Shown here in pieces: positions 1 through 64,000 of a DNA stretch of 64,000 nt (positions are counted from its first letter, which is position 1; the number at the start of each line of letters is the position of its first letter). Under the pieces are notes generated by a model. The model worked only from the letters and a program-made list of their open reading frames with translations, searched no databases and had not been told where the DNA came from. The DNA is from Nitrospiraceae bacterium (GTDB lineage: Bacteria > Nitrospirota > Nitrospiria > Nitrospirales > UBA2166): contig PBSN01000008.1 in the NCBI GenBank assembly GCA_002726235.1, positions 247,390 through 311,389 on the forward strand. Direction: 5' to 3'. Position numbers and translations under genes: made by a program.

Positions 1-3000
1 GGTGGGGAAGAACGCCATATCCCTCATCTCCACGGGATGCATCGTTGGCCGCGCCAGCCCTATGCAGAGCGTGACCGGGAGACGGGGAAATTCATTAGTA
101 AGATTTATATGCTGGGGACGGTTGAACCAGAAGATGGTATGGGCCTGACCGAGCAAATTGCGCGGACGGCCACTCTCTTGAAGAACCGTTCGACAAATGA
201 AACTACCTCCCAAGGGGCGAGCTTAAATCATGTCAAGTCCACTGTCAGCAGTATTATCGATGTGGAACTTATCGAACCGCATACGGTGCGTGATATGGAG
301 CTTGAGTGCGGGGCGGGAAGTTGCGAAGGCGAAGTCGGTGACTTTACCGAGCATTGCCACGTCGCTGACCACTATACTGCCGGCATGTGGCACTTCTGGC
401 GCGTCACAAATGTTCGCCAGGCCAATCTGTTCCCTCTGCCTGGGCGTATCGCGCCACCAGATCCGGTTGATTCGATCGGGCTTTTGGCGAGTGGAACGAC
501 GCTTGATGGAAGAAAGTTCTGTGCGACGGGTGCCGAGGATTGTCCCGAGATTGAGAGTGACGACTTTGTTAACATTGATCAGTGGGTGAGACATCTGTTG
601 CCGCTGAAGGGAGTGCCGGAGGGCTGTGGCACTGAGAATCCTCGAGCCTGCCCACATCCGCAAAATGTTGTTGCATGCCCGTCCCTTGAAGGCCTTACAG
701 GGAATGAGTTGTTGGCAGCGCATCAATGTCAGATTAGGGGCTATGATGCGGACCGGTATGATTACACGAGTCGGCTTGTTGGGGGGCAGCCTCTGTATTT
801 GAATGAGCCGGATGGACCGACGTTTGAGAACTTCCCAAACAGTCCCAATGGGCAGGGGGATTTTGGAGGAATTGGGGATGCTCAAGGGCGTTTTTCGAAC
901 TGGAAAGATACGCCGATTGACAGCGGAGGTGATGATATTGAGGCCATTCGGGCCAATCTTCCCGGGCCGTCCCCTGGCCAGCGTCCTTTGTTGCTCTTCA
1001 ATCCGGAGGATGGACGTTTAGCCTATCCTCACCATCGTCCGCATCGGGGAAAGCGGCCGCCACTGCCTGGTCCTCCGCTCGCGGATGATTCCGGAAGCGC
1101 GCATAGCGGCGCTCCCTTCTTGGGTGAGGTCAGTACGATGAGCCCGGGCACAGATCCGATAACAGCTCCAAAGGCTGAACTGGGTACCCGCCCGGCGGGC
1201 CTTTGCCCGCAGGATGCTCCCGTGCGGAGCTATGACATCGTGGTGACCCCTGTTTTGGGTGACGGTGCCGTGTATAACCGGTTCGGCGATCGTGATCCCA
1301 ACGCGGCGATTCATGTTTTGGCGAATGATGAAAGTGAACTCCAGTCTGGCATGCGGCAACCTCATACCCTGGTGGTTCGTGGGAATGTGGGAGACTGCAT
1401 GGACATTCAGTATCGGAATCATCTTACCGATGCGAATCCCATTCAGGAGGAATTCAGCAAGGCGAATATGCATCCGCATATGATGCATTTCGATGTACAG
1501 GCATCGGATGGAGTCATTATCGGGTTTAACTATGAGCAGTCGATTCGTCCCTCAAAAGATGCGCTGGCAGGAATTGATGTGCCGGGAGGCGAAGAAATAT
1601 GCTGTGAAGATCGGCCGGCGTTTCGGCAAAATGAATTTACTCGGTATCGCTGGTATCTTGATATTGAGATGATGGCCTTCTGGCATTTGCACCTTCAAGG
1701 CATTTTCGGGTTTTCGATGGGGGTGACGGGTGGAACGGTCGTAGAACCAGCGGGATCTGAGTACTTGGATCGGATCACAGGCGAGCCGATTTATCGTACC
1801 CATGTGGAGTTTCCTGAGCCGGAAGAATATGCGGAAGTTACCGAGAACCACAATACCTTGGCTGACGATCCGCGTATGTTCGGGGTTATCTCAAAACGTG
1901 GAGATGAGGCACCAACTGGTATTGGCATTATGACGCGCAGTATTTCGACTCCGCTGAATCCGGCGCGGCCTGAAATAGAAAATGCCGGTACGGAATTAGC
2001 TGATATCACGCCTGCGGATGAGCCCGCGTTCCGCGAAGCGGTTTTCTGGATGATTGATGATGTGAATATGCTCTTGGCTGAGACTAACGAATTCACCACG
2101 CATATGGCTGGGCCTAGTGCCATGAATATGCGGGCTGAGCGCCTTGATAGTCGGATGAGAGAAACTGGAGCGGCTCCTCATGAGGTTCTTCAGACGAGTG
2201 CCGGTGATCCATCTACCCCGACGATTTTGGCTCATCCAGGGGATCGAGTGGTACTCCGGGTGTTTACGCAGGGTACTCAGGATGCCCACTCTCTTCGTTT
2301 TCCAGGCCAAAGGTTTGGCTGGGAACGGTTCAACGCAGATGGTCGAGTGCTTGATACGCTCACGGAAGCCATAGGCTCTTTCCAACACTATGAACTCATG
2401 GGTGGCGCTGGTGGGCCATCGAATGTTCCTGGCGATTACATGTGGTATATGCCTATCGGCGCGCTTGATTTTGCCAATGGTGCCTGGGGGATCATGAGGG
2501 TTGGGGATCCCACTGGCCTTCAAAGTATTGGAAATGGTGGGAGCACCGATGTCCCAGATATCTGTGCTTCTGCGACTGGGACGCAGACATACAATGTGGC
2601 GGCAATCAAGTCACCTCGACGTACCTTGGAGGCAGCAAAGATATTTGTTTTGGCGGACGCGGATGGCAATCCTCTTTTGGATGAAGTTGAAAAGGGACAA
2701 CCGCTGGTCATGCGTGCCAACAGTGGTGACTGCATAACGGTGCGACTGTTCAATCAGCTCGATGACGGACACGTTGGCATGACGCCTGGACTCTTAACCC
2801 TTGATCCGAACTCAAGTTACGGGTTTAATTTTGGCGACAATGCTGATGGTCAAACTGTCGCACCAGGTGACGATATTGTGTACACCTGGTACGCAGAACC
2901 ACAGATGAAGCCGGCCGATGGTTCGTTGCTCAATCCCGATAAGGGCATTGGGGCTATTGAGTGGAGCAATCTGGGTAATAAGGAGCAAAAGCGGGCGTTG

Positions 3001-3747
3001 GGACTGAGTTACATTGCGAGCTTTGCAAATGTTCCGGAAGATCTGAATGATGGCTTGTTTGCCGCATTGGTCGTTGAACCTAAAGGGTCGTTCTGGTTTG
3101 ATTCAGAAACAGGCAGGACTCTCAATCCGAAGAAACGCACTAGTGTGTCGGCCGTGATTGTGCCTCCGAATGGCAAGGCATTTCGCGAGCATGTCCTCTT
3201 TATGCATGAAAATTCCGTGGAGTTCATTTCGAATATTCGGCCACTTGATTCGGCTGTCACGGCTGGTGCAGCGTTTAACTACCGACGTTCTCCTGGAGGC
3301 ATGCTGACGAAAACTGATCCTCGAAAGATAAATAGTATTCATCTGGTCACTTCGCAGGCGGGTGATCCGACTAGGGTTCGGCTTGTCTATACGAACGGGT
3401 CGGAAGATGTTGCGTTTAGGCTTGATGGACATCGGGGACCGATTGAGGCGGGGACCAAACACTCAAATAACCTCAACGTTTGGCCGATGAATGTTGGGCA
3501 CAAGCACGATATCGAACTAGATGGGGGGGCCAGTAGCTTCCCCGGCGATTACCTCTTTGGCGCAACTGAACATCGGAGGCTTATGGATGGCGGTCAATGG
3601 GGGATTTTTAGAGTGATTGATGCAGATGAGGCAGCGGCCTTGGGAGCCAAGGATCCGGAAACCAGGCTTCGAGGATTTACGACGCTGGAGCGAGCGACTA
3701 AGAAAGCGCAGCGAAAGCGCGATAAGGGGAAGGAGCCAAACAGTTAG
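1..3747 (+). CDS. Large multicopper oxidase, 5' end outside window
   Basis: This is a multi-domain cupredoxin-type multicopper oxidase. The frame is open to base 1, and the codons before the first ATG (base 37) read PHLHGMHRW, a copper-ligand HxHG motif, so the true start lies upstream and the visible part exceeds 1,236 residues. Counting from that ATG, further ligand-like clusters are HPHMMH at about 479-484, WHLHLQG at about 549-555 and DAHSLRFPGQRF at about 749. Near the C-terminus FPGDYLFGATEHRR is followed by GGQWGIFRV. The size resembles the MnxG/MofA class of manganese-oxidising multicopper oxidases (about 1,200 residues or more) rather than 450-600-residue laccases. The substrate is not determined by sequence. 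The C-terminal tail is Lys/Arg rich. The next gene on the same strand lies beyond a hairpin. Confidence 0.8.
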   Translation, partial: GGEERHIPHLHGMHRWPRQPYAERDRETGKFISKIYMLGTVEPEDGMGLTEQIARTATLLKNRSTNETTSQGASLNHVKSTVSSIIDVELIEPHTVRDMELECGAGSCEGEVGDFTEHCHVADHYTAGMWHFWRVTNVRQANLFPLPGRIAPPDPVDSIGLLASGTTLDGRKFCATGAEDCPEIESDDFVNIDQWVRHLLPLKGVPEGCGTENPRACPHPQNVVACPSLEGLTGNELLAAHQCQIRGYDADRYDYTSRLVGGQPLYLNEPDGPTFENFPNSPNGQGDFGGIGDAQGRFSNWKDTPIDSGGDDIEAIRANLPGPSPGQRPLLLFNPEDGRLAYPHHRPHRGKRPPLPGPPLADDSGSAHSGAPFLGEVSTMSPGTDPITAPKAELGTRPAGLCPQDAPVRSYDIVVTPVLGDGAVYNRFGDRDPNAAIHVLANDESELQSGMRQPHTLVVRGNVGDCMDIQYRNHLTDANPIQEEFSKANMHPHMMHFDVQASDGVIIGFNYEQSIRPSKDALAGIDVPGGEEICCEDRPAFRQNEFTRYRWYLDIEMMAFWHLHLQGIFGFSMGVTGGTVVEPAGSEYLDRITGEPIYRTHVEFPEPEEYAEVTENHNTLADDPRMFGVISKRGDEAPTGIGIMTRSISTPLNPARPEIENAGTELADITPADEPAFREAVFWMIDDVNMLLAETNEFTTHMAGPSAMNMRAERLDSRMRETGAAPHEVLQTSAGDPSTPTILAHPGDRVVLRVFTQGTQDAHSLRFPGQRFGWERFNADGRVLDTLTEAIGSFQHYELMGGAGGPSNVPGDYMWYMPIGALDFANGAWGIMRVGDPTGLQSIGNGGSTDVPDICASATGTQTYNVAAIKSPRRTLEAAKIFVLADADGNPLLDEVEKGQPLVMRANSGDCITVRLFNQLDDGHVGMTPGLLTLDPNSSYGFNFGDNADGQTVAPGDDIVYTWYAEPQMKPADGSLLNPDKGIGAIEWSNLGNKEQKRALGLSYIASFANVPEDLNDGLFAALVVEPKGSFWFDSETGRTLNPKKRTSVSAVIVPPNGKAFREHVLFMHENSVEFISNIRPLDSAVTAGAAFNYRRSPGGMLTKTDPRKINSIHLVTSQAGDPTRVRLVYTNGSEDVAFRLDGHRGPIEAGTKHSNNLNVWPMNVGHKHDIELDGGASSFPGDYLFGATEHRRLMDGGQWGIFRVIDADEAAALGAKDPETRLRGFTTLERATKKAQRKRDKGKEPNS

Positions 3748-3830
3748 TTAGGGATAGGTGCCCCTGCTGTTTGTGGGAGACATATGTAAGAACTGAGTTT
3801 TGAATTGTACAGCGCTAACGCAGTGTAGTG

Positions 3831-3879
3831 CCGCCCTGTCTGACGCTCGGAGAATTGGAAGCGTTGGTCAGGGCGGTTT
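3831..3879 (+). terminator. Hairpin after multicopper oxidase gene
   Basis: CCGCCCTG at 3831-3838 pairs with CAGGGCGG at 3869-3876. An inner ACGCT/AGCGT helix extends the stem, and TTTC follows. It lies in the 154 bp between the oxidase and the cytochrome fusion gene and could be a partial terminator. The T-run is short, so read-through is possible. Confidence 0.5.
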
Positions 3880-3901
3880 CTATTGTAGTAGGATCTTGTA
3901 A

Positions 3902-6649
3902 ATGAAAACATTGTATCGAGCATTTTCACCCTCTTTTTTAACCGTATTACTTTTACTCTCCCTGTCTCTTTCTCCTGTTTTTGCCGAGGCAACTCGATCT
4001 GCCGCTCTTTGGGCCTTGAGCGATGATCTGCCGCAGTTTGATGCGGTCCTATGGACGACTCCTGCAAACCCTTCTGCCGAGGAGGAGACAGTTATTGATG
4101 TTTCAATTCGTTATGGCCTGGGGTATGGGGGAACGACGACGCCTGGAGATCCGGTTCAGAATCTTCAAACGCTATATGGCCGAACCATTGAACTTTTTGT
4201 GATTTCCGAGAATCTGGACCATTTTGCCAGGCTTCGCCCTGAGCAGTTTAGTGCAGTTCCAGTGCATATGAAGGAAACCGCGATGTTCCAACTTCGGCAT
4301 CGTTTTCCTTGGGGAGGACGATACAGGCTTGTGACCACCTTCGCCCATCGTGGCAAGGTCTATCAGAAGCAGTTTGACCTGCGTATTCCTGGTTCGCCAA
4401 TCCTCGCTTCTGGCTCTCGTGATCTTAGTCGTCAGAAGGTTTTTGATCGTTACAGTGTCTCACTTGAGGTGCAGCCTGACAGCCCAATAGCTGGTAGTGA
4501 GGTGCAGTTTCGCTATCGGATCCATACTGATGGGAACGAGCCGGTCGTTGATTTGGAGGCATTTGAGGGGACTGAGATGCGCGTAGCATATGTCCGCGAT
4601 GATCTTCGCTTTTTCGCGCTTGAAGACCCTCAACTTGCGGAAGATTCTGCGGCCGTTCCGGTCGTTCCTCGCTTGGTTACCAAACGGCTCTATGGCAGGG
4701 GACTTTTGAAAGAAATCTTGCCTGATGGACGCATGATGATTGAACACGGGCCGATTAAAAACCTTGTATCGATTGCAGGGAAGATGCCGTTTCGAGTAGT
4801 CGATGCAGACGCGTTGAGAAAAGTGCATTCGGGGGATTGGGTGGAATTTTGGCTGATAAATGATCGAGCATCCGGGCTTGTCGTGACGCGGATTGAGCCT
4901 CTGAGTAGTCTGGGCTTGGGAGAGAATCCGGACGCGATTCGGCCATCTTCAGCCCATCCGTTGTTTCCAGGACCGGTCGTGCCGATCCGGCATACATTTC
5001 CATCATCCGGACTCTATGTGGCGTTTGGTCAGTTCAAGCATCAGGGAAGTTTGGTCACAACGCGGTTTATGGTCAATGTGAGTGATTTTGCTGTGGTCAG
5101 CGCGCGGGAGGAGTCGACACGGCACAGTGCGACACTCAATGCTCAGAGCGTGTTGACGCCACAGGAACAAAACGGCAGGATGATCTATACTTCCTCGACC
5201 AGTTTGTCCAAAGAATTGATTAACCTCAGTATCGGTGATGGACAGCTATTTCCAGCCAATCGCGTGACGTGTGCAAACTGTCATGGGCGTGATGGGCAGG
5301 GGAGTCGTGAAGGAGGTGCGGTCGCCTCTGACATCCGGCACGCTACTCTCAGTAAGCCATATTCCACGACAACAGAATCTGGACGAACTCGCTCGCCATA
5401 CACGAATAAGCTTTTGAAACGTGCGATTGTTGAAGGGATCGACTCGAATGGCCATGTTCTGGATTTTGCGATGCCGCGCTGGAAGATGTCGGATCAAGAT
5501 CTCGAAGATCTTATTGCATACCTTCAGCGACTGGGGGCGCTTGAAGCTCCGGGGGTAACAGAGACTACGATAAAGCTCGGAACTATTCTTGACTTGTCGG
5601 GGCCGCTCGCGCGGACCGGAGAAGCAGTGCGCCGTGTTATGGAAAATGTTTTCCAGACTGTGAATGCCGGAAAAAAGGTGTACGGGCGATCAATCGAACT
5701 TGTTGTCGCTGATGGCAAGAACGATCCACGCCTGTCACTTTTAGCGGCAAAGCGACTAGTCGAGCAGGATCGTGTTCTTGGGTTTGTTGGAACCTTGGGG
5801 GATGCGGCGAATCGGCTGGTGGTTCCCTATTTGGACGAGAAAGATATTCCGCTTGTGGCACCCCTCGCTCCTGCATTACAGCCCGCAGAGTTTGCAGCCG
5901 ATCAACTTTTTTCCATTTATCCTTCGTTGGATTATCAGGCTAGGGTATTGGTTGACTATGGCATGGGCCAAAAGCCGGCTTCGTTTGCCGTGCTCTATTC
6001 CGATAACTCGTTTGGTAAGGCAGGGCTCAAGGCAGCGAGGGATCAATTATCTCTTTACCATGTGGAACCGGTTGCCGAATTTTCTCACGTTTTTGGCAGG
6101 CTGGACGCTGAGAAGATTGCCAAGCTCTTTAAGGAGAGCAATGCGGATTTTGTGCTCCTCTTGACCGGTGATCCTTCGGTGATTGATGTTATTGCGGTAG
6201 CGGATCGTTTATCGTATTCTCCAGTCTATCTCGGACACAATCTTCTCGTCACGGGAACCATGTTGCAAATTCCAAGGGCTGGTGAACGGGTGGTCTTGGC
6301 TCAAAATTTCCGGTCCGGTAGGGTGCAGCATCCTTGGGTGGAAGAATTCACTGAGGTCCTGAAGGCTGTTCCCGGTTCTGGGCGCGACCGCGTTCTGCAG
6401 ATCTCTGCTTTTGTTGCGGCAAAGGTGATACTGGACGGTTTGAGGAACGCAGGAAATGATCTGACGCGTGCATCCCTTGTCACAGGTTTGGAGAAAGTGA
6501 ATCTGGATACTGGGCTTCTTGGAACCATTCGCTATAGCCAACAGAGTCATGAAGGATCGTTTGGAATTTCACTTGTGAAACCTGATGGGCTTCGTAAGAC
6601 CTTTCCCCTTGTCGCAGACCGACGTGAGCCTGTTACGCGTAGCCACTAA
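3902..6649 (+). CDS. Secreted cytochrome c / type 1 periplasmic-binding fusion
   Basis: A 915-residue protein with a clear signal peptide (hydrophobic residues about 10-28, FAEA cleavage region). Residues about 30-400 form one or more beta-rich domains without a firm family match; one stretch ending near residue 395 has the HTFPSSGLY pattern seen in secreted beta-sandwich modules. A monohaem site CANCH is at 457-461, followed by a class I cytochrome c domain ending LEDLIAYLQRLG. From about 552 a branched-chain amino acid-type (Peripla_BP_6) domain begins with KLGTILDLSGPLARTGEAV and runs to about 905. No ABC permease or ATPase genes are adjacent, so it may act as a ligand sensor or electron-transfer partner rather than a transporter component. 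The following gene starts 12 bp downstream, which suggests co-transcription. Confidence 0.8.
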   Translation: MKTLYRAFSPSFLTVLLLLSLSLSPVFAEATRSAALWALSDDLPQFDAVLWTTPANPSAEEETVIDVSIRYGLGYGGTTTPGDPVQNLQTLYGRTIELFVISENLDHFARLRPEQFSAVPVHMKETAMFQLRHRFPWGGRYRLVTTFAHRGKVYQKQFDLRIPGSPILASGSRDLSRQKVFDRYSVSLEVQPDSPIAGSEVQFRYRIHTDGNEPVVDLEAFEGTEMRVAYVRDDLRFFALEDPQLAEDSAAVPVVPRLVTKRLYGRGLLKEILPDGRMMIEHGPIKNLVSIAGKMPFRVVDADALRKVHSGDWVEFWLINDRASGLVVTRIEPLSSLGLGENPDAIRPSSAHPLFPGPVVPIRHTFPSSGLYVAFGQFKHQGSLVTTRFMVNVSDFAVVSAREESTRHSATLNAQSVLTPQEQNGRMIYTSSTSLSKELINLSIGDGQLFPANRVTCANCHGRDGQGSREGGAVASDIRHATLSKPYSTTTESGRTRSPYTNKLLKRAIVEGIDSNGHVLDFAMPRWKMSDQDLEDLIAYLQRLGALEAPGVTETTIKLGTILDLSGPLARTGEAVRRVMENVFQTVNAGKKVYGRSIELVVADGKNDPRLSLLAAKRLVEQDRVLGFVGTLGDAANRLVVPYLDEKDIPLVAPLAPALQPAEFAADQLFSIYPSLDYQARVLVDYGMGQKPASFAVLYSDNSFGKAGLKAARDQLSLYHVEPVAEFSHVFGRLDAEKIAKLFKESNADFVLLLTGDPSVIDVIAVADRLSYSPVYLGHNLLVTGTMLQIPRAGERVVLAQNFRSGRVQHPWVEEFTEVLKAVPGSGRDRVLQISAFVAAKVILDGLRNAGNDLTRASLVTGLEKVNLDTGLLGTIRYSQQSHEGSFGISLVKPDGLRKTFPLVADRREPVTRSH

Positions 6650-6661
6650 GGGCATAGTGAT

Positions 6662-8173
6662 ATGACGATACGGGCATTCCTGTGCTCGGTCATCATGCTC
6701 ATTGCTAGCATCAGTGCTTGGGATGATGCATTGGCGACAACACCGTTCCCTTCCAAGCAGAAATCTCTCGGGGTTTCCATTGAATTTGAGGCATCTCATC
6801 CTGTTTATGTCGGTGATGGGGCCACACTGGATTTTCGTGTTTCCGATGCGGTGACAAATCAGCCAATTCGAGCACTTCGGCCGGAGTCTGCGGTACGACT
6901 CAACAATGGAGAAAGGAATCTCAACCTTTGTGGCGCGAATATGAAAACCAAATCTCGCCGGTATGGTAGCCACACTCCAGTCCAATTTAACTCCTATATT
7001 GTGGCGTTGAACAGTCTTGAAGGTACTCTGAGTGTGATGAATCCTGGTCGCACGTCCCGCATGCTCATCAAGAAAATCGAGCTTGGTGGTTCTGGAAATG
7101 ATATTGCACTAGCTTGGCTTGGACGGTACATCTATGTGACTGTTGAGCCAAACGAGTTAGTGGTTGTGGACGGGGTCCATATGGAGCCGGTTCGGCGACT
7201 TGAGGTCGGAACTCATCCCCATCATCTCGCCATTCAACCGGACGGTAAGTACGTGTGGGTTGCTCATGATGGTGATGCGTCAGTCAGCGTGATTGATACT
7301 GATATACACAAGATTGTTGCCACAGTTCCTGTTGGTCGAGGGCATCACGATTTTGCTATGACCGATGACAGCCGCTATGTTGCGGTCACCAATCAGGAGG
7401 ACCATACGGTGACCTTGATCTCGGTGCGTGATTTGGCGCCGGTTGGAACAGTCGCTGTCGGACGTAGACCGCATGGCGTTGGGTACTCATCATTAAGCCG
7501 TTCATTCTATGTGGCCAATGAAGGCGATGGAACGTTGACTGTCATCAATGTCGCGAGGCCTAGCGTGCACAAAACGATTTCCGTCGGAAAGGGAGTTCGT
7601 GTTGTGAGATTTGAAAAAGGAGGACGATGGGGCTATGCACTCAACCGGGAAGAGAATACAGCCACCATCGTTGATGCCACGACGGATACGGCGGTTGAAA
7701 CGTTCCCGACTGGAATTGCGCCGGACGATATTGTCTTTGAATACGATTGGGCCTTTATTCGGAACGCGGGAAGTGCCGATGTGACGATTGTGAGCCTTCG
7801 TCACCAAGGGTTGCTCCAAAACTTTCCTGTGGGCCATTTTCCTCCGAATCATGTCGATATACCTCAAGATCATTCGTCATTAGTCAGCTTTGGCGATGGC
7901 CATCAGGTCCTTGTTCCCAATCCGGCTGATGGGGCTGTGTACCAGATGATGGCCGGTGGGGTGGTTGGAGCATCGAGGGTGTTTGAAACCAAAGGGCGTG
8001 GGCCAACTCGTGCAGTTGTGTATTGGCGGGGTCTAAGAGAGGTAAGTCCAGGTCTTTACCGTCGAGTGCGCACTTTCGATCAACCAGGGCGTCACGAAAT
8101 CGGATTTTATGTGTCCAGTCCGCAAGTAGCAACCTGCTTTGAACTTACCGTTTTACCTGCGCTACCACCCTGA
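6662..8173 (+). CDS. Secreted YVTN-type beta-propeller protein
   Basis: A 503-residue protein with an N-terminal signal peptide (about 1-28). Residues about 30-125 form a short beta domain (SIEFEASHPVYVGDGATLDF). Several YVTN/cytochrome-cd1-like propeller blades follow, for example YVWVAHDGDASVSVIDT, YVAVTNQEDHTVTLI and FYVANEGDGTLTVINV. The C-terminal about 70 residues form another beta segment. A single Cys near residue 93 sits in a position seen in related propeller proteins. No haem motif is present. Such propellers act as periplasmic interaction or redox-partner scaffolds. Its tight linkage to the cytochrome fusion gene suggests a shared complex, but the precise role is unknown. Confidence 0.8.
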   Translation: MTIRAFLCSVIMLIASISAWDDALATTPFPSKQKSLGVSIEFEASHPVYVGDGATLDFRVSDAVTNQPIRALRPESAVRLNNGERNLNLCGANMKTKSRRYGSHTPVQFNSYIVALNSLEGTLSVMNPGRTSRMLIKKIELGGSGNDIALAWLGRYIYVTVEPNELVVVDGVHMEPVRRLEVGTHPHHLAIQPDGKYVWVAHDGDASVSVIDTDIHKIVATVPVGRGHHDFAMTDDSRYVAVTNQEDHTVTLISVRDLAPVGTVAVGRRPHGVGYSSLSRSFYVANEGDGTLTVINVARPSVHKTISVGKGVRVVRFEKGGRWGYALNREENTATIVDATTDTAVETFPTGIAPDDIVFEYDWAFIRNAGSADVTIVSLRHQGLLQNFPVGHFPPNHVDIPQDHSSLVSFGDGHQVLVPNPADGAVYQMMAGGVVGASRVFETKGRGPTRAVVYWRGLREVSPGLYRRVRTFDQPGRHEIGFYVSSPQVATCFELTVLPALPP

Positions 8174-8241
8174 TCTAGAGATGGAGTTGCTTCCCTTTAA
8201 ATCTTTCGCGGCTCATTCCTAGTTATGGTATAAAAGTAGGC

Positions 8242-9435
8242 GTGATTAGCCGGACGTCTTTCATAAAGGGAAGTTTGATTGTACTTCCGCTTCTCCTATG
8301 GTTTTTTGTCGAGTCAGTATTGGCGTTGCCACGATTTTCTATGCGGACTGGAGTACAATGTATTACTTGCCATGTGAACCCAAGTGGTGGGGGGATGCGG
8401 ACTGAGGCCGGATCTCTTTACAGTCGTATGAGTATTCCTTATAAACCGTCCCTCCGAACTACGGGCAAGAGGTTTACACCGAAAATTAACGAGTTTTTTA
8501 CTTTTGGAACGGATTTACGGGTGATGGCATTTGATGATGATCGAGGCACCACATCGGTATTTCCTATGCAAGCTGATTTCTACTTTTCTGCACGACTGAC
8601 GGACAAAGTCACGTTGTATCACGATCAAGGCTTTCGTCGGGGGCTGGATCTTAATAATTTTGAAACATTTGCTCTTGCACAGGTGTTGCCGTTTGATGGC
8701 TATGTCAAGGTCGGAAAATTTGTTCCCGCGTTTGGATTAAAGCTCGACAACCATACCGCGTTTATTCGAGGCGGAAATTCAAGCACGGCTGGAGCTGGAT
8801 CTCGCGCACCAGATTTTGCAAGTTTTACAAACGGGACGGGGTTTAGTCAGCAAGACAAAGATGAGGGGGTGGAAGTCGGTTTTTATCCTAGGAATGCATC
8901 AATCCAGATTGCGGTGCTCAATGGAGGACGCGATAGCACAAACGACTTTGACACCAATACGAGTAAAGCATTTGCTTCACGTGCCGACTACATTTTTGAT
9001 TTTGATGTTGCGCGAGCGACAATTGGTGGGTCGTTCTATCAGAATGATGGATCCTCATCATTAGAAACGATTTATGCGACGCACTTCGGGGCGAATTGGT
9101 CAAAGTTTACGTATTTGGGCGAAGTTGATTGGGAAACGCTCGACGACGAGATGGCACGGGAAGGTGTGAGGCGGGGTGTACGACGTACTGCGTCATACCA
9201 CGAATTGAATTATCTTGCAGTTCGAGGCATAGACCTAAAAATGATATATGAATTTATTGATCCAGATCGTGAAATCAACGATGATTCACTTACCAGAATT
9301 AGTGGCGGAGTCGAGTTTTTTCCACTTCCGCATCAGGAGATCAGGCTTGAGTATAGGCATACGCTGGGAAATCGAGACGTGAACCCAGATGCAAATCTGA
9401 ATGAGGTTATCATGATGTACCACGTTTTTTTCTGA
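8242..9435 (+). CDS. Cyc2-like fused cytochrome-porin
   Basis: A 397-residue protein beginning at GTG, with a signal peptide ending near LA-LPRF. One CxxCH haem motif (CITCH, residues 40-44) sits immediately after it in the context RFSMRTGVQCITCHVNPSGG. The rest (about 60-397) alternates aromatic and charged strands typical of a 16-strand outer-membrane barrel and ends in VFF, the terminal-Phe signal for barrel insertion. This architecture (short N-terminal monohaem segment followed by a porin) is that of Cyc2 iron-oxidising cytochromes and related families. It probably moves electrons across the outer membrane. The electron donor cannot be read from sequence. A non-Cyc2 monohaem porin family is the main alternative. 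Confidence 0.7.
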   Translation: MISRTSFIKGSLIVLPLLLWFFVESVLALPRFSMRTGVQCITCHVNPSGGGMRTEAGSLYSRMSIPYKPSLRTTGKRFTPKINEFFTFGTDLRVMAFDDDRGTTSVFPMQADFYFSARLTDKVTLYHDQGFRRGLDLNNFETFALAQVLPFDGYVKVGKFVPAFGLKLDNHTAFIRGGNSSTAGAGSRAPDFASFTNGTGFSQQDKDEGVEVGFYPRNASIQIAVLNGGRDSTNDFDTNTSKAFASRADYIFDFDVARATIGGSFYQNDGSSSLETIYATHFGANWSKFTYLGEVDWETLDDEMAREGVRRGVRRTASYHELNYLAVRGIDLKMIYEFIDPDREINDDSLTRISGGVEFFPLPHQEIRLEYRHTLGNRDVNPDANLNEVIMMYHVFF

Positions 9436-9508
9436 CCTTACGTTGTTTGCGAATATGAAATAATTTGTGATAGATATTGCGACACAGATAATCACAATGG
9501 AGGATCGA

Positions 9509-9943
9509 ATGAAACTTTATTCTGTACATGCAAATGGGTTTCCACTGCAGGTGGGAGGGCTAGTGTTGCTTATGGCCGTTTTGGTGATCAGTGGGGGGGT
9601 AGCATATGCGGGTCTTGAGGGTGCGGGAGAATCCCTGAAGCACATGGATGCCGCCGTGGTAACGATCGAGGATGCCGCAAAGCATGCAAGCCAAGGGCAT
9701 GGCGATCAAGTTTCATCGCATTCAAGTCAAGCGATTACGCATGCTGAGCAAGCCATCAAAGCAATGCCGACGGGAAACGCACACGCGCGGGAATCGCTGA
9801 CGTTGCTCAAAGAAGCTGTTGAAAACCTGAACAAAGCAACGCAATTTGCGAATGAAGGGAACACTAGAAAGGCAACCAATCATGTGAATCTGGCACTCGA
9901 CTTTGTTGATGCTGCGATTTTACACCTTCGTCATAGCCACTGA
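9509..9943 (+). CDS. SmbP-like small metal-binding periplasmic protein
   Basis: A 144-residue protein. The start chosen is the ATG at 9509 because GGAGG lies 5 bases upstream; a GTG at 9467 would add 14 residues before the signal peptide. Residues about 9-34 form a hydrophobic export signal ending VAYA. The mature part is all-helical with spaced His/Ala heptads (AAKHASQGHG, SSHSSQAITHAEQA, HVNLALDFVD, ending LRHSH). This resembles SmbP of Nitrosomonas, a four-helix copper and divalent metal binder. Its position at the end of the oxidase/cytochrome island suggests metal buffering in the periplasm. No catalytic motif is present. Confidence 0.65.
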   Translation: MKLYSVHANGFPLQVGGLVLLMAVLVISGGVAYAGLEGAGESLKHMDAAVVTIEDAAKHASQGHGDQVSSHSSQAITHAEQAIKAMPTGNAHARESLTLLKEAVENLNKATQFANEGNTRKATNHVNLALDFVDAAILHLRHSH

Positions 9944-9995
9944 GACGATCTCAGTGACATAGCATGACATTGCAGTCCAGGTATCGCTTGGACTG
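9938..9995. repeat. Two adjacent inverted repeats
   Basis: CACTGAGA at 9938-9945 and TCTCAGTG at 9949-9956 form a perfect 8-bp stem that includes the stop codon of the SmbP-like gene. CAGTCCA at 9973-9979 and TGGACTG at 9989-9995 form a second stem. Neither is followed by a T-run, so they may stabilise or process the mRNA end rather than terminate transcription intrinsically. Confidence 0.5.
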
Positions 9996-10111
9996 AAGAA
10001 CTCATCGCTAGTGCCAAGCAGGACAGGCACGCCAAACTTCAAGCGGTCGTTGTATTGGTTCTTTGCGTCTGTCTCAACTTCCTCAACTTCGAAGATCTTG
10101 TGGCCGGTGAT
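9950..10111 (-). pseudogene. Possible glutaredoxin-like gene fragment
   Basis: An open minus-strand stretch without a start codon reads KIFEVEEVETDAKNQYNDRL followed by KFGVPVLLG. This resembles the central strand-turn-strand of glutaredoxin-like (DUF836) proteins, but the redox CxxC region and C-terminus are absent. It lies between stop codons at 10112-10114 and 9920-9922. It is either a remnant or chance similarity. Confidence 0.3.
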
Positions 10112-10453
10112 TCAATCGCCAGGTGATCGCGCTTAAATATTCTTGCGAATAGCCTGACAGTTCTGGTCCTTTCAGGGAAATACTGGCAGCGCAGATCAGT
10201 AGGATTTTCCATTGCTTTCGAGTGTGGGGATCGCAGAAGTGCTTTGTCTATCCGTGGTGACGGTCAATTGCTATGGGATGTCATCGCCATGCAGTTCCAC
10301 TTACGTGCATGGCGGAAACCCTAACCACTGGATAAACATACACTATCAGGACGGTCGCAAAGGGGTGTCCGGCAAAGTCCCTGGTATGCTACGGCAGATG
10401 GCAACGGCCTGAGGCAGTAGAAGGGGGACTTTTCCAATATCCTGCTATGTATG
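10112..10453. other. Gene-free interval upstream of acs 3' end
   Basis: About 340 bases without a supportable gene. A 66-codon + strand frame at 10212-10412 starts at TTG, matches no family I recognise and has no convincing ribosome binding site. No terminator was found for the convergent acs gene. Confidence 0.5.
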
Positions 10454-12448
10454 TTAGGAGATTCGTCCTTTGATAAGCGTGTCTGTTATAGAAGGGTCGG
10501 CAAGTGTTGTGGTATCACCAAGGTTTTCAATATCGCCTGAGGCAACTTTACGAAGAATTCGCCGGACAATTTTCCCCGACCGTGTTTTTGGAAGAGCATC
10601 AGTAAACTGCATCCTATCAGGAGTGGCGATTGGACCGATGACTTCTCGCACATGATGCACCAACGTTTTTCGGAGGGTATCAGAAAAATCAACGCCTTGT
10701 TTTAGCGTGACAAAGCAGTAAATGCTTTGCCCTTTGATATCATTTGGTATTCCAACCACGGCAGCCTCAGCTACATTGGAATGTGAGACAAGAGCGCTTT
10801 CAATTTCTGCGGTTCCCAGTCGATGGCCTGAGACATTGATGACATCGTCAATGCGTCCCATGAGCCAATAAAACCCGTCATTGTCAACCCTGCATCCGTC
10901 CCCCGTAAAGTACTTCCCCGGGAAATGTGAGAAGTATACATTCTTGATGAGGGAATGATTTGTGTCGCCATATACTCCACGGATCATTCCTGGCCATGGG
11001 GCTGTAAGTACGAGGTACCCTCCTTCGTTTACCTTCGTTTTCAAACCATCATGCCGCAAAACTTCTGGCTGAACGCCAAAAAATGGTTTGGATGCTGAGC
11101 CAGGTTTCGTCGGAATAGCTCCGGGTAATGGTGTGATGAGAATGCCGCCGGTTTCAGTTTGCCACCACGTATCGAGCAGGGGACAGCGTTCTTTTCCAAT
11201 CACGCGGTAGTACCACATCCACGCTTCAGGGTTGATGGGTTCGCCAACTGACCCAAGAATTCGCAGGCTGGAGAGATCATGCTGCTTAGGCCAGTCGTCC
11301 CCAAATCGCATCAATGCACGGATTGCTGTTGGAGCGGTATAGAACACTGAGACTCGGTGATCTTCAATAATTTTCCAAAAACGATTGGGTTGAGGGTAGG
11401 TGGGAATTCCTTCAAACATCAAGGTAGTGGCACCATTTGAAAGAGGCCCATACACGGTATAGGAGTGACCTGTAATCCATCCGATGTCTGCAGTGCACCA
11501 ATGTATGTCCTCGTCCTTGAGGTCAAAAACCCATCGACTAGTGAGGTGCGCGTATAGCAGATATCCAGCAGTTGTGTGAAGTACTCCTTTTGGTTTTCCT
11601 GTACTGCCGCTGGTATAGAGGATGAAGAGAGGATCTTCTGCATCCATGGATTCTGGATCACAGGTATTGGTGATATCCGGATCATTCATCGCATTGTGCC
11701 ACCAGATATCTCGTCCTGATGTCATGGGCACCTGACCATCACCACGTTGATAAACGATCACGCGTTGGATGGTAGTCCCTGACTGAATTGCTTCATCCGT
11801 TTTTTGCTTCAACGGAATTGTTTTCCCTCCATGGGCCCCGGTATCAGCGGTGATAATGATCTCCGAATCGCAGTCTAGAATTCTATCGCGCAGTGCAGAG
11901 GCGCTAAATGCAGAAAATACAACAGAATGGATCGCGCCAACTCTTGCACAGGCAAGCATGGCAATGGGGAGTTCTGGGATCATTGGAAGAAAAATGGTCA
12001 CACGGCTTCCTCGTTGCACCCCGTGTTTCTTTAGGACGTTGGCAAATCGGCATACCTCGGTGTGAAGTTGCTGGTAGGTTAATGTTCTTTGCTCACCGTC
12101 AGCTTCGCCTTGCCAGATAATGGCGGTTTTGTTGCGTCGGTTGGAGAGAAGATGGCGGTCTAGACAGTTAAATGAAAGGTTTAGCTTTCCACCAGTAAAC
12201 CATTTAACATAAGGAGATTCGCTATCTCCAATTGTCAGGAAGTCGTACGTGAGGATATTGTCCCAAGGCTTGAACCATTCGAGGTGTTCTTGCGCCTGTC
12301 GAGCCCAGAATGTCTCTGGAGATTTGATTGATTCTTGATAGAGGCGGTTGTATTCTTCGAGGCTTGAAATGTGGCCATGTTTCTTTGCTGTCTCGGGAGG
12401 CGGAAAGACTCGTACTTCCTGCATCAATGAATCAATTTCGTTTGCCAT
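10454..12448 (-). CDS. acs: Acetyl-CoA synthetase (AMP-forming)
   Basis: Converts acetate, ATP and CoA to acetyl-CoA, AMP and pyrophosphate in the cytoplasm. The start used is the ATG at 12448 ([19 protein letters not shown]), giving about 664 residues, close to the family norm; an in-frame ATG further upstream would add 31 residues that do not look like Acs. Visible motifs are the P-loop-like [12 protein letters not shown], the adenylate site [14 protein letters not shown], the hinge [16 protein letters not shown] and the C-terminal [11 protein letters not shown] containing the catalytic lysine that is reversibly acetylated in this family. It is monocistronic and faces the initiator tRNA gene. 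No acetate transporter is adjacent. Confidence 0.95.
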
Positions 12449-12615
12449 GAAACGTTCTATCCTCTTTATCCGATATTGCGTTCCTCGCAGGAGCTTCCTG
12501 CCATCGTTTTCAACGATATCATTTTGAAAAAAATGAATCAAAAGTTCTCCTTCGCTTTGTGCGACGTTTTAAACAGCAATGGTCACAATCATGTGTTAAA
12601 CGGTCTTTTCTGGTC

Positions 12616-12645
12616 TTGACACGTCCACAAAAGCCAAGCTACTAT
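12616..12645 (+). promoter_or_regulatory. Predicted sigma-70 promoter for tRNA-fMet
   Basis: A perfect -35 TTGACA at 12616-12621, an 18-bp spacer and a TACTAT -10 at 12640-12645. The -10 lies only about 5 bases before the mature tRNA, so any leader would be very short. Confidence 0.5.
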
Positions 12646-12650
12646 TCCGT

Positions 12651-12727
12651 CGCGGGGTGGAGCAGTCTGGAAGCTCGTCGGGCTCATAACCCGAAGGTCG
12701 AAGGTTCAAATCCTTCCCCCGCAACCA
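12651..12727 (+). tRNA. Initiator tRNA-fMet (CAU)
   Basis: A 77-nt cloverleaf with encoded CCA. The acceptor strand CGCGGGG pairs with CCCCGC while C1 faces A72 unpaired, the hallmark of bacterial initiators. The anticodon stem has three consecutive G:C pairs around CTCATAA (anticodon CAT). The T-arm is GAAGG-TTCAAAT-CCTTC. It is divergent from acs. Confidence 0.97.
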
Positions 12728-13094
12728 ATCATTCGTGGTTCCATCGGTAATTAAAATTCAGATGATAGATTTGTCCCGGTTTTTCTTCTGCGGGTTGTCG
12801 GATGGTACGTGTTTTTGGACCATCTATGTTCTAGTTATGCGTGCAATATGCGAAGGCGAGATTGGCTGTGGGGATCGATTTATCAGATTCGACTATCAGC
12901 CATGTGAGCCTCGAGGTTTTACGACATGGATCATGAGTGAAGCAGGATCTGGAGACGTTCCTGAACCACTCTTTTTTAGTGAGGCGTGTAGAACTACGAT
13001 GTAGCGCTGATTTTCTCGTAATGCTGGTGTATTCTGTGGCAAAAAGGAACGATTACATGTTAGCGGGCATTGTAATGAGCGAGGGGAACAGTCA
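12728..13094. other. Gene-free interval after tRNA-fMet
   Basis: About 370 bases. An 89-codon + strand frame beginning with GTG at 12735 has no recognisable domain or good ribosome binding site. No further tRNA or clear attachment-site duplication of the tRNA 3' end was seen. The last 30 bases hold the ribosome binding site (GAGGGG) for the lipoprotein gene. Confidence 0.45.
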
Positions 13095-13808
13095 ATGAAC
13101 GGATCAATGAAGTCTATCATTGGAAGTTTTATTGGAATTGCCGGGGCCTTACTGCTTTTTGGGTGTGCCACGGCAGTAGAAACAACAGTGCCTGATGCGA
13201 CACTGTTTCTGGACGATGGGACGAAAGGGAGGGCGTTTCTACTTCAAAAACCGGATGACCTTCTCAAGCATGGATTTCGTGATGGGAAACTCGCGATTGT
13301 GAACATTATCGGCGTGACCGGCAAGTTCGGCATTTCAGAAATCCACTATGGACTAGTCTTGTTAGCTCATCCCATGGCATCGCCGATCCCAAACCCTGAG
13401 GTTGCCGCACACGTTCACGTTGGGGATTTTAAACTGAGTTTAGGAAATATGCCAGTAGATCATAGTGGGTGGCCGCATTATGTGCGGGTGCAGAATTTTG
13501 CAGATGATCCTAGCAATCTTTTAGATGTCGTTATCGCATGTGACCCTAAGCCTGATCCAAGAACTAGATTTAATGCGAAGAGTGAGATGGGAGTCAGTTT
13601 TGGCAACCCTTATACGTGTGACCTTAATCCGAACGAAGTGTACGGGAATTTCTGGGGTTTGAAAGTGCACGATTATGGTAGATTACTGAACGGTGGGGAT
13701 ACAGATGATTTCATGCTAATAAAACTGCAGCAACTGCGAAAAATTATGGATCGGTTTAATGCCACGGTGATTGATAAAGTGAAGAGACAAACCGTCCGGC
13801 ACCATTAA
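13095..13808 (+). CDS. Predicted lipoprotein of unknown function
   Basis: A 237-residue protein whose ATG follows GAGGGG. The N-terminus is basic, then hydrophobic, with a lipobox LLFGC around Cys24, so it is likely lipidated at the inner or outer membrane. The mature region is beta-rich and soluble, with His-containing stretches (HVHVGDFKLSLG, HSGWPHYVRVQN) and three further cysteines. A helical tail ends RFNATVIDKVKRQ. I do not recognise the family. It stands alone, with about 170 bp before the rhodanese gene, so context gives no function. Confidence 0.7.
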   Translation: MNGSMKSIIGSFIGIAGALLLFGCATAVETTVPDATLFLDDGTKGRAFLLQKPDDLLKHGFRDGKLAIVNIIGVTGKFGISEIHYGLVLLAHPMASPIPNPEVAAHVHVGDFKLSLGNMPVDHSGWPHYVRVQNFADDPSNLLDVVIACDPKPDPRTRFNAKSEMGVSFGNPYTCDLNPNEVYGNFWGLKVHDYGRLLNGGDTDDFMLIKLQQLRKIMDRFNATVIDKVKRQTVRHH

Positions 13809-13978
13809 TCGAGGGAAATAGTGTCACCAGAAAGAATTTCAGTTTTACCAGTCTCGTTGCTTTGACTGCCCCGTATCCATTCCTGACCGTCAAAGTTGAT
13901 GGACCATTCGTTCTATCGTCCTCGTCAGCTAAATTACTCTAGGCAACTTTTATTTTTTTTGGTGAAAAAGGCGGTGGG

Positions 13979-14302
13979 ATGAGTTACTCAATTCGAGTAC
14001 AGGATCTAAAAGAGCGTTTGGACAAAGGAGATGATGTTTTTCTCCTTGATGTACGGGAGTCGTGGGAATATTCGATGGCAAAAATTGAAGGATCTGTGCT
14101 CATTTCGCTCGGTGAACTTCCGCAATCCCTCGATCAATTAGATAAAGAGGCCGAAATTGTTTGTTATTGCCACCATGGGATGCGAAGTGCTGACGCGACC
14201 ATCTTTCTTCATCAGCAGGGGTTTCCCAATGTGAAAAATCTTGAGGGCGGTATTGACGCCTGGTCAGTGCTGGTTGAGCCGAGTATTCCGCGGTACCAAT
14301 GA
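13979..14302 (+). CDS. Single-domain rhodanese
   Basis: A 107-residue cytoplasmic sulfurtransferase-type protein. The fold markers are LLDVRESWEY near the N-terminus, the active loop CYCHHGMRS with the catalytic Cys in CHHGMRS, and the closing NLEGGIDAWS. The CxHGxRS loop is that of rhodaneses related to MoeZ/GlpE-type sulfur carriers, which handle persulfide or polysulfide sulfur. The length equals one catalytic domain with no partner domain. The ATG follows AGGCGGTGGG. The preceding 170 bases are AT-rich without a clear terminator. Confidence 0.85.
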   Translation: MSYSIRVQDLKERLDKGDDVFLLDVRESWEYSMAKIEGSVLISLGELPQSLDQLDKEAEIVCYCHHGMRSADATIFLHQQGFPNVKNLEGGIDAWSVLVEPSIPRYQ

Positions 14303-14330
14303 TGTGTAAATATTGCACTGAGTGGGGTGA

Positions 14331-15124
14331 TTAGTTCGGTGATATGGGATGTTGTGCTAGATTGGTAAAGCGTGTGAGTTGTACCATCTCGGCAGGCTAG
14401 TTATTGGCTTGATAGAGAGAAATTAAGTTTTTGAACATTTGAGTGATGATGCCCTGTACAGGGCTTTGGTGTAAGTAACTCGCTTTAATTCCGTATCTAC
14501 TCCTGATTAATAACCGTGCACGATCTTTGTCGGTAAGTAGCGTTCCTCAATTGAACCAGTCAATAAATATTGTGTAATTTTTTGCTTCACACTTCACCAA
14601 AAAGTGACCATGGCGTCCCAACTCCATGTAGAGGAAGATCTATTTGAGATCCAAGAAGAATATTAAAGAACGGAAAGTCCGATCGGAATCCCTGTCCGAC
14701 GGGCGATAACTCGATGGAGGAAGTTATTATCCGCCTCATCGTAGTTTGATTTCCATGAAAGACTTGGTCGACAAAAAGTAATAAGTGCATGCATCCAGAA
14801 TATTTTTGCTACTTGTATATAGGCTAGTCCTCTCTCGAATTTTCTTCACCATCGTATCTAGTTGTTCGGTATAGGCTTGCATATCGACGTTAGGGTAGCC
14901 GAACTGTGCAATAAGAAAACTCCTTTATTACCCTGATCTCCTCAAGCACTGGCTCAATACGGGAGGCCAATGTTGGGTTCGTTACTGTAGCTTCTTTGAG
15001 GTATGGAATCGCTGTTGTAGCGCTATTGACGATGCGCTTGGCAATGGTGTCTACGATATTTTGATCCCTCATCGTGGTGCAACGCGATGAGGGATCCGAT
15101 ATCCTTTTCGCTCGGCCGGTTCAT
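14331..15124 (-). pseudogene. Decayed SirB1/transglutaminase-like gene
   Basis: No single frame is long, but reading three minus-strand frames in order reconstructs one protein. MNRPSEKDIGSLIAL (from 15124) shifts into IVDTIAKRIVNSATTAIPYL, then IAQFGYPNVDMQAYTEQL, then FHGN, then FLHRVIARRTGIPIGL. LPLHGVGTPWSLF comes from another frame, then IFIDWFN-stop-GTLLTDKDRARLL and finally FKNLISLYQANN-stop. The GxPIxLSVL, LHGVGxPxxxF and FIDxFNxGxLLT motifs are those of the SirB1_N/transglutaminase-like core family (about 280 residues). There are at least four frameshifts, a TGA within the FNGG motif and probable internal loss before IAQFGYP, so the gene is clearly non-functional. The 3' end is fixed by a TAA at 14331. 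Confidence 0.75.
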
Positions 15125-15148
15125 TGAAGCAAACGTTCCATGCATTTA

Positions 15149-16180
15149 TCACGTGGCTAACAAAAGAATTAGATATGTCACATAGCATAGACCGCTGAAC
15201 AGCATGTGGTAAGGCCTGAGTGTCCCGCGATGGATTTGGATGAAAAGATAGATGGATGCAAGTAGCGTAATTCCTATTCCTAACAGCATTTCAGGACGAG
15301 GAGACCATGCCGTCAATGCGATACCAAGTGCGGGTAATAAGCTTCCCTGAAAGACTAAGGCACCACTGATGTTTCCAAATGCCATAGTGTCACGGCCACG
15401 GCGAATCCAAATGATACTGTTCACCTTCTCAGGGAGTTCTGTCGCAAAGGGGATGATGATAAGCGAGAGGGTAAGGGCGGAGATTGCGAGCCAAGTCGAT
15501 ATATGCTCAATGCTGTGGATAAACCCTTTTGTTCCAACAATGATCAGGGCAAGTCCGAGGCCAAGCTGGAACAGAATTGTCAGCAGGTTTGTCGGGAGTT
15601 TGATTTTAGAGAGAAATAATGGATGATCCGCTTCTGTGCCATGTCCTTCCTCAACTAAGGCTTTCGACGCGCGAATGGTTAGTATCAGATATATGCAGTA
15701 CATGAGGACGAGCATTCCGGCGATACCCCATCGTAGTGTGCTCCATTCTATGGGAATGAAAAGGGCACCGCTTCCGAGGGTAAAGGCTAGGAGAAACCAT
15801 GTGAGATCGCGGTTAATTCCTGATGGCTCTGGGTGAAACGCCCCATTCCATCCGCGTTGTTGTGCAGCGAAGACTGCCATGAGGAAAAGCGCGAGGGTTG
15901 ACAATAAGAGGGGTGCTCCTAAGATCGCGCCAATCCCAACTTCGTGTCGTACTGCCTCACTCCCGGTGCTTCCGAGAATTGCAATGACGGGTACCATAGA
16001 CTCAGGGAGAGCGGTGCCTACAGCGGCAAAAATTGATCCTGTAATGCCTTCAGAAATCTTGAGCCTCTCACCGAGATGTTCGAGCGCGTTGGTAAAGGTT
16101 TCTGCGCCAAGAAGGATGATTCCGGACGCGATAACAAGGATAGTGACTGCAAGGAGGTGACTATCCATGGTGTAAGCCAT
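15149..16180 (-). CDS. Sodium/calcium exchanger family membrane protein
   Basis: A 343-residue integral membrane protein with about ten hydrophobic segments. The two inverted alpha-repeats of the CaCA cation antiporter superfamily are visible: GSIFAAVGTALPESMVP in the first half and IPFATELPEKVNSIIW in the second, each with the ion-coordinating acidic LPE. A short charged loop (SKALVEEGHGTEADHP) divides the halves. It probably exchanges Ca2+ or another cation for Na+ or H+ across the inner membrane. The exact ions are not deducible. It is divergently oriented to tldD. Confidence 0.85.
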   Translation of the reverse strand: MAYTMDSHLLAVTILVIASGIILLGAETFTNALEHLGERLKISEGITGSIFAAVGTALPESMVPVIAILGSTGSEAVRHEVGIGAILGAPLLLSTLALFLMAVFAAQQRGWNGAFHPEPSGINRDLTWFLLAFTLGSGALFIPIEWSTLRWGIAGMLVLMYCIYLILTIRASKALVEEGHGTEADHPLFLSKIKLPTNLLTILFQLGLGLALIIVGTKGFIHSIEHISTWLAISALTLSLIIIPFATELPEKVNSIIWIRRGRDTMAFGNISGALVFQGSLLPALGIALTAWSPRPEMLLGIGITLLASIYLFIQIHRGTLRPYHMLFSGLCYVTYLILLLAT

Positions 16181-16360
16181 GGTGAATTGAAAGTATCAAA
16201 AATTGTGGGATCATCCTGCGCCTTTCCACGTCGTACGTAATTGCAATTAAGAAACTTGTAATCCTACCACAGCCCGTTCTGACCTTTCTGATTTCAATCG
16301 AAAGTGTGTTATAGGTAGTAGCGTTATGAGTGAGATGTGAGCGGAGTACTGGGAGTCACG

Positions 16361-17803
16361 ATGCGAACAATAGAAGAGATCGTTGAAGCGCATTTTTCGG
16401 TTGTGGCTCCAAAGGTGGATTTTTGTTCACTGCGTTTTGTTAGTGAACGAGACGAATATCTTTCGGTACGGCAGAATATTCTTCAACCAGTGTCCACATC
16501 CCATGATGTTGGGGTGATGATCACTGTCATTGATCGAGGTGGTATGGGCTATGCGGCTACAAGTGAACTGACTGAGTCGGGCTTACGGGATGCTGTTGAG
16601 TGTGCGAAAACATGGGCTCAGCGCAGTAGCGGTTGTGGTGTGATGGATTATGCCACGATTACATATCCCCAGGCGGTTGGCGAATACGAAAGTCCAACGA
16701 AGAAACCGTGGGACTCAGTTGCGCTCTCCGAAAAAATCAATCTGTTGCAAGCTACCTGCGAGCAGCTGAAAATAGGCGATCGTATCGTCGACTGGGAGAC
16801 CAGCCTTTGGTATACCGAGGCAAACTCACTTTATCTGACAACGCATGGGGGGCGTGTTCGTCAGCAGCTTCGATTTGTTCTTCCCATGATGGGCGTGACG
16901 GTCAACCAGGGTGTGGAAACCGAACGGCGAACATTTGGAGGTCATGGATATGGGAGACAAGGCGGTTTAGAGGTGCTGGATGAGTTGAAGTTTTCTGAGG
17001 CCCCGGCACAGCTTGTCGCAGAAGCTTTAGAGTTGCTGGAGGCCCCAAATTGCCCGTCTGGCACCATGGATCTTCTACTGGCCCCGGATCAGATGATTCT
17101 TCAGATCCACGAGTCCATCGGGCATCCGATAGAACTCGATCGTATCCTCGGCGATGAGCGCAATTACGCGGGAACGAGCTTTGTGACGCCCGACATGTTT
17201 GGTACCTATCAATATGGTTCGGAACTCCTCAATGTGACTTTTGATCCCACCAAACCGGAAGAGTTTGCGAGCTATGGCTTTGACGACGACGGTCAACCAG
17301 CAACCAAGCAGGATATTATTCGTAACGGGGTGCTGCTTCGACCGTTAGGAGGGGTGACTTCACAAGTGCGAGCGGGCATGGAGGGTGTGGCCAATTCGCG
17401 CGCAGCTGGCTGGAACCGTCCGCCGATTGATCGGATGGCAAATTTGAATCTCGAACCTGGGTCTTCCAGCATGGAAGAGATGGTCGCTAGTGTTGAACGT
17501 GGGATTTTGATGAAAACAAATTGTTCATGGTCAATTGATGATTCACGAAACAAATTCCAGTTTGGGTGTGAGTGGGCACAGCTCATTGAGGATGGAAGGC
17601 TGACCACTGTGGTCAAGAAGCCTAATTACCGAGGGATCTCCGCGACATTCTGGCGCAATCTTAAGATGGTTGGCCACACTGGCACGGTAGAAGTTCTAGG
17701 GACTCCATATTGCGGGAAAGGTGAGCCCAATCAGTCTATTCGCGTTGGCCACAGTACCCCCATGTGTCTTTTCTCACAGGTAGATGTGTTTGGAGGTGTC
17801 TAG
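16361..17803 (+). CDS. tldD: TldD-type metalloprotease
   Basis: The start is the ATG at 16361, preceded by GGGAG at a 5-base spacing; an upstream in-frame GTG at 16337 is less likely. The product of 480 residues matches TldD/PmbA size. The zinc motif HExxxH is HESIGHPIELDR near residue 248. The C-terminal glycine-rich part (GTVEVLGTPYCGKGEP) is typical. In known systems TldD pairs with TldE to degrade or mature small unfolded peptides inside the cytoplasm. Its partner follows 163 bp downstream on the same strand. No small peptide precursor gene was identified nearby. Confidence 0.9.
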   Translation: MRTIEEIVEAHFSVVAPKVDFCSLRFVSERDEYLSVRQNILQPVSTSHDVGVMITVIDRGGMGYAATSELTESGLRDAVECAKTWAQRSSGCGVMDYATITYPQAVGEYESPTKKPWDSVALSEKINLLQATCEQLKIGDRIVDWETSLWYTEANSLYLTTHGGRVRQQLRFVLPMMGVTVNQGVETERRTFGGHGYGRQGGLEVLDELKFSEAPAQLVAEALELLEAPNCPSGTMDLLLAPDQMILQIHESIGHPIELDRILGDERNYAGTSFVTPDMFGTYQYGSELLNVTFDPTKPEEFASYGFDDDGQPATKQDIIRNGVLLRPLGGVTSQVRAGMEGVANSRAAGWNRPPIDRMANLNLEPGSSSMEEMVASVERGILMKTNCSWSIDDSRNKFQFGCEWAQLIEDGRLTTVVKKPNYRGISATFWRNLKMVGHTGTVEVLGTPYCGKGEPNQSIRVGHSTPMCLFSQVDVFGGV

Positions 17804-17966
17804 GCAAGATATTGAAAAAGGCCGTCAGCAGTGTGTGTGGCTAGGTGTCCTCCTCGCATACTCTCGTTAAGCCACTCTTTTTGTCTGGGAGGAAAGCATG
17901 ATGGATGCGGCGTCTTATTATGATGATGATGATGGCGTGCCACCATACTCGCAGGTTATGTAAACC

Positions 17967-19289
17967 ATGCAGACGTATTTTTACCAATTAGCCGACGATA
18001 TTACAGCTCGCATGCAGGGAGACGAACGGTTCACCTGTACCTTCTCGGCAGAGGACTCCGATTTTGTACGGATGAATAAAGGTGTGGTCCGGCAAGCGGG
18101 AAGTGTGGCGCAGCGATCGTTGACCATCAACCTAATTACGGGTATGCGTCATACAGCCGGGTCGGTCTCGCTGTCTGGAGACCTCTCAATGGATCGTGCA
18201 TGGATTGATACGATGCTAGTGCGATCGAGGGAAAAAATGCCTCACCTTCCAGAAGATCCTCATCATCTGTATGCCACCGACGTTCGATCAAGTGAACAGC
18301 AGGGCAAGAATCTCCTCGCGAAAAGTTCCGATGTCGTTCCAGCTATTCTTGATGCTGGCCACAATCGCGATATGGTTGGCCTCTATGCGTCGGGTGGGAT
18401 GTATTACGGGTTTGCTAATTCATTTGGTCAGCGCAACTGGTTCTCGAGTTTCAATCACAATCTAGAATGGAGTTTTTATTCCCAGGCCGATAAGGCGGTG
18501 AAAAGTAGGTACTCCGGTTTTGAGTGGGATCTTGCGGCGTTTCGAGGAAAAGTTGATTGGGCAAACGAGCAGCTTGATGTCCTCACCCATCCATCCCACA
18601 CTGTCCATCCTGGCCGCTACCGCGTGTATATTTCGCCCTATGCGCTCTATGATGTGGTTGGAATGTTGGGTTGGGGCTGTTTTGGCTTGAAATCCCACCG
18701 TACTAAGCAGACTCCTTTGCTGCATATGCTCGAAGGTGGTGCGAAGCTCCATTCGGCGGTGACGATGTTTGAGAATACACACGACGGCATTGCTCCCAAT
18801 TTTCAGGACGCTGGTTTCATTAAGCCGGATTACGTATCGCTTATTGAGAAGGGCGAACTCTGCAATACGCTTGTCTCTCCGCGTTCTGCGAAAGAGTATG
18901 GGATTCCTACCAATGGCGCATCCGGCCATGAAGCCCCAGAATCTGTGGAGATGCTTGGAGGCGAAATCCAAACCGATCAGATCCTCCGACAGCTCGACAC
19001 TGGGATCTATATCAATAACGTGTGGTATCTCAACTATTCTGATCGTAGTGCGTGCCGTATGACGGGGATGACTCGCTTTGCGACCTTCTGGGTTGAGAAT
19101 GGCATTATCAAGGCCCCGCTTTCCGTCATGCGCTTCGATGAGACCTTGTATCGCATGCTTGGAGAAAATCTTATTGGTTTGACTGCCGAACGCGATCTTA
19201 TTATGGATTCTACTACCTATCAGATGCGATCTACCGAAAGTGGCCGGCTTCCTGGTGCGTTGGTTGGAGAGTTTTCCTTCACCCTGTAG
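17967..19289 (+). CDS. TldE/PmbA-like partner of TldD
   Basis: A 440-residue protein with the PmbA_TldD fold (FVRMNKGVVRQAGSVAQRSL, later FENTHDGIAPNFQDAGF, C-terminal VENGIIKAPLSVMRFDET). It lacks the HExxxH zinc motif, as expected of the non-catalytic TldE subunit that forms a heterodimer with TldD. The 163-bp spacer upstream has no recognised gene. Together the pair would form a peptide-processing chamber in the cytoplasm. The assignment as TldE rather than a second TldD rests on the missing motif and gene order. Confidence 0.85.
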   Translation: MQTYFYQLADDITARMQGDERFTCTFSAEDSDFVRMNKGVVRQAGSVAQRSLTINLITGMRHTAGSVSLSGDLSMDRAWIDTMLVRSREKMPHLPEDPHHLYATDVRSSEQQGKNLLAKSSDVVPAILDAGHNRDMVGLYASGGMYYGFANSFGQRNWFSSFNHNLEWSFYSQADKAVKSRYSGFEWDLAAFRGKVDWANEQLDVLTHPSHTVHPGRYRVYISPYALYDVVGMLGWGCFGLKSHRTKQTPLLHMLEGGAKLHSAVTMFENTHDGIAPNFQDAGFIKPDYVSLIEKGELCNTLVSPRSAKEYGIPTNGASGHEAPESVEMLGGEIQTDQILRQLDTGIYINNVWYLNYSDRSACRMTGMTRFATFWVENGIIKAPLSVMRFDETLYRMLGENLIGLTAERDLIMDSTTYQMRSTESGRLPGALVGEFSFTL

Positions 19290-19607
19290 CATGCAACACT
19301 CTACACAGTGTGGAAATGGAACGGTACGTTTGTAGTCGATGCCGTGTGTGTTTCTTGTGCGTACGTGAGTTCATACAGGCGGGACCTATGTAACTGCTGA
19401 TCCTTCCTCCAAGATGCTCAATCAGTACTGCACGATGGCAATTGCAGTCGATCTTCACCTCCCTCTCACCCGCTGATCGTGAAAAACGTTGGGCATTCAA
19501 GCTTCATATGAGGTATGCTTCACCACTGCCAATGAGAACCGTTGTCTTGCAGCGTTGAATCTGTCTAACCGTGTAGTGTATTTGAAAATCCAAGGGGGAG
19601 TATAGTT
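19290..19607. other. Gene-free interval upstream of amt
   Basis: About 320 bases. A very short Cys-rich + strand frame (YVCSRCRVCFLC) appears near 19318, but it stops quickly and is not supported as a gene. I looked for a sigma-54 TGGCAC-N5-TTGC element expected for nitrogen control and did not find one. GGGGG about 8 bases before the amt ATG is the ribosome binding site. Confidence 0.5.
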
Positions 19608-20867
19608 ATGATGCGGATGCCACACATATTGACTACTCCATTAGTTGTCGTCGTGGGTTTGTTTTGGGCAACCGGAGCCTGGGCGCAAGAATCTAAAATT
19701 GATACGGGTGATACCGCATGGATCATCGTTGCCACAGCATTAGTGTTTGCCATGGTGCTACCTGGAGTTGCATTTTTTTACGGGGGATTAGTCCGGAGTA
19801 AGAATGTGCTAGGTATGCTTATCCAAACAGGCGCCATTATGTGTGTGATAAGTATTGTTTGGGTATTCTGGGGATACAGTTTGGCATTTGGACCAGATAA
19901 AGGGGGTATCATTGGAGGTTTAGATTTTGTGGCCTTGAGTGGGGTTGGATCTGAGCCGGGTGCTTTAGCGCCAACGATTCCGCATCAACTCTTCATGGTC
20001 TTTCAATTAATGTTTGCGGCAATTACCGTTGCTCTGATTACTGGGGCGTTTGCCGAACGTATGAAGTTCACCGCCCTACTACTATTTGCGGTTCTTTGGT
20101 CGACGTTAATCTACTCACCGCTTGCACATTGGGTGTGGGGAGGTGGCTGGTTACATGCCCTGGGAGGGCTGGACTTTGCCGGTGGAGCAGTGGTTCACAT
20201 TAGTTCCGGATTTGCGGCCTTGGCCTGTGCCCTTGTTTTGGGAAAACGGAAAGGGTATGGCACGGAAAATATGCCACCTCATAACCTCCCGTTCGCGTTT
20301 TTAGGGGCGGGAATGCTCTGGTTTGGCTGGTTTGGGTTTAATGCGGGTAGTGCGCTTGGAGCTAACGAGGTTGCTGTGACGGCTTTTGTCAATACGCACC
20401 TCGCGGCGTCTGCAGGGGCGATTAGCTGGATGGTTGCGGAATGGGTGCATCGAGGCAAGCCCACTCTTTTAGGTGTCGCGAGTGGAATGATCGCTGGTCT
20501 TGCGACCATTACTCCAGCGGCGGGATATGTAACGGCGATTCCCTCGGTCTTTATTGGACTGATTGGTGGCGTGGTGTGCTATCTTGGCGTCGTGTTGAAG
20601 CTCAAGCTTGGGTACGATGAGTCACTTGACGTATTGGCTATCCACGGATTTGGAGGCATCACTGGGCTTCTTGCGGTTGGACTGCTTGCCACGGAAGGGT
20701 CTGTCAGTGCCCAGTTGGTAATGATTGGTGTCGCCGTCGCGTTCTGTTTCATCGGGACCTATGTTATTTTGAAGATTGTTGACAGAGTGATTGGGCTGCG
20801 TGTTTCGCTTGAGGAAGAGCAGGAAGGTCTTGATCTGAGTCAACATAGGGAGAGGGCGTATAGTTAA
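19608..20867 (+). CDS. amt: Ammonium transporter Amt
   Basis: A 419-residue channel protein with a cleavable signal (WATGAWAQ) and about 11 transmembrane helices. The conserved twin pore histidines appear in GGAVVHISSG and LAIHGFGGITG. The Phe-gate and vestibule region includes FQLMFAAITVALITGAFAERM. It carries ammonium across the inner membrane. The adjacent glnK/glnB gene usual in many bacteria is not present within the next genes, so PII control must come from elsewhere if it exists. The C-terminus is short and charged. Confidence 0.95.
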   Translation: MMRMPHILTTPLVVVVGLFWATGAWAQESKIDTGDTAWIIVATALVFAMVLPGVAFFYGGLVRSKNVLGMLIQTGAIMCVISIVWVFWGYSLAFGPDKGGIIGGLDFVALSGVGSEPGALAPTIPHQLFMVFQLMFAAITVALITGAFAERMKFTALLLFAVLWSTLIYSPLAHWVWGGGWLHALGGLDFAGGAVVHISSGFAALACALVLGKRKGYGTENMPPHNLPFAFLGAGMLWFGWFGFNAGSALGANEVAVTAFVNTHLAASAGAISWMVAEWVHRGKPTLLGVASGMIAGLATITPAAGYVTAIPSVFIGLIGGVVCYLGVVLKLKLGYDESLDVLAIHGFGGITGLLAVGLLATEGSVSAQLVMIGVAVAFCFIGTYVILKIVDRVIGLRVSLEEEQEGLDLSQHRERAYS

Positions 20868-20922
20868 AACAGCCTCATGTGCTTCTTGTGTTCAAGCAAA
20901 GGGTAAACGAGCATGCCCAGCG

Positions 20923-21477
20923 TTGGATGCCCTTATTTGCCCCCGTTGTTGTGGCGAGCAACGGCTTGTTAAGATCGAATGTCTACCAAGCTGTAAGTAT
21001 CTTACGATCCATGAGGGCTATCAGCGGGAACGGTCAGCGCAAGTCTTTATGATGGAGCGCGCTAAGGCACTTCACTCATACAAGGACAATACGGCACTAA
21101 TGGCTGTGGTTGGTCTTGAGATGACCATGTATAAACATTTGGCCAAGTACCCGCAAACGCGAGATTGGGAAATTATTGCGGGAATGGAGGAGCTCAGGAA
21201 ACGTCTCAGTCCACTGGCATTTCCCGATTCGAATCGCTCAACCCATGGGAATGAATCGTTGTGGAAGGACTTTGAACCCTTTCTTAAGGATATTGATCGT
21301 TCTGAAGCTGCAGATATTCTTGGAGTATATATTCTCTTTACAAAATCGTTTTCTGGAGATGAGCTTCAGTCGCGGCAGTTTCAACGCGGTCTACTGGGAT
21401 TTCTTCAGCAATATCAGTCTGACATCATTGAGAAAATGCCGCAGCAAGAGAATTCGGGCCAAATCATCACGGCGTAG
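20923..21477 (+). CDS. Zinc-ribbon hypothetical protein
   Basis: A 184-residue frame starting at TTG (MDALICPRCC) with a treble-clef-like CPRCCGEQR and a second Cys in CLPSCKYL, followed by a helical domain (MERAKALHSYKDNTALMAVV, DILGVYILFTKSF). The frame stays open upstream for about 28 codons with two more Cys (CASC), but has no ATG, GTG or TTG there. The true start may therefore be a rare codon, or the first cysteines may be untranslated. I do not recognise a function. It lies 45 bp before mtnB and may share its transcript. Confidence 0.6.
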   Translation: MDALICPRCCGEQRLVKIECLPSCKYLTIHEGYQRERSAQVFMMERAKALHSYKDNTALMAVVGLEMTMYKHLAKYPQTRDWEIIAGMEELRKRLSPLAFPDSNRSTHGNESLWKDFEPFLKDIDRSEAADILGVYILFTKSFSGDELQSRQFQRGLLGFLQQYQSDIIEKMPQQENSGQIITA

Positions 21478-21521
21478 TTCCGGCCCTCCGCTCCAGTCCT
21501 GCTTTAGGCCCCGTTACAAAG

Positions 21522-22172
21522 ATGGCGATGTTTCAGAGTGAGATACCATTCCATGGTATGCGGGATATTGATGCCTGCGTGGAGATCATTCGTTCTTTCT
21601 ATGTCCGCGGCTGGGTTCTTGGAACAGGTGGAAATTTTAGTGTCCTGCTGACCAGGAAGCCGTTTCGGCTTGCCATTACATCAAGCGGTATAGATAAAGG
21701 CATCATTGCTCCTGAGCATTTTCCTCACGTTGATGCGTCGGGGAATGTAGTGGAAGGAACTGGAAAGCCGACGGCGGAAGCCGGATTGCATCTTGCCGTG
21801 CTTGCGGCTGTAAACGCGGGAGCGGTCTTTCATACACATTCAGTATGGGCAACACTCCTATCCACCATTTATTTTCCCAGTGGTGGACTGCATATTGAAG
21901 GCTATGAGATGTTAAAGGGATTGCACGGCGTTGATTCGCATACACACCGCGAATGGCTTCCAATTATTGAAAACTCTCAGAATATACCCAGCCTTGGTGA
22001 CACGGTCCAGAAGCTTCTTGAGGAGAGTCCCACGGTACATGGATTTTTGATTCGTGGCCATGGGCTGTATACCTGGGGGAAGACGATCTATGAGGCAAAA
22101 CAACACGTTGAAATATTCGAGTTCTTACTTGAGGTCATTGGGCGACGTCGTACGATGCTGATAGAGACATAA
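21522..22172 (+). CDS. mtnB: Methylthioribulose-1-phosphate dehydratase
   Basis: A class II aldolase-fold enzyme of 216 residues that dehydrates 5-methylthioribulose-1-phosphate in the methionine salvage pathway. Zinc-ligand motifs are HTHSVWAT and RGHGLYTWG, with the catalytic region [10 protein letters not shown] between them and SSGIDKG earlier. It is followed at 10 bp by mtnD and then mtnC, a compact salvage operon. The start may be ATG 21522 or the in-frame ATG 6 bases later. The upstream isomerase gene mtnA is not in this window. Confidence 0.92.
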
Positions 22173-22182
22173 AGGAGCACGA

Positions 22183-22731
22183 ATGGCTATTGTGAAAATA
22201 CCATATGAAGGCAAGACGCTTGATGCTCAAGAAAGCATTATAGCTTATTTGGCTGGTATAGGGATTGACTATGAACGCTGGGAGCCGACGTATCCAATTG
22301 CACCCGATGCACCAGAAGACGAAATCTTAGATGCCTACAAGCCTGAAATTGATGCGCTGAAAGTTAGGGGTGGATATGTGACGGCAGATGTGATTGACGT
22401 GAATGCGAGCACCCCCAATCTCGAGGCCATGCTGAATAAGTTTCGCAAAGAGCATTGGCATGATGAAGATGAAGTACGTTTTATCATCGAAGGACGTGGA
22501 GTGTTCCACATTCATCCAAAAGAGCAACCTGTGGTGGCTATTGAAGTTGGGGCAGGGGATTTGATTCGGCTACCACGTGGAATCTGGCATTGGTTTGATT
22601 TATGTGAGGAAAAACGTATTCGTGCGATTCGCCTCTTTCAGGATCCCGCGGGATGGACACCGGTGTATACCGAAAGTGGACTTGAACAAGGATATTTGCC
22701 TGTGTGCATGGGGCAGAGTGATATTCCCTAA
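22183..22731 (+). CDS. mtnD: Acireductone dioxygenase
   Basis: A cupin of 182 residues catalysing oxidative cleavage of acireductone to 2-keto-4-methylthiobutyrate and formate (Fe form) or an off-pathway product (Ni form). The metal-binding pattern is [10 protein letters not shown] followed about 40 residues later by the His of [34 protein letters not shown] completes the barrel. It is preceded by AAAGGAGC and sits between mtnB and mtnC. Confidence 0.93.
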
Positions 22732-22751
22732 TCGTGACGGGAGGACTGGTC

Positions 22752-23495
22752 GTGACGTTCTCAATAGAGTTTGATGTCCTCTTATTGGATATTGAAGGAA
22801 CGATCACTCCCATAGATTTTGTGCGCAACACTCTTTTTCCGTTTGCGCGATGCCATGTTCGGGCATTCGTCGAGCAAAATCATGATGAGCCTTCTGTTCA
22901 AGAAGACCTTGAACATTTAAAGATCCAGTGTCTGACAGACATCGCGAATGGTCTGACCCCACCAAGGTGGCAAGGTGCGTCCCATGACATTGCAGCGATC
23001 GAAACATATGTACATTGGCTCATGGATCAAGACCGAAAGGTTGCTCCACTCAAGTCACTTCAAGGAAAGGTGTGGAAATTTGGGTATGAGAGTGGGGTGT
23101 TGCGAGGGCGTGTGTTCGAGGATGTCCTTCCTGCGCTCCAACGGCTTCAATACCAGAAGAAGCCCATCTACCTATTTTCCTCTGGAAGTGTGCTGGCCCA
23201 GCAACTACTCATTACGCATTCAGAGCGTGGAGACTTGAGTCAATATATCAGCGGATACTTTGATACAAACACGGGGTCGAAAGGGGAACCTCAGAGTTAC
23301 GAAACGATTGCAGCGACGATTGGCGTTAAGTCTTCCAACGTGTTATTTATTTCTGATGCAATTATCGAGCTTGATGCGGCAACAACAATTGGGATGCAAG
23401 TTCTGATGGCAAGGCGCTTTGGAAATGTGGAGCAGGGGGAGTCTTCGTATTTGCGCATTGAGTCGTTTCATTCATTAGAACTGTCGATGCCGTGA
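22752..23495 (+). CDS. mtnC: Enolase-phosphatase (methionine salvage)
   Basis: A HAD-superfamily phosphatase converting 2,3-diketo-5-methylthiopentyl-1-phosphate to acireductone. The GTG at 22752 is chosen because GGGAGGA is 6 bases upstream; an earlier in-frame GTG at 22734 lacks such a site. It has about 247 residues. HAD motif I is DIEGT (LLLDIEGTITPIDF), motif II is SSGSVLAQQLL, and motif III/IV is LFISDAIIELDAA. The Glu in place of the second nucleophile Asp is typical for MtnC. It is the last gene of the mtnBDC cluster. Confidence 0.92.
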   Translation: MTFSIEFDVLLLDIEGTITPIDFVRNTLFPFARCHVRAFVEQNHDEPSVQEDLEHLKIQCLTDIANGLTPPRWQGASHDIAAIETYVHWLMDQDRKVAPLKSLQGKVWKFGYESGVLRGRVFEDVLPALQRLQYQKKPIYLFSSGSVLAQQLLITHSERGDLSQYISGYFDTNTGSKGEPQSYETIAATIGVKSSNVLFISDAIIELDAATTIGMQVLMARRFGNVEQGESSYLRIESFHSLELSMP

Positions 23496-23505
23496 TTGAG
23501 GATAC

Positions 23506-23533
23506 ACTGACGTATTCAGGAATGTTGTATAAT
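23506..23533 (+). promoter_or_regulatory. Sigma-70-like promoter upstream of DUF4399 gene
   Basis: CTGACG at 23506-23511 (four of six matches to the -35 consensus), a 16-bp spacer and a perfect TATAAT at 23528-23533, about 35 bases before the gene start. Confidence 0.6.
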
Positions 23534-23567
23534 GGTACAAAGATGGAATATATGTCGAAGGGGGGGC

Positions 23568-23987
23568 ATGGGTAAGATGTTGTTTTCTTTAGTCGTTATG
23601 GTTGTGATGTTGCTTCCGTCACTGGCGCTAGGAGGAACAGCATCTCCAGATGGGGCAAATCTTTATATTATTTCGCCGTCTGCCGGAGAGGTTGTGCAGA
23701 ATCCGGTCACTGTGAAGTTTGGTCTGCAAGTCATGGGGGTAGCTCCAGCCGGTGTTGATAAGCCCAATACTGGCCATCATCATCTGTTGATTGACACTGC
23801 GGTTCCATCTTTGGATAAGCCAATTCCTTCTGACGCTACGCACAAGCATTTTGGGAAGGGGCAGACAGAGACTAGTCTCATGTTGTCTGCAGGAAAACAT
23901 ACCCTTCAGCTAATTCTTGGCGATAAGGGCCATATTCCCTTCTCTCCCCCTGTGATATCTGACAAGATTACGATTACGGTGAAGTAA
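23568..23987 (+). CDS. Secreted DUF4399-type protein
   Basis: About 139 residues. The signal peptide (LFSLVVMVVMLLPSLALGG) is followed by a compact beta domain with SPSAGEVVQNPVTVKFGLQV, GHHHLLIDT and HKHFGKGQTET. These are features of the DUF4399 family of periplasmic proteins. The His clusters could bind metal. A run of seven G immediately upstream serves as a ribosome binding site for the ATG at 23568 or 23577. It has its own promoter and a hairpin after it, so it is probably monocistronic. Confidence 0.75.
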   Translation: MGKMLFSLVVMVVMLLPSLALGGTASPDGANLYIISPSAGEVVQNPVTVKFGLQVMGVAPAGVDKPNTGHHHLLIDTAVPSLDKPIPSDATHKHFGKGQTETSLMLSAGKHTLQLILGDKGHIPFSPPVISDKITITVK

Positions 23988-23993
23988 TTAGGT

Positions 23994-24029
23994 CTGGTTC
24001 GGGGGGCAGGGGAGGAAAAACCGAACCAG
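23994..24029. terminator. Hairpin between convergent genes
   Basis: CTGGTTCGG at 23994-24002 and CCGAACCAG at 24021-24029 form a perfect 9-bp stem with an 18-base loop. It sits in the 48 bp between the convergent DUF4399 and aat genes and could end transcription from either side. On the minus strand the loop supplies a T-run (TTTTT). Confidence 0.5.
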
Positions 24030-24035
24030 GAGATA

Positions 24036-24725
24036 TCATCCTTCTCTTTGCTGTGCGCCACCCCAGAGGTTTGGACGATTCACTGAATTTTGAAGTCGTT
24101 TGAGGAATTCTGATCGCGGGAGACCCTTGGCCCCAAATCGTGCCAGGTGCTGTGTGGGAACTTGGCAGTCAACGAGATCGAAACTCCACGTTTGCAGTTG
24201 CCAAACCAAGGCAACTAAGGCGACTTTCGATGCATCACTCTGGTGGGTAAACATTGACTCGCCAAAAAATGTTCCACCAAGCGCAATCCCATATACGCCG
24301 CCAACTAGTTTCCCCTCACTCCAGCTTTCGATCGAATGGGCAATGCCTAGCCTATGCAGTTTGGAATAGGCATCTCGCATAGCCGGCGTGATCCAGGTTC
24401 CATCTTGCCCGGGTCTGAGGGTTGTGGCGCATCGTTCTATTACGGCGTCAAACATGGTGTCGTAACGTACCGTGTAACGTTTGGATCGGATCACTCGTCT
24501 GAGACGTTGCGAAACATGTAATTCGTGAGGCAAGAGCGTAAAGCGTGGATCTGGTGACCACCAACAAATCGGCTCGCCGGTGCTATACCATGGGAATATT
24601 CCAAGGCGATAGGCTACGAGTAGTCGTTTAGGAGAGAGGTCGCCGCCGACCGCAAGAAGGCCATCGGGTTCCGCACGATCTGGCGGGGGGAATAGCGATT
24701 CAGGTGGAAGCTGATAAATTGCCAT
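24036..24725 (-). CDS. aat: Leucyl/phenylalanyl-tRNA-protein transferase
   Basis: A 229-residue enzyme that transfers Leu or Phe from aminoacyl-tRNA to N-terminal Arg or Lys of proteins, marking them for the N-end rule ClpS/ClpAP route. The family signatures GGDLSPKRLLVAYRLGIFPW, WWSPDPRF and GVYGIALGGTFFGESMF are present. It is convergent with the DUF4399 gene and divergent from purU, with 57 bp between the starts. Confidence 0.95.
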   Translation of the reverse strand: MAIYQLPPESLFPPPDRAEPDGLLAVGGDLSPKRLLVAYRLGIFPWYSTGEPICWWSPDPRFTLLPHELHVSQRLRRVIRSKRYTVRYDTMFDAVIERCATTLRPGQDGTWITPAMRDAYSKLHRLGIAHSIESWSEGKLVGGVYGIALGGTFFGESMFTHQSDASKVALVALVWQLQTWSFDLVDCQVPTQHLARFGAKGLPRSEFLKRLQNSVNRPNLWGGAQQREG

Positions 24726-24782
24726 GGCAATATTGTTGGCTAAAAACGGGGTTTACACCTTAACTTAAGCGGAGCGATTATT

Positions 24783-25655
24783 ATGAATGAGAAGGGAGTT
24801 CCTCATTCCGCGATACTTTTAGTCTCCTGTTCTGATCAAAGCGGACTTGTGGCTACCATTACTCGATTTATCCACGAAAATAACGGAAATATCCTCAATC
24901 TTGAACAGCATGTTGATCCCGAAGAGAAAGTATTTTTCATGCGATTGGAGTGGGATCTTGAACATTTCGAAATTCCGTTGAGCACTTTTGGAGAGACATT
25001 TCAACGTTTAATCGCAACGAGATTTGACATGGAATGGTCGTTGCATTCTGCAAACGAAAAACCACGCATGGCCGTTTTTGTCTCCACTCTTTCCCATTGC
25101 CTGTATGACATTCTTTCGCGTGCACATGCGGGCGAGTGGAATGTTGAAATTCCGCTTATTGTTAGCAACCACCAGACTCTTAAGCCTGTCGCGGAGAAGT
25201 TTGGTGTTGAGTATCGTGTGTTCCCGATGACACCGGATAACAAGCGTACTCAAGAAGAGAAAGAACTTGCTCTGCTGCAGACGTATCAGATAGATTTTGT
25301 TGTTCTTGCACGCTATATGCAAGTTTTAACCTCTGAATTTCTTGATCACTATCCAAATCGAGTGATCAATATCCATCATTCCTTTCTTCCAGCGCTTGCA
25401 GGCGGCAAGCCATACCACTCTGCGCATGATCGAGGAGTGAAAATTATTGGTGCGACTAGTCACTATGTGACGGCGGAGCTGGATGCTGGGCCAATCATTG
25501 AACAAGATATTGTTCGAATTAGTCATGCGGATTCAATTGACGATCTAGTTCGGAAAGGCCGTGATCTCGAAAAGGGTGTGTTGGCGAGATCAATTTGGCA
25601 CCACCTCAAGCGAAACATCCTTGTGTTCCGCAACCGCACGATTGTTTTCACGTGA
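24783..25655 (+). CDS. purU: Formyltetrahydrofolate deformylase
   Basis: A 290-residue enzyme hydrolysing 10-formyl-tetrahydrofolate to formate and tetrahydrofolate. The N-terminal ACT domain (ILLVSCSDQSGLVATITRF) is followed by a formyltransferase-fold domain with SNHQTLKPVAEKFG, NIHHSFLPAL (catalytic His) and ELDAGPIIEQD (catalytic Asp). The lack of an Arg-rich purine-substrate loop distinguishes it from PurN. Its stop overlaps the start of the next gene as GTGA, implying translational coupling. Confidence 0.93.
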   Translation: MNEKGVPHSAILLVSCSDQSGLVATITRFIHENNGNILNLEQHVDPEEKVFFMRLEWDLEHFEIPLSTFGETFQRLIATRFDMEWSLHSANEKPRMAVFVSTLSHCLYDILSRAHAGEWNVEIPLIVSNHQTLKPVAEKFGVEYRVFPMTPDNKRTQEEKELALLQTYQIDFVVLARYMQVLTSEFLDHYPNRVINIHHSFLPALAGGKPYHSAHDRGVKIIGATSHYVTAELDAGPIIEQDIVRISHADSIDDLVRKGRDLEKGVLARSIWHHLKRNILVFRNRTIVFT

Positions 25656-26248
25656 TTCAACGGTCAGTTGATATTTCCCGTGCCCTGCACCATTACCCCC
25701 AGAGGAGGAAAATTATTGGGGTTATTGGTTCTTCTGCCATCGAGTTGTCCCAATCTCAGCAACAGCTTCCGTATTGTGTGGGCAAGTGGATTGCTGAAGC
25801 CAATTGTCATCTCTTGACGGGTGGTGGGCCGGGAGTCATGGCCGCCGCCAGCAAAGGTTTCTGCGCTGTTTCGTCACGTACTGGCCTGTCTATTGGAGTG
25901 ATTCCGCATGGAAAGCCTGTGGAAATGTATCCGAACTCATGGATAGAGTTGCCGGTCTATACGCATCTTAGGGGAGAGAATCCAAAAGGGGAAGATTCGC
26001 GAAATCACATTAACGTTCGTAGCTCCCATGCGATCGTTGCTTTTCCGGGTGGAATTGGAACTCTGGCTGAGGTGGAGCTTGCAGTGGCGCGGGAAGTTGC
26101 GTGTCCTATCGTTTTATGTTTGCGGGGGCAGGAAATAATCGGTGGGTTGGGAGCTGAGGCTCTCCGCAATTTCGGTGTTCCTGTCGTTAGTGATTTAGAT
26201 GCTATTATTGAATTTCTAAACACCGCGTTAGCGCAAGTTGTTGTGTGA
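25652..26248 (+). CDS. LOG-family nucleotide-binding protein
   Basis: The start chosen is the GTG at 25652, which overlaps the purU stop (GTGA), giving about 198 residues. A Rossmann-like SLOG fold is marked by TGGGPGVMAAASKG, the LRGENPKGEDSRN loop and PGGIGTLAEVELA. This matches the TIGR00725/TIGR00730-type Lonely-guy relatives, which bind nucleotides and sometimes act as phosphoribohydrolases. The catalytic PGGxGTxxE is present in the GIGTLAE form. Coupling to purU hints at nucleotide or one-carbon metabolism, but the substrate is not known. Confidence 0.8.
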   Translation: MIQRSVDISRALHHYPQRRKIIGVIGSSAIELSQSQQQLPYCVGKWIAEANCHLLTGGGPGVMAAASKGFCAVSSRTGLSIGVIPHGKPVEMYPNSWIELPVYTHLRGENPKGEDSRNHINVRSSHAIVAFPGGIGTLAEVELAVAREVACPIVLCLRGQEIIGGLGAEALRNFGVPVVSDLDAIIEFLNTALAQVVV

Positions 26249-26633
26249 TACTACGGGATGAGCTGTTGCTATTTCGCCAAAGCGAGGATCAGTGAGATGC
26301 TAAAGTATGGCACGATGATTGGCCGATTGGGGCGGATTGTCTGGGTTTAGTGCATCTTCCTTAAAGTGGGTGTTGCACGAGGTGTTCAAACGTGAGGTGA
26401 CATTGGGTGGCTCTGTCGCTCATATCCGGTGGATGAATTCACCTTACGCCATATCCCTTTCGAGTCCATTTGTGGGGGTTGCTGCGGGGAGTGGCCATCA
26501 ACTGTCCATGGGACGTGGCACCATATCTATGTTAATTGTAAGTTGGCCTACAGCTTTGTGTAGGGAGTTCACGCACGATAACCTGATTTGGATGAGAAGT
26601 TTCGGTCTGCTCGTAGTAATGGATGTGAGCTGA
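26249..26633. other. Gene-free interval before SUMF1-fold gene
   Basis: About 385 bases. A 104-codon + strand frame from TTG 26319 ends next to the following start but resembles no known protein. I read all plus frames for fragments and could name none. The downstream GTG is preceded by GTGAGCTGA without a strong ribosome binding site. Confidence 0.4.
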
Positions 26634-27500
26634 GTGGATCGTTATTTCAAATATGCTTGGGTTGGGCTTGTCGGAATATTTGTCGTTTTGCCGCTGTTAG
26701 GTGTGTGGATGCGGGAACCAGGACAGGTTGAACAGGAGTTAGTCGAAGTAGCTCTCCAAAGTAGTGAGCAAACTGCCAATATTCAGGATGGGTTCATGAT
26801 TACGATTCCGGCAGGGGAGTTTATTCAAGGGAGCAGCAGTGGTGCTTACAATGAAAAGCCAGAAGCAGTAGTCTTTCTGGAGACGTTTTCCATTGACAAG
26901 TATGAGGTTTCCAATCGTCGGTATGCTGAGTTTGTCGGACAGGCGGGGCACCGTGCGCCGGCGTCTCGGTATGGCGGAATGGAAGCATTTCAGCGTCCTG
27001 CTTTTCCGGTCGTGTATGTGTCATGGGATGATGCGGTGGCATTTTGTGAGTGGGATGGCAAACGGCTTCCTACGGAAGCGGAGTGGGAAAAGGCTGCACG
27101 AGGTGTGCAGGGCTTGATATGGCCATGGGGCGATAATGCACAGTCTGGAGCGGCGAATGTCAAGGGCGAGCATGATGGAGCGAAGTACACCGCTCGGATT
27201 GGGGCCTTTGAAGATGACCGGAGTGCGTATGGCGTGGTAGATATGGCTGGCAATGTTCGCGAGTGGGTTCACGACTGGTACGATCAACATGCCTATCGGT
27301 TGCGGGCTGGCGAGAAGGGTATTGAGCCAGAGGCGCGTACGACACGGGTTCTCCGCGGTGGGTCCTGGACCGATTCCTTGGTTACTGCCCGTACAACAGC
27401 GCGGTTTAAAATGTTGCCGCGTTACCGTGACACCGCAATTGGTTTCCGGTGCGCGAAGAGCGGGGATCTGGAAAGATCGACGCGGGATGGAGCGGCGTGA
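26634..27500 (+). CDS. SUMF1/FGE-fold membrane-anchored protein
   Basis: A 288-residue protein with one N-terminal transmembrane helix (about 7-25) and a periplasmic formylglycine-generating-enzyme-like domain: IPAGEFIQGS, RLPTEAEWEKAARG, WPWGDN, DMAGNVREWVHDW and RVLRGGSW. The cysteine pair that performs formylglycine chemistry in true FGE enzymes is not evident (the region reads TARTTARFKMLP), so it is more likely a structural or ligand-binding SUMF1 protein. It lies directly before the oxidase module, about 250 bp from the first small membrane gene, and may be associated with it. Confidence 0.8.
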   Translation: MDRYFKYAWVGLVGIFVVLPLLGVWMREPGQVEQELVEVALQSSEQTANIQDGFMITIPAGEFIQGSSSGAYNEKPEAVVFLETFSIDKYEVSNRRYAEFVGQAGHRAPASRYGGMEAFQRPAFPVVYVSWDDAVAFCEWDGKRLPTEAEWEKAARGVQGLIWPWGDNAQSGAANVKGEHDGAKYTARIGAFEDDRSAYGVVDMAGNVREWVHDWYDQHAYRLRAGEKGIEPEARTTRVLRGGSWTDSLVTARTTARFKMLPRYRDTAIGFRCAKSGDLERSTRDGAA

Positions 27501-27505
27501 TGCCG

Positions 27506-27610
27506 TTAGAGAAGGTCGAAATAGTAAAGTAGCATGAATACTGCGAACAGGATGTTGACGACGAGTCCAGCAAGTACGACAGTATCGAATATTCTTTTGC
27601 CTTTGTTCAT
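27506..27610 (-). CDS. Putative 34-residue membrane peptide
   Basis: ATG at 27610 to TAA at 27506. The product has a charged start (MNKGKRIFDT) and a single hydrophobic helix (VVLAGLVVNILFAVFMLLYY). It lies on the opposite strand, convergent with the SUMF1-fold gene and beginning close to the oxidase module. No strong ribosome binding site was seen. The coding-like composition (charged N-terminus, one clean helix) is suggestive but unproven. Confidence 0.4.
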   Translation of the reverse strand: MNKGKRIFDTVVLAGLVVNILFAVFMLLYYFDLL

Positions 27611-27752
27611 TTTGGTCGGCCGACTTAACTAATCCAAGTGGACTTGAATAACGACGACACTTGAAATATCATATGGCGTTTTTTGAAGTCAAGGTGTAAG
27701 GTGTTGGCCGGCAGAATAATAACATTGTAACAACGCTGAGGGTGGTGGGTAT

Positions 27753-27875
27753 ATGACAGACGGAGGTGGGTTTAACAAGAATGCGCCTAAGTGGCTTGGA
27801 CCGACGTTGTTCGGGGCCTCGTGTGTTTTTGCCGTGTGGTTCTTTTACTGGTTCGCGACAGTTGTTCATCACTAA
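27753..27875 (+). CDS. Small membrane protein of the oxidase module
   Basis: A 40-residue frame with the ATG preceded by GAGGGTGGTGGG. A polar N-terminus (MTDGGGFNKNAPKW) leads into one helix (LGPTLFGASCVFAVWFFYWF). It ends 18 bases before the next small gene and 245 bases before the bd-like oxidase gene. Small one-helix subunits (CydX, CcoQ, and others) are common in terminal oxidases, so it may be an accessory subunit. The assignment is from context only. Confidence 0.6.
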   Translation: MTDGGGFNKNAPKWLGPTLFGASCVFAVWFFYWFATVVHH

Positions 27876-27893
27876 CTGGGGAGTACCGTTGAT

Positions 27894-28043
27894 ATGGCAA
27901 AAGACGTCATGATGACAATCGTACTGTTTGCGGCTTCAATCGCTTACTTCACGTTCATCAATTGGTGGTTGATGGACTTTCAGGGACTCGACTACTGGTA
28001 TATGTTTCGATCGGGAGCCGAATTAAGCAGTGGTGGCCATTGA
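27894..28043 (+). CDS. Small membrane protein upstream of bd-like oxidase
   Basis: A 49-residue frame from ATG 27894 with GGGGAG about 11 bases upstream. It has one transmembrane helix (MTIVLFAASIAYFTFINWWL) and a C-terminal tail ending AELSSGGH. It starts 18 bases after the preceding 40-residue gene and ends 77 bases before the oxidase gene. The arrangement of two tiny one-helix genes in tandem ahead of the oxidase suggests accessory subunits. No family is recognised. Confidence 0.6.
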   Translation: MAKDVMMTIVLFAASIAYFTFINWWLMDFQGLDYWYMFRSGAELSSGGH

Positions 28044-28120
28044 CGTAATGGGTATAGTGACGCGTTGCCGCGACACATCAACTATGTACATGAGCGTACA
28101 GTTCCGGGGGAGGATGAAAC

Positions 28121-30070
28121 ATGAAGCGGCTTTTTGAGGGGAGAATGAGAAATAAGCAGCTATTGAGCTGGCTAGCCGTTGGGGTTCTTGTGGGCGCCTT
28201 GCTGCTTCCTCTGGTGATCTCAATTCCCCTGTTGGCGGAAGAGTTTGAAGATGCAGCGCTTGAACAGGCGGCTTTTGCTGAAGAGACCCTAGGTGAGGAT
28301 GTTCCTGCTCAGGAAATTGGATATGACGTTCATTACGGAGACGAAGGAATTGTTCAAGGGCCACCTGCTCCTGTGACCTCGGATAACGAAAATGATTATC
28401 CGCGGTACAACTTCGAGAGTCGGGTCATTATCTGGGTTGCGAACCAACAGCACCTCTATTATGGCAGTTTTGTGCTTGCGGTGCCGATCTTCGTGATGAT
28501 CATCGAGTTTATCGGGATGGTCACCAAAGATCGTGCGATGGCGCAGAAGTACGATACGCTCGCGTATGACTTTATCAAAATCAGTATTACCGCCTATTCG
28601 ATTACCGCAATTCTAGGAGGGGTGCTGGTATTTACGTTTATGATTCTCTATCCGGCATTCTGGACGTACATGACGAAGATCTTCCATCCAGCCATGCACA
28701 TCTACGTCTTGTTGTTCTTGGCTGAGAGTGGGACGCTCTACATCTACTATTACGGCTGGGATGCAATGCGAGAAGGACTTCTTAAGTGGGTCCATCTTAG
28801 TATGGCGGTATTCCTGAATGTATTTGGTACGGTGCTCATGATGCTCGCGAATTCATGGGCGACGTTTATGATGTCTCCTGCTGGAGTCGATGCCGAGGGG
28901 CAGTATCTTGGGAACATCTGGTTGGCAGTGCATAACCATCTTTGGAATCCCGTTAATATTCACAGGATTCTTGGCAATATGGTATTTGGTGGAGGGATTG
29001 TCGCTGCCTATGCAGCCTATCGCTTCTTGTCAGCGAAAAACGATGAGGAGCGAGCCCACTACGATTGGATGGGGTATGTCGCGATGTTCATCGCCGTCGC
29101 GTTCCTTATTCCTCTTCCCTTTGCCGGTTATTACTTAATGCGGGAGGTGTATGCATACCGGCAGCAGATGGGTATTACGCTTATGGGAGGACTGCTGGCT
29201 TGGCTGTTTATTATCCAAGCCGTCCTGATCGGGGCGCTATTCCTGACAACAAATTATTATTTATGGCAAGGGATGGAGCGTATGCGAGGTGCTGAACGTT
29301 ATCAGAAGTACATTAAGTACATGACGTTTGTGCTCATCGTCTGTTTCTTGGTTTGGTTAACGCCGCATACGATGGTCATGACACCAACTGAATTAAAGGA
29401 GATGGGAGGGCAGCAACATCCTGTCGTTGGCAACTACGGGGTCATGTCGGCTAAGAATGGGGCAGTAAATATCATCATAACCACGACTGTGCTGAGTTTT
29501 CTTTTGTATCAGAGGTGTAACAAGATACCAACGGTTCCGTGGGCAAGGTATGGGAATATTGCGCTATGGGCTTTGTTTAGCGTCGCATTTGTCAACATTA
29601 TTTGGCTGGCAATCTATGGCTATTACATACCTGCTAATGTGCGCGTGGGGCTTTCAGTGCCCCAAGTTGTCTCAACGCTATCGTGCTTGTTTATTGGAAT
29701 GACAATAAACTTATTTATGATGCGTGGTGCGAAGCCAACAGGCCCGGTCGAATGGGGAAAGATTTCGGTTCGATCTCAGTATGCGTTGTTCATGCTGGCA
29801 ACGTCGTTTACCTGGATGATGGGATTGATGGGGTATATCCGATCATCTGTACGGCTTCATTGGCATGTCAATGAAATCATGCGTGATAACTCTCCGTGGG
29901 CTTTTACGCATACCATCGGTTTTGCGGCGAACATGATCTCATTTAATGTGCTCTTCTTCTGGGTCACATTACTCTTCGTCTTCTGGCTTGGATCTTTGGG
30001 GACGAAGAAGGCGGTAGTAGAAAAGGGTAGAGCCGCTCCGGTTGCGGCTCTTGCACCAAGCACTAACTAA
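28121..30070 (+). CDS. Cytochrome bd-like oxidase subunit I
   Basis: A 649-residue polytopic membrane protein with about 14 helices, much longer than CydA (about 520). The start is ATG 28121 with GGGGGAGG 7 bases upstream. After a first helix (about 16-38) a soluble loop of about 65 residues precedes the core. CydA-like landmarks include QQHLYYGSF (possible high-spin haem ligand region), FHPAMHIYVLLFLAES, ANSWATFMMSP and NHLWNPVNIHRILGN. It resembles the bd-like putative oxidase described from Nitrospira. It may reduce O2 or act as a quinol/cytochrome-linked electron module. Extra His residues (HNHLW, HWHVNE) could bind additional metal. No cydB neighbour is present. An 8-bp stem (AGAGCCGC/GCGGCTCT, 30029-30051) lies in its last codons. 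Confidence 0.85.
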   Translation: MKRLFEGRMRNKQLLSWLAVGVLVGALLLPLVISIPLLAEEFEDAALEQAAFAEETLGEDVPAQEIGYDVHYGDEGIVQGPPAPVTSDNENDYPRYNFESRVIIWVANQQHLYYGSFVLAVPIFVMIIEFIGMVTKDRAMAQKYDTLAYDFIKISITAYSITAILGGVLVFTFMILYPAFWTYMTKIFHPAMHIYVLLFLAESGTLYIYYYGWDAMREGLLKWVHLSMAVFLNVFGTVLMMLANSWATFMMSPAGVDAEGQYLGNIWLAVHNHLWNPVNIHRILGNMVFGGGIVAAYAAYRFLSAKNDEERAHYDWMGYVAMFIAVAFLIPLPFAGYYLMREVYAYRQQMGITLMGGLLAWLFIIQAVLIGALFLTTNYYLWQGMERMRGAERYQKYIKYMTFVLIVCFLVWLTPHTMVMTPTELKEMGGQQHPVVGNYGVMSAKNGAVNIIITTTVLSFLLYQRCNKIPTVPWARYGNIALWALFSVAFVNIIWLAIYGYYIPANVRVGLSVPQVVSTLSCLFIGMTINLFMMRGAKPTGPVEWGKISVRSQYALFMLATSFTWMMGLMGYIRSSVRLHWHVNEIMRDNSPWAFTHTIGFAANMISFNVLFFWVTLLFVFWLGSLGTKKAVVEKGRAAPVAALAPSTN

Positions 30071-30101
30071 ACTAATGCCATTGAATGAAGCGAGGGGATA
30101 G

Positions 30102-31328
30102 GTGGACTTTCTGAAGGATAAAAAATTGCTCTTCCGGCTCTGGATTGGGTTGTTGGCTCTTGGCTTGGTTGTACTCGCCATCACCAATTATCGTGTGAAT
30201 TTCTACGGGAATTCCAGGTTGCTCCCTGTATCATTAGGGATCTTCGTTACCGCAACGTTCTTGCTCGGAATTTATTTCCAAAAAGTTCGTGTGGTGATGC
30301 ATGGTGCGGCATTTATGATTTTCGTTGCTGCAGCGTTTGCTGGATTTTCCAATTGGCTTCCCCAAACTATTGGGGAACCTCCTCCATTTGAAGAGAAAAT
30401 TGCGGATATTTCCACGATGTCAACGCAAGAACTTGCCGATCTTGGGGAAAAGCTGATTTTTGGTGCGGTGGGGGCGAGTACCGTCAAAGGATCAATTGGG
30501 AAAGGGCAATGTCCTCTGTGTCATGTATTTGGGTCAAGCGAACATGGCGAGCGGGCACCCAATATGTATGGGTTGCCGGATCGCTCTGAGAAGATTGTGA
30601 AACTCGATGAATATCAGAACCGTGACACTGTACAGACGGTGGCATTTGATGGAAGCGGGATTGCAGAGAGTGGACTTGAATATATGGCGGAGTCGCATGC
30701 ATGCCCCAACTGTTATGTGAGTCCTGGTTTTGGAAAGGGTGGCACAAACGATCGTGAAAGTCCGATGCCTGCCATTCATAAATCGCCAATCAATCTCACC
30801 ATCGATGAAATGGTTGCCATTGATACTTGGTCGTATATCCGTGAGGGGCTTGAGGCACCTTCTGTTGACGAGATGCGTGTAGCCTATGAGAAGTTTATTC
30901 CAGAAGATGAGCGACCGCAGGCCTCCTCTGGAGCTGATGGGGAAGGCGAAGGGGGCGAAAGCCAGCTGTATGCTACCGGGGATGAACCGTTGCCGAAGCT
31001 TTTTGAGAAAGCGCAGTGCACGGTTTGTCATGTGATTCCAGGGATTCCAGATGCCGATGAAGGCGATTTTGGGCCTGAGCTTTACGTCAAGACCAATGCG
31101 CCTAAGCGGATGAAGGATAAAAACTATACGGGATCAGCGTCATCGGTTGAGGCATACATCTTAGAATCTATTCTGGATCCTAATCTCTATATCGTTCCGG
31201 ACTTTGATGAAGACTTGATGCCTGAAGACTTTGGGACTGGGCTCAACGCCAAAACTGTGTTTAGAATCGTCAACTACCTCTCGCAGCTTGAGAAAGGTAA
31301 AGATCCTCCGAATCACGAGGAGATGTAA
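30102..31328 (+). CDS. Membrane-anchored dihaem cytochrome c
   Basis: A 408-residue protein from GTG 30102 (GAGGGGATAG upstream). Three N-terminal helices (about 7-90) anchor a periplasmic part with two canonical haem sites, CPLCH at 137-141 and CTVCH at 306-310. A third Cys pair, CPNCY at 201-205, has Tyr in place of the haem His. Motifs such as MPAIH and ILDPNLYIVP resemble cytochrome c oxidase-type and photosynthetic electron carriers. It directly follows the bd-like oxidase gene by 31 bp and probably passes electrons to or from it. Whether the CPNCY site binds haem, metal or forms a disulfide is open. Confidence 0.85.
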   Translation: MDFLKDKKLLFRLWIGLLALGLVVLAITNYRVNFYGNSRLLPVSLGIFVTATFLLGIYFQKVRVVMHGAAFMIFVAAAFAGFSNWLPQTIGEPPPFEEKIADISTMSTQELADLGEKLIFGAVGASTVKGSIGKGQCPLCHVFGSSEHGERAPNMYGLPDRSEKIVKLDEYQNRDTVQTVAFDGSGIAESGLEYMAESHACPNCYVSPGFGKGGTNDRESPMPAIHKSPINLTIDEMVAIDTWSYIREGLEAPSVDEMRVAYEKFIPEDERPQASSGADGEGEGGESQLYATGDEPLPKLFEKAQCTVCHVIPGIPDADEGDFGPELYVKTNAPKRMKDKNYTGSASSVEAYILESILDPNLYIVPDFDEDLMPEDFGTGLNAKTVFRIVNYLSQLEKGKDPPNHEEM

Positions 31329-31418
31329 GGGCAGGCAATGACTCCACCGGTAATTATGGGGAGAGAATATATAATGTGCGTGGACAAAGGTACGGCCGTT
31401 GTCATGAGGGAGGCTTAA

Positions 31419-32339
31419 ATGCCGGGTTTTATTGAAGGGATGATGCCTGTTCAGCTATTGGCGGAAATATTGCTGATCATTGTTATCTTCGTATTGGGTG
31501 CGATGATCTTGGACAAAAAGATGGGAATTCGTATTCCCATGTTGCTCCAAGCAGCCTTGGTATTCATTGCTGGATGGTGGTACTACAAGTTTAGAATTGA
31601 ACCTCCGTTGCCATTTAGTGTGCGGGCGATCTATCAGGTAATGATTGCCATTGGTATTTTCATGTGGGTGTCTTCGGCTGAGAAAGGTTGGACAGAGTTT
31701 AAACGTCCAATTCTTGCGGTGTTGGATGCGAAGACGCCGTTAACGTGGTGGGTGAGGGCGGTTCTCCTTGTCGTATTGCCGCTTTCTGCAAGCGGAATGG
31801 CCTACAAGAATCTCTTGCCTAGCCTGGGAGAACCTATTGAGCTTCGAACTGTCCATCCGGCCCCACCGGCAGCAGTAACGGTCCATGGTAAGAAGTTCCC
31901 CTTGCAAACCTCTGAGAGTCCGGTCAGGGTTGATGAAAGCGGTGAATACTCCAATCATATACAAGACGCGCATGTGATGGACAATCCATTCGATCCTGAC
32001 AGTATCCAGTACATGCAGAATGTTAAGGAAGGTGGCGACATTTTCTTTCAGAACTGCCACTTTTGCCATGGGGATAATTTGAATGGTCGCGGTTTATACG
32101 CCTATGCGTTTAATCCGATTCCCGCAAACTTTACCGATCCTGGCACCCTCGCGCAACTCCAAGAGACATTCGTGTTTTGGCGCGTAGCCAAAGGTGGGCC
32201 AGGGCTGCCGCGTGAAGGGTTTCCCTGGGCATCAGCGATGCCTCCATGGGAGCAGCATCTAACGACGGAAGAGATCTGGAAAGTAATTTTGTTTGAGTAT
32301 TGGCATACTAAGTATCCGCCGCGGACTTGGGATGAGTAG
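31419..32339 (+). CDS. Membrane-anchored monohaem cytochrome c
   Basis: A 306-residue protein with four predicted N-terminal helices (MPVQLLAEILLIIVIF, LLQAALVFIAGWWYY, VMIAIGIFMWVSS, WWVRAVLLVVLP) followed by a periplasmic class I domain with CHFCH at 213-217 and the sixth-ligand region MPPWEQHLTTEEIW. The ATG follows GAGGGAGG. A 26-codon frame ends just before it (TAA-ATG), which may be chance. It is translationally coupled to the next cytochrome, whose reading frame begins near its stop. Confidence 0.85.
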   Translation: MPGFIEGMMPVQLLAEILLIIVIFVLGAMILDKKMGIRIPMLLQAALVFIAGWWYYKFRIEPPLPFSVRAIYQVMIAIGIFMWVSSAEKGWTEFKRPILAVLDAKTPLTWWVRAVLLVVLPLSASGMAYKNLLPSLGEPIELRTVHPAPPAAVTVHGKKFPLQTSESPVRVDESGEYSNHIQDAHVMDNPFDPDSIQYMQNVKEGGDIFFQNCHFCHGDNLNGRGLYAYAFNPIPANFTDPGTLAQLQETFVFWRVAKGGPGLPREGFPWASAMPPWEQHLTTEEIWKVILFEYWHTKYPPRTWDE

Positions 32340-32370
32340 CCGTATGGGTGCTGTTGGGGGAAATACAACA

Positions 32371-34119
32371 ATGATGACAGATCATGCCTGGTGGCGGTCT
32401 CGCCGTGTTATCTTGATTGGGCTTGCGCTTGGCCTCTGCACGCTTTTAATGTCAGCACCTTGGTTGGTGAGTGTTGCTCCTGGACAGGAGGAGGAAGAAG
32501 AGGGTGAGCAATTGCCTGCCGGTTTTGTCGACGGCGAATTACCTGCAGAGCCGACACCAGAACAACTTGAAAATGGAAAAAAAGTCTACTTCAGCAAATG
32601 TGTGTGGTGTCATGGCGTTGAGGGTGCGGGTGATGGGCCGGGTGCGGATCGGTTGTGGCCGCGACCGCGGAATTTTATTCAGGGCACCTTCAAAGTAAGG
32701 CATACGTTTAGTGGAGAATTGCCCCTGCTCGAAGATCTTTTTCAAACTGTCACGCATGGGTTGCCTGGGTCGGCCATGCCTCCGTGGGATGGCATTTTGA
32801 ATGAGCAACAACGTCGCGATGTCGTTGCGTTTATCGCGTTTGTGCTTATTCAAGATCGTGCGTTTGATGATGACGAATTTGAGTATGTGACCAAACTCGA
32901 ATTGGACACGCTGGAGCCAATTCCAACTTCGCCTGAAAGCCTTGAACAGGGTAAGGCTGTGTTTGACCGCTTGCGTTGTGCAGAGTGCCATGGCCAGGAA
33001 GGGCGCGGGGATGGGAATCCTTTCAATCTGAAAGATGACTGGGGTTTTGCAATTCAGCCGGCAGATTTCAGCAAGTGCTGGAATTTTAGGGGGAGCCGGC
33101 AGGATCCTTATAATGTTCGAAATATATTTCGGACGTTTTCAACAGGACTTAATGGAACACCAATGCCTTCCTTTGCTGATCAAACGACGATTGATGAGCG
33201 CTGGCATCTCTCGAATTTTGTGAATTCTCTCTGCGAGCGGGATGACGAAGGCAATCCGATGAAGATTGATCCGTTAACCGACAAGCCCGCTATTACATTT
33301 GTGGTGCGTTCGGGGTTTCTCGAAGAGGGTGCCACGATTCCCGATGATCCTCAGGACCCGGCATGGGAAGCGCGCGAACAACGTTTTATTGGCATGGCCG
33401 GGCAGATTATCCATAAGAGCCGAAACTTTGTAAATAAAATTGACAATATTTTTGTTCGGTCGCTTTATGACGACAATGACATCGCGTTTTTGTTTGAATG
33501 GAACGATCGGAGCCAAAGCATCAAACCTGATGACCTTGAAGCTGTTATGCCAGAAGAAACTCCTCCGAGTGGCGATCCAATCGCCGGCAAGATTCGTGCG
33601 TATGGACCATTTAATGATGCGATTGCAATTCAGTTTCCAACCGATTGGGCTAACCTAACTCCTCCTGAAAAGCCACGATTTATTCATGGAGATAGCAAGA
33701 ACTCTGTGGATCTGTGGAAATGGGAATCTGACAATACAATCAAAGCCTATACCGGGACCGGTGCATTGGAACCATTGGTTGAGCGCGAAGCATCATCCGC
33801 TGGGCTGCAAGTTGTTTTTTCCGAATATAAAGATGGTAAGTGGACGCTTATGGTGAAGCGATCCCTAGCGGCAGAGAATGAAGGAGATGTCGAATTTGTC
33901 CCTGGTGAATACATTCCGACAGTGTTTTTCGCTTGGGAAGGCCACAATGGAGATTATGGTATTAGAATGGCCATTTCGACGTTTTATAGTACCATTCTGG
34001 AGCCTCAGATTCCGGCTTCCGTCGCTTGGTATGCAATCTTTATCGGTATAGGGATTGTCATTGTCGAAGTTTGGGTCTTAACGGGAAGGCGCAATCGCGC
34101 ACAAGGGAAGGCCGTGTAG
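32371..34119 (+). CDS. Dihaem cytochrome fused to NxrC/EB_dh domain
   Basis: About 582 residues. The ATG at 32371 is chosen for GGGGG 10 bases upstream; the frame also has ATGs at 32332 and 32344. A signal anchor (VILIGLALGLCTLLMSAPWL) precedes two cytochrome c domains with CVWCH at 77-81 and CAECH at 203-207. The C-terminal about 290 residues resemble the ethylbenzene-dehydrogenase gamma/NxrC haem b domain (DAIAIQFPTDW, SVDLWKWESD, VFFAWEGHNGDYG). A final helix (WYAIFIGIGIVIVEVWVL) anchors the C-terminus. Similar fusions serve nitrite oxidoreductase- and DMSO-reductase-type systems in Nitrospirota. No alpha or beta catalytic subunit is adjacent, so its partner is unknown. Confidence 0.82.
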   Translation: MMTDHAWWRSRRVILIGLALGLCTLLMSAPWLVSVAPGQEEEEEGEQLPAGFVDGELPAEPTPEQLENGKKVYFSKCVWCHGVEGAGDGPGADRLWPRPRNFIQGTFKVRHTFSGELPLLEDLFQTVTHGLPGSAMPPWDGILNEQQRRDVVAFIAFVLIQDRAFDDDEFEYVTKLELDTLEPIPTSPESLEQGKAVFDRLRCAECHGQEGRGDGNPFNLKDDWGFAIQPADFSKCWNFRGSRQDPYNVRNIFRTFSTGLNGTPMPSFADQTTIDERWHLSNFVNSLCERDDEGNPMKIDPLTDKPAITFVVRSGFLEEGATIPDDPQDPAWEAREQRFIGMAGQIIHKSRNFVNKIDNIFVRSLYDDNDIAFLFEWNDRSQSIKPDDLEAVMPEETPPSGDPIAGKIRAYGPFNDAIAIQFPTDWANLTPPEKPRFIHGDSKNSVDLWKWESDNTIKAYTGTGALEPLVEREASSAGLQVVFSEYKDGKWTLMVKRSLAAENEGDVEFVPGEYIPTVFFAWEGHNGDYGIRMAISTFYSTILEPQIPASVAWYAIFIGIGIVIVEVWVLTGRRNRAQGKAV

Positions 34120-34163
34120 CCGACTCAGCGGATCAGTTTCTGAAATAACGAATGTGTGTTATG

Positions 34164-34193
34164 ACAAGGGGTGCTTTCCACCCCTTGTTTTTT
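34164..34193 (+). terminator. Strong intrinsic terminator of oxidase module
   Basis: ACAAGGGGTG at 34164-34173 and CACCCCTTGT at 34179-34188 form a perfect 10-bp stem with a 5-base loop, followed by a T-run through 34193. It lies 45 bases after the NxrC-type cytochrome gene and just before mobA. Confidence 0.92.
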
Positions 34194-34213
34194 ATACAGC
34201 ATCATCAGATCCT

Positions 34214-34855
34214 ATGAACCTTCTACCAGCGACGTGTGTCATTCTTGCTGGTGGCAAAAGCCGCCGAATGGGGATGGATAAGCGTTTCCTTGAGGTAGGC
34301 GGACAAACAATGTTGGGACGCACGATCACTGTCTGTGAGACGTTGTTTGCTGACATCATGGTAGTGACTGCTGCTCCTGAACCTTCGATTGAGACTCAGC
34401 TCAGAGTCGTTCACGATGTTATTCCTGGCTGTGCAACCCTTGGGGGAATATATACGGGCCTGTCGTACGCATCTTTCGAGTATGGATTTGTTATAGCATG
34501 TGATATGCCATGGATACATCCAGATTTGGTTAAATTTCTTGTCGCTCTCGTTCAGGAGCCTCAAGAAACTGAGTATGATGTCATCATCCCAAAACTACAG
34601 TCTGGATTGCAGCCAACACATGCGGTCTATTCTAAACGCTGCCTTCCATTCCTAAAAGAAATGCTTGATAGGCGTGATCTCAAGGTGCAGGGGCTTTGTG
34701 CTTATGCCAACGTGTCTGTGCGTTATGTCTCCAGTGATGAAATTGAAAAATTTGATCCACATGGTCGAGCATTTGCAAACGTAAACACTTTGGAAGATTT
34801 GGAAAACGTAAGACGAGATGCGGATCTTGATCGTTCACCACAGCGCATTGAGTGA
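34214..34855 (+). CDS. mobA: Molybdenum cofactor guanylyltransferase
   Basis: A 213-residue enzyme that attaches GMP to molybdopterin to give the bis-MGD precursor used by DMSO-reductase-family enzymes, including nitrite oxidoreductase. The start is the ATG at 34214, matching the family N-terminus (MNLLPATCVILAGGKSRRMG); a longer frame from 34154 would begin inside the upstream terminator. The GTP-binding signature LAGGKSRRMGMDK and the catalytic-region CDMPWIHP are clear. It is placed directly after the cytochrome module, separated by a terminator. Confidence 0.93.
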   Translation: MNLLPATCVILAGGKSRRMGMDKRFLEVGGQTMLGRTITVCETLFADIMVVTAAPEPSIETQLRVVHDVIPGCATLGGIYTGLSYASFEYGFVIACDMPWIHPDLVKFLVALVQEPQETEYDVIIPKLQSGLQPTHAVYSKRCLPFLKEMLDRRDLKVQGLCAYANVSVRYVSSDEIEKFDPHGRAFANVNTLEDLENVRRDADLDRSPQRIE

Positions 34856-34960
34856 CTTGCTTCTCGGCATGCCAGAGGTTTTTTCTTTACGCGCAGATAC
34901 ATGCCGTGCTTGATCATGGTTGTAGAGGGCTCTCTTTTTCTTAACTTTCTTGGGTGGCAT
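34835..34960 (-). CDS. Putative 41-residue lysine-rich protein
   Basis: ATG at 34960 (GCGAGGTA upstream) to TGA at 34835. The N-terminus MPPKKVKKKRAL is highly basic and the rest is charged (HDQARHVSARKEKTSG). It lies downstream of the ihf gene on the same strand and overlaps the last codons of mobA. Similar Lys/Arg tails occur in nucleic acid-binding peptides. No family is assigned. Confidence 0.35.
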   Translation of the reverse strand: MPPKKVKKKRALYNHDQARHVSARKEKTSGMPRSKSLNALW

Positions 34961-35090
34961 TACCTCGCCAGATAAAGTAGCTTCCTCCCGAGCGTATTTT
35001 TCAATAATACGTTAATGCGTTCCGCTGATTTGTTCTACGCAAAGAAAAATCGAGCGTGTTCGACTCGATCAATTATTTTGTAGGGCCACA

Positions 35091-35483
35091 TTAGCTTGAC
35101 TCTGGTTTATTGGTTCTTCGGAAGTCCTCTTGGTGAATAGAATGAGGCGTGTTGTGATGCAGGGATTGTTCTTTGTGGTCGAAGATGGGTTTTTGAGGTA
35201 GTGATGACCCATTGACCATATGGCGAAGCTCTTTTCCGACTTTGAAAAATGGGATTTTTTTGGGAGGAATGAGAACGGTTGCACCGGTCTTTGGATTTCG
35301 CCCGTTTTTCATCTGGCGTTCGCGAAGCTTGAAACTTCCAAAGCCCCGCACTTCAATTTTTTCTCCTCGCGCGAGTGCGTTTTTCATTGATTCAAAAATG
35401 GTATTAACCACAATCTCAACTTGACTTTTTGTCAATTGGGATATTTGGGTGGTCAGTTGACGTATCAGGTCAGCTTTTGTCAT
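35091..35483 (-). CDS. IHF/HU-family DNA-binding protein with tail
   Basis: A 130-residue protein. The start is the ATG at 35483 (MTKADLIRQLTTQI). Residues 1-92 form a complete HU/IHF fold with the beta-arm RNPKTGATVLIPPKKIPFF (residues about 60-78) that intercalates DNA. The sequence is closer to IHF-beta than HU. A further about 38 residues form a hydrophilic, His-rich extension (DHKEQSLHHNTPHSIHQED) not usual for IhfB (about 95 residues). It is downstream of sppA and rpsA, the common rpsA-ihfB linkage. Confidence 0.88.
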   Translation of the reverse strand: MTKADLIRQLTTQISQLTKSQVEIVVNTIFESMKNALARGEKIEVRGFGSFKLRERQMKNGRNPKTGATVLIPPKKIPFFKVGKELRHMVNGSSLPQKPIFDHKEQSLHHNTPHSIHQEDFRRTNKPESS

Positions 35484-35588
35484 AGGCAACGTTTTCCAAT
35501 TTTCTTGTCTCCGTTCATGAGGTTTGCCTTTGTTGCACCGGTGTTGGTAATCACTATCAATACCTAACTCAGCTACATGATTCTTGCA

Positions 35589-36500
35589 TCATAATGAAAA
35601 TTTGTATTTGAGGCTAAACATTGCTGGCGTAGTAATTGTATATAGGGCCTCACGGAATTGGATGCGAATAAAATCCTGTAATGAAAACCGCGGTTTTGCT
35701 TCGATGACAGTTGGCTCTTCACTGATGCCAGCAAGATCTGCCGCCACTTGGATTGCGTCTTGTAGTGTTCCCAAGCGATCTACAAGATTGGCTGCAAGTG
35801 CTTGACGTCCGGTAAAAATTCTTCCATCGGCAAGGGGGTTGACTTGGTCAACCCCCATTTTCCGCCCTTCTGCCACTGCATGAATAAACTGATCATGGAC
35901 ATCGTCCATGACGTGCTGAAGAATGGCTCTCGCGTCCTCACTGAGAGGTAGAAATGGTGATCCAATATCTTTATGGAGCCCGCTCTTCACCACAACACTC
36001 TCAAGTCCTATCTTGTCAAGAAGTTTCTCGACATTGGTTATTTCCATGATAACTCCGATGCTTCCAGTAATGGTTCCGGGGTTCGCGAGAATGGTATTGG
36101 ATGCAGAGGCAATGTAATACCCTCCAGAGGCCGCCATGTCTCCCATTGAGGTCACCACCATTTTTCCCCCGTCATCACGGACGCGCTTTAGTGCCGCATA
36201 GATTTCTTGGGATGGGACTACCGCTCCCCCCGGGCTGTCAATGCGGACAACGATTGCTTGAATAGTGGGGTCATCAGTAAAGTGCTCAATCTGGTCTATA
36301 ATTTCTTGCGAATCGAGGATGATTCCTTCGATGCGGATCAAAGCGATGTTGCTATCATTCCCAATCGGTATCGCCTCTACGAGCAGGGTGATTCCAAGGA
36401 CCAGGATGAAGAATCCTGCAATAACAAGGCCTATAGTTCTAATTCCACGGCTGAGTGGCGATGGGCCGCGAGAGTTTGAAACCGATTCATTCATGATCAT
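35589..36500 (-). CDS. sppA: Signal peptide peptidase SppA
   Basis: A 303-residue membrane-bound serine protease. One N-terminal helix (TIGLVIAGFFILVLGITLLV) anchors a single SppA domain, as in Bacillus-type (short) SppA. Substrate groove and nucleophile regions are RIDSPGGAVVPSQEI and GDMAASGGYYIAS (Ser nucleophile), with the general-base lysine in VKSGLHKDIGSP. It digests cleaved signal peptides in the membrane. It lies 25 bp after rpsA in the same orientation. Confidence 0.92.
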   Translation of the reverse strand: MIMNESVSNSRGPSPLSRGIRTIGLVIAGFFILVLGITLLVEAIPIGNDSNIALIRIEGIILDSQEIIDQIEHFTDDPTIQAIVVRIDSPGGAVVPSQEIYAALKRVRDDGGKMVVTSMGDMAASGGYYIASASNTILANPGTITGSIGVIMEITNVEKLLDKIGLESVVVKSGLHKDIGSPFLPLSEDARAILQHVMDDVHDQFIHAVAEGRKMGVDQVNPLADGRIFTGRQALAANLVDRLGTLQDAIQVAADLAGISEEPTVIEAKPRFSLQDFIRIQFREALYTITTPAMFSLKYKFSL

Positions 36501-36525
36501 TAATTCGTGTCATTGGGATACGGGT

Positions 36526-38256
36526 TCATGGAATGTTTTCACCATCTGTTTTTTCCTCGATGGGAGTTTCGGTCGCGGTGTCGTCGGAGTTTTCCGCATC
36601 AACTTGTTGCGTTTGGTTAAATGTTTCGATTTGTTCTCGCTCAATGCCTTGGCGATATTCACGGATGCTGAGGGCAATCTTTCGTTCCACAGTATCGACT
36701 TTGATCAGCTTTGCCTCGACTTCTGTGTCCACAGTAAAGTGATCTTCTATTTTGGCACTTCCTTCTAGGTCGGCTTCGCTGACATGAATAAGTCCTTCGA
36801 CTCCTTCTTCAAGTTCCACAAATATGCCAAAATCTGTGATCTTCGAAATCCGTCCCTTCGATATTTCCCCCACATGATAGCGACTTGGAATAAATTCATC
36901 CCATGGATTTGCAGTTAATTGTTTGTAACCCAAGGAAAGACGTTCTTTCTCGCGGTCGATTTTAAGAACCACAGCCTCGGTTTGTGAGCCTTTTTTAAAA
37001 ATCTCCGATGGATGCCGGATGTGCTTTGTCCATGACATATCTGAGATATGGATTAAACCGTCAATACCTTCTTCCAGCCCGATGAATGCGCCAAAATCAG
37101 TGAGACTTTTAACTTTACCTGGAATTGTGGCGCCCACGGCATATTTGCGTTCGATGAGATCCCATGGGTTTGGTTCAGTCTGCTTTGTTCCAAGGGATAT
37201 TTTTCTTCCATCCTGGTCAACATGAAGCACAGTGACCTCAATCTGGCTACCGACTGAAAGTATTTTTGAAGGGTGGCGAATTTCTTGTGTCCATGACATC
37301 TCGGAGACGTGAACGAGCCCTTCGATGCCAGGTTCAAGCTCCACAAACGCGCCATAATCCGCTAGGCTCACCACCTTTCCTGTATGACGGATCCCAACGG
37401 GATATTTCTCGTTCATATGAATCCAAGGATCCTCCGAGCGTTGTTTTAGCCCCAAAGATACCCGAGAGTTTTCACGATCATACTTGAGTACCCTCACATT
37501 GATCTTGTCTCCGACGACACAAATCTCCGCAGGGTGAGTGACTCTTCCCCAGGACATATCAGTAATGTGTAACAGCCCGTCGATTCCTCCCAAATCGATA
37601 AACGCTCCGTAGGCCGTGATATTTTTTACTGTGCCATCAACGAATTGGCCTTCTTCAAGGGAGGCGAGGGTGTCTTTTCGTTTGATTGCCCGAGCCTCCT
37701 CAAGGACAACACGTCGTGATACCACAATGCTACCGCGCTGGTGATTGAATTTAATAATTTTCATGGGGAATGTTTTGCCAATCAGTGCATCAAGGTCTCG
37801 AACAGGGTGAAGATTTACCTGTGAACCTGGAAGGAACGCTTTGACTCCGATATCGACTATCATTCCACCCTTAATACGAGAGACAATACGACTTTCAATG
37901 ACAACTTCGTCGTGATACCACTTTTCTAATTCTTCCCAAACCTTCATTTTGTCGGCTTTTTCTTTGGAAAGGATCAGGTTGCCTTCATGATTTTCTTTTT
38001 GCTCAATGAACACTAACATTCGGTCGCCAACTTTGAGGTCTTCAAGTTCCTGCTCAGTGAGCTCCCTGACAGAGACCATTCCCTCGGATTTATAGCCGAT
38101 ATCAACAAGAACATGGTCTTTCCCGATATTGATGACTTCTCCTTCCACAACGGAACGTTCTGTAAATGGACGAAACGACTCTTCATACATTTCGTCCAAG
38201 GAGGGCTCATCGTTGGCAAGGGCCTCTTCTACTGGTGTGGCTATTGGCTGTTCCAT
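36526..38256 (-). CDS. rpsA: 30S ribosomal protein S1
   Basis: A 576-residue translation factor with six S1 OB-fold domains. Visible cores are VVEGEVINIGKDHVLVDIG, RIVSRIKGGMIVDIGVKAFL, VKNITAYGAFIDLGGIDGLL, VVSLADYGAFVELEPGIEGL, VKSLTDFGAFIGLEEGIDGL and ISKITDFGIFVELEEGVEGL. The last four are classical S1 repeats that bind mRNA, the first two anchor S1 on the ribosome. The length matches six-domain S1. It follows cmk by 30 bp, the common cmk-rpsA pairing, and TTAGGAGA precedes it. Confidence 0.97.
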   Translation of the reverse strand: MEQPIATPVEEALANDEPSLDEMYEESFRPFTERSVVEGEVINIGKDHVLVDIGYKSEGMVSVRELTEQELEDLKVGDRMLVFIEQKENHEGNLILSKEKADKMKVWEELEKWYHDEVVIESRIVSRIKGGMIVDIGVKAFLPGSQVNLHPVRDLDALIGKTFPMKIIKFNHQRGSIVVSRRVVLEEARAIKRKDTLASLEEGQFVDGTVKNITAYGAFIDLGGIDGLLHITDMSWGRVTHPAEICVVGDKINVRVLKYDRENSRVSLGLKQRSEDPWIHMNEKYPVGIRHTGKVVSLADYGAFVELEPGIEGLVHVSEMSWTQEIRHPSKILSVGSQIEVTVLHVDQDGRKISLGTKQTEPNPWDLIERKYAVGATIPGKVKSLTDFGAFIGLEEGIDGLIHISDMSWTKHIRHPSEIFKKGSQTEAVVLKIDREKERLSLGYKQLTANPWDEFIPSRYHVGEISKGRISKITDFGIFVELEEGVEGLIHVSEADLEGSAKIEDHFTVDTEVEAKLIKVDTVERKIALSIREYRQGIEREQIETFNQTQQVDAENSDDTATETPIEEKTDGENIP

Positions 38257-38286
38257 GAGATGTTTACTATCTCCTAAGGTGAAAGG

Positions 38287-39018
38287 TTAATAAGATGCCA
38301 GCGACTGTTTCGTCGTATCAATCGTTGGCGTAGGATCTGATCGATGTTTTATTTGTCTTTGCTTGATGAGTGCAAGGATTGCATCAACTACTTGTATTGC
38401 TGACAGATCAGTTGTATCGATTATCGTCGCGTCAGAGGCAGGACGCAAGGGAGCTGAGTTACGGTTTGCATCGCGAGTATCACGCTCCATCAATTCGCTG
38501 GCGGCTGTTTCATGTGACACAGCCGCATCGTGGCCTTGTAGTTCCAGAAAACGTCGTTGAGCTCTGATGGTCGGGGAGGCATCAAGAAAAACCTTGATCT
38601 CCGCGTCTGCGAATACATGTGTTCCCATATCGCGGCCTTCCGCGACTATTCCTTTGTCATTCCCACAGTGGCGTTGTATGGGTCTTAAGAATGTACGCAC
38701 AGTTGGAAGTCTTGATATTTCCGAGGCGATAAGGCTTATGTGAGACGTCCACAGTTCGTGCGTGAGTCGAGTTCCATCAACCACAACAGACTGGTAATCG
38801 CCTTGGAGTGAAAGTAGAAAATTTGTCGTTTTGCAGAGAGCAAGGACGGCATCTTCATCATCAGTATTCACACCTTGCTTCGATACTTTCCAAGCAACGG
38901 CACGATAGAGTGACCCGCTATTCAGGTATGGGGTTCCAAGGTGTTTTGCAAGAGATTTAGCAAGGGTGCTTTTACCTACGCCTGCCGGTCCGTCAATTGT
39001 TATTGTCAGCGCACTCAT
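38287..39018 (-). CDS. cmk: Cytidylate kinase
   Basis: A 243-residue P-loop kinase phosphorylating CMP/dCMP. The start is the ATG at 39018, which overlaps the aroA stop as ATGA; a longer frame adds six residues. The Walker motif GPAGVGKST, the NMP-binding insert region and EGRDMGTHVFADAEIKVFL are present. Coupling to aroA by ATGA overlap implies one transcript with the aromatic block. Confidence 0.95.
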   Translation of the reverse strand: MSALTITIDGPAGVGKSTLAKSLAKHLGTPYLNSGSLYRAVAWKVSKQGVNTDDEDAVLALCKTTNFLLSLQGDYQSVVVDGTRLTHELWTSHISLIASEISRLPTVRTFLRPIQRHCGNDKGIVAEGRDMGTHVFADAEIKVFLDASPTIRAQRRFLELQGHDAAVSHETAASELMERDTRDANRNSAPLRPASDATIIDTTDLSAIQVVDAILALIKQRQIKHRSDPTPTIDTTKQSLASY

Positions 39019-40322
39019 GAAGTCTCGACGTGACATGTAGGTGCAATTTGCCGAAGCTCATTGAGAAAACTTGGAAAGGAGGTCTGAATGCAATCAATAT
39101 TTGTGAGCGTTGTGGCTTCCGAAGCTTTGAGGGCAGCAATGGCCATTGCCATGGCGACACGGTGGTCCCCATAGCTTGGACATTCTGCTCCACGTAATTG
39201 TGTTCCTCCATGAATTACAAGGCCATCTGGGCGTTCATCCACGTCAACTCCAACACGTCCGAGTGCTTTGGCCATGGTTGCAATTCGGTCACTTTCTTTC
39301 ACGCGAAGGTCTTCCATTCCCGTGATACGAGTCTGTCCCTTGGCGAATGCTGCCGCAACACACAGGATAGGAAACTCGTCAATTGCCCGTAACATGTCTT
39401 TTGGATCAATTTCAGCACCTTCTAGGTGTGATGATTGGATATGAATGTCCCCGATGGGTTCTCCAGCGTCGTCATGAATGTCTAGGGTTTGTAATGAAGC
39501 GCCCATTGTTTTGAGGATATCCAAGAGTCCGATCCGAGTTTGATTCAAGCCGACATTTCGAATCGTGATACTCGAGTCTGGAAGTATCAATCCCGCAACA
39601 ATAAAAAAAGCAGCTGACGAAAAATCACCTGGGACAGTAAGGTCTCTTGCCGTGAGAGCAGATGGATGAAGATGGATCATTGTATCACTTTTACACTCTA
39701 GCTGGACTCCAAAATATTGCAGCATGCGTTCTGTGTGATCGCGGGAACGAGCGGGCTCACAAAATGTTGTTGGGTGTTCAGCAAGTAACCCGGCGATGAG
39801 AATTGCGGACTTGACCTGTGCGCTTGGGATTGGTGAGGTATGGGAAGTTTTCCGCAGACGCGTTCCTTGGATGGCGAGGGGGGCTAGCTCTCCTCCTTTG
39901 CGTCCGTTGATTGTCGCGCCCATCTGCCGCAATGGGGTCACGATTCGGCCCATCGGACGTTGCCGAAGTGATGCATCTCCGGTTAAGACAGAGAAGAAAT
40001 CTTGCCCACTAAGTAGCCCGGTGAGTAGGCGCATGCTGGTCCCGGAATTGCCGCAATCGAGAACGTGTTGCGGCTCTGAAAATCCCCACGAACCCTTTCC
40101 GAACACACGCAATTCGGCGTTGCGCTCTTCGATTGAGATCCCTAGTGCTCGAATGGCGCTGATGGTGCGGAAACAGTCCTCTCCATCACAGTAGCCACGA
40201 ATGGTGGACGTGCCTTCGGCCATTGCGCCAAAGATCACGGCACGATGAGTAATCGATTTGTCTCCTGGAATAGGAATTTCCCCATTGATTGGGCCGGAAG
40301 GAGTGATACTTAACCGTGTCAT
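39015..40322 (-). CDS. aroA: 3-Phosphoshikimate 1-carboxyvinyltransferase
   Basis: A 435-residue EPSP synthase of the shikimate pathway, from ATG 40322, which overlaps the tyrA stop (TGATG). Motifs are IPGDKSITHRA, GNSGTSMRLLTG, PSAQVKSAILIAG, SRDHTERML and LRVKESDRI. The GDKSITHRA segment is of the common class. It is translationally coupled on both sides to tyrA and cmk. Confidence 0.96.
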   Translation of the reverse strand: MTRLSITPSGPINGEIPIPGDKSITHRAVIFGAMAEGTSTIRGYCDGEDCFRTISAIRALGISIEERNAELRVFGKGSWGFSEPQHVLDCGNSGTSMRLLTGLLSGQDFFSVLTGDASLRQRPMGRIVTPLRQMGATINGRKGGELAPLAIQGTRLRKTSHTSPIPSAQVKSAILIAGLLAEHPTTFCEPARSRDHTERMLQYFGVQLECKSDTMIHLHPSALTARDLTVPGDFSSAAFFIVAGLILPDSSITIRNVGLNQTRIGLLDILKTMGASLQTLDIHDDAGEPIGDIHIQSSHLEGAEIDPKDMLRAIDEFPILCVAAAFAKGQTRITGMEDLRVKESDRIATMAKALGRVGVDVDERPDGLVIHGGTQLRGAECPSYGDHRVAMAMAIAALKASEATTLTNIDCIQTSFPSFLNELRQIAPTCHVETS

Positions 40323-41194
40323 CAGCACAGTTGATCCCTAAGGTTTTTCGCTTGAGTGAAGGTATGTTGTAGGCCGTGCCTGTCACGTTGTCTAACAAGA
40401 CTTGTTAATTTGCTGATTTCGCCTTGGTAGGTCTCGAGCATCATGACTAGATTTTCCGCATTCCGACAACAGATCTCGCTCCACAAGGACGGAGAACTTG
40501 AGGCGATACGAGTCATGTCATTCAAACTTGGAGGTAAGAAGGTCGGGGTGTTTGCGGTGGGGAAGATAGTCTCTTGGATAAGTGCAATGCTATTCAGTGT
40601 CGCATACGCGATCATATGTGGGAGATGGCTTACAGCACCAAAAATTTTATCATGTAGAAGAGGGTCCATCATTGTTACGATTGAGCCAATTGACTCCCAA
40701 AATGAACGAATCATGTTGAGTGCGTTTGCGTTGGTTGCTGTGGTTGGTGTCAACACGCAGTGCTTGCCGTTGAAGAGATCGGCACGGCTTGCCGCGGCAC
40801 TTGATTTCTCGCTTCCGGCAATTGGATGTGTCCCAACAAAGTAACGATGTGGGGGGAGAAGTGCATCGATGTTCATAACCATCTGGCCCTTCACGCTACC
40901 CACATCACTTAGAATGGCATCTCGTTCGAGAACGTGGATGGTGGAACGAACGATTTCTTCAAATGTTTCCACTGGTGACGCAAGAATAACCAAAGATGAA
41001 CCTTTGACTGCACGTGAGAGATTCGTTTGCCCTCGGTCGATGGCGCGTACTGCAAGAGCCTGCTTGATGGCTCTATCATCCATATCGGTACCGACAACAA
41101 CATCCACAAGGCCTGTTGATTTTGCTGCAAGGCCTATAGATCCTCCAATGAAACCAGTACCAATAATTGTGATTTGAGAAAAATGTGGTCGCAT
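40322..41194 (-). CDS. tyrA: Prephenate/arogenate dehydrogenase
   Basis: A 290-residue NAD(P)-dependent enzyme. The Rossmann start ITIIGTGFIGGSIGLA and the catalytic region HPIAGSEKSS are present. There is no N-terminal chorismate mutase or C-terminal ACT domain, so it is the monofunctional form. Gene order pheA-hisC-tyrA-aroA gives a compact aromatic amino acid operon. Whether prephenate or arogenate is preferred cannot be read from the sequence. Confidence 0.92.
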   Translation of the reverse strand: MRPHFSQITIIGTGFIGGSIGLAAKSTGLVDVVVGTDMDDRAIKQALAVRAIDRGQTNLSRAVKGSSLVILASPVETFEEIVRSTIHVLERDAILSDVGSVKGQMVMNIDALLPPHRYFVGTHPIAGSEKSSAAASRADLFNGKHCVLTPTTATNANALNMIRSFWESIGSIVTMMDPLLHDKIFGAVSHLPHMIAYATLNSIALIQETIFPTANTPTFLPPSLNDMTRIASSSPSLWSEICCRNAENLVMMLETYQGEISKLTSLVRQRDRHGLQHTFTQAKNLRDQLC

Positions 41195-41197
41195 AAA

Positions 41198-42307
41198 TTA
41201 GAGGTTGCTACTCGCATTTGATGCAGGGGATGTCTGCATCACGGTGCGAAACGCAGTAATAAATCGTTCATTTTCATGGGGGAGTCCTACGGTGATGCGC
41301 AACATTGGTCCATCAATATGTCGGACGATGACTCCAAATCGTAGGAGCGCTTCAAAGGCAACTTTCCCGTTTTGTTTTGTATTGACGTACACAAAATTGG
41401 CTTCCGAGTGAGTAAATGGTAATCCAAGTTGGGTAAATGTATCGTAGAAAAGTGCCTTCCCGGTAAGATTCATTGCGCGACTGGCATTAATGTGATCATC
41501 ATCTTGTAATGCAGCCAATGCTGCTCGTTGTGCTAGTGTGTTGGTGTTAAATGGAAGCCGAATCTTATTCATGGTTTCGATCACGGTGGGTGAAGCAATA
41601 CCGTACCCAATTCGAAGACCTGCAAGGCCGTAAATTTTAGAAAACGTTCGAAGTACGACAAGAGGATGTCCTTGCGATTGAAGGCCGATGATATCTGGAT
41701 AGTCAGGTGTCGTCACATATTCGCCATAAGCTTCATCGACGACTACAAGCACATGTTTGGGAATCTGGTGCAGGAAGGAGAGAAGTTGTTCACCATTAAC
41801 TATGGTGCCAGTGGGGTTATTTGGGTTGCAGATAAAAAGCAGCCGTGTTCGTGGGGTGATGGCCTTGGCCATAGCTGACAGGTCATAATGACAGTCAGTT
41901 AAAGGAACAATGATTGCATTCCCAAATCCAGCGGTTACCGCAGTCTCGTAAATAGAAAAAGAAGGGGTAGCAATGATTGCATCATCGCCTGGCGCCATGA
42001 CGGTCTTGACGAGAAGTGCAATAAGTTCGTCTGAGCCATTGCCCAGCATGATACGGTCGGCAGTAATTCCGTATTTCTGAGCAAGCGAGTGCTTTAATGC
42101 AGTTCCGTTACCATCGGGGTATCTGTTAAGAGTGTTGGTCTCATCTCGTAGGACTGATAGAGCTTTTGGAGATGGTCCCAATGCATTCTCATTGGATGCA
42201 AGTTTTGTTGCTTGAGTAATCCCGAACTCCCGCTCAATTTCCTCAGCAAGACGTCCAGGAATATATGGGTTGATTGCTGCAATTGTTGGGTGAATTTCAA
42301 TTGACAT
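41198..42307 (-). CDS. hisC: Histidinol-phosphate/aromatic aminotransferase
   Basis: A 369-residue PLP enzyme of aminotransferase fold type I. The start is the ATG at 42307 (MSIEIHPTIAAINPYIPG). The PLP lysine lies in RTFSKIYGLAGLRIGYG, and NPNNPTGT and the substrate-binding RITVG are present. It is annotated as HisC by family, but its place between pheA and tyrA suggests it also (or mainly) transaminates aromatic keto acids. Confidence 0.9.
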   Translation of the reverse strand: MSIEIHPTIAAINPYIPGRLAEEIEREFGITQATKLASNENALGPSPKALSVLRDETNTLNRYPDGNGTALKHSLAQKYGITADRIMLGNGSDELIALLVKTVMAPGDDAIIATPSFSIYETAVTAGFGNAIIVPLTDCHYDLSAMAKAITPRTRLLFICNPNNPTGTIVNGEQLLSFLHQIPKHVLVVVDEAYGEYVTTPDYPDIIGLQSQGHPLVVLRTFSKIYGLAGLRIGYGIASPTVIETMNKIRLPFNTNTLAQRAALAALQDDDHINASRAMNLTGKALFYDTFTQLGLPFTHSEANFVYVNTKQNGKVAFEALLRFGVIVRHIDGPMLRITVGLPHENERFITAFRTVMQTSPASNASSNL

Positions 42308-42342
42308 GTGAAGTGCCAAACGGTTTTGTCGTTGTCTTACTG

Positions 42343-43425
42343 CTACTTCTCATGTTCCTCCGCAGGATAGGAACCTAGGAGCTTCATGCCAAGCGTTTGA
42401 GTCTCCAGTTCATGGATGGTTTTTGTGACGAGTTCATCATCGATGTGCCCCTCAATATCGATAAAAAATACATACTCCCATGCTTTTTGCCGAGAGGGAC
42501 GTGATTCAACTCTTGTTAGGTTGATGCCATGGGTTGCGAATGGTCTTAGAAGATCGCACAGTCCACCAGGGCGATCTTTTGTGTATATCATGAGTGATGT
42601 CTTGCTTTTTCTTGTACGCTCAGGTGCATGGTTCGACAAGACAAGGAAGCGTGTATAGTTATTGAGGTGACCTTCTATATGCTTCTCCATGATGTTTAGT
42701 CCGTAAATTTTGGCTGCAAGTTCTGATGCAATCGCAGCCGTTGTTGGATCTTCTGCGGCAAGTTCGGCTGCTCGTCCCGTACTAAACACATCGATGACGG
42801 GTGGCCCGGGGATGTTGTCTTCGATCCAGTTTCGGCACTGCGCAATAGCGTGAGGATGGGAGTAGATTGTCTTAATCTCATCCAAAGTCGTAGCCTTCGA
42901 GAGGAAATGGTGGCTGATTTCTTGTGATATCTCGCCGTAAATTGTCGCGGACGATTCAAAAAACATATCAAGGGTGTGATTGACCACCCCTTCTGTTGAG
43001 TTTTCAACTGGAACAATGCCGAAATTGGCTTGACCTCGACAGACTTCCTGAAATACGCCTTTGATGCTATGTATGGGGATATATTCGGCTGAAGACCCTA
43101 ATTTTCGTATTCCCGCAAGGTGGGTGAATGTTCCTTTTGGGCCAAGGTATGCAACCTTGATTGGGCCTTCAAGGCACAATGAGGCGGACATGATCTCTCG
43201 AAAGACGTGACGTATAGCTTCATTTGGATATGGCCCTGGGTTGTTTTTGAATAGGCGCTCAAAAACCTTTGCCTCACGATTTGCGGTATGAAGATTAACG
43301 CCCTCGCCATTGGCCATTTTTATGGCACCGATGGCGATGACCGCCTTGGCGCGATCACCAAGGAGTCGGAGGATCTGATCGTCAATTCGATCGATGTCTG
43401 ACCTGTACGATTCAAGAGATGGCAT
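42343..43425 (-). CDS. pheA: Chorismate mutase/prephenate dehydratase
   Basis: A 360-residue bifunctional P-protein. Residues about 1-85 form an AroQ chorismate mutase (YRSDIDRIDDQILRLLGDRA). Residues about 95-270 form prephenate dehydratase (VAYLGPKGTFTHLA, VPVENSTEGVVNHTLD, NNYTRFLVLS with the catalytic TRF). Residues about 280-355 form an ACT regulatory domain (DRPGGLCDLLRPFATHGINL), so feedback inhibition by phenylalanine is expected. It is the first gene of the minus-strand aromatic run and divergent from the M23 peptidase gene. Confidence 0.95.
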   Translation of the reverse strand: MPSLESYRSDIDRIDDQILRLLGDRAKAVIAIGAIKMANGEGVNLHTANREAKVFERLFKNNPGPYPNEAIRHVFREIMSASLCLEGPIKVAYLGPKGTFTHLAGIRKLGSSAEYIPIHSIKGVFQEVCRGQANFGIVPVENSTEGVVNHTLDMFFESSATIYGEISQEISHHFLSKATTLDEIKTIYSHPHAIAQCRNWIEDNIPGPPVIDVFSTGRAAELAAEDPTTAAIASELAAKIYGLNIMEKHIEGHLNNYTRFLVLSNHAPERTRKSKTSLMIYTKDRPGGLCDLLRPFATHGINLTRVESRPSRQKAWEYVFFIDIEGHIDDELVTKTIHELETQTLGMKLLGSYPAEEHEK

Positions 43426-43644
43426 GGGACGTAATTCAGACGTAATTCAATAGAAATTTCAATAAGATACGATGGTAACGATACAAGAATCATGACGTGT
43501 TTGCAAGGGCTCGCAAAGTCTAAACTTGCTGCCAAAATGGAGAGTAAATGGCCGTTGACTGATGCGTAGAACTTTGATACCTTTCCTTCCGATAGTGCCC
43601 TCTTGTGGGCTGGATTTATAGGCTAATATTCCAAAAGGAGGGGT

Positions 43645-44568
43645 GTGCGCAAAAGTGATTCTTATGCGGTGGTGATCTTTCATCATCATGCATCTCCGCC
43701 ACGGCAGTTCTTTGTCAAGAAAAGGACCGTGAAGACTTTTGCTCTTGTCCTGCTCGCCATCTTGGGGGGGCAATGGGTTTTCTTTTCTCAGTTTCTTGAT
43801 CAGCGTCAGAAACTTGATGAACTTGATCGTCTTCGCGTAGAACTTGAGGTGAGTCAAAAAGAGGCGTTCGCTGCAAATTCTGCAATTGATAAACTAAGAT
43901 TCCAGCTTGCGGATATGAAAAGTCTTACGACGAAGGTGAGGGAGATGCTGGGTCTCCAACAAGACTTTGATGGGGCTGTTTCTGGGCAAGGTGGGGAGGA
44001 AAATTTATCAAAACTTTCAGGTAGTGAATTCTCTGATGATCAGCAGTACGCTGGGCTTGATGTAATTCGTTCGGATATCCAGCAAGAACTTGCGTGGTTA
44101 AGAAGCGATGCCAAAGTTGAGCATCGCGATTTGCAGGCGCTTGTTGAAACGGTTGAAAATCGGCGCGCGCGCTGGGAGGCAACTCCTGCGATCTGGCCCG
44201 TGAAGGGTTGGGTGACATCGGGTTTTGGTCCACGGATGTCTCCATTCACTGGTCGGCCTGCGAAGCATCATGGTATTGATATTCGCGCTTCGATTGGAAC
44301 TCCAGTTGTCGCACCCGCAGCGGGCACCGTTGTTCGTCGTACGCATGATACTGGGTTCGGGAAAGTGCTCACGGTTAATCATGGTCATGGCGTTTCAACA
44401 CGGTATGGGCACCTACACACAATGGATGCGACTGTTGGCCAAAGCATTTCGCGAGGAGATGTTATCGGAACTGTGGGAAACACTGGACTTTCAACCGGAC
44501 CACATCTCCATTATGAGGTTCATGTGAACAAAGTTCGCATTGATCCTATGAAATTTATCCTTGAATAA
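43645..44568 (+). CDS. Membrane-anchored M23 peptidase
   Basis: A 307-residue protein. A short cytoplasmic N-terminus leads to one helix (FALVLLAILGGQWVFF), a coiled-coil (about 55-110) and a LytM domain with zinc ligands HxxxD (HHGIDIRASIG) and HLH/HxH (GPHLHYEVH). Family members cut or activate cleavage of peptidoglycan cross-links. The start is a GTG after AGGAGGGG, which is strong. The next gene, a bactofilin, follows 46 bp on, and this pairing is a known cell-shape module. Confidence 0.92.
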   Translation: MRKSDSYAVVIFHHHASPPRQFFVKKRTVKTFALVLLAILGGQWVFFSQFLDQRQKLDELDRLRVELEVSQKEAFAANSAIDKLRFQLADMKSLTTKVREMLGLQQDFDGAVSGQGGEENLSKLSGSEFSDDQQYAGLDVIRSDIQQELAWLRSDAKVEHRDLQALVETVENRRARWEATPAIWPVKGWVTSGFGPRMSPFTGRPAKHHGIDIRASIGTPVVAPAAGTVVRRTHDTGFGKVLTVNHGHGVSTRYGHLHTMDATVGQSISRGDVIGTVGNTGLSTGPHLHYEVHVNKVRIDPMKFILE

Positions 44569-44614
44569 TAATATGTTACGATGCAAAACCTAATTGTTCC
44601 GGAGAGATATTAAC

Positions 44615-45055
44615 ATGTGGAGCTTTGGGAAGACGTCGGAGGTAGAAGAGTTAGAAAATGCGGAGCTTCTGACGTTTGTGGGAAGGGGAGCTGAGCTTTC
44701 GGGTGATATCAAGGTCGAAGGTTCAGCGCGCGTTGATGGAATGATCGAAGGCTCCGTGCATGTTAAAGGTACGCTGATTGTTGGAAAACACGCCGTCATT
44801 AAGGGTGATGTTACTACGAAGGCGCTACTTAGCTCTGGAAATATTAGGGGAGATGTAATTGCTCTGGAGCGTGTGAAACTTTTGTCTCCCTGTGTGTTGA
44901 CAGGAAGTGTTCAGACACCGCTTTTGTCTGTTGAGGAAGGGGTTCTCATTAGCGGCACATGTGATATGGTTTCTCCGTCCAGCGACTGCGAAGACCGGCC
45001 TATTGAGGAACTCTTACAGCAACACGAAGATTATCCCGTCGCGGCTAGTCGGTAG
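44615..45055 (+). CDS. Bactofilin
   Basis: A 146-residue cytoskeletal protein from ATG 44615 (GGAGAG upstream). The central right-handed beta-helix shows regularly spaced hydrophobic and Gly steps: GAELSGDIKVEGSARVDG, GSVHVKGTLIVG, HAVIKGDVTTKALL and GNIRGDVIALERVKLL. The flanks are short and disordered. Bactofilins polymerise without nucleotide and position cell-wall enzymes, which fits the adjacent M23 gene. It is convergent with metK. Confidence 0.92.
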   Translation: MWSFGKTSEVEELENAELLTFVGRGAELSGDIKVEGSARVDGMIEGSVHVKGTLIVGKHAVIKGDVTTKALLSSGNIRGDVIALERVKLLSPCVLTGSVQTPLLSVEEGVLISGTCDMVSPSSDCEDRPIEELLQQHEDYPVAASR

Positions 45056-45083
45056 TCCTAGCCAACTTTAGCTCTCCGGCTCT

Positions 45084-46244
45084 CTACATTCCTACTTCTC
45101 GTCGTAACGGTTCTACCATGTTTGTGTCTTCCCACGTGAAGCCCGGTTCATTGCGACCAAAATGTCCGTACGTAGCAGTCTGCCGATAAATTGGGCGTCG
45201 TAATTTGAGATGGTCAATCATTTTGCTTTGGGTGAGTGGGAAAACGTTTCGAATAGCCTTGATGAGCCTATCATGCGGGACCGTTTCTGTGTTGTGTGTG
45301 CTTGCAAGGACTGATACAGGTTCGACGACTCCAATTGCATATGCAACTTGAATTTCACATCGTGACGCCAAGCCTGCAGCGACAATGTTTTTTGCGATAT
45401 AGCGCGCCATATAAGATGCTGAGCGATCGACCTTAGTGGGGTCTTTCCCCGAAAATGCACCACCTCCGTGGCTTCCGACTCCGCCATACGTATCCACAAT
45501 AATTTTACGTCCGGTGAGCCCAGTATCTCCATGCGGACCTCCAATGACAAAACGTCCAGTTGGGTTGATATGGTATGTAACTGTCTTTTCGTCGAACAGT
45601 TCTGGAGGCATGGTGGGGCGAATGACATGCGCGATAATATCATCGTGAATTTGTTTATTTGTAGCCTTTTCGTCATGTTGGGTGGAGACGACAATGGTGT
45701 CAATTTTTACGGGTTTTCTCTCGCGATACTCTATCGTCACTTGGGCTTTGCCATCTGGACGTAGGTACGGGAGAATATTTTGTTTGCGGACCTCGCTGAG
45801 CCGTCGCGTGATTCGATGCGCAAGAACAATTGGCATAGGCATGAGTTCTTTGGTCTCATTGCTTGCATAGCCAAACATTAGTCCTTGATCCCCTGCACCA
45901 CCAACATCCACACCTTGGGCGATATCCGTCGATTGACTATGGATTGCAGTCAAAACAGCACAGGTGTCGCCGTCAAAACCGAACGTTGCGTCAGTATAGC
46001 CAATGTCTTTGATCGTTGCTCGAACAATATCAGGAACTTCGACATAGCAACGCGCTCCATTTGTTGTGGTAATTTCTCCTGCGATTAGTGCAAGTCCAGT
46101 GGTTACAAGTGTCTCACAGGCAACTCGGCAGGTAGGGTCTTGAGCAATAAACGCATCAAGAATCGCGTCTGAAATTTGATCTGATACTTTATCCGGGTGC
46201 CCTTCAGTCACAGACTCAGAGGTGAAAAGAAAAGATTGATCCAT
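45084..46244 (-). CDS. metK: S-adenosylmethionine synthetase
   Basis: A 386-residue enzyme making SAM from methionine and ATP. Signatures are [32 protein letters not shown] and [13 protein letters not shown], plus [14 protein letters not shown]. The length is the family norm. It faces the haem-attachment operon across a 200-bp intergenic with divergent promoters. No SAM riboswitch is recognisable in its leader. With mtnBDC in the same window, the organism makes and recycles SAM-derived sulfur. Confidence 0.97.
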
Positions 46245-46288
46245 GCCAATAGCTCCTTGGGTGAGAGTAGGTGATAACTGCGCAAAGT

Positions 46289-46317
46289 GGTATCGCAGAT
46301 CAATGGGTTTCTGTCAA
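46289..46317 (-). promoter_or_regulatory. Predicted promoter of metK
   Basis: On the minus strand, TTGACA (46317-46312), a 17-bp spacer and GATACC (46294-46289). The -35 is perfect, the -10 matches three of six bases. It is about 45 bases upstream of the metK ATG. Confidence 0.5.
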
Positions 46318-46338
46318 GGAATGTGTGGTTTTACTTGC

Positions 46339-46368
46339 TTGACACCTTTCTTTCACGTTCGGTAAGAT
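46339..46368 (+). promoter_or_regulatory. Predicted promoter of cytochrome maturation operon
   Basis: TTGACA at 46339-46344, an 18-bp spacer and TAAGAT at 46363-46368. It is about 80 bases before resB and divergent from the metK promoter. Confidence 0.5.
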
Positions 46369-46447
46369 CACGAGCGTTTGTATTAGTGTTTTCTTCTATT
46401 CGCTCGCAATTTTACGCCTAATAATACATGGTTAGAGGAAGAAGGCC

Positions 46448-47893
46448 TTGGCGGATTCGCCCGCGGAAGAATCTCTGAGTAAAAAATCTGCAGAACAGAG
46501 CGGGTGGGGCCGGTTTGACTGGTCCGGACTGCCAGGCGATGTTGTGGATACGCTGAGTTCTCTCAAGCTTGCTATCTCCCTATTCATCGCTCTTGCCATC
46601 CTTTCGACGATTGGAACTGTCATTCAACAGGGTGAATCCTCTGACTTCTATATCAAAGAATATGGGGAACCGCTCTTTCGATGGTTCCAGACGCTCGGGT
46701 TTACAGATGTCTATAACCAAGTGTGGTTTCGGGCCGTTCTTGGTCTACTCATTGTCAACTCCTTGACGTGTTTTTACAAACGATTCCCAGGAATTTGGCG
46801 GTCCATGCGCCAGAGTCAAATTACGGTCACTCCAACGTTTATTGGTGCCTTGAAGCAACATGCGAAAATTTCCATCGGTCGTGAAGGTGGGCATGTGGCT
46901 GAGAAAATGATTGATATTTTTGGTAGCAAAGGATATCGAGTGTCTGCCACACGTATCGACAAGGACATATCGGTTTTTGCTACAAAAGGAATCATGGGCA
47001 GGGTTGGTGCGCATGTTGCGCATGTCAGTGCCGCCGTGATTGTGCTGGGCGGACTTATCGGATCCGTCACGGGTTTTCGGGACTTTGGAGTCGGTCTTCC
47101 AGGCCAGACCTACTGGATACCTCAAGGGGAATTTAACCTGACGGTTGATAAGTTCTGGATGGATTATTATGAGAATGGCGCTATAAAATCCTATAATAGT
47201 ACATTGTCCGTGTCGGATCCGTTAGTTGATAATGGGAAAAAACAATTAACAAAAACGATCACAGTCAATGATCCACTTGTTTATAATGGCATATGGTTCT
47301 ATCAATCGTCGTATGGGGATCACTGGGATCAGATTGATAAAGCTAAGGTGTTGATTAAAGAAAAAAGTTCTGACCAAGTTGTGAGTGATGTCATGCTGGA
47401 TTGGAAAGTACCCATGGAGATTCCTGACTTGGGATTAATACTCAATGTGACTGGGTTTGCTGCTGACTTTGCGTTTGATTCGGAGACGAAACAAGTATCG
47501 TCCAAGACAAGTGAACATAACAACCCAGCGGTACAACTTGCGATTACGGAAGAGAATAAGACGGTTACGCCGTGGCTATTTGTTGACTTTCCAGGAATCA
47601 TTGATATACCCGATTCAAAGTATGCATTTGAAATTACCGCCTACGGGCCGTCAAAATACACCGGTCTTCAGATAGCGAAGAATCCTGGCATTACGATTGT
47701 CTGGACCGGGTGCTTAATGATTGTTGTCGGGATGGCGCTTTCATCATTTATTTTTCATCGGCGCCTTTGGGTGAATATTCAGTCGGAGGGAGAAGGGACC
47801 GTCCTTCATGTAGGGGGCAACACCCATAAAGGACAAATTGATTTTACGCGGGAGTTTTCAGAATTACTTGAACGGATACAGGGTATTGCATAG
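46448..47893 (+). CDS. resB: Cytochrome c biogenesis protein ResB
   Basis: A 481-residue system II component that, with CcsA, exports haem and attaches it to CxxCH motifs. The TTG start is preceded by AGAGGAAGAAGG. The N-terminal helices (LKLAISLFIALAILSTIGTV, FRAVLGLLIVNSLTCFY), a third helix HVAHVSAAVIVLGGLIG, a large periplasmic loop and a last helix TIVWTGCLMIVVGMALSSF match ResB/Ccs1. The window encodes at least five c-type cytochrome proteins that need it. Confidence 0.93.
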   Translation: MADSPAEESLSKKSAEQSGWGRFDWSGLPGDVVDTLSSLKLAISLFIALAILSTIGTVIQQGESSDFYIKEYGEPLFRWFQTLGFTDVYNQVWFRAVLGLLIVNSLTCFYKRFPGIWRSMRQSQITVTPTFIGALKQHAKISIGREGGHVAEKMIDIFGSKGYRVSATRIDKDISVFATKGIMGRVGAHVAHVSAAVIVLGGLIGSVTGFRDFGVGLPGQTYWIPQGEFNLTVDKFWMDYYENGAIKSYNSTLSVSDPLVDNGKKQLTKTITVNDPLVYNGIWFYQSSYGDHWDQIDKAKVLIKEKSSDQVVSDVMLDWKVPMEIPDLGLILNVTGFAADFAFDSETKQVSSKTSEHNNPAVQLAITEENKTVTPWLFVDFPGIIDIPDSKYAFEITAYGPSKYTGLQIAKNPGITIVWTGCLMIVVGMALSSFIFHRRLWVNIQSEGEGTVLHVGGNTHKGQIDFTREFSELLERIQGIA

Positions 47894-47933
47894 AATGATG
47901 GCGGCGGGAGTTTCTTGAGATAGGGGAGACAGA

Positions 47934-48836
47934 ATGTTCACGGCACTATTTCTTTTTGATTTGACCTTCTGGTTGTACCTCGCGGCTGTTGTGTTGTACA
48001 TCGGATACGTTGCGGTCGGACGGACTGGGTTGCAGCTGGTTGCTGAAGGGCCTCGGCAACTGTCGACATCGGATTGGTCTGTGCCCGTTGGTCAACTTGC
48101 GACGATGATCACTGCCGTGGGGTTATTCGTCAACACGGCGGCGCTTGCAATGCGGGCCCACGAACGGTATTTGCTCACGGGAACTTTCGCCCCTTGGTCG
48201 AATCAATACGAGGCTATGGCATTTGTGGCATGGTCGATTATTGCAGGATACCTTCTGCTTGAGTTCAAATACGGCATCAAGGCTATTGGTGCATTTGTCG
48301 TTTCAATTGGCTTTATTGCGATGGGCGCAGCGTCTTTGCTTCCCTATCGTTACCAAACGGCAGAACCCCTTGTTCCAGCTTTGAACAGTTATTGGATTTA
48401 TATTCACGTCTCGGTCACCCTCACTAGCTATGCGGCTTTCGCGATGGCAGGTGGTTTAGGAGTAATGTATCTCCTTAAGGAACGTGCTGAGCGAAAGGGA
48501 TTACAGTCCTCTGTAACCGCGGCATTCCCAAATCTTGAGACGATTGATGAGCTTGGATACAAATCGATTACGATTGGGTTCCCCTTACTAGCTTTTGGAA
48601 TAATTTTGGGAGCGATGTGGGCAAATTACGCTTGGGGAGGTTATTGGAGTTGGGATCCAAAGGAGACGTGGTCTCTTATTGTGTGGCTAATCTATGGGGC
48701 CTATATTCATGCGCGTATGACGCGTGGGTGGGGAGGGCGCCGTGCGGCGATTTATGCGATTTTTGGACTGCTGATGGTCGTCTTTTGTTTTTGGGGAGTG
48801 AACTTCCTGCTTTCTGGGCTCCATGCCTATGCCTAA
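47934..48836 (+). CDS. ccsA: Haem exporter/ligase CcsA (ResC)
   Basis: A 300-residue membrane protein of about eight helices. The WWD signature reads WGGYWSWDPKETWSLIVWLI, the haem-handling site of the CcmF/CcsA/CcmC superfamily, and conserved His lie in YIHVSVTLTS and AYIHARM. It forms the system II synthetase with ResB. Its last codons overlap the next gene by 14 bp, implying coupled translation. Confidence 0.95.
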   Translation: MFTALFLFDLTFWLYLAAVVLYIGYVAVGRTGLQLVAEGPRQLSTSDWSVPVGQLATMITAVGLFVNTAALAMRAHERYLLTGTFAPWSNQYEAMAFVAWSIIAGYLLLEFKYGIKAIGAFVVSIGFIAMGAASLLPYRYQTAEPLVPALNSYWIYIHVSVTLTSYAAFAMAGGLGVMYLLKERAERKGLQSSVTAAFPNLETIDELGYKSITIGFPLLAFGIILGAMWANYAWGGYWSWDPKETWSLIVWLIYGAYIHARMTRGWGGRRAAIYAIFGLLMVVFCFWGVNFLLSGLHAYA

Positions 48837-49464
48837 GGTCAACGAATCAGACGTTGGATTCAATGAACCCAACGATGCCGAGGCGAGTGGCGAGGTACCG
48901 TCAGCTAGTAGTAGGGTTTCGCGTCTCCCTGTCATAATCGGGCTGATCGTTATCTGTAGCCTTGCGTTTGGACTTGTGTGGATGCAAGGTGCGAAGTATG
49001 AACCCGTAGTGGTTGGGAAGGTGGCTCCTGATTTTGAGTTAAAGAATTTGAATGGGGAGACATGGAAACTTTCAGATCAGCAAGGACAAGTCGTGTTTCT
49101 GAATTTTTGGGCAACCTGGTGTAAACCCTGCCAAGAGGAAATGCCTTCCATGGAACGTCTCCACCAAACTTTCGAGTCTGAGTTTGCAGATGACTTTGTC
49201 ATGGTAGCTGTGAGCATCGATAAGTCGGCCGATGATATTCCGGCGTTTATGGCAAAGCACGAATTGACATTTCCTGTGCTTCATGACCGCTGGGGAAAGG
49301 TCGACCGGATTTATAAAATCATGGGAGTTCCGGAGACGTACATTATCAATCAGGCGGGTGTGTTAGTTGAGAAAGTCATTGGACCACGCGATTGGAATAA
49401 AACACAGCATATCCAAGGTATGCTGGATCTCTTGAGAAGCAATCCTGGCCAAGCCGATGCGTAA
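48823..49464 (+). CDS. ResA-like membrane-anchored thioredoxin
   Basis: A 213-residue protein with an N-terminal helix (LPVIIGLIVICSLAFGLVWM) and a periplasmic TlpA/ResA-type thioredoxin domain with active site WCKPC in NFWATWCKPCQEEMPSME. The overlap with ccsA and its position before ccdA fit a role in keeping apocytochrome CxxCH cysteines reduced for haem attachment. A second, similar protein follows at once. Confidence 0.92.
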   Translation: MPMPKVNESDVGFNEPNDAEASGEVPSASSRVSRLPVIIGLIVICSLAFGLVWMQGAKYEPVVVGKVAPDFELKNLNGETWKLSDQQGQVVFLNFWATWCKPCQEEMPSMERLHQTFESEFADDFVMVAVSIDKSADDIPAFMAKHELTFPVLHDRWGKVDRIYKIMGVPETYIINQAGVLVEKVIGPRDWNKTQHIQGMLDLLRSNPGQADA

Positions 49465-49473
49465 AAGAGCGAC

Positions 49474-50046
49474 ATGAGACGGATGATCGATTGGTCTCTG
49501 GTTTTCTGGGGGCTCGTGTTAGCCCTTGCAGGGATGTCGTGTGATCAGGTTTCAAGCACGCAAGTTGAGGCCAAAGAGCAACGCTCGGTTGCAGTATCAA
49601 CACCGGAAAGCCCTCGCGTTGGTTTTCGTGCTCCGACATTTAGCCTGCCGGACTTGCATGGCAATGAGGTGAATTTATCAGATCTCAGAGGCAAGGTAGT
49701 TCTTGTCAATTTTTGGGCCACCTGGTGTGGACCGTGTGTCATCGAGATGCCGTCGATGGAGAAGCTCTATCGTGAATTTCACAGTGAAGGATTTGAGATT
49801 CTTGCGGTGTCCAACGACTCACAGGGGCAGCTGGTTACGAAGCCATTCAAGGAGCAATTTGGGTTGACCTTCCCTATTCTTCATGACCTTCATCATGAGG
49901 TTAATGCTGCCTACCATATTCGCTCGATTCCTGCATCAATGTTGATTGGAAAGGATGGAGTGATTACGTATCGTGTTCCTGGTGCTCGGGACTGGTATAG
50001 CGAAAAAGCTCGTGATATGATCCGTCATCTTCTAGATCTCGCCTAG
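49474..50046 (+). CDS. Second periplasmic TlpA-like thioredoxin
   Basis: A 190-residue protein with an N-terminal hydrophobic segment ending LAGMSC, a poor lipobox that could still make it lipidated. The thioredoxin domain has WCGPC in NFWATWCGPCVIEMPSME. It is a tandem paralogue of the preceding gene with about the same fold but a different CxxC dipeptide (GP versus KP), so its redox potential may differ. It probably works in cytochrome c or other disulfide chemistry. Confidence 0.9.
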   Translation: MRRMIDWSLVFWGLVLALAGMSCDQVSSTQVEAKEQRSVAVSTPESPRVGFRAPTFSLPDLHGNEVNLSDLRGKVVLVNFWATWCGPCVIEMPSMEKLYREFHSEGFEILAVSNDSQGQLVTKPFKEQFGLTFPILHDLHHEVNAAYHIRSIPASMLIGKDGVITYRVPGARDWYSEKARDMIRHLLDLA

Positions 50047-50066
50047 AGAGCGTTTCTTTTCTTCCG

Positions 50067-50828
50067 ATGTTTGAACCTCAAGTGTCTTTCACGATCGCGT
50101 TTGTCGCAGGGTTTCTCTCCTTTATCTCGCCCTGTGTGTTGCCATTAGTCCCGTCCTATTTAAGCTACATCACAGGTTTATCTCTTGACCAGCTCACCAG
50201 TGACGATGATCGCCGGAAATTACGGGGTACCATTATGACAAATTCGCTTCTTTTCATCGGCGGATTTTCATTTGTTTTCATGGCCTTTGGTGCCTCGGCA
50301 AGCTTTGCCGGTCAGCTCTTGTTTTCCTATCACGATTATCTTCAAAAAATCGGTGGAATCTTAATCATCCTGTTTGGTTTGTATGTAATGGGAGTGTTCA
50401 AGCTTAAGTTCTTGGCTGCTGAAAAGCGACTTCAGCTTCCTAGGCGGCCGGCTGGATATGTAGGATCTGTTATTATCGGGATGGTCTTTGGTGCTGCATG
50501 GACGCCGTGTGTTGGACCAATTCTCGGTGCAATCCTGGCCCTTGCAGCCACGTCTGATTCGATGATGACTGGCGTCCAACTTCTTGGAGTATATTCCTTA
50601 GGGTTAGGTATTCCGCTTTTTCTCGCGGCGTTGGGTGTGGACTCATTCTTGAATTACTTCAAAAAGGTGCGTGCCTATATGTGGGCGGTTTCAGTCACGA
50701 GTGGCGTTTTTTTGGTACTCGTAGGCGTTATGATTTACACTAATTCATTTGCACAATTCACTCGCATACTGACCGAGTATGGTATCGGGTGGTATGTAGG
50801 ACCGGATGCTGCCGCAGGGTCCTTCTGA
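50067..50828 (+). CDS. ccdA: Thiol-disulfide electron carrier CcdA
   Basis: A 253-residue protein of the DsbD/CcdA family with about six helices. The two conserved Cys are in FISPCVLPLVPSY and AAWTPCVGPILG. It carries electrons from cytoplasmic thioredoxin to periplasmic ResA-like partners, here encoded immediately upstream. It is the last gene of the resB-ccsA-thioredoxin-thioredoxin-ccdA set, which is complete for system II. The next about 200 bases to aroE hold no recognised gene. Confidence 0.93.
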   Translation: MFEPQVSFTIAFVAGFLSFISPCVLPLVPSYLSYITGLSLDQLTSDDDRRKLRGTIMTNSLLFIGGFSFVFMAFGASASFAGQLLFSYHDYLQKIGGILIILFGLYVMGVFKLKFLAAEKRLQLPRRPAGYVGSVIIGMVFGAAWTPCVGPILGAILALAATSDSMMTGVQLLGVYSLGLGIPLFLAALGVDSFLNYFKKVRAYMWAVSVTSGVFLVLVGVMIYTNSFAQFTRILTEYGIGWYVGPDAAAGSF

Positions 50829-51024
50829 TCCCTTATCGAACAATCGGTCATCGCTACTCGTTTTCCTTTCCCAATATCGCCCACACAGCGTTCGATGGAT
50901 TGCATCGTTGCCGCACATGTGGATCGTGCTTCACTGGGACGAAACTGGGTAGCAGGAGTCTTTCCCGCAGTGGTGCAGTAGGGAGAGTATAAGTCGGTTT
51001 ATGGACTAGGAGCAGAATTAACCT

Positions 51025-51915
51025 ATGGCATCCAACGATGGAGTTTCTGGTGTTACGACACGTATCATGGGCATACTGGGATATCCCCTTGCACATTCCT
51101 TATCACCAGTCATGCACAATGCGGCCTTTTCCGCAACCGGAATCAATGCGTGCTATGCGCCTTTTGTTGTCACACCTGAGAATATAAAAATTGCAGTCAA
51201 TAGTTTGGTAGCACTAGGGGTGTGTGGCGTCAATGTTACGATTCCACATAAAGAGAGAGTCGTTCCACTGCTTGACGAACTCGACAGTGATGCGGAACGT
51301 ATCGGTGCGGTGAACACGATTGTGATAAAGGACTCACGCTTAATCGGCTATAACACGGATGCGAAAGGATTCGGGAATGCTTTTGCTGAGGAAGTTGGTT
51401 ATTCGCTTGAGGGGCGGCGTGTAATGCTTTTTGGCGCTGGGGGTGCCGCACGTGCTGTCCTCGCAGAACTTATCACAGAGGGGGTGCGTGACCTCGTAGT
51501 TGTCGTGCGGGAACTTGAACGTGGAACGGCAATGGTAAAAGATCTATTGGCGGACAAGCAAGATGGCAGGGTAAAGGTAGCTGTGCAGACTTTTGAGGCA
51601 TTACATGCGGATATTCAACGACCGGATGTGTTGATCAATGCCACATCGGTTGGTCTTCTTCCCCAGGATCCCATATTGATACCTTCAGGATTTGTGACGT
51701 CCAAAATGGTGGTGTATGACCTTATCTACAATCCACCGACCACGCCGCTTTTGGATGAGGCAAAAAGGGTGGGTGCTATTGCGATAAATGGCTTGGGGAT
51801 GCTTGTGCATCAGGGAGCCTTGGCTTTCCAGCTTTGGACAGGTGAGCGCGCCCCGAAGAACGTAATGCGTGAATCGCTTTTGAGGGCGCTTGAGGGTATA
51901 AAACATCATCCATAG
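51025..51915 (+). CDS. aroE: Shikimate dehydrogenase
   Basis: A 296-residue NADP enzyme reducing 3-dehydroshikimate. Signatures are GYPLAHSLSPVMHNAAF, NVTIPHKERV (catalytic Lys), GAVNTIV and the NADP loop FGAGGAARAVL. It is a little longer than the 270-residue average, with a short N-terminal extension. It is not next to the pheA-aroA operon, so the aromatic genes are split over two loci in this window. Confidence 0.95.
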   Translation: MASNDGVSGVTTRIMGILGYPLAHSLSPVMHNAAFSATGINACYAPFVVTPENIKIAVNSLVALGVCGVNVTIPHKERVVPLLDELDSDAERIGAVNTIVIKDSRLIGYNTDAKGFGNAFAEEVGYSLEGRRVMLFGAGGAARAVLAELITEGVRDLVVVVRELERGTAMVKDLLADKQDGRVKVAVQTFEALHADIQRPDVLINATSVGLLPQDPILIPSGFVTSKMVVYDLIYNPPTTPLLDEAKRVGAIAINGLGMLVHQGALAFQLWTGERAPKNVMRESLLRALEGIKHHP

Positions 51916-51958
51916 AAACAATCGGTGCCGAAAGTCATGCGGAGGTGATGGCTTAATT

Positions 51959-52440
51959 GTGAAGATAACGTATTCTTGGAGCTTCTTTACACGAGAAAAT
52001 AAGGAAGCCGGCGGTCCAGTACAAGTAGGTGCGGACATTGAGGTCTTTGTACGACAGTTTATCGATGTGATCAACGCTGGTCTTTCTCTTGTCCACGCGC
52101 TGGATTTTTTTGGTTCCAACGTGAAAACAAACAACTTGCTAGATTGGCATACTCGTAGAAACTTTGAGCATGCGTGAGTCTCGCTGAGGAGAGGGCCACC
52201 GTAGAGCCCTTGGATCAAGAAGACGTCTTCCCACCCGTTATCCACAATATGATTGCTGTTGGGGAGTCAATTGGCGCGGTGGTTACCATCCATGATGATT
52301 AAGGTTACTGAGTTCTACGATGATGAGATTTGGCCATTAATATGTTCACTGCAAGCCTCTGACCCATGCTTAGGATGGTGCTAAGGTTTCTGGAACGATC
52401 GTCATTGCCACGCATTTTGAATTTTCTGGATGGAGGACAC
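51959..52440 (+). pseudogene. Remnant of pilC/gspF (type IV pilus or T2SS platform)
   Basis: Two collinear fragments match the type II secretion F (PilC/GspF) membrane platform. The first starts at GTG 51959 and contains VRQFIDVINAGLSLVHALD, the conserved first-domain helix pattern. After a stop and frameshift, AEERATVEPLDQED leads into VFPPVIHNMIAVGESIGA, the second-domain signature, then stops. A further frame gives KVTEFYDDE and (in another frame) ASL-stop-PMLRMVL, matching the terminal LLEPM region. A real PilC has about 400 residues, so most of the centre is deleted. No other pilus gene is nearby, so the locus is a deletion scar between aroE and ispE. Confidence 0.7.
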
Positions 52441-52450
52441 TATCGGGTAG

Positions 52451-53401
52451 ATGCAATGCATTGAGGTTATTGCCCCTGCAAAAATAAATTTAATTTTGTC
52501 CGTTCTTGATCGTCGACCGGATGGGTATCATAATATCTGGTCGTTGATGCAGATGCTTGAGTTGCATGATTCTATCGTGGTGTCTTGCGATATGCTCCCC
52601 GAAGCGCATGATGTTGCGGGTTCTCATCAAAAACCGTTGCCCATCACGCTAGAATGTTCTGATGCTCGGTTGCCGTGTAACAAGGAAAATTTGGTATATC
52701 GTGCCGCGATAGCTGTCATGGAAAAAGCTGCCGTTTACCCGAAACTCCACATTCGAATTATCAAACAGATTCCCATTGCCGCTGGCCTTGGAGGGGGGAG
52801 CAGTGATGCTGCGGCAACCATACAAGCCCTAAATCGTTTGCTACGTCTTGGGTGGGGGAATGCTGAATGTGCACAGATTGGAGCGGGCATTGGGAGCGAT
52901 GTGCCGTTTTTTTTCCATGGACCGACGTCGATTGTTCGTGGGAAAGGAAGCGAACTGTTTCCCGTTACGGTTAAGTCACCGCGCTGGGTCGTGCTCGTGA
53001 AACCTCCATTTGATATTTCAACCTCTTGGGCATACGAGCAACTCGATGAATGGAGGGCATTGCAGGGTGAGAGAAGGCGTTTTACTGATGATGAAACAGT
53101 GCAGACCCTCCTTCAATCACCTCGATCGAATGAAGAGATTTACCCATATTGCTGGAATGCATTTGAGCAGGTAATGGAAGAACGCTTCCCTGTTCTTGCT
53201 ATGATTCGGCAGGAACATCATGATTTTGGCGCTAACCTTGCCATGCTGGCTGGCAGTGGGTCGACGGTCTTTGGCGTATACCCTTCAGAAGATATTGCCA
53301 TCGCAGCTAAAAGAAAATTTCTGGATCACGAAAACTATCAAGTCTGGGCAACAAAGATGAAGGTTGCTCAACCACCTTTGGGCCATAAAACCGTTGGTTG
53401 A
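52451..53401 (+). CDS. ispE: 4-Diphosphocytidyl-2-C-methyl-D-erythritol kinase
   Basis: A 316-residue GHMP kinase of the non-mevalonate isoprenoid pathway. Motifs are APAKINLILSVLDRRPDGYH, the ATP loop PIAAGLGGGSSDAAAT and the C-terminal MLAGSGSTVFGVY. It begins just after the pilC/gspF remnant. Its stop is close to, and its frame overlaps the 5' leader of, prs, the usual ispE-prs-rplY-pth order. Confidence 0.95.
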   Translation: MQCIEVIAPAKINLILSVLDRRPDGYHNIWSLMQMLELHDSIVVSCDMLPEAHDVAGSHQKPLPITLECSDARLPCNKENLVYRAAIAVMEKAAVYPKLHIRIIKQIPIAAGLGGGSSDAAATIQALNRLLRLGWGNAECAQIGAGIGSDVPFFFHGPTSIVRGKGSELFPVTVKSPRWVVLVKPPFDISTSWAYEQLDEWRALQGERRRFTDDETVQTLLQSPRSNEEIYPYCWNAFEQVMEERFPVLAMIRQEHHDFGANLAMLAGSGSTVFGVYPSEDIAIAAKRKFLDHENYQVWATKMKVAQPPLGHKTVG

Positions 53402-53469
53402 CAAGGGTTTTAATATCAGATACGTTGTACCGATTTTGCAATACTGCACATACAGAAGGGGATGGGCAG

Positions 53470-54411
53470 TTGGGCGATAACCTCAAGGTTTTTGCTGGGA
53501 ATTCTAACCCTGAGCTGGCAATGGAGGTCTGCCAGTATCTTGGTATTGGGCTAGGCGATATTGAAGTTTCGACGTTTAGTGACGGCGAAATACAGGTTAA
53601 GATCGAAGAGAATATTCGTGGAGCGGATGTTTTTCTCATACAGTCCTGTTCGCCACCGGTTAACCGACATATTATGGAATTGCTCATCATGATGGATGCA
53701 GTGAAACGCTCATCTCCACGCCGCATCACCGCAGTGATCCCATATTATGGCTATGCTAGGCAAGATCGAAAGATGCAATCTCGTGTCCCTATCTCGGCTA
53801 AGTTGCTTGCAGATCTCATTACGACTGCGGGTGCAGACCGCGTGCTCACCATGGACCTTCATGTCGGCCAAATTCAAGGGTTTTTTAATATCCCATTAGA
53901 CCACTTGTACGGCACTCCGGTTATTCTGGATTATGTTGATGCTGTGGGATATGAGAATTTGGTTGTGGTCTCTCCTGATGCAGGCGGAGTTGAACGCGCT
54001 CGTGCATTTGCCAAGCGTCGGCAGTTTAACCTTGCGATTATTGATAAGCGGCGCGAAGGACCAAATCAAGCTGAGGTGATGAATATTATTGGGAATGTGA
54101 AGGGACACGACGTGTTATTGCTTGATGATATGATCGACACAGCCGGCACGATTGTTCAAGGGGCAAAAGCTTGTGCTCAGCAAGGTGCAAAGCGGGTGAG
54201 GGCGGCGTGTACTCACGCGACGCTCTCAGGTGCAGCTCTTGACCGACTTAGTGCGGTAGAGCTTGAGGAAGTGATTGTAACGAATACTATTCCTCTTCAT
54301 GGAAAGGAGCAGCAATGTCCCAAGCTCAAAGTTCTGTCCGTTGCTGCCTTGTTGGGGGAAGCCGTGGCGCGTATTCATGCGGAGGAGTCGGTGAGTTCAT
54401 TGTTTGTGTAG
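53470..54411 (+). CDS. prs: Ribose-phosphate pyrophosphokinase
   Basis: The start used is the TTG at 53470, preceded by GGGGATGG, because it gives 313 residues, the usual length; the open frame extends 24 codons further upstream without homology. The enzyme makes PRPP from ribose-5-phosphate and ATP. Motifs are FSDGEIQVKIEENIRG, the flexible loop, DLHVGQIQGFF and the PRPP loop DDMIDTAGTI. A tRNA gene often found upstream in other bacteria is absent. Confidence 0.93.
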   Translation: MGDNLKVFAGNSNPELAMEVCQYLGIGLGDIEVSTFSDGEIQVKIEENIRGADVFLIQSCSPPVNRHIMELLIMMDAVKRSSPRRITAVIPYYGYARQDRKMQSRVPISAKLLADLITTAGADRVLTMDLHVGQIQGFFNIPLDHLYGTPVILDYVDAVGYENLVVVSPDAGGVERARAFAKRRQFNLAIIDKRREGPNQAEVMNIIGNVKGHDVLLLDDMIDTAGTIVQGAKACAQQGAKRVRAACTHATLSGAALDRLSAVELEEVIVTNTIPLHGKEQQCPKLKVLSVAALLGEAVARIHAEESVSSLFV

Positions 54412-54458
54412 AAATGGGCAACTTAACCTTCCAATTAGTAGAGTGAGATCATGAATCA

Positions 54459-55112
54459 ATGAATTGTCGGTTGCCTTTAACCAAGAGAGTTGAAACAGGC
54501 AAGGGTGCCGTGCGTCAACTGCGCAGAGAAGGCAAGGTTCCTGGAGTGCTGTATGGGAAAGGTGAAACGACCTCTCTCACCCTTGACTACGTCGAGTTCA
54601 ACAAGGTTCTTCGTTTAAGTCGGCAAGGGTATGTACTGGTCACCCTGACTGAAGCGGGTAACAATGGCACTGTACAGCACAATGCGATACTCAAAGATGT
54701 CCAGTATGACCCTATCGATGGGAAAGCTCTCCATGTGGATTTTTTTGAAGTTGCAATGGACCTGCCTATTCAAGTAACAGTTCCGATTGTGATCATTGGA
54801 TCAACTCCCGTAGGCGTGGTACTTGGTGGAGTGTTACGGCAGAGGCAGCGGCATCTACACGTTGAAGGACTCCCATCAGAGATTCCTGATACAGTTAGCG
54901 TTGATGCGTCCGGATTGGATATTGGGCACATTGTGAAGGTGAAGGATATTCCCATTGCAAAGGGCATCAAAATACATGATGACCTTGAGAAGATCGTTGT
55001 CAATATTACCGCTAAGAGGATAGTGGTCGAGACAACAGAAAGCGAAGGCGAGGAAAGTGTTCAGACACCTCAGGAATCTGCAGCGTCAAAACCTGCAGCG
55101 TCAACTACTTAG
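54459..55112 (+). CDS. rplY: 50S ribosomal protein L25 (CTC form)
   Basis: A 217-residue protein with an N-terminal L25 5S-rRNA-binding domain (RREGKVPGVLYGKG, ILKDVQYDPIDGKALHVDFF) and a C-terminal TL5/CTC beta domain (about 100-190, GLPSEIPDTVSVDASGLDIG). The tail is Ser/Ala/Pro-rich. The longer CTC form is common outside gammaproteobacteria. It is followed by pth at 20 bp. Confidence 0.94.
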   Translation: MNCRLPLTKRVETGKGAVRQLRREGKVPGVLYGKGETTSLTLDYVEFNKVLRLSRQGYVLVTLTEAGNNGTVQHNAILKDVQYDPIDGKALHVDFFEVAMDLPIQVTVPIVIIGSTPVGVVLGGVLRQRQRHLHVEGLPSEIPDTVSVDASGLDIGHIVKVKDIPIAKGIKIHDDLEKIVVNITAKRIVVETTESEGEESVQTPQESAASKPAASTT

Positions 55113-55132
55113 GTCTGGGGGAAATACGTTCG

Positions 55133-55723
55133 ATTGCTATACGCCTTATCATCGGACTTGGAAATCCAGGTGTCCGTTACAGATGGACTCGACATAACAT
55201 CGGGTTTATGGTCCTTGATCAGCTCGCTGAGGAATGTGGCGTGGCGTTTAAGCGTGATGCGGGGTTTCTCGCTGGGTTTGGAATGATAGGAAGTGAGCAC
55301 GTCATCCTTGTTAAACCGCAAACGTTCATGAATAACAGTGGGGATATGCTGGCTACTCTGTATGCAGAAGAAAGGGCATCAACCTTTGATTTAATTGTGA
55401 TTCATGATGATTTGGATCTCGATCTTGGAAGGATTAAAATTCAACACGGTGGGGGTGGTGGTGGACACCGTGGAGTCGAATCAATTATTGAGCAGTCGGT
55501 AGGCAACCAATTCACTCGAGTGAGAATGGGAATTGGACGTCCGACATTTCCGATGACGAGTGCTGATTACGTGTTGTCTCCACTGACAGAGAGAGACAGG
55601 TTGGAGTTTAAAAAAATAACGCAACGTGCCGCAGCTGCAGTGCATTGTCTCGTGCGCGATGGAATTACAAGAGCGATGAATCATTTTAATAGCAGCAAGA
55701 ATGAATCGTCCATGTCGCAGTAA
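55133..55723 (+). CDS. pth: Peptidyl-tRNA hydrolase, non-canonical start
   Basis: The enzyme that releases tRNA from stalled peptidyl-tRNA. The conserved N-terminus IRLIIGLGNPGVRYRWTRHN, holding catalytic His20 (Escherichia coli numbering) in TRHN, lies upstream of the first ATG (55208), yet no ATG, GTG or TTG occurs in frame between the rplY stop and this segment. The best start is ATT at 55133, with GGGGG about 11 bases upstream; a CTG at 55115 is the alternative. With ATT the protein is about 196 residues, normal for Pth. Other motifs are KPQTFMNNSG and HGGGGGGHRGVES. An ATG 55208 start would remove the active site. Confidence 0.88.
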   Translation: MAIRLIIGLGNPGVRYRWTRHNIGFMVLDQLAEECGVAFKRDAGFLAGFGMIGSEHVILVKPQTFMNNSGDMLATLYAEERASTFDLIVIHDDLDLDLGRIKIQHGGGGGGHRGVESIIEQSVGNQFTRVRMGIGRPTFPMTSADYVLSPLTERDRLEFKKITQRAAAAVHCLVRDGITRAMNHFNSSKNESSMSQ

Positions 55724-55762
55724 GGGATATCCTTTGTCCACTTTGGGTGTGTAGGGGAAAAC

Positions 55763-56122
55763 ATGAATCAAGAAGAAATACGGATGTATGAATTGGTAGT
55801 GATTCTGAGGCATTCCTTAGGTGATCCAGAAATTCAACAATTTATTGATGACTACACCGTTCGGATAGAACAGAGCGGGAGCATAGTGATAAAAGTCGAC
55901 AACTGGGGCAAGCGAAAGCTTGCATATGAAATTAAAGGTGAGAGAAAGGGGACATATCTTTGTTTTAATTTTCAAGGGAAAGGGGCTGTTATTCAGCCGC
56001 TTGAAAATGCAAATCGTATCAATGATGTGATTCTGAAGTCTATGATAATCCGAGTTGAGAAAATCGCTAGTGATACAGTAGCTGGCAACGAGGTGGAGGA
56101 ACGGGAGAGTGCCGTCGTTTAA
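55763..56122 (+). CDS. rpsF: 30S ribosomal protein S6
   Basis: A 119-residue S6 with the ferredoxin-like fold. YELVVILRHSLGDPEIQQF and NWGKRKLAYEIKGERKGTY are diagnostic. GGGGAAAAC precedes the ATG. Its last codons overlap the ssb start by 14 bp, the classic rpsF-ssb-rpsR order. Confidence 0.96.
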   Translation: MNQEEIRMYELVVILRHSLGDPEIQQFIDDYTVRIEQSGSIVIKVDNWGKRKLAYEIKGERKGTYLCFNFQGKGAVIQPLENANRINDVILKSMIIRVEKIASDTVAGNEVEERESAVV

Positions 56123-56498
56123 TAAGGTCATTCTCATGGGGAATTTGACCAAAGATCCTGAGCTTCGCTATACCCCTAGCGGTACATCGGTCGTGGAGTT
56201 TTCCCTTGCGGTGAATCGGAAATTTGGCCAAGGTGAGGAACAGAAAGATGAAGTTTGCTTCATTGACATTGTCGTGTTTGGGAAGCAGGCAGAGAATTGC
56301 GGGCAGTATCTGACAAAAGGAAATGGTGTCATTGTCGACGGGCGGCTTAGCCAACGGCGCTGGGAAACTGCTGAGGGTCAAAAACGCAGTAAGCACGAGG
56401 TGGTTGCTCTTAATGTGACTTTTATGCCAAAGCGGCAGGAAACACCCTCTGAGAGAGGTGTCAGAGACGTAGTGGAATTGTCTGGTGAGGAAAGTTAG
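56109..56498 (+). CDS. ssb: Single-stranded DNA-binding protein
   Basis: A 129-residue OB-fold SSB that coats ssDNA in replication and repair. The fold begins NKVILMGNLTKDPELRY and continues to GVIVDGRLSQRRWET. The start is GTG 56109 inside rpsF. It ends VVELSGEES, so the acidic tip with terminal Pro-Phe (DDIPF-type) that recruits partner proteins in most SSBs is missing. The linker is also short. It lies between rpsF and rpsR, so it is the ancestral chromosomal copy. Confidence 0.93.
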   Translation: MPSFNKVILMGNLTKDPELRYTPSGTSVVEFSLAVNRKFGQGEEQKDEVCFIDIVVFGKQAENCGQYLTKGNGVIVDGRLSQRRWETAEGQKRSKHEVVALNVTFMPKRQETPSERGVRDVVELSGEES

Positions 56499-56548
56499 TC
56501 GTGCAGAGGATTAGATTTCATCTAAGATCCTAAGAAGGAGAAGGAAGC

Positions 56549-56776
56549 TTGGAGCGCTCGAGATTTAGTCGAAGTAGAATTTGCAGATTTTGTCATGAGA
56601 AAAAGGTAGTGCACTACAAGGACGCAGTGGCATTGCGGGTGTTTTTGACGGAACGAGGCCGAATTATTCCGCGCCGAGTTTCTGGGAACTGCATGCGACA
56701 TCAGCGGGAATTAACCGTTGAAATTAAACGTGCGAGAACTATTGCACTTCTAGCGTTTGCAGAAGAACAACGCTGA
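56549..56776 (+). CDS. rpsR: 30S ribosomal protein S18
   Basis: A 75-residue S18 that pairs with S6 on the 30S platform. RICRFCHEKKVVHYKDAVAL and RRVSGNCMRHQRELTVEIKR are typical. A TTG start follows AGAAGGAGAAGG. Confidence 0.94.
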   Translation: MERSRFSRSRICRFCHEKKVVHYKDAVALRVFLTERGRIIPRRVSGNCMRHQRELTVEIKRARTIALLAFAEEQR

Positions 56777-56794
56777 TGTTCGCGAGCATTTGTC

Positions 56795-57346
56795 GTGAGA
56801 TATCTTATATCAGATATCCCGCAGGGTTCTGCAAAAGGGTTCAACCAATCATTCTCGGAGTCTTCAGAAAGTCTTGGGTTCACCGAGGGCGAGATTTGTA
56901 TTGAGGGTAAAGTTGAGGGCCATCTCAAACTCTGGAGAGAAAGAGCCATTGTTACAATACAAGGAGAAATTTCGGTTAACGTCTCCCTGCAGTGTTGTCG
57001 CTGTCTTGCAGGTGTCATGATGTCATTGTATCCAGTCTTGACATTACGGTGTTTCCCGGAAGCATTGATTGACAATGATCTACACGAGACAGGGGAGGTA
57101 AGTCCTGAAGATGATATCTACACGTATGCTGGAATGTTTCTAGATATCCGACCAATTGTTCGTGAGCAACTGCTTCTTGCTGTGCCGCCGTATTCGTACT
57201 GTCGTTCGGACTGTTATGGGTTGTGTGTTGTCTGCGGCCAGGACTTGAATCGTGTCAAATGTGGATGTTCGGCTACTCGGTCTGATTCTCGCTTTGTTGC
57301 TCGACAACACTTGAAACCGACATTTAGGATAACAAAACATGGCTAA
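56795..57346 (+). CDS. yceD: YceD/DUF177 family protein
   Basis: A 183-residue protein with the DUF177 core ([17 protein letters not shown]) and C-terminal [17 protein letters not shown], a Cys-rich zinc-binding site. DUF177 proteins are genetically linked to rpmF and plsX and are implicated in 23S rRNA/L32 processing. It overlaps rpmF by 8 bp. Confidence 0.88.
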
Positions 57347-57521
57347 TCCAAAGCATCGGCACACCAAAATGAGACGTGATAAGCGTCGTGCACACGACGG
57401 ATTGCGTCTTCCATCCTTCTCCAACTGCCCGCAATGTCATGAGCCGAAATTGCCCCATTATGTTTGTCTTGCCTGTGGAACGTATAAGGGGAATGAGGTT
57501 ATTGCGACCAAGGACTCCTAG
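57339..57521 (+). CDS. rpmF: 50S ribosomal protein L32
   Basis: A 60-residue ribosomal protein. [19 protein letters not shown] is followed by a zinc-ribbon CPQCHEPK and CLACGTYKG. The zinc-coordinating (C+) form is used, as is common when zinc is not limiting. Its start is inside yceD. Confidence 0.96.
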
Positions 57522-57551
57522 CGTCTTCGCAATTTTCCCACGTCTCGCCAC

Positions 57552-58586
57552 GTGAAAATTGCGGTTGATGCTATGGGGGGTGACCGGGCACCAGCCCAGG
57601 TAGTGGGAGGGGTCTGTCTTGCAGCACGTGATCTCGACGTGGAGATTATTCTTGTTGGAGATGAACCTGAGATTCGTCGCCATTTGCGTGAGACCATGGC
57701 TGATGTACCATCCAGTATTTCTATTCGGCATGCCTCGCAGCAAGTTGAAATGCACGACCCTCCTTCTTCAGTTGTCCGCAGGAAACGCGATTCGTCAATT
57801 TGGATAGCGACAGAACTTGTGCGCAACAAAGAGGCTGCGGCTGTGATTAGCGCGGGTAATACAGGCGCTACTATGGTGTCAGCCTTCTTTCTGCTAGGCG
57901 TTCTAAAGGGAATTGACCGGCCAGCGATTGCAGTGACCCTTCCAACTTTAAGAGGACAGGCAATTATGCTTGATGTTGGCGCAACTGTTGACTCTCTTCC
58001 GCATCAGCTCTATCAATTTGCAATTATGGGGAACGAATACGCAAAACAGGTGCTTGGGGATGCCAAGCCAAAGATTGGCTTGCTGAGCATCGGGGAAGAA
58101 GATGAAAAGGGTAATGAAACTACCAGGGAAGCCTTTAGTTTGCTTAAAAATAGTTCGTTGAATTTTATTGGTAACGTGGAAGGGCGGGACGTCTATACTG
58201 GAATGGCTGACGTAATTGTGTGTGATGGGTTTATTGGAAACGTTGGATTAAAGATCAGTGAGGGCGTCGTTGAGATTATGACGAAGATGTTGATAAATGA
58301 CATTAGTCATTCGCGCATCGGAAAGCTAGGATATGCGCTATTACGTCCCTCACTACATCGATTCAAGAAGCGAATTGACTATGCAGAGTTTGGGGGTGCG
58401 CCACTTCTTGGTGTGAATGGAACATGTGTCATTTGTCATGGACGATCATCAGCAAAAGCAGTTTATAGTGCGGTGCGGCTCGCACGTCAGCTCATCGATC
58501 AAAAGATTAACGAAAGCATACAAGATGATGTAGTACACGAAGCGGCGTTCGTGAGTGCTAATGATTCTACGCGAGCCTCGGGATGA
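57552..58586 (+). CDS. plsX: Phosphate acyltransferase PlsX
   Basis: A 344-residue enzyme converting acyl-ACP to acyl-phosphate for phospholipid synthesis. The N-terminus IAVDAMGGDRAPAQVVGG, the phosphate loop SAGNTGATM and GGAPLLGVNG are conserved. The GTG start has little ribosome binding sequence. Its stop overlaps fabH as ATGA. Confidence 0.95.
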   Translation: MKIAVDAMGGDRAPAQVVGGVCLAARDLDVEIILVGDEPEIRRHLRETMADVPSSISIRHASQQVEMHDPPSSVVRRKRDSSIWIATELVRNKEAAAVISAGNTGATMVSAFFLLGVLKGIDRPAIAVTLPTLRGQAIMLDVGATVDSLPHQLYQFAIMGNEYAKQVLGDAKPKIGLLSIGEEDEKGNETTREAFSLLKNSSLNFIGNVEGRDVYTGMADVIVCDGFIGNVGLKISEGVVEIMTKMLINDISHSRIGKLGYALLRPSLHRFKKRIDYAEFGGAPLLGVNGTCVICHGRSSAKAVYSAVRLARQLIDQKINESIQDDVVHEAAFVSANDSTRASG

Positions 58587-59560
58587 GGGCGAGAGTCGTT
58601 GGAACCGGATCATATGTCCCACGCTCAGTCATCACAAATTCCGATCTCGAACAAACTGTTAATACATCTGATCAATGGATTACCGAGCGTACCGGGATTC
58701 GCAGTCGCTATATTGCCTCTCCGGGTGAAGGAAGCTCGGCCTTAGGTGCTAAGGCGGCTACAATTGCGCTAGCAACTGCGCGTCTTGACCCTGCGGATCT
58801 CGATCTCATCATTGTTGCGACCTGTACGCCAGATATGCCTTTTCCATCAACGGCATGCCTTATTCAATCAATTCTAGGTGCCAAGGCGGCTGTTGCCTTT
58901 GATGTCTCTGCGGCATGTTCAGGGTTTTTGTTTGCACTCTCTATTGCGGATCACTATATTCGACTTGAGACTTACCGGAATGTACTGGTTGTCGGTACCG
59001 AGGTTATGTCTTCGGTCACCGATTGGACTGATCGGGCGACATGTATCATTTTTGGTGACGGTGCTGGCGCCGCTGTCTTACAAGGCATCAAAGGCGAAAA
59101 TGGGATTCTTTCAAACCATCTCCACTCTAATGGTCAGAGGTGGGATTTAATTTACGTCCCTGGAGGGGGATCGCAGCAACCACTATCGGAAACTGTCCTG
59201 AATGAGAGACTAAATTTTATAAAGATGCGCGGGAGTACAACGTTCAAACTTGCTGTAAAGATGATGGAAGAGGCCGCGCGGGAGGCCTTAGCTGCAAATA
59301 ATCTTACAATAGATGACATTGATCTTTTTATTCCGCATCAAGCGAATGCACGGATTATTAAAGCGACTGCGGAGCGGCTACATGTTCCAATGGAGCGAGT
59401 CGTGATGAACATTGGACAATATGGGAATACCTCTGCGGCATCAGTACCATTGGCACTTGATGAAATGGTGAGGGAAAACCGGATTAAAAGCGGCACTCAC
59501 GTGCTCTTGATTGCGTTTGGTAGCGGTCTCACGTGGGCATCAACACTAATTCGATGGTGA
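58583..59560 (+). CDS. fabH: 3-Oxoacyl-ACP synthase III
   Basis: A 325-residue condensing enzyme that primes fatty-acid synthesis with acetyl-CoA. The Cys-His-Asn triad lies in DVSAACSGF, IPHQANARI and IGQYGNTSAASVP. It is translationally coupled to plsX (ATGA). Confidence 0.96.
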   Translation: MRARVVGTGSYVPRSVITNSDLEQTVNTSDQWITERTGIRSRYIASPGEGSSALGAKAATIALATARLDPADLDLIIVATCTPDMPFPSTACLIQSILGAKAAVAFDVSAACSGFLFALSIADHYIRLETYRNVLVVGTEVMSSVTDWTDRATCIIFGDGAGAAVLQGIKGENGILSNHLHSNGQRWDLIYVPGGGSQQPLSETVLNERLNFIKMRGSTTFKLAVKMMEEAAREALAANNLTIDDIDLFIPHQANARIIKATAERLHVPMERVVMNIGQYGNTSAASVPLALDEMVRENRIKSGTHVLLIAFGSGLTWASTLIRW

Positions 59561-59572
59561 TAAGGTAGCGCT

Positions 59573-60385
59573 ATGGAAAGAAACAGTGATCTTGTAGGTG
59601 AGTGGGCACTTATTTTGGGTGCCTCAAGTGGATTTGGTGCCGCTTGTGCAGTTGAACTTGCAGCACAAGGAATGAATATTTTTGGTGTTCATCTCGATCG
59701 AAAATCAACACTTCCACAAGTAGGAGATCTTGTACGAAACATCCGCGGTATGGGGCGAGAAGCTGTCTTTATAAACGCCAATGCTGCTGATGCGAATAAA
59801 CGGAGCGAAATTATTGATTCAATTACGCAAACACTTTCTAGCGAAGCTGAAAATAGGCGAATACGTATTTTGCTTCACTCCCTCGCATTCGGAACCTTGA
59901 AGCTCTTTATTGCTGAAGAAGAGGCTAGTGCTGTAACGAAGGCTCAAATCGATATGACAATTGATGTCATGGCCAATAGCTTAGTCTATTGGGTACAGGA
60001 TCTGATGGTCCGTAAGCTTATGGGAGAGGGAGGACGTATTTTTGCTCTCACAAGTGCTGGAGGCTCAAAGGTATGGCCAAATTATGGAGCAGTTTCTGCC
60101 GCAAAAGCCGCACTCGAATCCCATATTCGACAGCTTGCCCTTGAACTTGCTCCCGCAGGAGTGACGGCAAATGCAATCATGGCAGGTGTGACTAACACCC
60201 CAGCACTTCAAAAAATTCCTGGATCTACCGAGATGCTTGAACGTGCATTACAAAAAAACCCATCACGACGTTTGACAACACCAGAGGATGTTGCTAGGGC
60301 ATTGGGCGTACTAAGTCATCGCAAAACACAGTGGATGACTGGGAACGTTATCGCTATAGATGGGGGGGAATTCATCGTTGGGTAA
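59573..60385 (+). CDS. Enoyl-ACP reductase, FabI/FabL-like SDR
   Basis: A 270-residue short-chain dehydrogenase. The cofactor site reads LILGASSGFGAACAVEL (FabI-style TGxxxxxG variation) and the active Tyr-Lys pair is YGAVSAAK, that is Y-x6-K, the spacing of FabI/FabL enoyl reductases and unlike Y-x3-K of FabG. LLHSLAFGTLKLF supports enoyl-reductase function. It occupies the position between fabH and fabD and so probably makes the last reduction step of the elongation cycle. The C-terminus has more FabL than FabI character. Confidence 0.82.
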   Translation: MERNSDLVGEWALILGASSGFGAACAVELAAQGMNIFGVHLDRKSTLPQVGDLVRNIRGMGREAVFINANAADANKRSEIIDSITQTLSSEAENRRIRILLHSLAFGTLKLFIAEEEASAVTKAQIDMTIDVMANSLVYWVQDLMVRKLMGEGGRIFALTSAGGSKVWPNYGAVSAAKAALESHIRQLALELAPAGVTANAIMAGVTNTPALQKIPGSTEMLERALQKNPSRRLTTPEDVARALGVLSHRKTQWMTGNVIAIDGGEFIVG

Positions 60386-61340
60386 GGTGCCTGAGAAATC
60401 GGGTTCTCGCGTTGCATTTGTTTTTCCCGGGCAGGGTTCGCAGTGCCTTGGAATGGGAAAACTATTCTATGAGACGGATTGTCAGGCTAGGAAATTGTTC
60501 GATACGGCAAGCGCTGTCCTTGGTTTTGATCTTCCAGCTCTGTGTTTTGATGGTCCGGACGATCGTTTAAATCTCACCGAATATACACAACCGGCAATAC
60601 TGACGGTAAGTGTGGCAGCGCTACACGCGCTTATTCGCGCTGGCATTTCACCATTGGCTGTTGCAGGTCACAGCCTTGGAGAGTGGACTGCTGTCGTCGC
60701 TGCCGATGGGGTGGAATTTCCTGATGCTGTCCAAGTCGTGAGGAAACGAGGCCGTTATATGCAAGAAGCAGTCGGTACTGGACACGGAATAGTTGCTGCT
60801 GTTCTTGGTGTTCCACGAGACGTAATTGTGGAGTCCTGTCAAACCGCCTCTCGTTTAGGAGTTGTCTGCCCCGCGAACTTCAATAGTCCTCGTCAGGTAG
60901 TCATTGCGGGAGAAACAGTGGCGGTGGAAGAAGCATTGCGATTAATCCATGCACAACATAAGGGCCGTTCAGTGCGCTTGCCCATTAGTGTTCCAGTGCA
61001 CACTCCGCTAATGCTAAAAGCTGCGGAACGTCTTGCCTCAGATCTCGACTTAATTACTATCCGTGATTTGGAAATACCATTAGTCAATAACGTCCATGCA
61101 AAACCTATTAGGCTTCGCCATGATGTTCGCACTTCACTTCTTGCGCAACTGCCTTCTCCTGTCCTGTGGGAGGATTCAATTAAAACGCTTGTATCCATGG
61201 GCATTAACATTATTATTGAAATTGGCCCTGGGATGGTGTTGTCCCGATTGATTAAAAGTATTACGGATCAAGCTAGAGTATTTAGTGTGCAGGATCCAGA
61301 AAGTCTTCATTGTGCAGTTGAGGTACTAGCTCAAGGGTAG
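60378..61340 (+). CDS. fabD: Malonyl-CoA:ACP transacylase
   Basis: A 320-residue enzyme charging ACP with malonate. Motifs are VAFVFPGQGSQCLGMGK, the nucleophile GHSLGEWTAVVAA and the His region ISVPVHTPLM. The start is uncertain. TTG 60378 follows a G-run, GTG 60387 is the next option, and ATG 60360 lies within the preceding gene in another frame. Confidence 0.94.
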   Translation: MGKVPEKSGSRVAFVFPGQGSQCLGMGKLFYETDCQARKLFDTASAVLGFDLPALCFDGPDDRLNLTEYTQPAILTVSVAALHALIRAGISPLAVAGHSLGEWTAVVAADGVEFPDAVQVVRKRGRYMQEAVGTGHGIVAAVLGVPRDVIVESCQTASRLGVVCPANFNSPRQVVIAGETVAVEEALRLIHAQHKGRSVRLPISVPVHTPLMLKAAERLASDLDLITIRDLEIPLVNNVHAKPIRLRHDVRTSLLAQLPSPVLWEDSIKTLVSMGINIIIEIGPGMVLSRLIKSITDQARVFSVQDPESLHCAVEVLAQG

Positions 61341-61352
61341 TCTGCGTGTAGC

Positions 61353-62093
61353 ATGCTTGATGGTCAAGTTGCATTAGTCACTGGTGGAGCGCAAGGAATT
61401 GGGAAGGCCATTGCGACTTCGTTAGCCCATAATGGAGTCAACGTCATCATTGGCGATTTAAATGCTCAAGCAGCTGAGTCCTCTGCGACTGAGATCGCTA
61501 AGGCTGGGATCCAATCTGCGGGGATTGCTCTCAATGTAGCAGATCTTGGGTCTGTCAAGTCGGCGATGGAGCATATACTTGGAACGTGGGGGAAGATCGA
61601 CATTCTTGTCAATAATGCCGGCATTACCAAAGATGCTATTCTCTTGCGGTTGCACGAAGATGCTTGGGACAAAGTTCTGAGTGTTAATCTTACCGGTGCC
61701 TTTTACTGTACAAAGGGGGTGTTGCCGGGTATGGTAAAGAATCGAAATGGGCGTATCGTAAACATTGCCTCGATCGTTGGAGCCATGGGGAACTTTGGTC
61801 AGGCAAACTATGCTGCCTCCAAAGGAGGGCTTATTGCATTTACAAAAGCCGTTGCTCGTGAGTACGCGCGCCGAGGGATTACATCGAATGCGGTTGCACC
61901 TGGGTTCATTGATACGGCGATGACTCAGGCGATGCCACCAGAGGATAGAGAATCTCTTGTCAAACAAATACCCTGCGAGCGATTGGGGACTCCGGAAGAT
62001 GTTGCACATGCAGTGACATTTTTAGTTTCTAAAGAGGCGAGTTACATCACCGGTCAGGTTCTTCACGTGAACGGTGGCATGTTGATGACGTGA
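61353..62093 (+). CDS. fabG: 3-Oxoacyl-ACP reductase
   Basis: A 246-residue SDR. NADP loop VTGGAQGIGKAIATSL, NNAGITKDA and active YAASKGG (Y-x3-K) with upstream Ser in IVNIASIVG. It is the standard ketoreductase of the type II fatty-acid cycle. Confidence 0.96.
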   Translation: MLDGQVALVTGGAQGIGKAIATSLAHNGVNVIIGDLNAQAAESSATEIAKAGIQSAGIALNVADLGSVKSAMEHILGTWGKIDILVNNAGITKDAILLRLHEDAWDKVLSVNLTGAFYCTKGVLPGMVKNRNGRIVNIASIVGAMGNFGQANYAASKGGLIAFTKAVAREYARRGITSNAVAPGFIDTAMTQAMPPEDRESLVKQIPCERLGTPEDVAHAVTFLVSKEASYITGQVLHVNGGMLMT

Positions 62094-62141
62094 ACATTAC
62101 AAACACAATTGAACTCTATCGAGAGAAAGGAGGTGGCTCCC

Positions 62142-62390
62142 ATGGCGGCTGATATGACTGCTGACACGAGTAGCCGCGTGCGGAAGATTATTGTCGAGCA
62201 ACTGGGGGTTGACGAGAAGGATGTCACTTCCGACGCTTCATTTGTCGATAATCTAGGTGCTGATTCGCTTGATACGGTTGAGCTCGTAATGGCGTTTGAG
62301 GAAGCCTTTGACGTTCAAATTCCAGATGAGGACGCAGGCAAGATACTTACGGTTCAGGACGCAGTGGACTATATTCAGCAACGCTTGTAA
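62142..62390 (+). CDS. acpP: Acyl carrier protein
   Basis: An 82-residue carrier. The 4'-phosphopantetheine serine is in [11 protein letters not shown], and the acidic helix [19 protein letters not shown] follows. The start is ATG 62142, preceded at 9 bases by a near-perfect ribosome binding site AAAGGAGGT (62125-62133), the strongest in the window. High expression is expected. Confidence 0.97.
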
Positions 62391-62686
62391 TTTTTAGCAA
62401 GGTGCTGAAAGAGTTCGCTAGTGGTGTTCTCGTTTCATTGCCTTCTACATGTTCTCTGCATGCTCGTGCTGTCAACGGATCTGATGTTTGATGGCGGCCA
62501 TTTTCGCATTCTGCAGTGTACTGGGTGGTAGTACGAGGCACCGTGATACACGTGGAATGTGAAACGGGTTGATTTTTTTCAACAGCTGGCAAAACTGTAC
62601 AGGGTATTTTCCCACCTATGAATTCTATGGTCTCGTCACGCAATTATTATAGCGTTGTCATTGCGGCAAATTGTTGAGGCGATGCC
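62391..62686. other. Gene-free interval between acpP and fabF
   Basis: Almost 300 bases in an otherwise tight operon. No coding stretch or named RNA element was recognised. A TATTATAG-like -10 near 62646 could be part of a promoter for fabF, but I could not find a matching -35. Confidence 0.4.
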
Positions 62687-63964
62687 GTGAATCTTCCTAA
62701 AGAAGACTGGTACGGGGAGAATCAGCCAAGACGAAGAGTTGTTGTTACCGGAATTGGGCTTGTCACTCCTCTTGGTATTGGACTCGAGGCAACCTGGGCG
62801 GCTGTTTGTGAGGGACGCTCAGCTGTTCGAAGGATTACTAGGTTTGATCCGACAGACTATCCATCTCAGATCGCCGCGGAAATCATAGATTTTGTTCCAA
62901 CAGACTATGTGGACAAAAAAGATGTTAAGAAAATGGATTCATTTATCCAATATGCAGTTGCGGCGAGCCGCATGGCTGTGAATGATGCTCAGTTTTCTAT
63001 CACGGCACATAATGCGGATCAAATTGGCGTGGTCATTGGATCAGGCATCGGTGGGATTCATGGGATTGAACAGACACATACGATACTTCAAGAAAAGGGA
63101 CCTTCTCGCGTTACACCTTTTTTTATTCCGATGGTTATTGGCAATATGGCCGCTGGTTTTGTCTCGATTTTTCTTGGCGCACGTGGCCCTAACTCAGGAA
63201 CTGTTACTGCCTGTGCAACAGGAACACATTGTATCGGTGATGCCTATCGCATCATTCAGCGTGGCGAAGCCAACGCAATAATCGCTGGAGGAACAGAGGC
63301 AGCGGTTACGCCTCTTACGCTTGCTGGTTTTGCGGCGTCGCGTGCGCTCTCAAAGCGGAATGATGCTCCTGAATCCGCAAGTCGTCCCTTCGATCAAGAT
63401 CGAGACGGTTTTGTTGTTGGCGAGGGCGCAGGCATTTTGTTTCTCGAAGAACTTGAACATGCCGTTAAGCGCGATGCAAAGATTTATGCGGAACTTGTTG
63501 GCTATGGTATGACAGCTGATGCATACCATATCACTGCGCCGCCGAATGATGCCAATGGTGCAGTCCGGTGTATGCAACAGACACTTCACGATTCTGCTTT
63601 ATCCCCCTCAGATGTTGGATATATTAACGCCCATGCGACCTCGACGATGGCTGATAGGCTTGAGGCGCTTGCCATTACTCGTGTATTCGGAGAGGGAACT
63701 CCAGGTATTCCTGTGAGTGCGACGAAATCAATGACTGGACATCTTCTCGGGGCTTCAGGGGGAGTTGAAGCAGCCTTTACTGTTTTGGCAATACAGAGAG
63801 GAGTTCTGCCTCCAACAATTAACCTTGATAGCCCAGATTGCGAGTATCCGCTTGATCATATTGCCAATACTGCTCGGCGGGTGCGCATTGATGTCGCTCT
63901 CTCGAACTCATTCGGATTTGGAGGAACAAATGCATCTCTCCTCTTCCGCCGATATGCATTCTAA
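62687..63964 (+). CDS. fabF: 3-Oxoacyl-ACP synthase II
   Basis: A 425-residue condensing enzyme elongating acyl chains. The Cys-His-His triad is in TVTACATGTH, NAHATSTM and SMTGHLLGASGG. A GTG start follows GAGGCGATGCC; about 13 residues precede the usual RRRVVVTGIG start. It is complete in this window. Confidence 0.96.
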   Translation: MNLPKEDWYGENQPRRRVVVTGIGLVTPLGIGLEATWAAVCEGRSAVRRITRFDPTDYPSQIAAEIIDFVPTDYVDKKDVKKMDSFIQYAVAASRMAVNDAQFSITAHNADQIGVVIGSGIGGIHGIEQTHTILQEKGPSRVTPFFIPMVIGNMAAGFVSIFLGARGPNSGTVTACATGTHCIGDAYRIIQRGEANAIIAGGTEAAVTPLTLAGFAASRALSKRNDAPESASRPFDQDRDGFVVGEGAGILFLEELEHAVKRDAKIYAELVGYGMTADAYHITAPPNDANGAVRCMQQTLHDSALSPSDVGYINAHATSTMADRLEALAITRVFGEGTPGIPVSATKSMTGHLLGASGGVEAAFTVLAIQRGVLPPTINLDSPDCEYPLDHIANTARRVRIDVALSNSFGFGGTNASLLFRRYAF

Positions 63965-64000
63965 ACACCTTCCGATGTCAAGAACTTCTGATGCGCTATA
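63954..64000 (+). CDS. Possible start of next gene, cut by right edge
   Basis: An ATG at 63954 (MHSKHLPMSRTSDAL) or 63975 opens a frame to the edge, overlapping the fabF end. Its position after fabF is commonly held by rnc in bacteria, but the visible 15 codons are not enough to tell. Confidence 0.25.
   Translation, partial: MHSKHLPMSRTSDAL

Follow-up and report, generated by a model that had tools for sequence, protein, structure and literature searches.

The window, a 64,000-nucleotide stretch of contig PBSN01000008.1 from a Nitrospiraceae bacterium, opens with a run of genes encoding a giant multicopper oxidase (MCO) and four further proteins, here called p2 to p5. In window coordinates these are:

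1..3747, + strand, MCO: giant MnxG-like multicopper oxidase, residues 471-1718 of 1718
3902..6649, + strand, p2: secreted fusion of a CusF-like domain, cytochrome c and Peripla_BP_6
6662..8173, + strand, p3: exported YVTN beta-propeller protein
8242..9435, + strand, p4: single-heme cytochrome-porin with a predicted 16-strand OprO/OprP-like barrel
9467..9943, + strand, p5: SmbP-family small metal-binding protein

A sequence-only reading had described five adjacent + strand genes here, and the ORF listing confirms that all are present, separated in order by 154, 12, 68 and 31 bases. None contains an internal stop, and dN/dS relative to the nearest species is 0.07 for the MCO, 0.13 for p2, 0.13 for p3, 0.07 for p4 and 0.25 for p5 (the G001 MCO pair is out of frame and was left out), showing that these are more than chance reading frames. 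The window edge cuts the MCO gene so that the part within it lacks a start; the full gene (G000:C8:245980-251136) begins 1,409 bases before the window and encodes 1,718 residues. Three conserved co-directional genes lie upstream of it, beyond the segment considered in the sequence-only reading, and encode a 448 aa protein, an LTD lipoprotein and, directly upstream of the MCO, a NosD-like beta-helix protein. Promoter and terminator scans returned site counts no higher than in shuffles.

The MCO had been described as MnxG-sized, and the solved MnxG structure 9bxa matches it over several domains (E 2e-80). The proposal of metal oxidation called for complete type 1 and trinuclear copper ligands; we find one complete set, with type 1 ligands H476, C589, H594 and M599 and trinuclear histidines at 479, 481, 588, 590, 961, 963, 1032 and 1034. 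All 12 are encoded within window positions 16-1692, and all 12 are invariant across 32 homologues. H594 aligns with position 340 of 9bxa, where the residue is Ala, probably the engineered substitution H340A. The MCO nonetheless scores just 81 bits against the MnxG equivalog model NF041487, below its cut-off of 3,100, compared with 856-994 bits for the type-B MCOs of Nitrospira-like genomes. It forms a long separate branch outside the Pseudomonas-type clade, and an AU test against its placement in one clade with the YVTN/SCO-linked (Pseudomonas-type) MCOs gives p = 2.65e-5; subject to caution over the long branch, the tree rejects orthology between the MCO and Pseudomonas-type MnxG. Of the 57 Nitrospirales genomes examined, 55 hold relatives of the giant MCO, frequently more than one, and those read at full length have the same copper sites. 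To our knowledge no role has been assigned to the giant MCOs that nitrite oxidisers carry in multiple copies; our literature search found nothing on Nitrospira MCO expression, and it found no paper on the Mnx structure.

Domain matches agree with the earlier descriptions of p2 and p3 as a secreted cytochrome/binding-protein fusion and a YVTN propeller. In p2 a CusF-like domain (residues 275-333; 36 bits, cut-off 27) is followed by a cytochrome c with one CxxCH site (CANCH, 457-461) and a Peripla_BP_6 domain (residues 556-892); the Trp and one Met of what we take to be the CusF copper site are lost. The best p2 match outside the family (in G043, aligned over residues 410-886) adjoins a giant MCO, as do the best p3 matches outside the family (in G037, G043 and G040) and the full-length p3 matches outside it. 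In G043 a SCO1 gene stands between these genes, and the sole plasmid match covering 99% of p3 directly follows an MCO with 1,410 bits for NF041487. The mnxG operon of Pseudomonas putida GB-1 encodes MnxG, a YVTN propeller, two SCO1/SenC proteins, an 'ABC substrate-binding protein, cytochrome c domain' and SurA (PMC11409713). By sequence, p2 corresponds to the cytochrome c/ABC-binding protein encoded in the Pseudomonas operon, and p3 to the YVTN protein adjoining mnxG in Pseudomonas and type-B MCOs in Nitrospira-like genomes. Because the pair recurs with two separate MCO lineages, p2 and p3 may well be genuine parts of a Mn-oxidase apparatus; the literature yielded no assigned role for their counterparts in Pseudomonas.

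The fourth protein, p4, is longer than 365 aa, with a signal peptide, one N-terminal heme site (CITCH) and a barrel. Predicted from 13 diverse rows, its fold has 16 strands at medium confidence (pTM 0.68, mean pLDDT 63; six close sequences gave a pLDDT of 29), and the nearest solved folds are OprO/OprP (Z 21), the porins named for Cyc2 (PMC8406198). The label 'Cyc2-like' therefore suits the architecture of p4, which shares with Cyc2 the signal peptide, the length, the single N-terminal CxxCH and the predicted 16-strand barrel, but not its motifs: AXPXFAR[QK][TY] before CxxCH reads ALPRFSMRT in p4, and PXL after it reads PSG. For p5 the SmbP assignment holds (PF16785, 42 bits, cut-off 29), although its linkage to the cluster does not extend beyond the sister species.

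The order MCO-p2-p3-p4 is kept in G003 and, with one gene inserted, in G001, and throughout the family as far as contigs allow, while p5 adjoins the cluster only in the closest species. The MCO, p2, p3 and p4 are co-conserved in the family, and neither this linkage nor the copper ligand set refutes the metal-oxidation proposal of the sequence-only reading. Following p4 relatives into other Nitrospirota orders led to no further MCO islands.

The suggestion that this gene set was undescribed does not hold for its core, since the combination of MnxG, YVTN and cytochrome c/ABC-binding protein is known from P. putida GB-1 (PMC11409713) and related operons occur in Nitrospira-like genomes; the differences here are an MCO outside the Pseudomonas-type clade and the addition of p4. 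As in the Pseudomonas operon (PMC11409713, PMC8218464) the genes are co-directional, but here the MCO is of another branch, p2 precedes p3 and has a CusF-like domain, the cytochrome-porin and SmbP are extra, and SCO and SurA genes are missing; no SCO1/SenC or SurA ORF lies between the MCO and the acs gene, and the nearest SCO found is ~35 kb from the cluster (L242). Bacillus MnxG (mnx operon; PDB 9bxa) is likewise a multi-domain cupredoxin protein with one type 1 and trinuclear set, but has 1,227 aa rather than 1,718 aa, and the MnxE/F-like small subunits were not seen here: no such pair is present upstream of the MCO among ORFs of at least 120 aa, a threshold that leaves shorter ORFs in the 373-base gap uncovered, and the conserved upstream genes (298-448 aa) are unlike the two ~100-aa genes of Priestia. 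The type-B operons (G043, G037, G040) also combine a giant MCO with a YVTN protein, together with a cytochrome c partner in G043 and G040 and SCO in G043; their MCOs, however, are ~24% identical over parts and form a separate clade, and the p4-family cytochrome-porin is absent there.

We interpret the cluster as a divergent mnxG-type operon whose product oxidises a metal, most likely Mn(II), and give this a probability of about one half. The correspondence of p2 and p3 to Pseudomonas mnxG operon proteins speaks for metal oxidation, and the interpretation is backed further by the 9bxa match, the 12 invariant ligands, the kept gene order and the purifying selection from MCO to p4 (dN/dS 0.07-0.13). 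It is weakened by the long separate MCO branch, the low NF041487 score, the lack of SCO, SurA or MnxE/F-like genes in the cluster, the residues lost from the CusF site and the multiple copies of related MCOs in nitrite oxidisers. As to substrate, electron direction and the cooperation of p4 and p5, we infer that the type 1 copper of the exported MCO would accept single electrons from the metal ion, most probably Mn(II), and that its trinuclear site would reduce O2; the dedicated periplasmic partners would be p2 and p3, probably in copper supply, assembly or electron transfer, the heme-bearing outer-membrane pore p4 could pass dissolved metal or electrons across the outer membrane, and p5 would buffer metal. 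The metal is not fixed by the sequence evidence, and copper, iron or organic substrates are possible.

It is rather unlikely that the MCO instead acts as an oxidase of organic or nitrogenous compounds, or as a scavenger of O2 or radicals, having acquired its partners by chance. Such activities are conceivable for the numerous giant MCOs of nitrite-oxidising Nitrospirales, whose prevalence and shared copper sites are consistent with this alternative, but p2, p3 and p4 neighbours are absent at the sequenced type-A MCO loci, and in the family purifying selection acts on the linked genes. Copper handling, with the MCO a cuprous-ion oxidase and the cluster shielding the envelope from copper, would account for the CusF-like and SmbP domains, the adjacent NosD-like gene and the SCO of the related Nitrospira operon in G043; we consider it unlikely, as the CusF ligands of p2 are degraded, the genes seen in the cluster include neither CopA nor CusA nor a copper regulator, copper-efflux systems do not comprise a heme porin or a cytochrome/binding-protein fusion, and the partner set fits an mnxG operon. 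Fe(II) oxidation led by p4, the MCO and partners being secondary, draws on the Cyc2-like heme site and barrel but is decidedly unlikely given the divergent motifs; moreover, p4 relatives in other Nitrospirota have no MCO detectable within the stretch examined, and a p4 paralogue in the same genome adjoins a triheme protein gene.

The mnxG-type interpretation bears on the energy source of the host family. NXR is absent from four genomes of the family, as determined with an NXR alpha protein query that we used because PF00384 alone is a poor detector (it missed G005), and these genomes almost certainly represent GTDB family UBA2166, the host being a relative of Nitrospira that does not nitrify. 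The family is described as the sole one in Nitrospirales without NXR, is marine, often from sediments and vents, and fixes CO2 by the rTCA cycle; its energy source was left open, with sulfur cycling only suggested, and the words 'multicopper' and 'Cyc2' are absent from the main text of that report (PMC12342949). With its heme porin, the conserved mnxG-type cluster offers a concrete, testable alternative. The window also contains a bd-like terminal oxidase complex cluster, and a regex search, which is weak evidence, gave no credible heme-copper oxidase subunit I in 1.61 Mb of loci (C8:391000-670135, ~279 kb, lying outside the scan). Multicopper oxidases normally hand electrons to O2, and for that reason the inward feeding of electrons put forward in the sequence-only reading is a proposal only. 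We find it improbable that the cluster is the family's lithotrophic apparatus, in which the MCO and p4 would oxidise Mn(II) or Fe(II) either at the outer membrane or beyond it and pass electrons via p2 to the bd-like complex. If so, Nitrospirota would have, besides the Cyc2/PCC_1 route proposed for Ca. Manganitrophus, another route to Mn lithoautotrophy that relies on an MCO. The Mn(II) lithotrophs of Ca. Manganitrophaceae (PMC9040806) are likewise Nitrospirota without NXR that carry MCO genes, a cytochrome-porin and a bd-like terminal oxidase cluster, but there PCC_1, not identified here, is assigned the electrons together with Cyc2, and the MCOs are given no role.

The multicopper oxidase cluster at the left end of the window is real, conserved and partly known, and represents a new form of mnxG-type operon. 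The sequence-only reading had described five adjacent + strand genes, and all five are present, but the oxidase as read there is cut at the window edge; its full ORF encodes 1,718 aa and starts 1,409 bases upstream of the window. The intergenic gaps from oxidase to p5 are 154, 12, 68 and 31 bases, and all five proteins have N-termini that, judged by eye, resemble export signals. Three genes precede the oxidase on the same strand; they encode a 448-aa protein that fits no known family, one with a lamin-tail domain, and a NosD-like beta-helix protein. The features, with domains from Pfam and NCBIfam, are as follows.

1-3747, +, giant MnxG-like multicopper oxidase (MCO), running on upstream; matches cupredoxin models weakly and MnxG in part
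3902-6649, +, p2, fusion of CusF_Ec, cytochrome c and Peripla_BP_6 domains
6662-8173, +, p3, propeller of YVTN repeats
8242-9435, +, p4, single-heme cytochrome-porin; no Pfam or NCBIfam model matched
9467-9943, +, p5, SMBP domain
28121-34119, respiratory cluster: cytochrome bd-like subunit (PF01654), diheme protein, cytochrome c and a fusion protein
Locus L002 5023-6369 and locus L081 117-1502, upstream of MCO: the exported 448-aa protein, which belongs to no known family

In a set of 57 Nitrospirales genomes, the window's four-genome family is the only one in which MCO, p2, p3 and p4 all have close relatives together. The closest species (G003) has the whole set in identical order, with all three upstream genes preceding MCO and with p5, which adjoins the cluster only there. 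In G001 the order is MCO-p2-p3, an inserted lamin-tail-domain gene on the opposite strand, then p4 and directly after it another copy of the 448-aa gene (56% identical); a p5 relative (52% identical) lies at the edge of another contig. G002 is fragmented, its contiguous pieces being 448-aa gene-NosD-MCO and p3-p4. Between the window and G003, dN/dS is 0.07 for MCO, 0.13 for p2 and p3, 0.07 for p4 and 0.25 for p5.

The sole PDB sequence match to MCO is the solved Bacillus MnxG (9bxa, E 2e-80), which we take to be an engineered H340A form, position 340 being Ala where homologues have His. Domain-wise alignments set the HIPHLH and HCHVADHYTAGM motifs of MCO against the type 1/trinuclear half-site of MnxG; HPH and HLH of MCO fall on the second half-site. 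All 12 ligands (4/4 type 1, 8/8 trinuclear) are invariant in an alignment of 32 sequences, and therefore the incomplete copper sets that would speak against the proposed metal oxidation are not seen.

The sequence-only reading knew of no description of this exact gene set, but its core partners are already known from P. putida GB-1, whose putative mnxG operon contains mnxG together with genes for a YVTN beta-propeller, two SCO1/SenC proteins, an 'amino acid/amide ABC transporter substrate-binding protein, cytochrome c domain' and a SurA-domain protein (PMC11409713 Table 4; PMC8218464). The best p3 matches outside the family are in the Nitrospira-like genomes G037 (E 3e-54), G043 (E 7e-48) and G040 (E 3e-27), no more than a few kb downstream of MCOs of 1,973-2,417 aa. 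The best p2 match (E 2e-47; cytochrome c plus Peripla_BP_6) is in G043, where a SCO1 gene separates the p2 and p3 counterparts within one cluster. Because these relatives adjoin giant MCOs, and because MCO-YVTN-SCO stretches occur on plasmids of Indioceanicola profundi and Sphingobium xenophagum, the p2/p3 pair is a marker of mnxG-type operons. The link to the Pseudomonas operon is drawn from published annotation and from how the intermediate loci score on the MnxG equivalog model NF041487; two of the Nitrospira-like MCOs reach 856 and 994 bits.

The oxidase itself has a different affinity. In an IQ-TREE phylogeny built from 694 alignment columns that cover the copper sites, the family's MCO branches outside five YVTN-linked MCOs (p = 2.65e-5 in an AU test against a single clade) and nearer to general Nitrospirales MCOs and one actinobacterial MCO, although its stem is long (1.4) and its exact place among long branches uncertain. 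Two readings fit best: either mnxG-operon partners have been joined to a giant MCO of a different lineage, which the data favour, or the operon's own MCO has diverged far. Nitrite-oxidising Nitrospirales widely carry several copies of giant MCOs (1,580-1,740 aa; loci L136-L155) that have a single complete copper set and no known role, in some cases two of them within 10 kb.

An AlphaFold2 model of p4 (13 sequences; mean pLDDT 63, pTM 0.68) contains 16 strands, with CITCH on its N-terminal segment, its closest folds being OprO and OprP (Z 21, 3.2-3.4 A), the porins to which Cyc2 is likened (PMC8406198). The Cyc2 motif AXPXFAR[Q/K][T/Y] reads ALPRFSMRT, however, and PXL reads PSG; p4 is therefore Cyc2-like in predicted architecture, as earlier proposed, but not a Cyc2 by defining motif. 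The strict motif occurs in no protein of the 1.61 Mb of loci examined. p4 shares the motif CxACHxNPxGGGMR with a family that has full-length or nearly full-length members in seven other Nitrospirota genomes (395 sampled), with no MCO relative detected near those members. A broad Nitrospirota family of heme-bearing barrels has CxACHxNPxGGGMRNxHG (L126, L123, L124 and others), and the N-terminal motif also starts many 300-380 aa proteins throughout the phylum. A second p4 copy, about 60% identical, directly follows a 583-aa triheme protein on contig C6 (L082, 7979-10924), an arrangement repeated in G003 (L083).

We put the probability that the cluster oxidises a metal, Mn being the likeliest, at roughly 0.5. 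In the likeliest mechanism, Mn(II) or some other reduced metal would be oxidised in one-electron steps at the type 1 copper and O2 reduced at the trinuclear site, with p2 and p3 as putative periplasmic partners, p4 as a possible outer-membrane heme channel and p5 as a possible metal buffer. For Mn lithotrophy to be based on an MCO, the electrons would have to go not to O2 but to a periplasmic carrier, for example cytochrome c (Yu et al., PMC9040806); the p2 cytochrome c and p4 heme are candidate acceptors, not proof, and we consider energy-conserving lithotrophy from the cluster unlikely. The respiratory cluster 18 kb downstream, whose fusion protein joins two cytochrome c domains to an ethylbenzene-dehydrogenase-type heme b domain, resembles the Nitrospirota bd-like (TO-type) terminal oxidase complexes discussed in PMC9040806.

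All four genomes of the window's family lack NXR alpha (completeness 90.65, 88, 73 and 96%, the first being the 1.87 Mb source draft, whose contig C8 holds the window at 247390-311389); of 35 other Nitrospirales searched, 32 have it, whole or fragmentary. From the nearest named genome, Nitrospiraceae bacterium UBA2166, the matching family size and the absence of NXR, we infer that the window belongs to family UBA2166, four marine, rTCA-encoding genomes without NXR, often from sediments or vents, for which only a possible sulfur role has been suggested (Kop et al. 2025, PMC12342949). Elsewhere in the source genome (contig C13, L130, 4479-12411) is a cluster resembling iodate reductase idrABP1P2, with an AioA/IdrA-like subunit (TIGR02693, 429 bits), a Rieske subunit, two MauG/MbnH-like diheme proteins and a small cytochrome c; flanking diheme peroxidases distinguish idr from aio loci (PMC8692401).

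Follow-up and report, generated by a model that had tools for sequence, protein, structure and literature searches.

Gene content of the locus

In the window (the whole 64,000-nucleotide stretch of DNA analysed), we identified four consecutive plus-strand open reading frames (ORFs) at positions 28121–34119, encoding a CydA-like protein, a dihaem cytochrome c, a monohaem cytochrome c and a dihaem cytochrome c–EB_dh fusion, with an FGE-sulfatase-domain gene before them and a MobA-like gene after them. The features are as follows:

26634–27500, plus strand: FGE-sulfatase-domain protein, 288 aa (PF03781, E 4.8e-56)
28121–30070, plus strand: gene 1, bd-like_3, CydA-like membrane protein, 649 aa (PF01654, CydA fold, residue map)
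30102–31328, plus strand: gene 2, dihaem cytochrome c, 408 aa, its N-terminus forming hydrophobic helices (motifs CPLCH and CTVCH)
31419–32339, plus strand: gene 3, membrane-anchored monohaem cytochrome c, 306 aa (PF13442; motif CHFCH; 16-sequence alignment)
32371–34119 (from the likelier start), plus strand: gene 4, alt_NxrC_2-type fusion, 582 aa (two PF13442 matches, PF09459, structure model)
34163–34189, plus strand: intrinsic terminator-like stem-loop and T run (11 pairs, 6 of them G-C)

The initial annotation had described a long CydA-like protein followed by dihaem, monohaem and dihaem-EB_dh proteins, and this set is confirmed by the ORFs, Pfam matches and haem motifs. The match of gene 1 to PF01654 (E 7.9e-19) covers only the first 240 of the 418 profile positions; gene 2 gives a weak Cytochrom_C match under its cut-off, gene 3 matches Cytochrome_CBB3, and gene 4 contains two cytochrome c stretches and an EB_dh domain (E 9.1e-16). 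Genes 2, 3 and 4 carry two, one and two CXXCH motifs, respectively, a pattern shared with relatives, and gene 2 has an extra, invariant HxCPxC motif. The fusion protein is laid out as a signal peptide, a dihaem c domain, a haem-b gamma-subunit-like (EB_dh) domain and a C-terminal membrane helix. The mechanical ORF call for gene 4 (32293–34119) begins with a TTG inside gene 3; the ATG at 32371, after which a signal-peptide-like stretch comes next, is the likelier start.

The stem-loop lies 44 bases past the last stop codon. It falls within the mechanically called start of the mobA ORF, ahead of that gene's own ATG at 34214, and has the most pairs of any match in the terminator scan, bearing out the strong terminator noted earlier. 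The FGE-sulfatase-domain gene ends 620 bases upstream of the module and is probably a separate transcript. Among the neighbours of the module, Pfam searches of the window ORFs revealed no cydB-like or NXR gene.

Residues and structural models

The predicted model of bd-like_3 (mean pLDDT 73.8) adopts the CydA fold (Z 29). In the alignment, H111, E202, H281 and M442 correspond to E. coli H19, E107, H186 and M393, of which we take His19, His186 and Met393 to be the canonical CydA haem-ligand positions, matched by H111, H281 and M442. Lys252/Glu257 of the Q-loop, Glu99 and Glu445 (E. coli numbering) are canonical cytochrome bd residues, and the Q-loop Lys/Glu and the positions of E99 and E445 are deleted or replaced in bd-like_3. 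Thus, with the Q-loop and two active-site glutamates gone and no cydB adjacent, the protein is indeed not an ordinary CydA, and in the CydA-like tree it falls among the bd-like_3 proteins and away from bd-like_1, bd-like_2 and bd-like_4. The model is also matched by ActF of alternative complex III (Z 20.0).

Two residues, Q432 and H580, align with positions where bd-like_2 has His. The CuB-type His (bd-like_2 H383) is replaced by Gln at position 432 of the window protein and in every bd-like_3 read. Window H580 falls at the position of bd-like_2 H532, the proposed high-spin haem His, a mapping that rests on the alignment and on the Gln/Phe description in PMC8026999. Residue 580 is His in bd-like_3 of the host family, f1, and Phe in NXR-bearing relatives; by eye, this pattern requires two changes on the tree whether f1 kept or regained His. 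We considered whether His580 tracks the loss of other bd-like oxidases and rejected this, as family f7 (G062–G064) has Phe at 580 and yet a single bd-like match per genome at E ≤ 1e-40.

The model of the fusion protein is weak (mean pLDDT only 62.5) and matches EbdC (2ivf_C, Z 19.4), NxrC (7b04_C, Z 18.6) and a dihaem protein (6h5l_B, Z 9.5). As the EbdC and NxrC scores are tied, the earlier "NxrC-type" label is too specific; the TIGR03477 match (63.8 bits) is under the cut-off of 169.85. M342, K434 and K450 would be candidate haem b positions in this low-pLDDT model, and we do not claim them as ligands.

Host family and distribution of NXR

The host genome belongs to a small Nitrospirales family, f1 (probably UBA2166), with small genomes of 1.9–2.3 Mb. 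No NxrA match at E ≤ 1e-3 was found in any of the four f1 genomes (draft assemblies, 73–96% complete), so that the earlier remark on missing catalytic NXR subunits holds more strongly than it was made: the whole of this genome, and those of its three congeners, gave no match to the NXR alpha subunit. At the same threshold, 50 of the 53 genomes of the other three Nitrospirales families have a match, though in G008 it covers no more than 43 residues, at 42%, and belongs to a different molybdoenzyme. Several others are short fragments that chiefly lie at contig edges (among them G005, G020, G026, G034, G044 and G049), which are expected because nxr is multi-copy. In the other orders of the class, none of the 34 genomes yielded an NxrA-grade match (positive controls, 5/5), and seven gave weak matches to other molybdoenzymes, the best in G073 (27%, 88 bits) and the others at 19–22 bits.

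The haem-copper oxidase subunit COX1 was undetected in all four f1 genomes, as were bd-like_2 and bd-like_4; a bd-like_1 search of the four finds only bd-like_1 and bd-like_3, and a PF01654 search of G000 recovers only these two of the bd superfamily; canonical CydA is likewise undetected in f1. In one f1 genome (G001), the module is missing from an 88% complete assembly.

Conservation and inheritance of the module

Conservation of the four-gene order, proposed as a check by the initial annotation, extends across Nitrospirales and other orders of the class. The order is present in 62 of the 65 named Nitrospirales loci (out of 80) with enough downstream flank, and in 27 of the 30 fetched other-order loci, the remaining three being cut by contig ends. 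Orthologs of bd-like_3 (59–76% identity) occur in 30 of the 34 other-order genomes; in G069, G073, G254 and G262 no match reached 59%, and their loci were left out of the fetched set. Of 269 genomes of the class, 237 have the alt_NxrC fusion at E ≤ 1e-60, and 32 of these are among the 34 from other orders. An fge-like gene lies upstream in all 53 named Nitrospirales loci with enough flank and in most other-order loci. Exceptions include bd-like_3 copies without the other three genes (L124, L127 and L135) and interrupted fusion ORFs (L185 and L196); in L178, L184 and L188 the ORF call for gene 2 was faulty.

Alignment A1 comprised 34 of 46 non-redundant CydA-like ORFs, the window protein and the N. 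moscoviensis ortholog; A2, all 29 sequences plus the window; A3, 13 of 36 plus the window; and A4, 15 of 22 plus the window, with incomplete ORFs, off-length ORFs and ORFs 90% or more alike omitted from the input. Within the f1 genus, bd-like_3 is 94–98% identical, and the CydA-like tree follows families, f1 branching as the sister group of all other Nitrospirales (92/94), so we rejected horizontal gain by f1. We also rejected a chance cluster of ORFs, given the conserved order and haem motifs, and an assembly accident, given the same order in G003 and in G002 (locus L061).

Proposed function and alternatives

With about even confidence, we suggest that the module is an NXR-independent complex connecting high-potential cytochrome c with the quinone pool for reverse electron flow and, as part of the same judgement, that this respiratory module was inherited vertically in the class Nitrospiria. 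The four proteins would form one membrane complex. Periplasmic carriers would supply electrons to the fusion protein, at its c haems and its haem b, and from there the electrons would travel by way of the dihaem and monohaem subunits until they reach haems within the CydA-like subunit. In the likeliest case, this complex would join high-potential cytochrome c and the quinone pool, spending membrane potential to drive electrons in reverse and so feed the reductive TCA cycle, and would serve any high-potential electron donor, nitrite being one. NXR-less Nitrospirales encode CO2 fixation by this cycle (PMC12342949). Because NxrA was undetected both in f1 and in the other orders that keep the module, it would be a class-wide respiratory complex rather than an NXR-dependent part. 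The reverse direction is favoured by loss of the Q-loop Lys/Glu and of the positions of E. coli E99 and E445, the Gln at the CuB-type position and a matching annotated gene order in anaerobic Kuenenia (PMC6423088). Against this reading, however, no quinone site was identified and the known quinol site is missing from the alignment; the f1 genome G001 lacks the module; the haem positions kept here are shared with bd-like_1 and bd-like_2, both regarded as O2 reductases; and bd-like_3 of f1 has His, as bd-like_2 does, at the proposed high-spin haem ligand, with no other usual terminal oxidase detected in the family.

These last points feed a serious rival, which we regard as possible but hold less firmly, that the module is a terminal oxidase passing electrons from periplasmic cytochrome c to O2 at the bd-like_3 haems, possibly with bd-like_1, as in the proposed OR-N CydAA'. 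The CydA fold with H111, E202, H281 and M442 kept, the narrow oxidase complement of f1 and H580 in place of Phe are consistent with oxygen reduction, as are the proposal of OR-N bd-like proteins as cytochrome c oxidases (in passages of PMC10839748) and the naming of TO_1 of Mn oxidisers, which includes a periplasmic cytochrome b, as a terminal oxidase (in passages of PMC9040806). Nevertheless, homologues are present in anaerobic anammox bacteria (PMC6423088, in part), Gln occupies position 432 in every bd-like_3 sequence read, NXR-bearing N. moscoviensis has bd-like_3 alongside bd-like_1 and bd-like_2, and f7 keeps Phe in the only bd-like protein that it shows at E ≤ 1e-40. It is unlikely, though conceivable, that in f1, with NXR, haem-copper oxidase, bd-like_2 and canonical CydA all undetected, bd-like_3 with His580 took on or kept a terminal-oxidase role, perhaps with bd-like_1 as the other half of a new CydAA'-like pair that periplasmic cytochromes would supply with electrons.

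The published excerpts on this cluster (PMC6606698, PMC3578206) report that bd-like_3/alt_NxrC_2 is a conserved cluster of Nitrospira, Nitrospina and anammox bacteria, with high transcription while nitrite is being oxidised. They call its role undetermined, but take the conservation to point to nitrite oxidation, to which they tentatively tie it, with the fusion protein as membrane anchor or electron acceptor for NXR. Homologues in the Kuenenia NXR cluster (PMC6423088, in part) agree with this. As a general function, such an accessory role is disfavoured and seems improbable to us, given that NxrA was detected in none of the f1 genomes, and no NxrA-grade match in any other-order genome, most of which keep the module, and that its expression is 2.5- to 4-fold under that of the NXR subunits, noted as a problem in the same work (PMC6606698, in part); it could be a secondary role where NXR exists. 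It is very improbable that the module is a decaying leftover of NXR loss in f1, as the small genomes and absent bd-like_2 and bd-like_4 might suggest, since the four ORFs and all five CXXCH motifs are intact, bd-like_3 is 94–98% identical within the genus, and the module is present in orders without detected NxrA and hence NXR-independent.

Returning to the quinone-linked complex, presence of the module across orders without detected NxrA indicates a core function for which NXR is not required, probably a role in respiration broader than nitrite oxidation. Comparison of NXR-free with NXR-bearing members makes the question testable, and the His/Phe switch at 580 offers a concrete residue for probing O2 chemistry.

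Comparison with known systems

The initial annotation suggested a distinct electron module; the locus is instead the bd-like_3/alt_NxrC_2 cluster already known from the excerpts cited above, and what is new is its setting in a family, and in orders, where NxrA was not detected. The cluster of N. moscoviensis (NITMOv2_3640; PMC6606698, in part) has the same four genes in the same order at 51–72% identity (72% for bd-like_3), 2-1-2 haem motifs and a mobA-like gene next, whereas the host of the window has no detectable NxrA, bd-like_4 is missing upstream of its module together with one of the two fge genes, and residue 580 is His where N. moscoviensis has Phe. In Kuenenia stuttgartiensis, kustd1709–1712 are annotated as diheme, monoheme, diheme and cydA-like, an arrangement that mirrors the window by annotation, with sequences uncompared; unlike the window, this set lies within the NXR cluster of an anaerobe (kustd1699–1713), according to the available text of PMC6423088. 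An NXR gene next to the module in relatives was named by the initial annotation as grounds for refuting its view, and the Kuenenia homologues, set in the NXR cluster, supply such a case. Lack of an NXR neighbour proves nothing, because Nitrospira nxrC candidates lie apart from nxrAB anyway (PMC6606698, in part).

Nitrospira bd-like_1 and bd-like_2 (OR-N1/OR-N2, the proposed CydAA' terminal oxidase) share the CydA-derived core, and bd-like_2 is also found near a monohaem c and an EB_dh protein (locus L202), as in the bd-like_3 module. They differ in the CuB-type position, His in bd-like_2 and Gln in bd-like_3, and the bd-like_3 lineage is separate in the tree. Canonical CydAB has the CydA fold and three haem-ligand positions in common with bd-like_3, which, in contrast, has no adjacent CydB, no Q-loop and two glutamates lost. 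In the literature passages covered, we found no statement on the module in NXR-less lineages. TO_1 of Ca. Manganitrophaceae, a family that lacks the nitrification genes of Nitrospira, pairs a bd-like protein and a periplasmic cytochrome b (passages of PMC9040806); it may be the same bd-like_3 module as that of the window or may instead correspond to the bd-like_2 module.

The four-gene module and its predicted products

The window comes from contig C8 of a draft genome (G000) of 1.87 Mb with a completeness of 90.65%. The succession of CydA-like, dihaem, monohaem and dihaem-EB_dh proteins with a strong terminator, proposed in the initial annotation, is borne out by plus-strand genes at 28121-34119 and a hairpin at 34163-34189:

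28121-30070, +, CydA-like protein, 649 aa (gene 1, bd-like_3)
30102-31328, +, dihaem cytochrome c (gene 2)
31419-32339, +, monohaem cytochrome c (gene 3)
32371 (likely start)-34119, +, dihaem cytochrome c and EB_dh fusion with a C-terminal membrane helix (gene 4, alt_NxrC fusion)
34163-34189, strong terminator-like hairpin, 3' of the module

The predicted structure of bd-like_3 has the CydA fold (mean pLDDT 73.8; Z 29.0 to bd-II); the next fold match of the model is alternative complex III subunit F (6f0k_F, Z 20.0, 10% identity). H111, E202, H281 and M442 align with H19, E107, H186 and M393 in the ligand numbering of Escherichia coli CydA; Y195 and L569 stand at E99 and E445, and the Q-loop is missing from bd-like_3 in this alignment. 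Because the same pattern is seen in the CydA-derived proteins bd-like_1 and bd-like_2, these residues cannot separate an oxidase from a non-oxidase. The gene 4 domain has the fold of EbdC (Z 19.4) and NxrC (Z 18.6), and its cytochrome c part is similar to the Kuenenia dihaem protein 6h5l_B. Residues 199-204 of the gene 2 product form an H-x-C-P-x-C motif, not CXXCH, with His, Cys and Pro invariant across 14 aligned sequences, which could be a metal site or a disulfide.

Distribution and undetected NxrA

Using a family f2 NxrA sequence (L058) as query (E<=1e-3), we found no match in any of the four sampled genomes of f1, the family that includes the window's genome; 50 of the 53 other Nitrospirales genomes matched, among them one match that is not NxrA-like (G008) and several short fragments. 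A PF00384 search of G000 identified four places, of which two encode NuoG proteins, one a formate dehydrogenase/NasA-like protein and one an arsenite oxidase-like protein, and the fusion in the window is the only EB_dh protein found in this genome. Parts of a 2025 comparison (PMC12342949) describe the marine UBA2166 as the sole NXR-less family of the order, and call Nitrospiria outside the order non-nitrifying too; f1 is probably, by inference, UBA2166. No NxrA-grade match was detected in 34 searched genomes from other Nitrospiria orders (controls positive, 5/5).

CydA-like relatives are encoded in all 57 Nitrospirales genomes searched, including that of the window. Nearly all named loci are labelled Nitrospira or Nitrospirales/Nitrospirae, the closest being L061 (MAG OFTM238, 'Nitrospirales bacterium', 94%). 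Of 80 fetched named loci, 65 extend 6.6 kb or more from the start of the CydA-like gene; 62 of these contain the four genes in order, and a mobA-like gene comes next in 62/62. Upstream, all 53 named loci with enough flank carry bd-like_4 together with two or more fge hits; the f1 loci (window and L144) have a single fge gene and lack bd-like_4. An FGE-sulfatase-domain gene (window 26634-27500) and its homologues are conserved upstream of the module over much of the class. At three loci (L124, L127 and L135), a bd-like_3 copy (70-72% identity) is present but the other module genes are missing.

Across the class, the alt_NxrC fusion was detected at E<=1e-60 in 237 of 269 genomes, including 32 of the 34 from other orders, 30 of which encode a bd-like_3 ortholog (59-76% identity). 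The four-gene order is kept in 27 of 30 fetched other-order loci, the remaining three ending at contig ends, and CXXCH counts are 2, 1 and 2 for genes 2, 3 and 4 wherever the ORF calls are whole. In the tree, f1 groups with the rest of Nitrospirales (support 92/94; 93% of bootstraps), and families are recovered. Given its presence across orders with no NxrA detected and the family-following tree, the module is old, vertically inherited in the class and independent of NXR. This setting points to a general respiratory complex of Nitrospiria, not a part of NXR.

Possible function

Cluster-type bd-like proteins are described in parts of PMC8026999 as having Gln in place of one CuB His and Phe where the high-spin haem His would be. 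When aligned with bd-like_2, N. moscoviensis bd-like_3 has exactly one His column occupied by Gln and one by Phe. The Gln column is constant in bd-like_3. The other contains Phe in 76 of 78 named ORFs (Tyr in L120, His in the f1 locus L061) and in 14/14 loci of families f5-f9, and His in 16/16 loci of f11-f15 and in all three f1 genomes holding the gene. As COX1 (0/4 genomes), bd-like_2 and bd-like_4 were also undetected in f1, bd-like_3 may function there as an oxidase; however, f7 has Phe and a single bd-like match, against a simple link between His and the loss of other bd-like oxidases.

As a general respiratory module, the four proteins would form a membrane complex through which the bd-like subunit and periplasmic carriers exchange electrons. 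Reverse electron transfer to quinone is favoured by the occurrence of the module in an anaerobe and diverse autotrophs and by the loss of the CuB-type His; since no quinone site was found, we give it about an even chance.

Other respiratory loci

In L141 (G000:C13, 4479-11776), Rieske and arsenite-oxidase-like genes (TIGR02693, 428.8 bits; large subunit with a 91% match in G002) lie between two CCP/MauG di-haem peroxidase genes. Paired peroxidases are, in sections of PMC8692401, the mark of iodate reductase (idrABP1P2) and not of arsenite oxidase, but the gene order in L141 differs (P-B-A-x-P); the host is possibly an iodate-respiring or arsenite-oxidising member of Nitrospirales. In L143 (G000:C7, 8059-15215), bd-like_1 is flanked by cytochrome c, Rieske and cytochrome b genes, a cluster of the Nitrospira CIII_1 type without bd-like_2. 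Window 3902-6649 encodes a 915-aa protein with CusF-type copper-binding, cytochrome c and periplasmic-binding-protein domains; a 1236-aa protein without Pfam match precedes it and a beta-propeller protein (6662-8173) follows.

Comparison with described clusters

In N. moscoviensis (L202, 8574-12552), a monohaem-like gene (34%) and the gene for an EB_dh protein (23%) come after bd-like_2; this locus is a diverged sister module. Portions of PMC3578206 and PMC8026999 describe the bd-like_3/alt_NxrC_2 cluster known from N. moscoviensis as present also in Nitrospina and anammox bacteria, and Kuenenia kustd1709-1712 are annotated as diheme, monoheme, diheme and cydA-like in part of PMC6423088. The locus is therefore already known in its relatives. 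The module itself is known; its novelty is the setting with no NxrA detected, which shifts its reading from an NXR component to a putative general respiratory complex.
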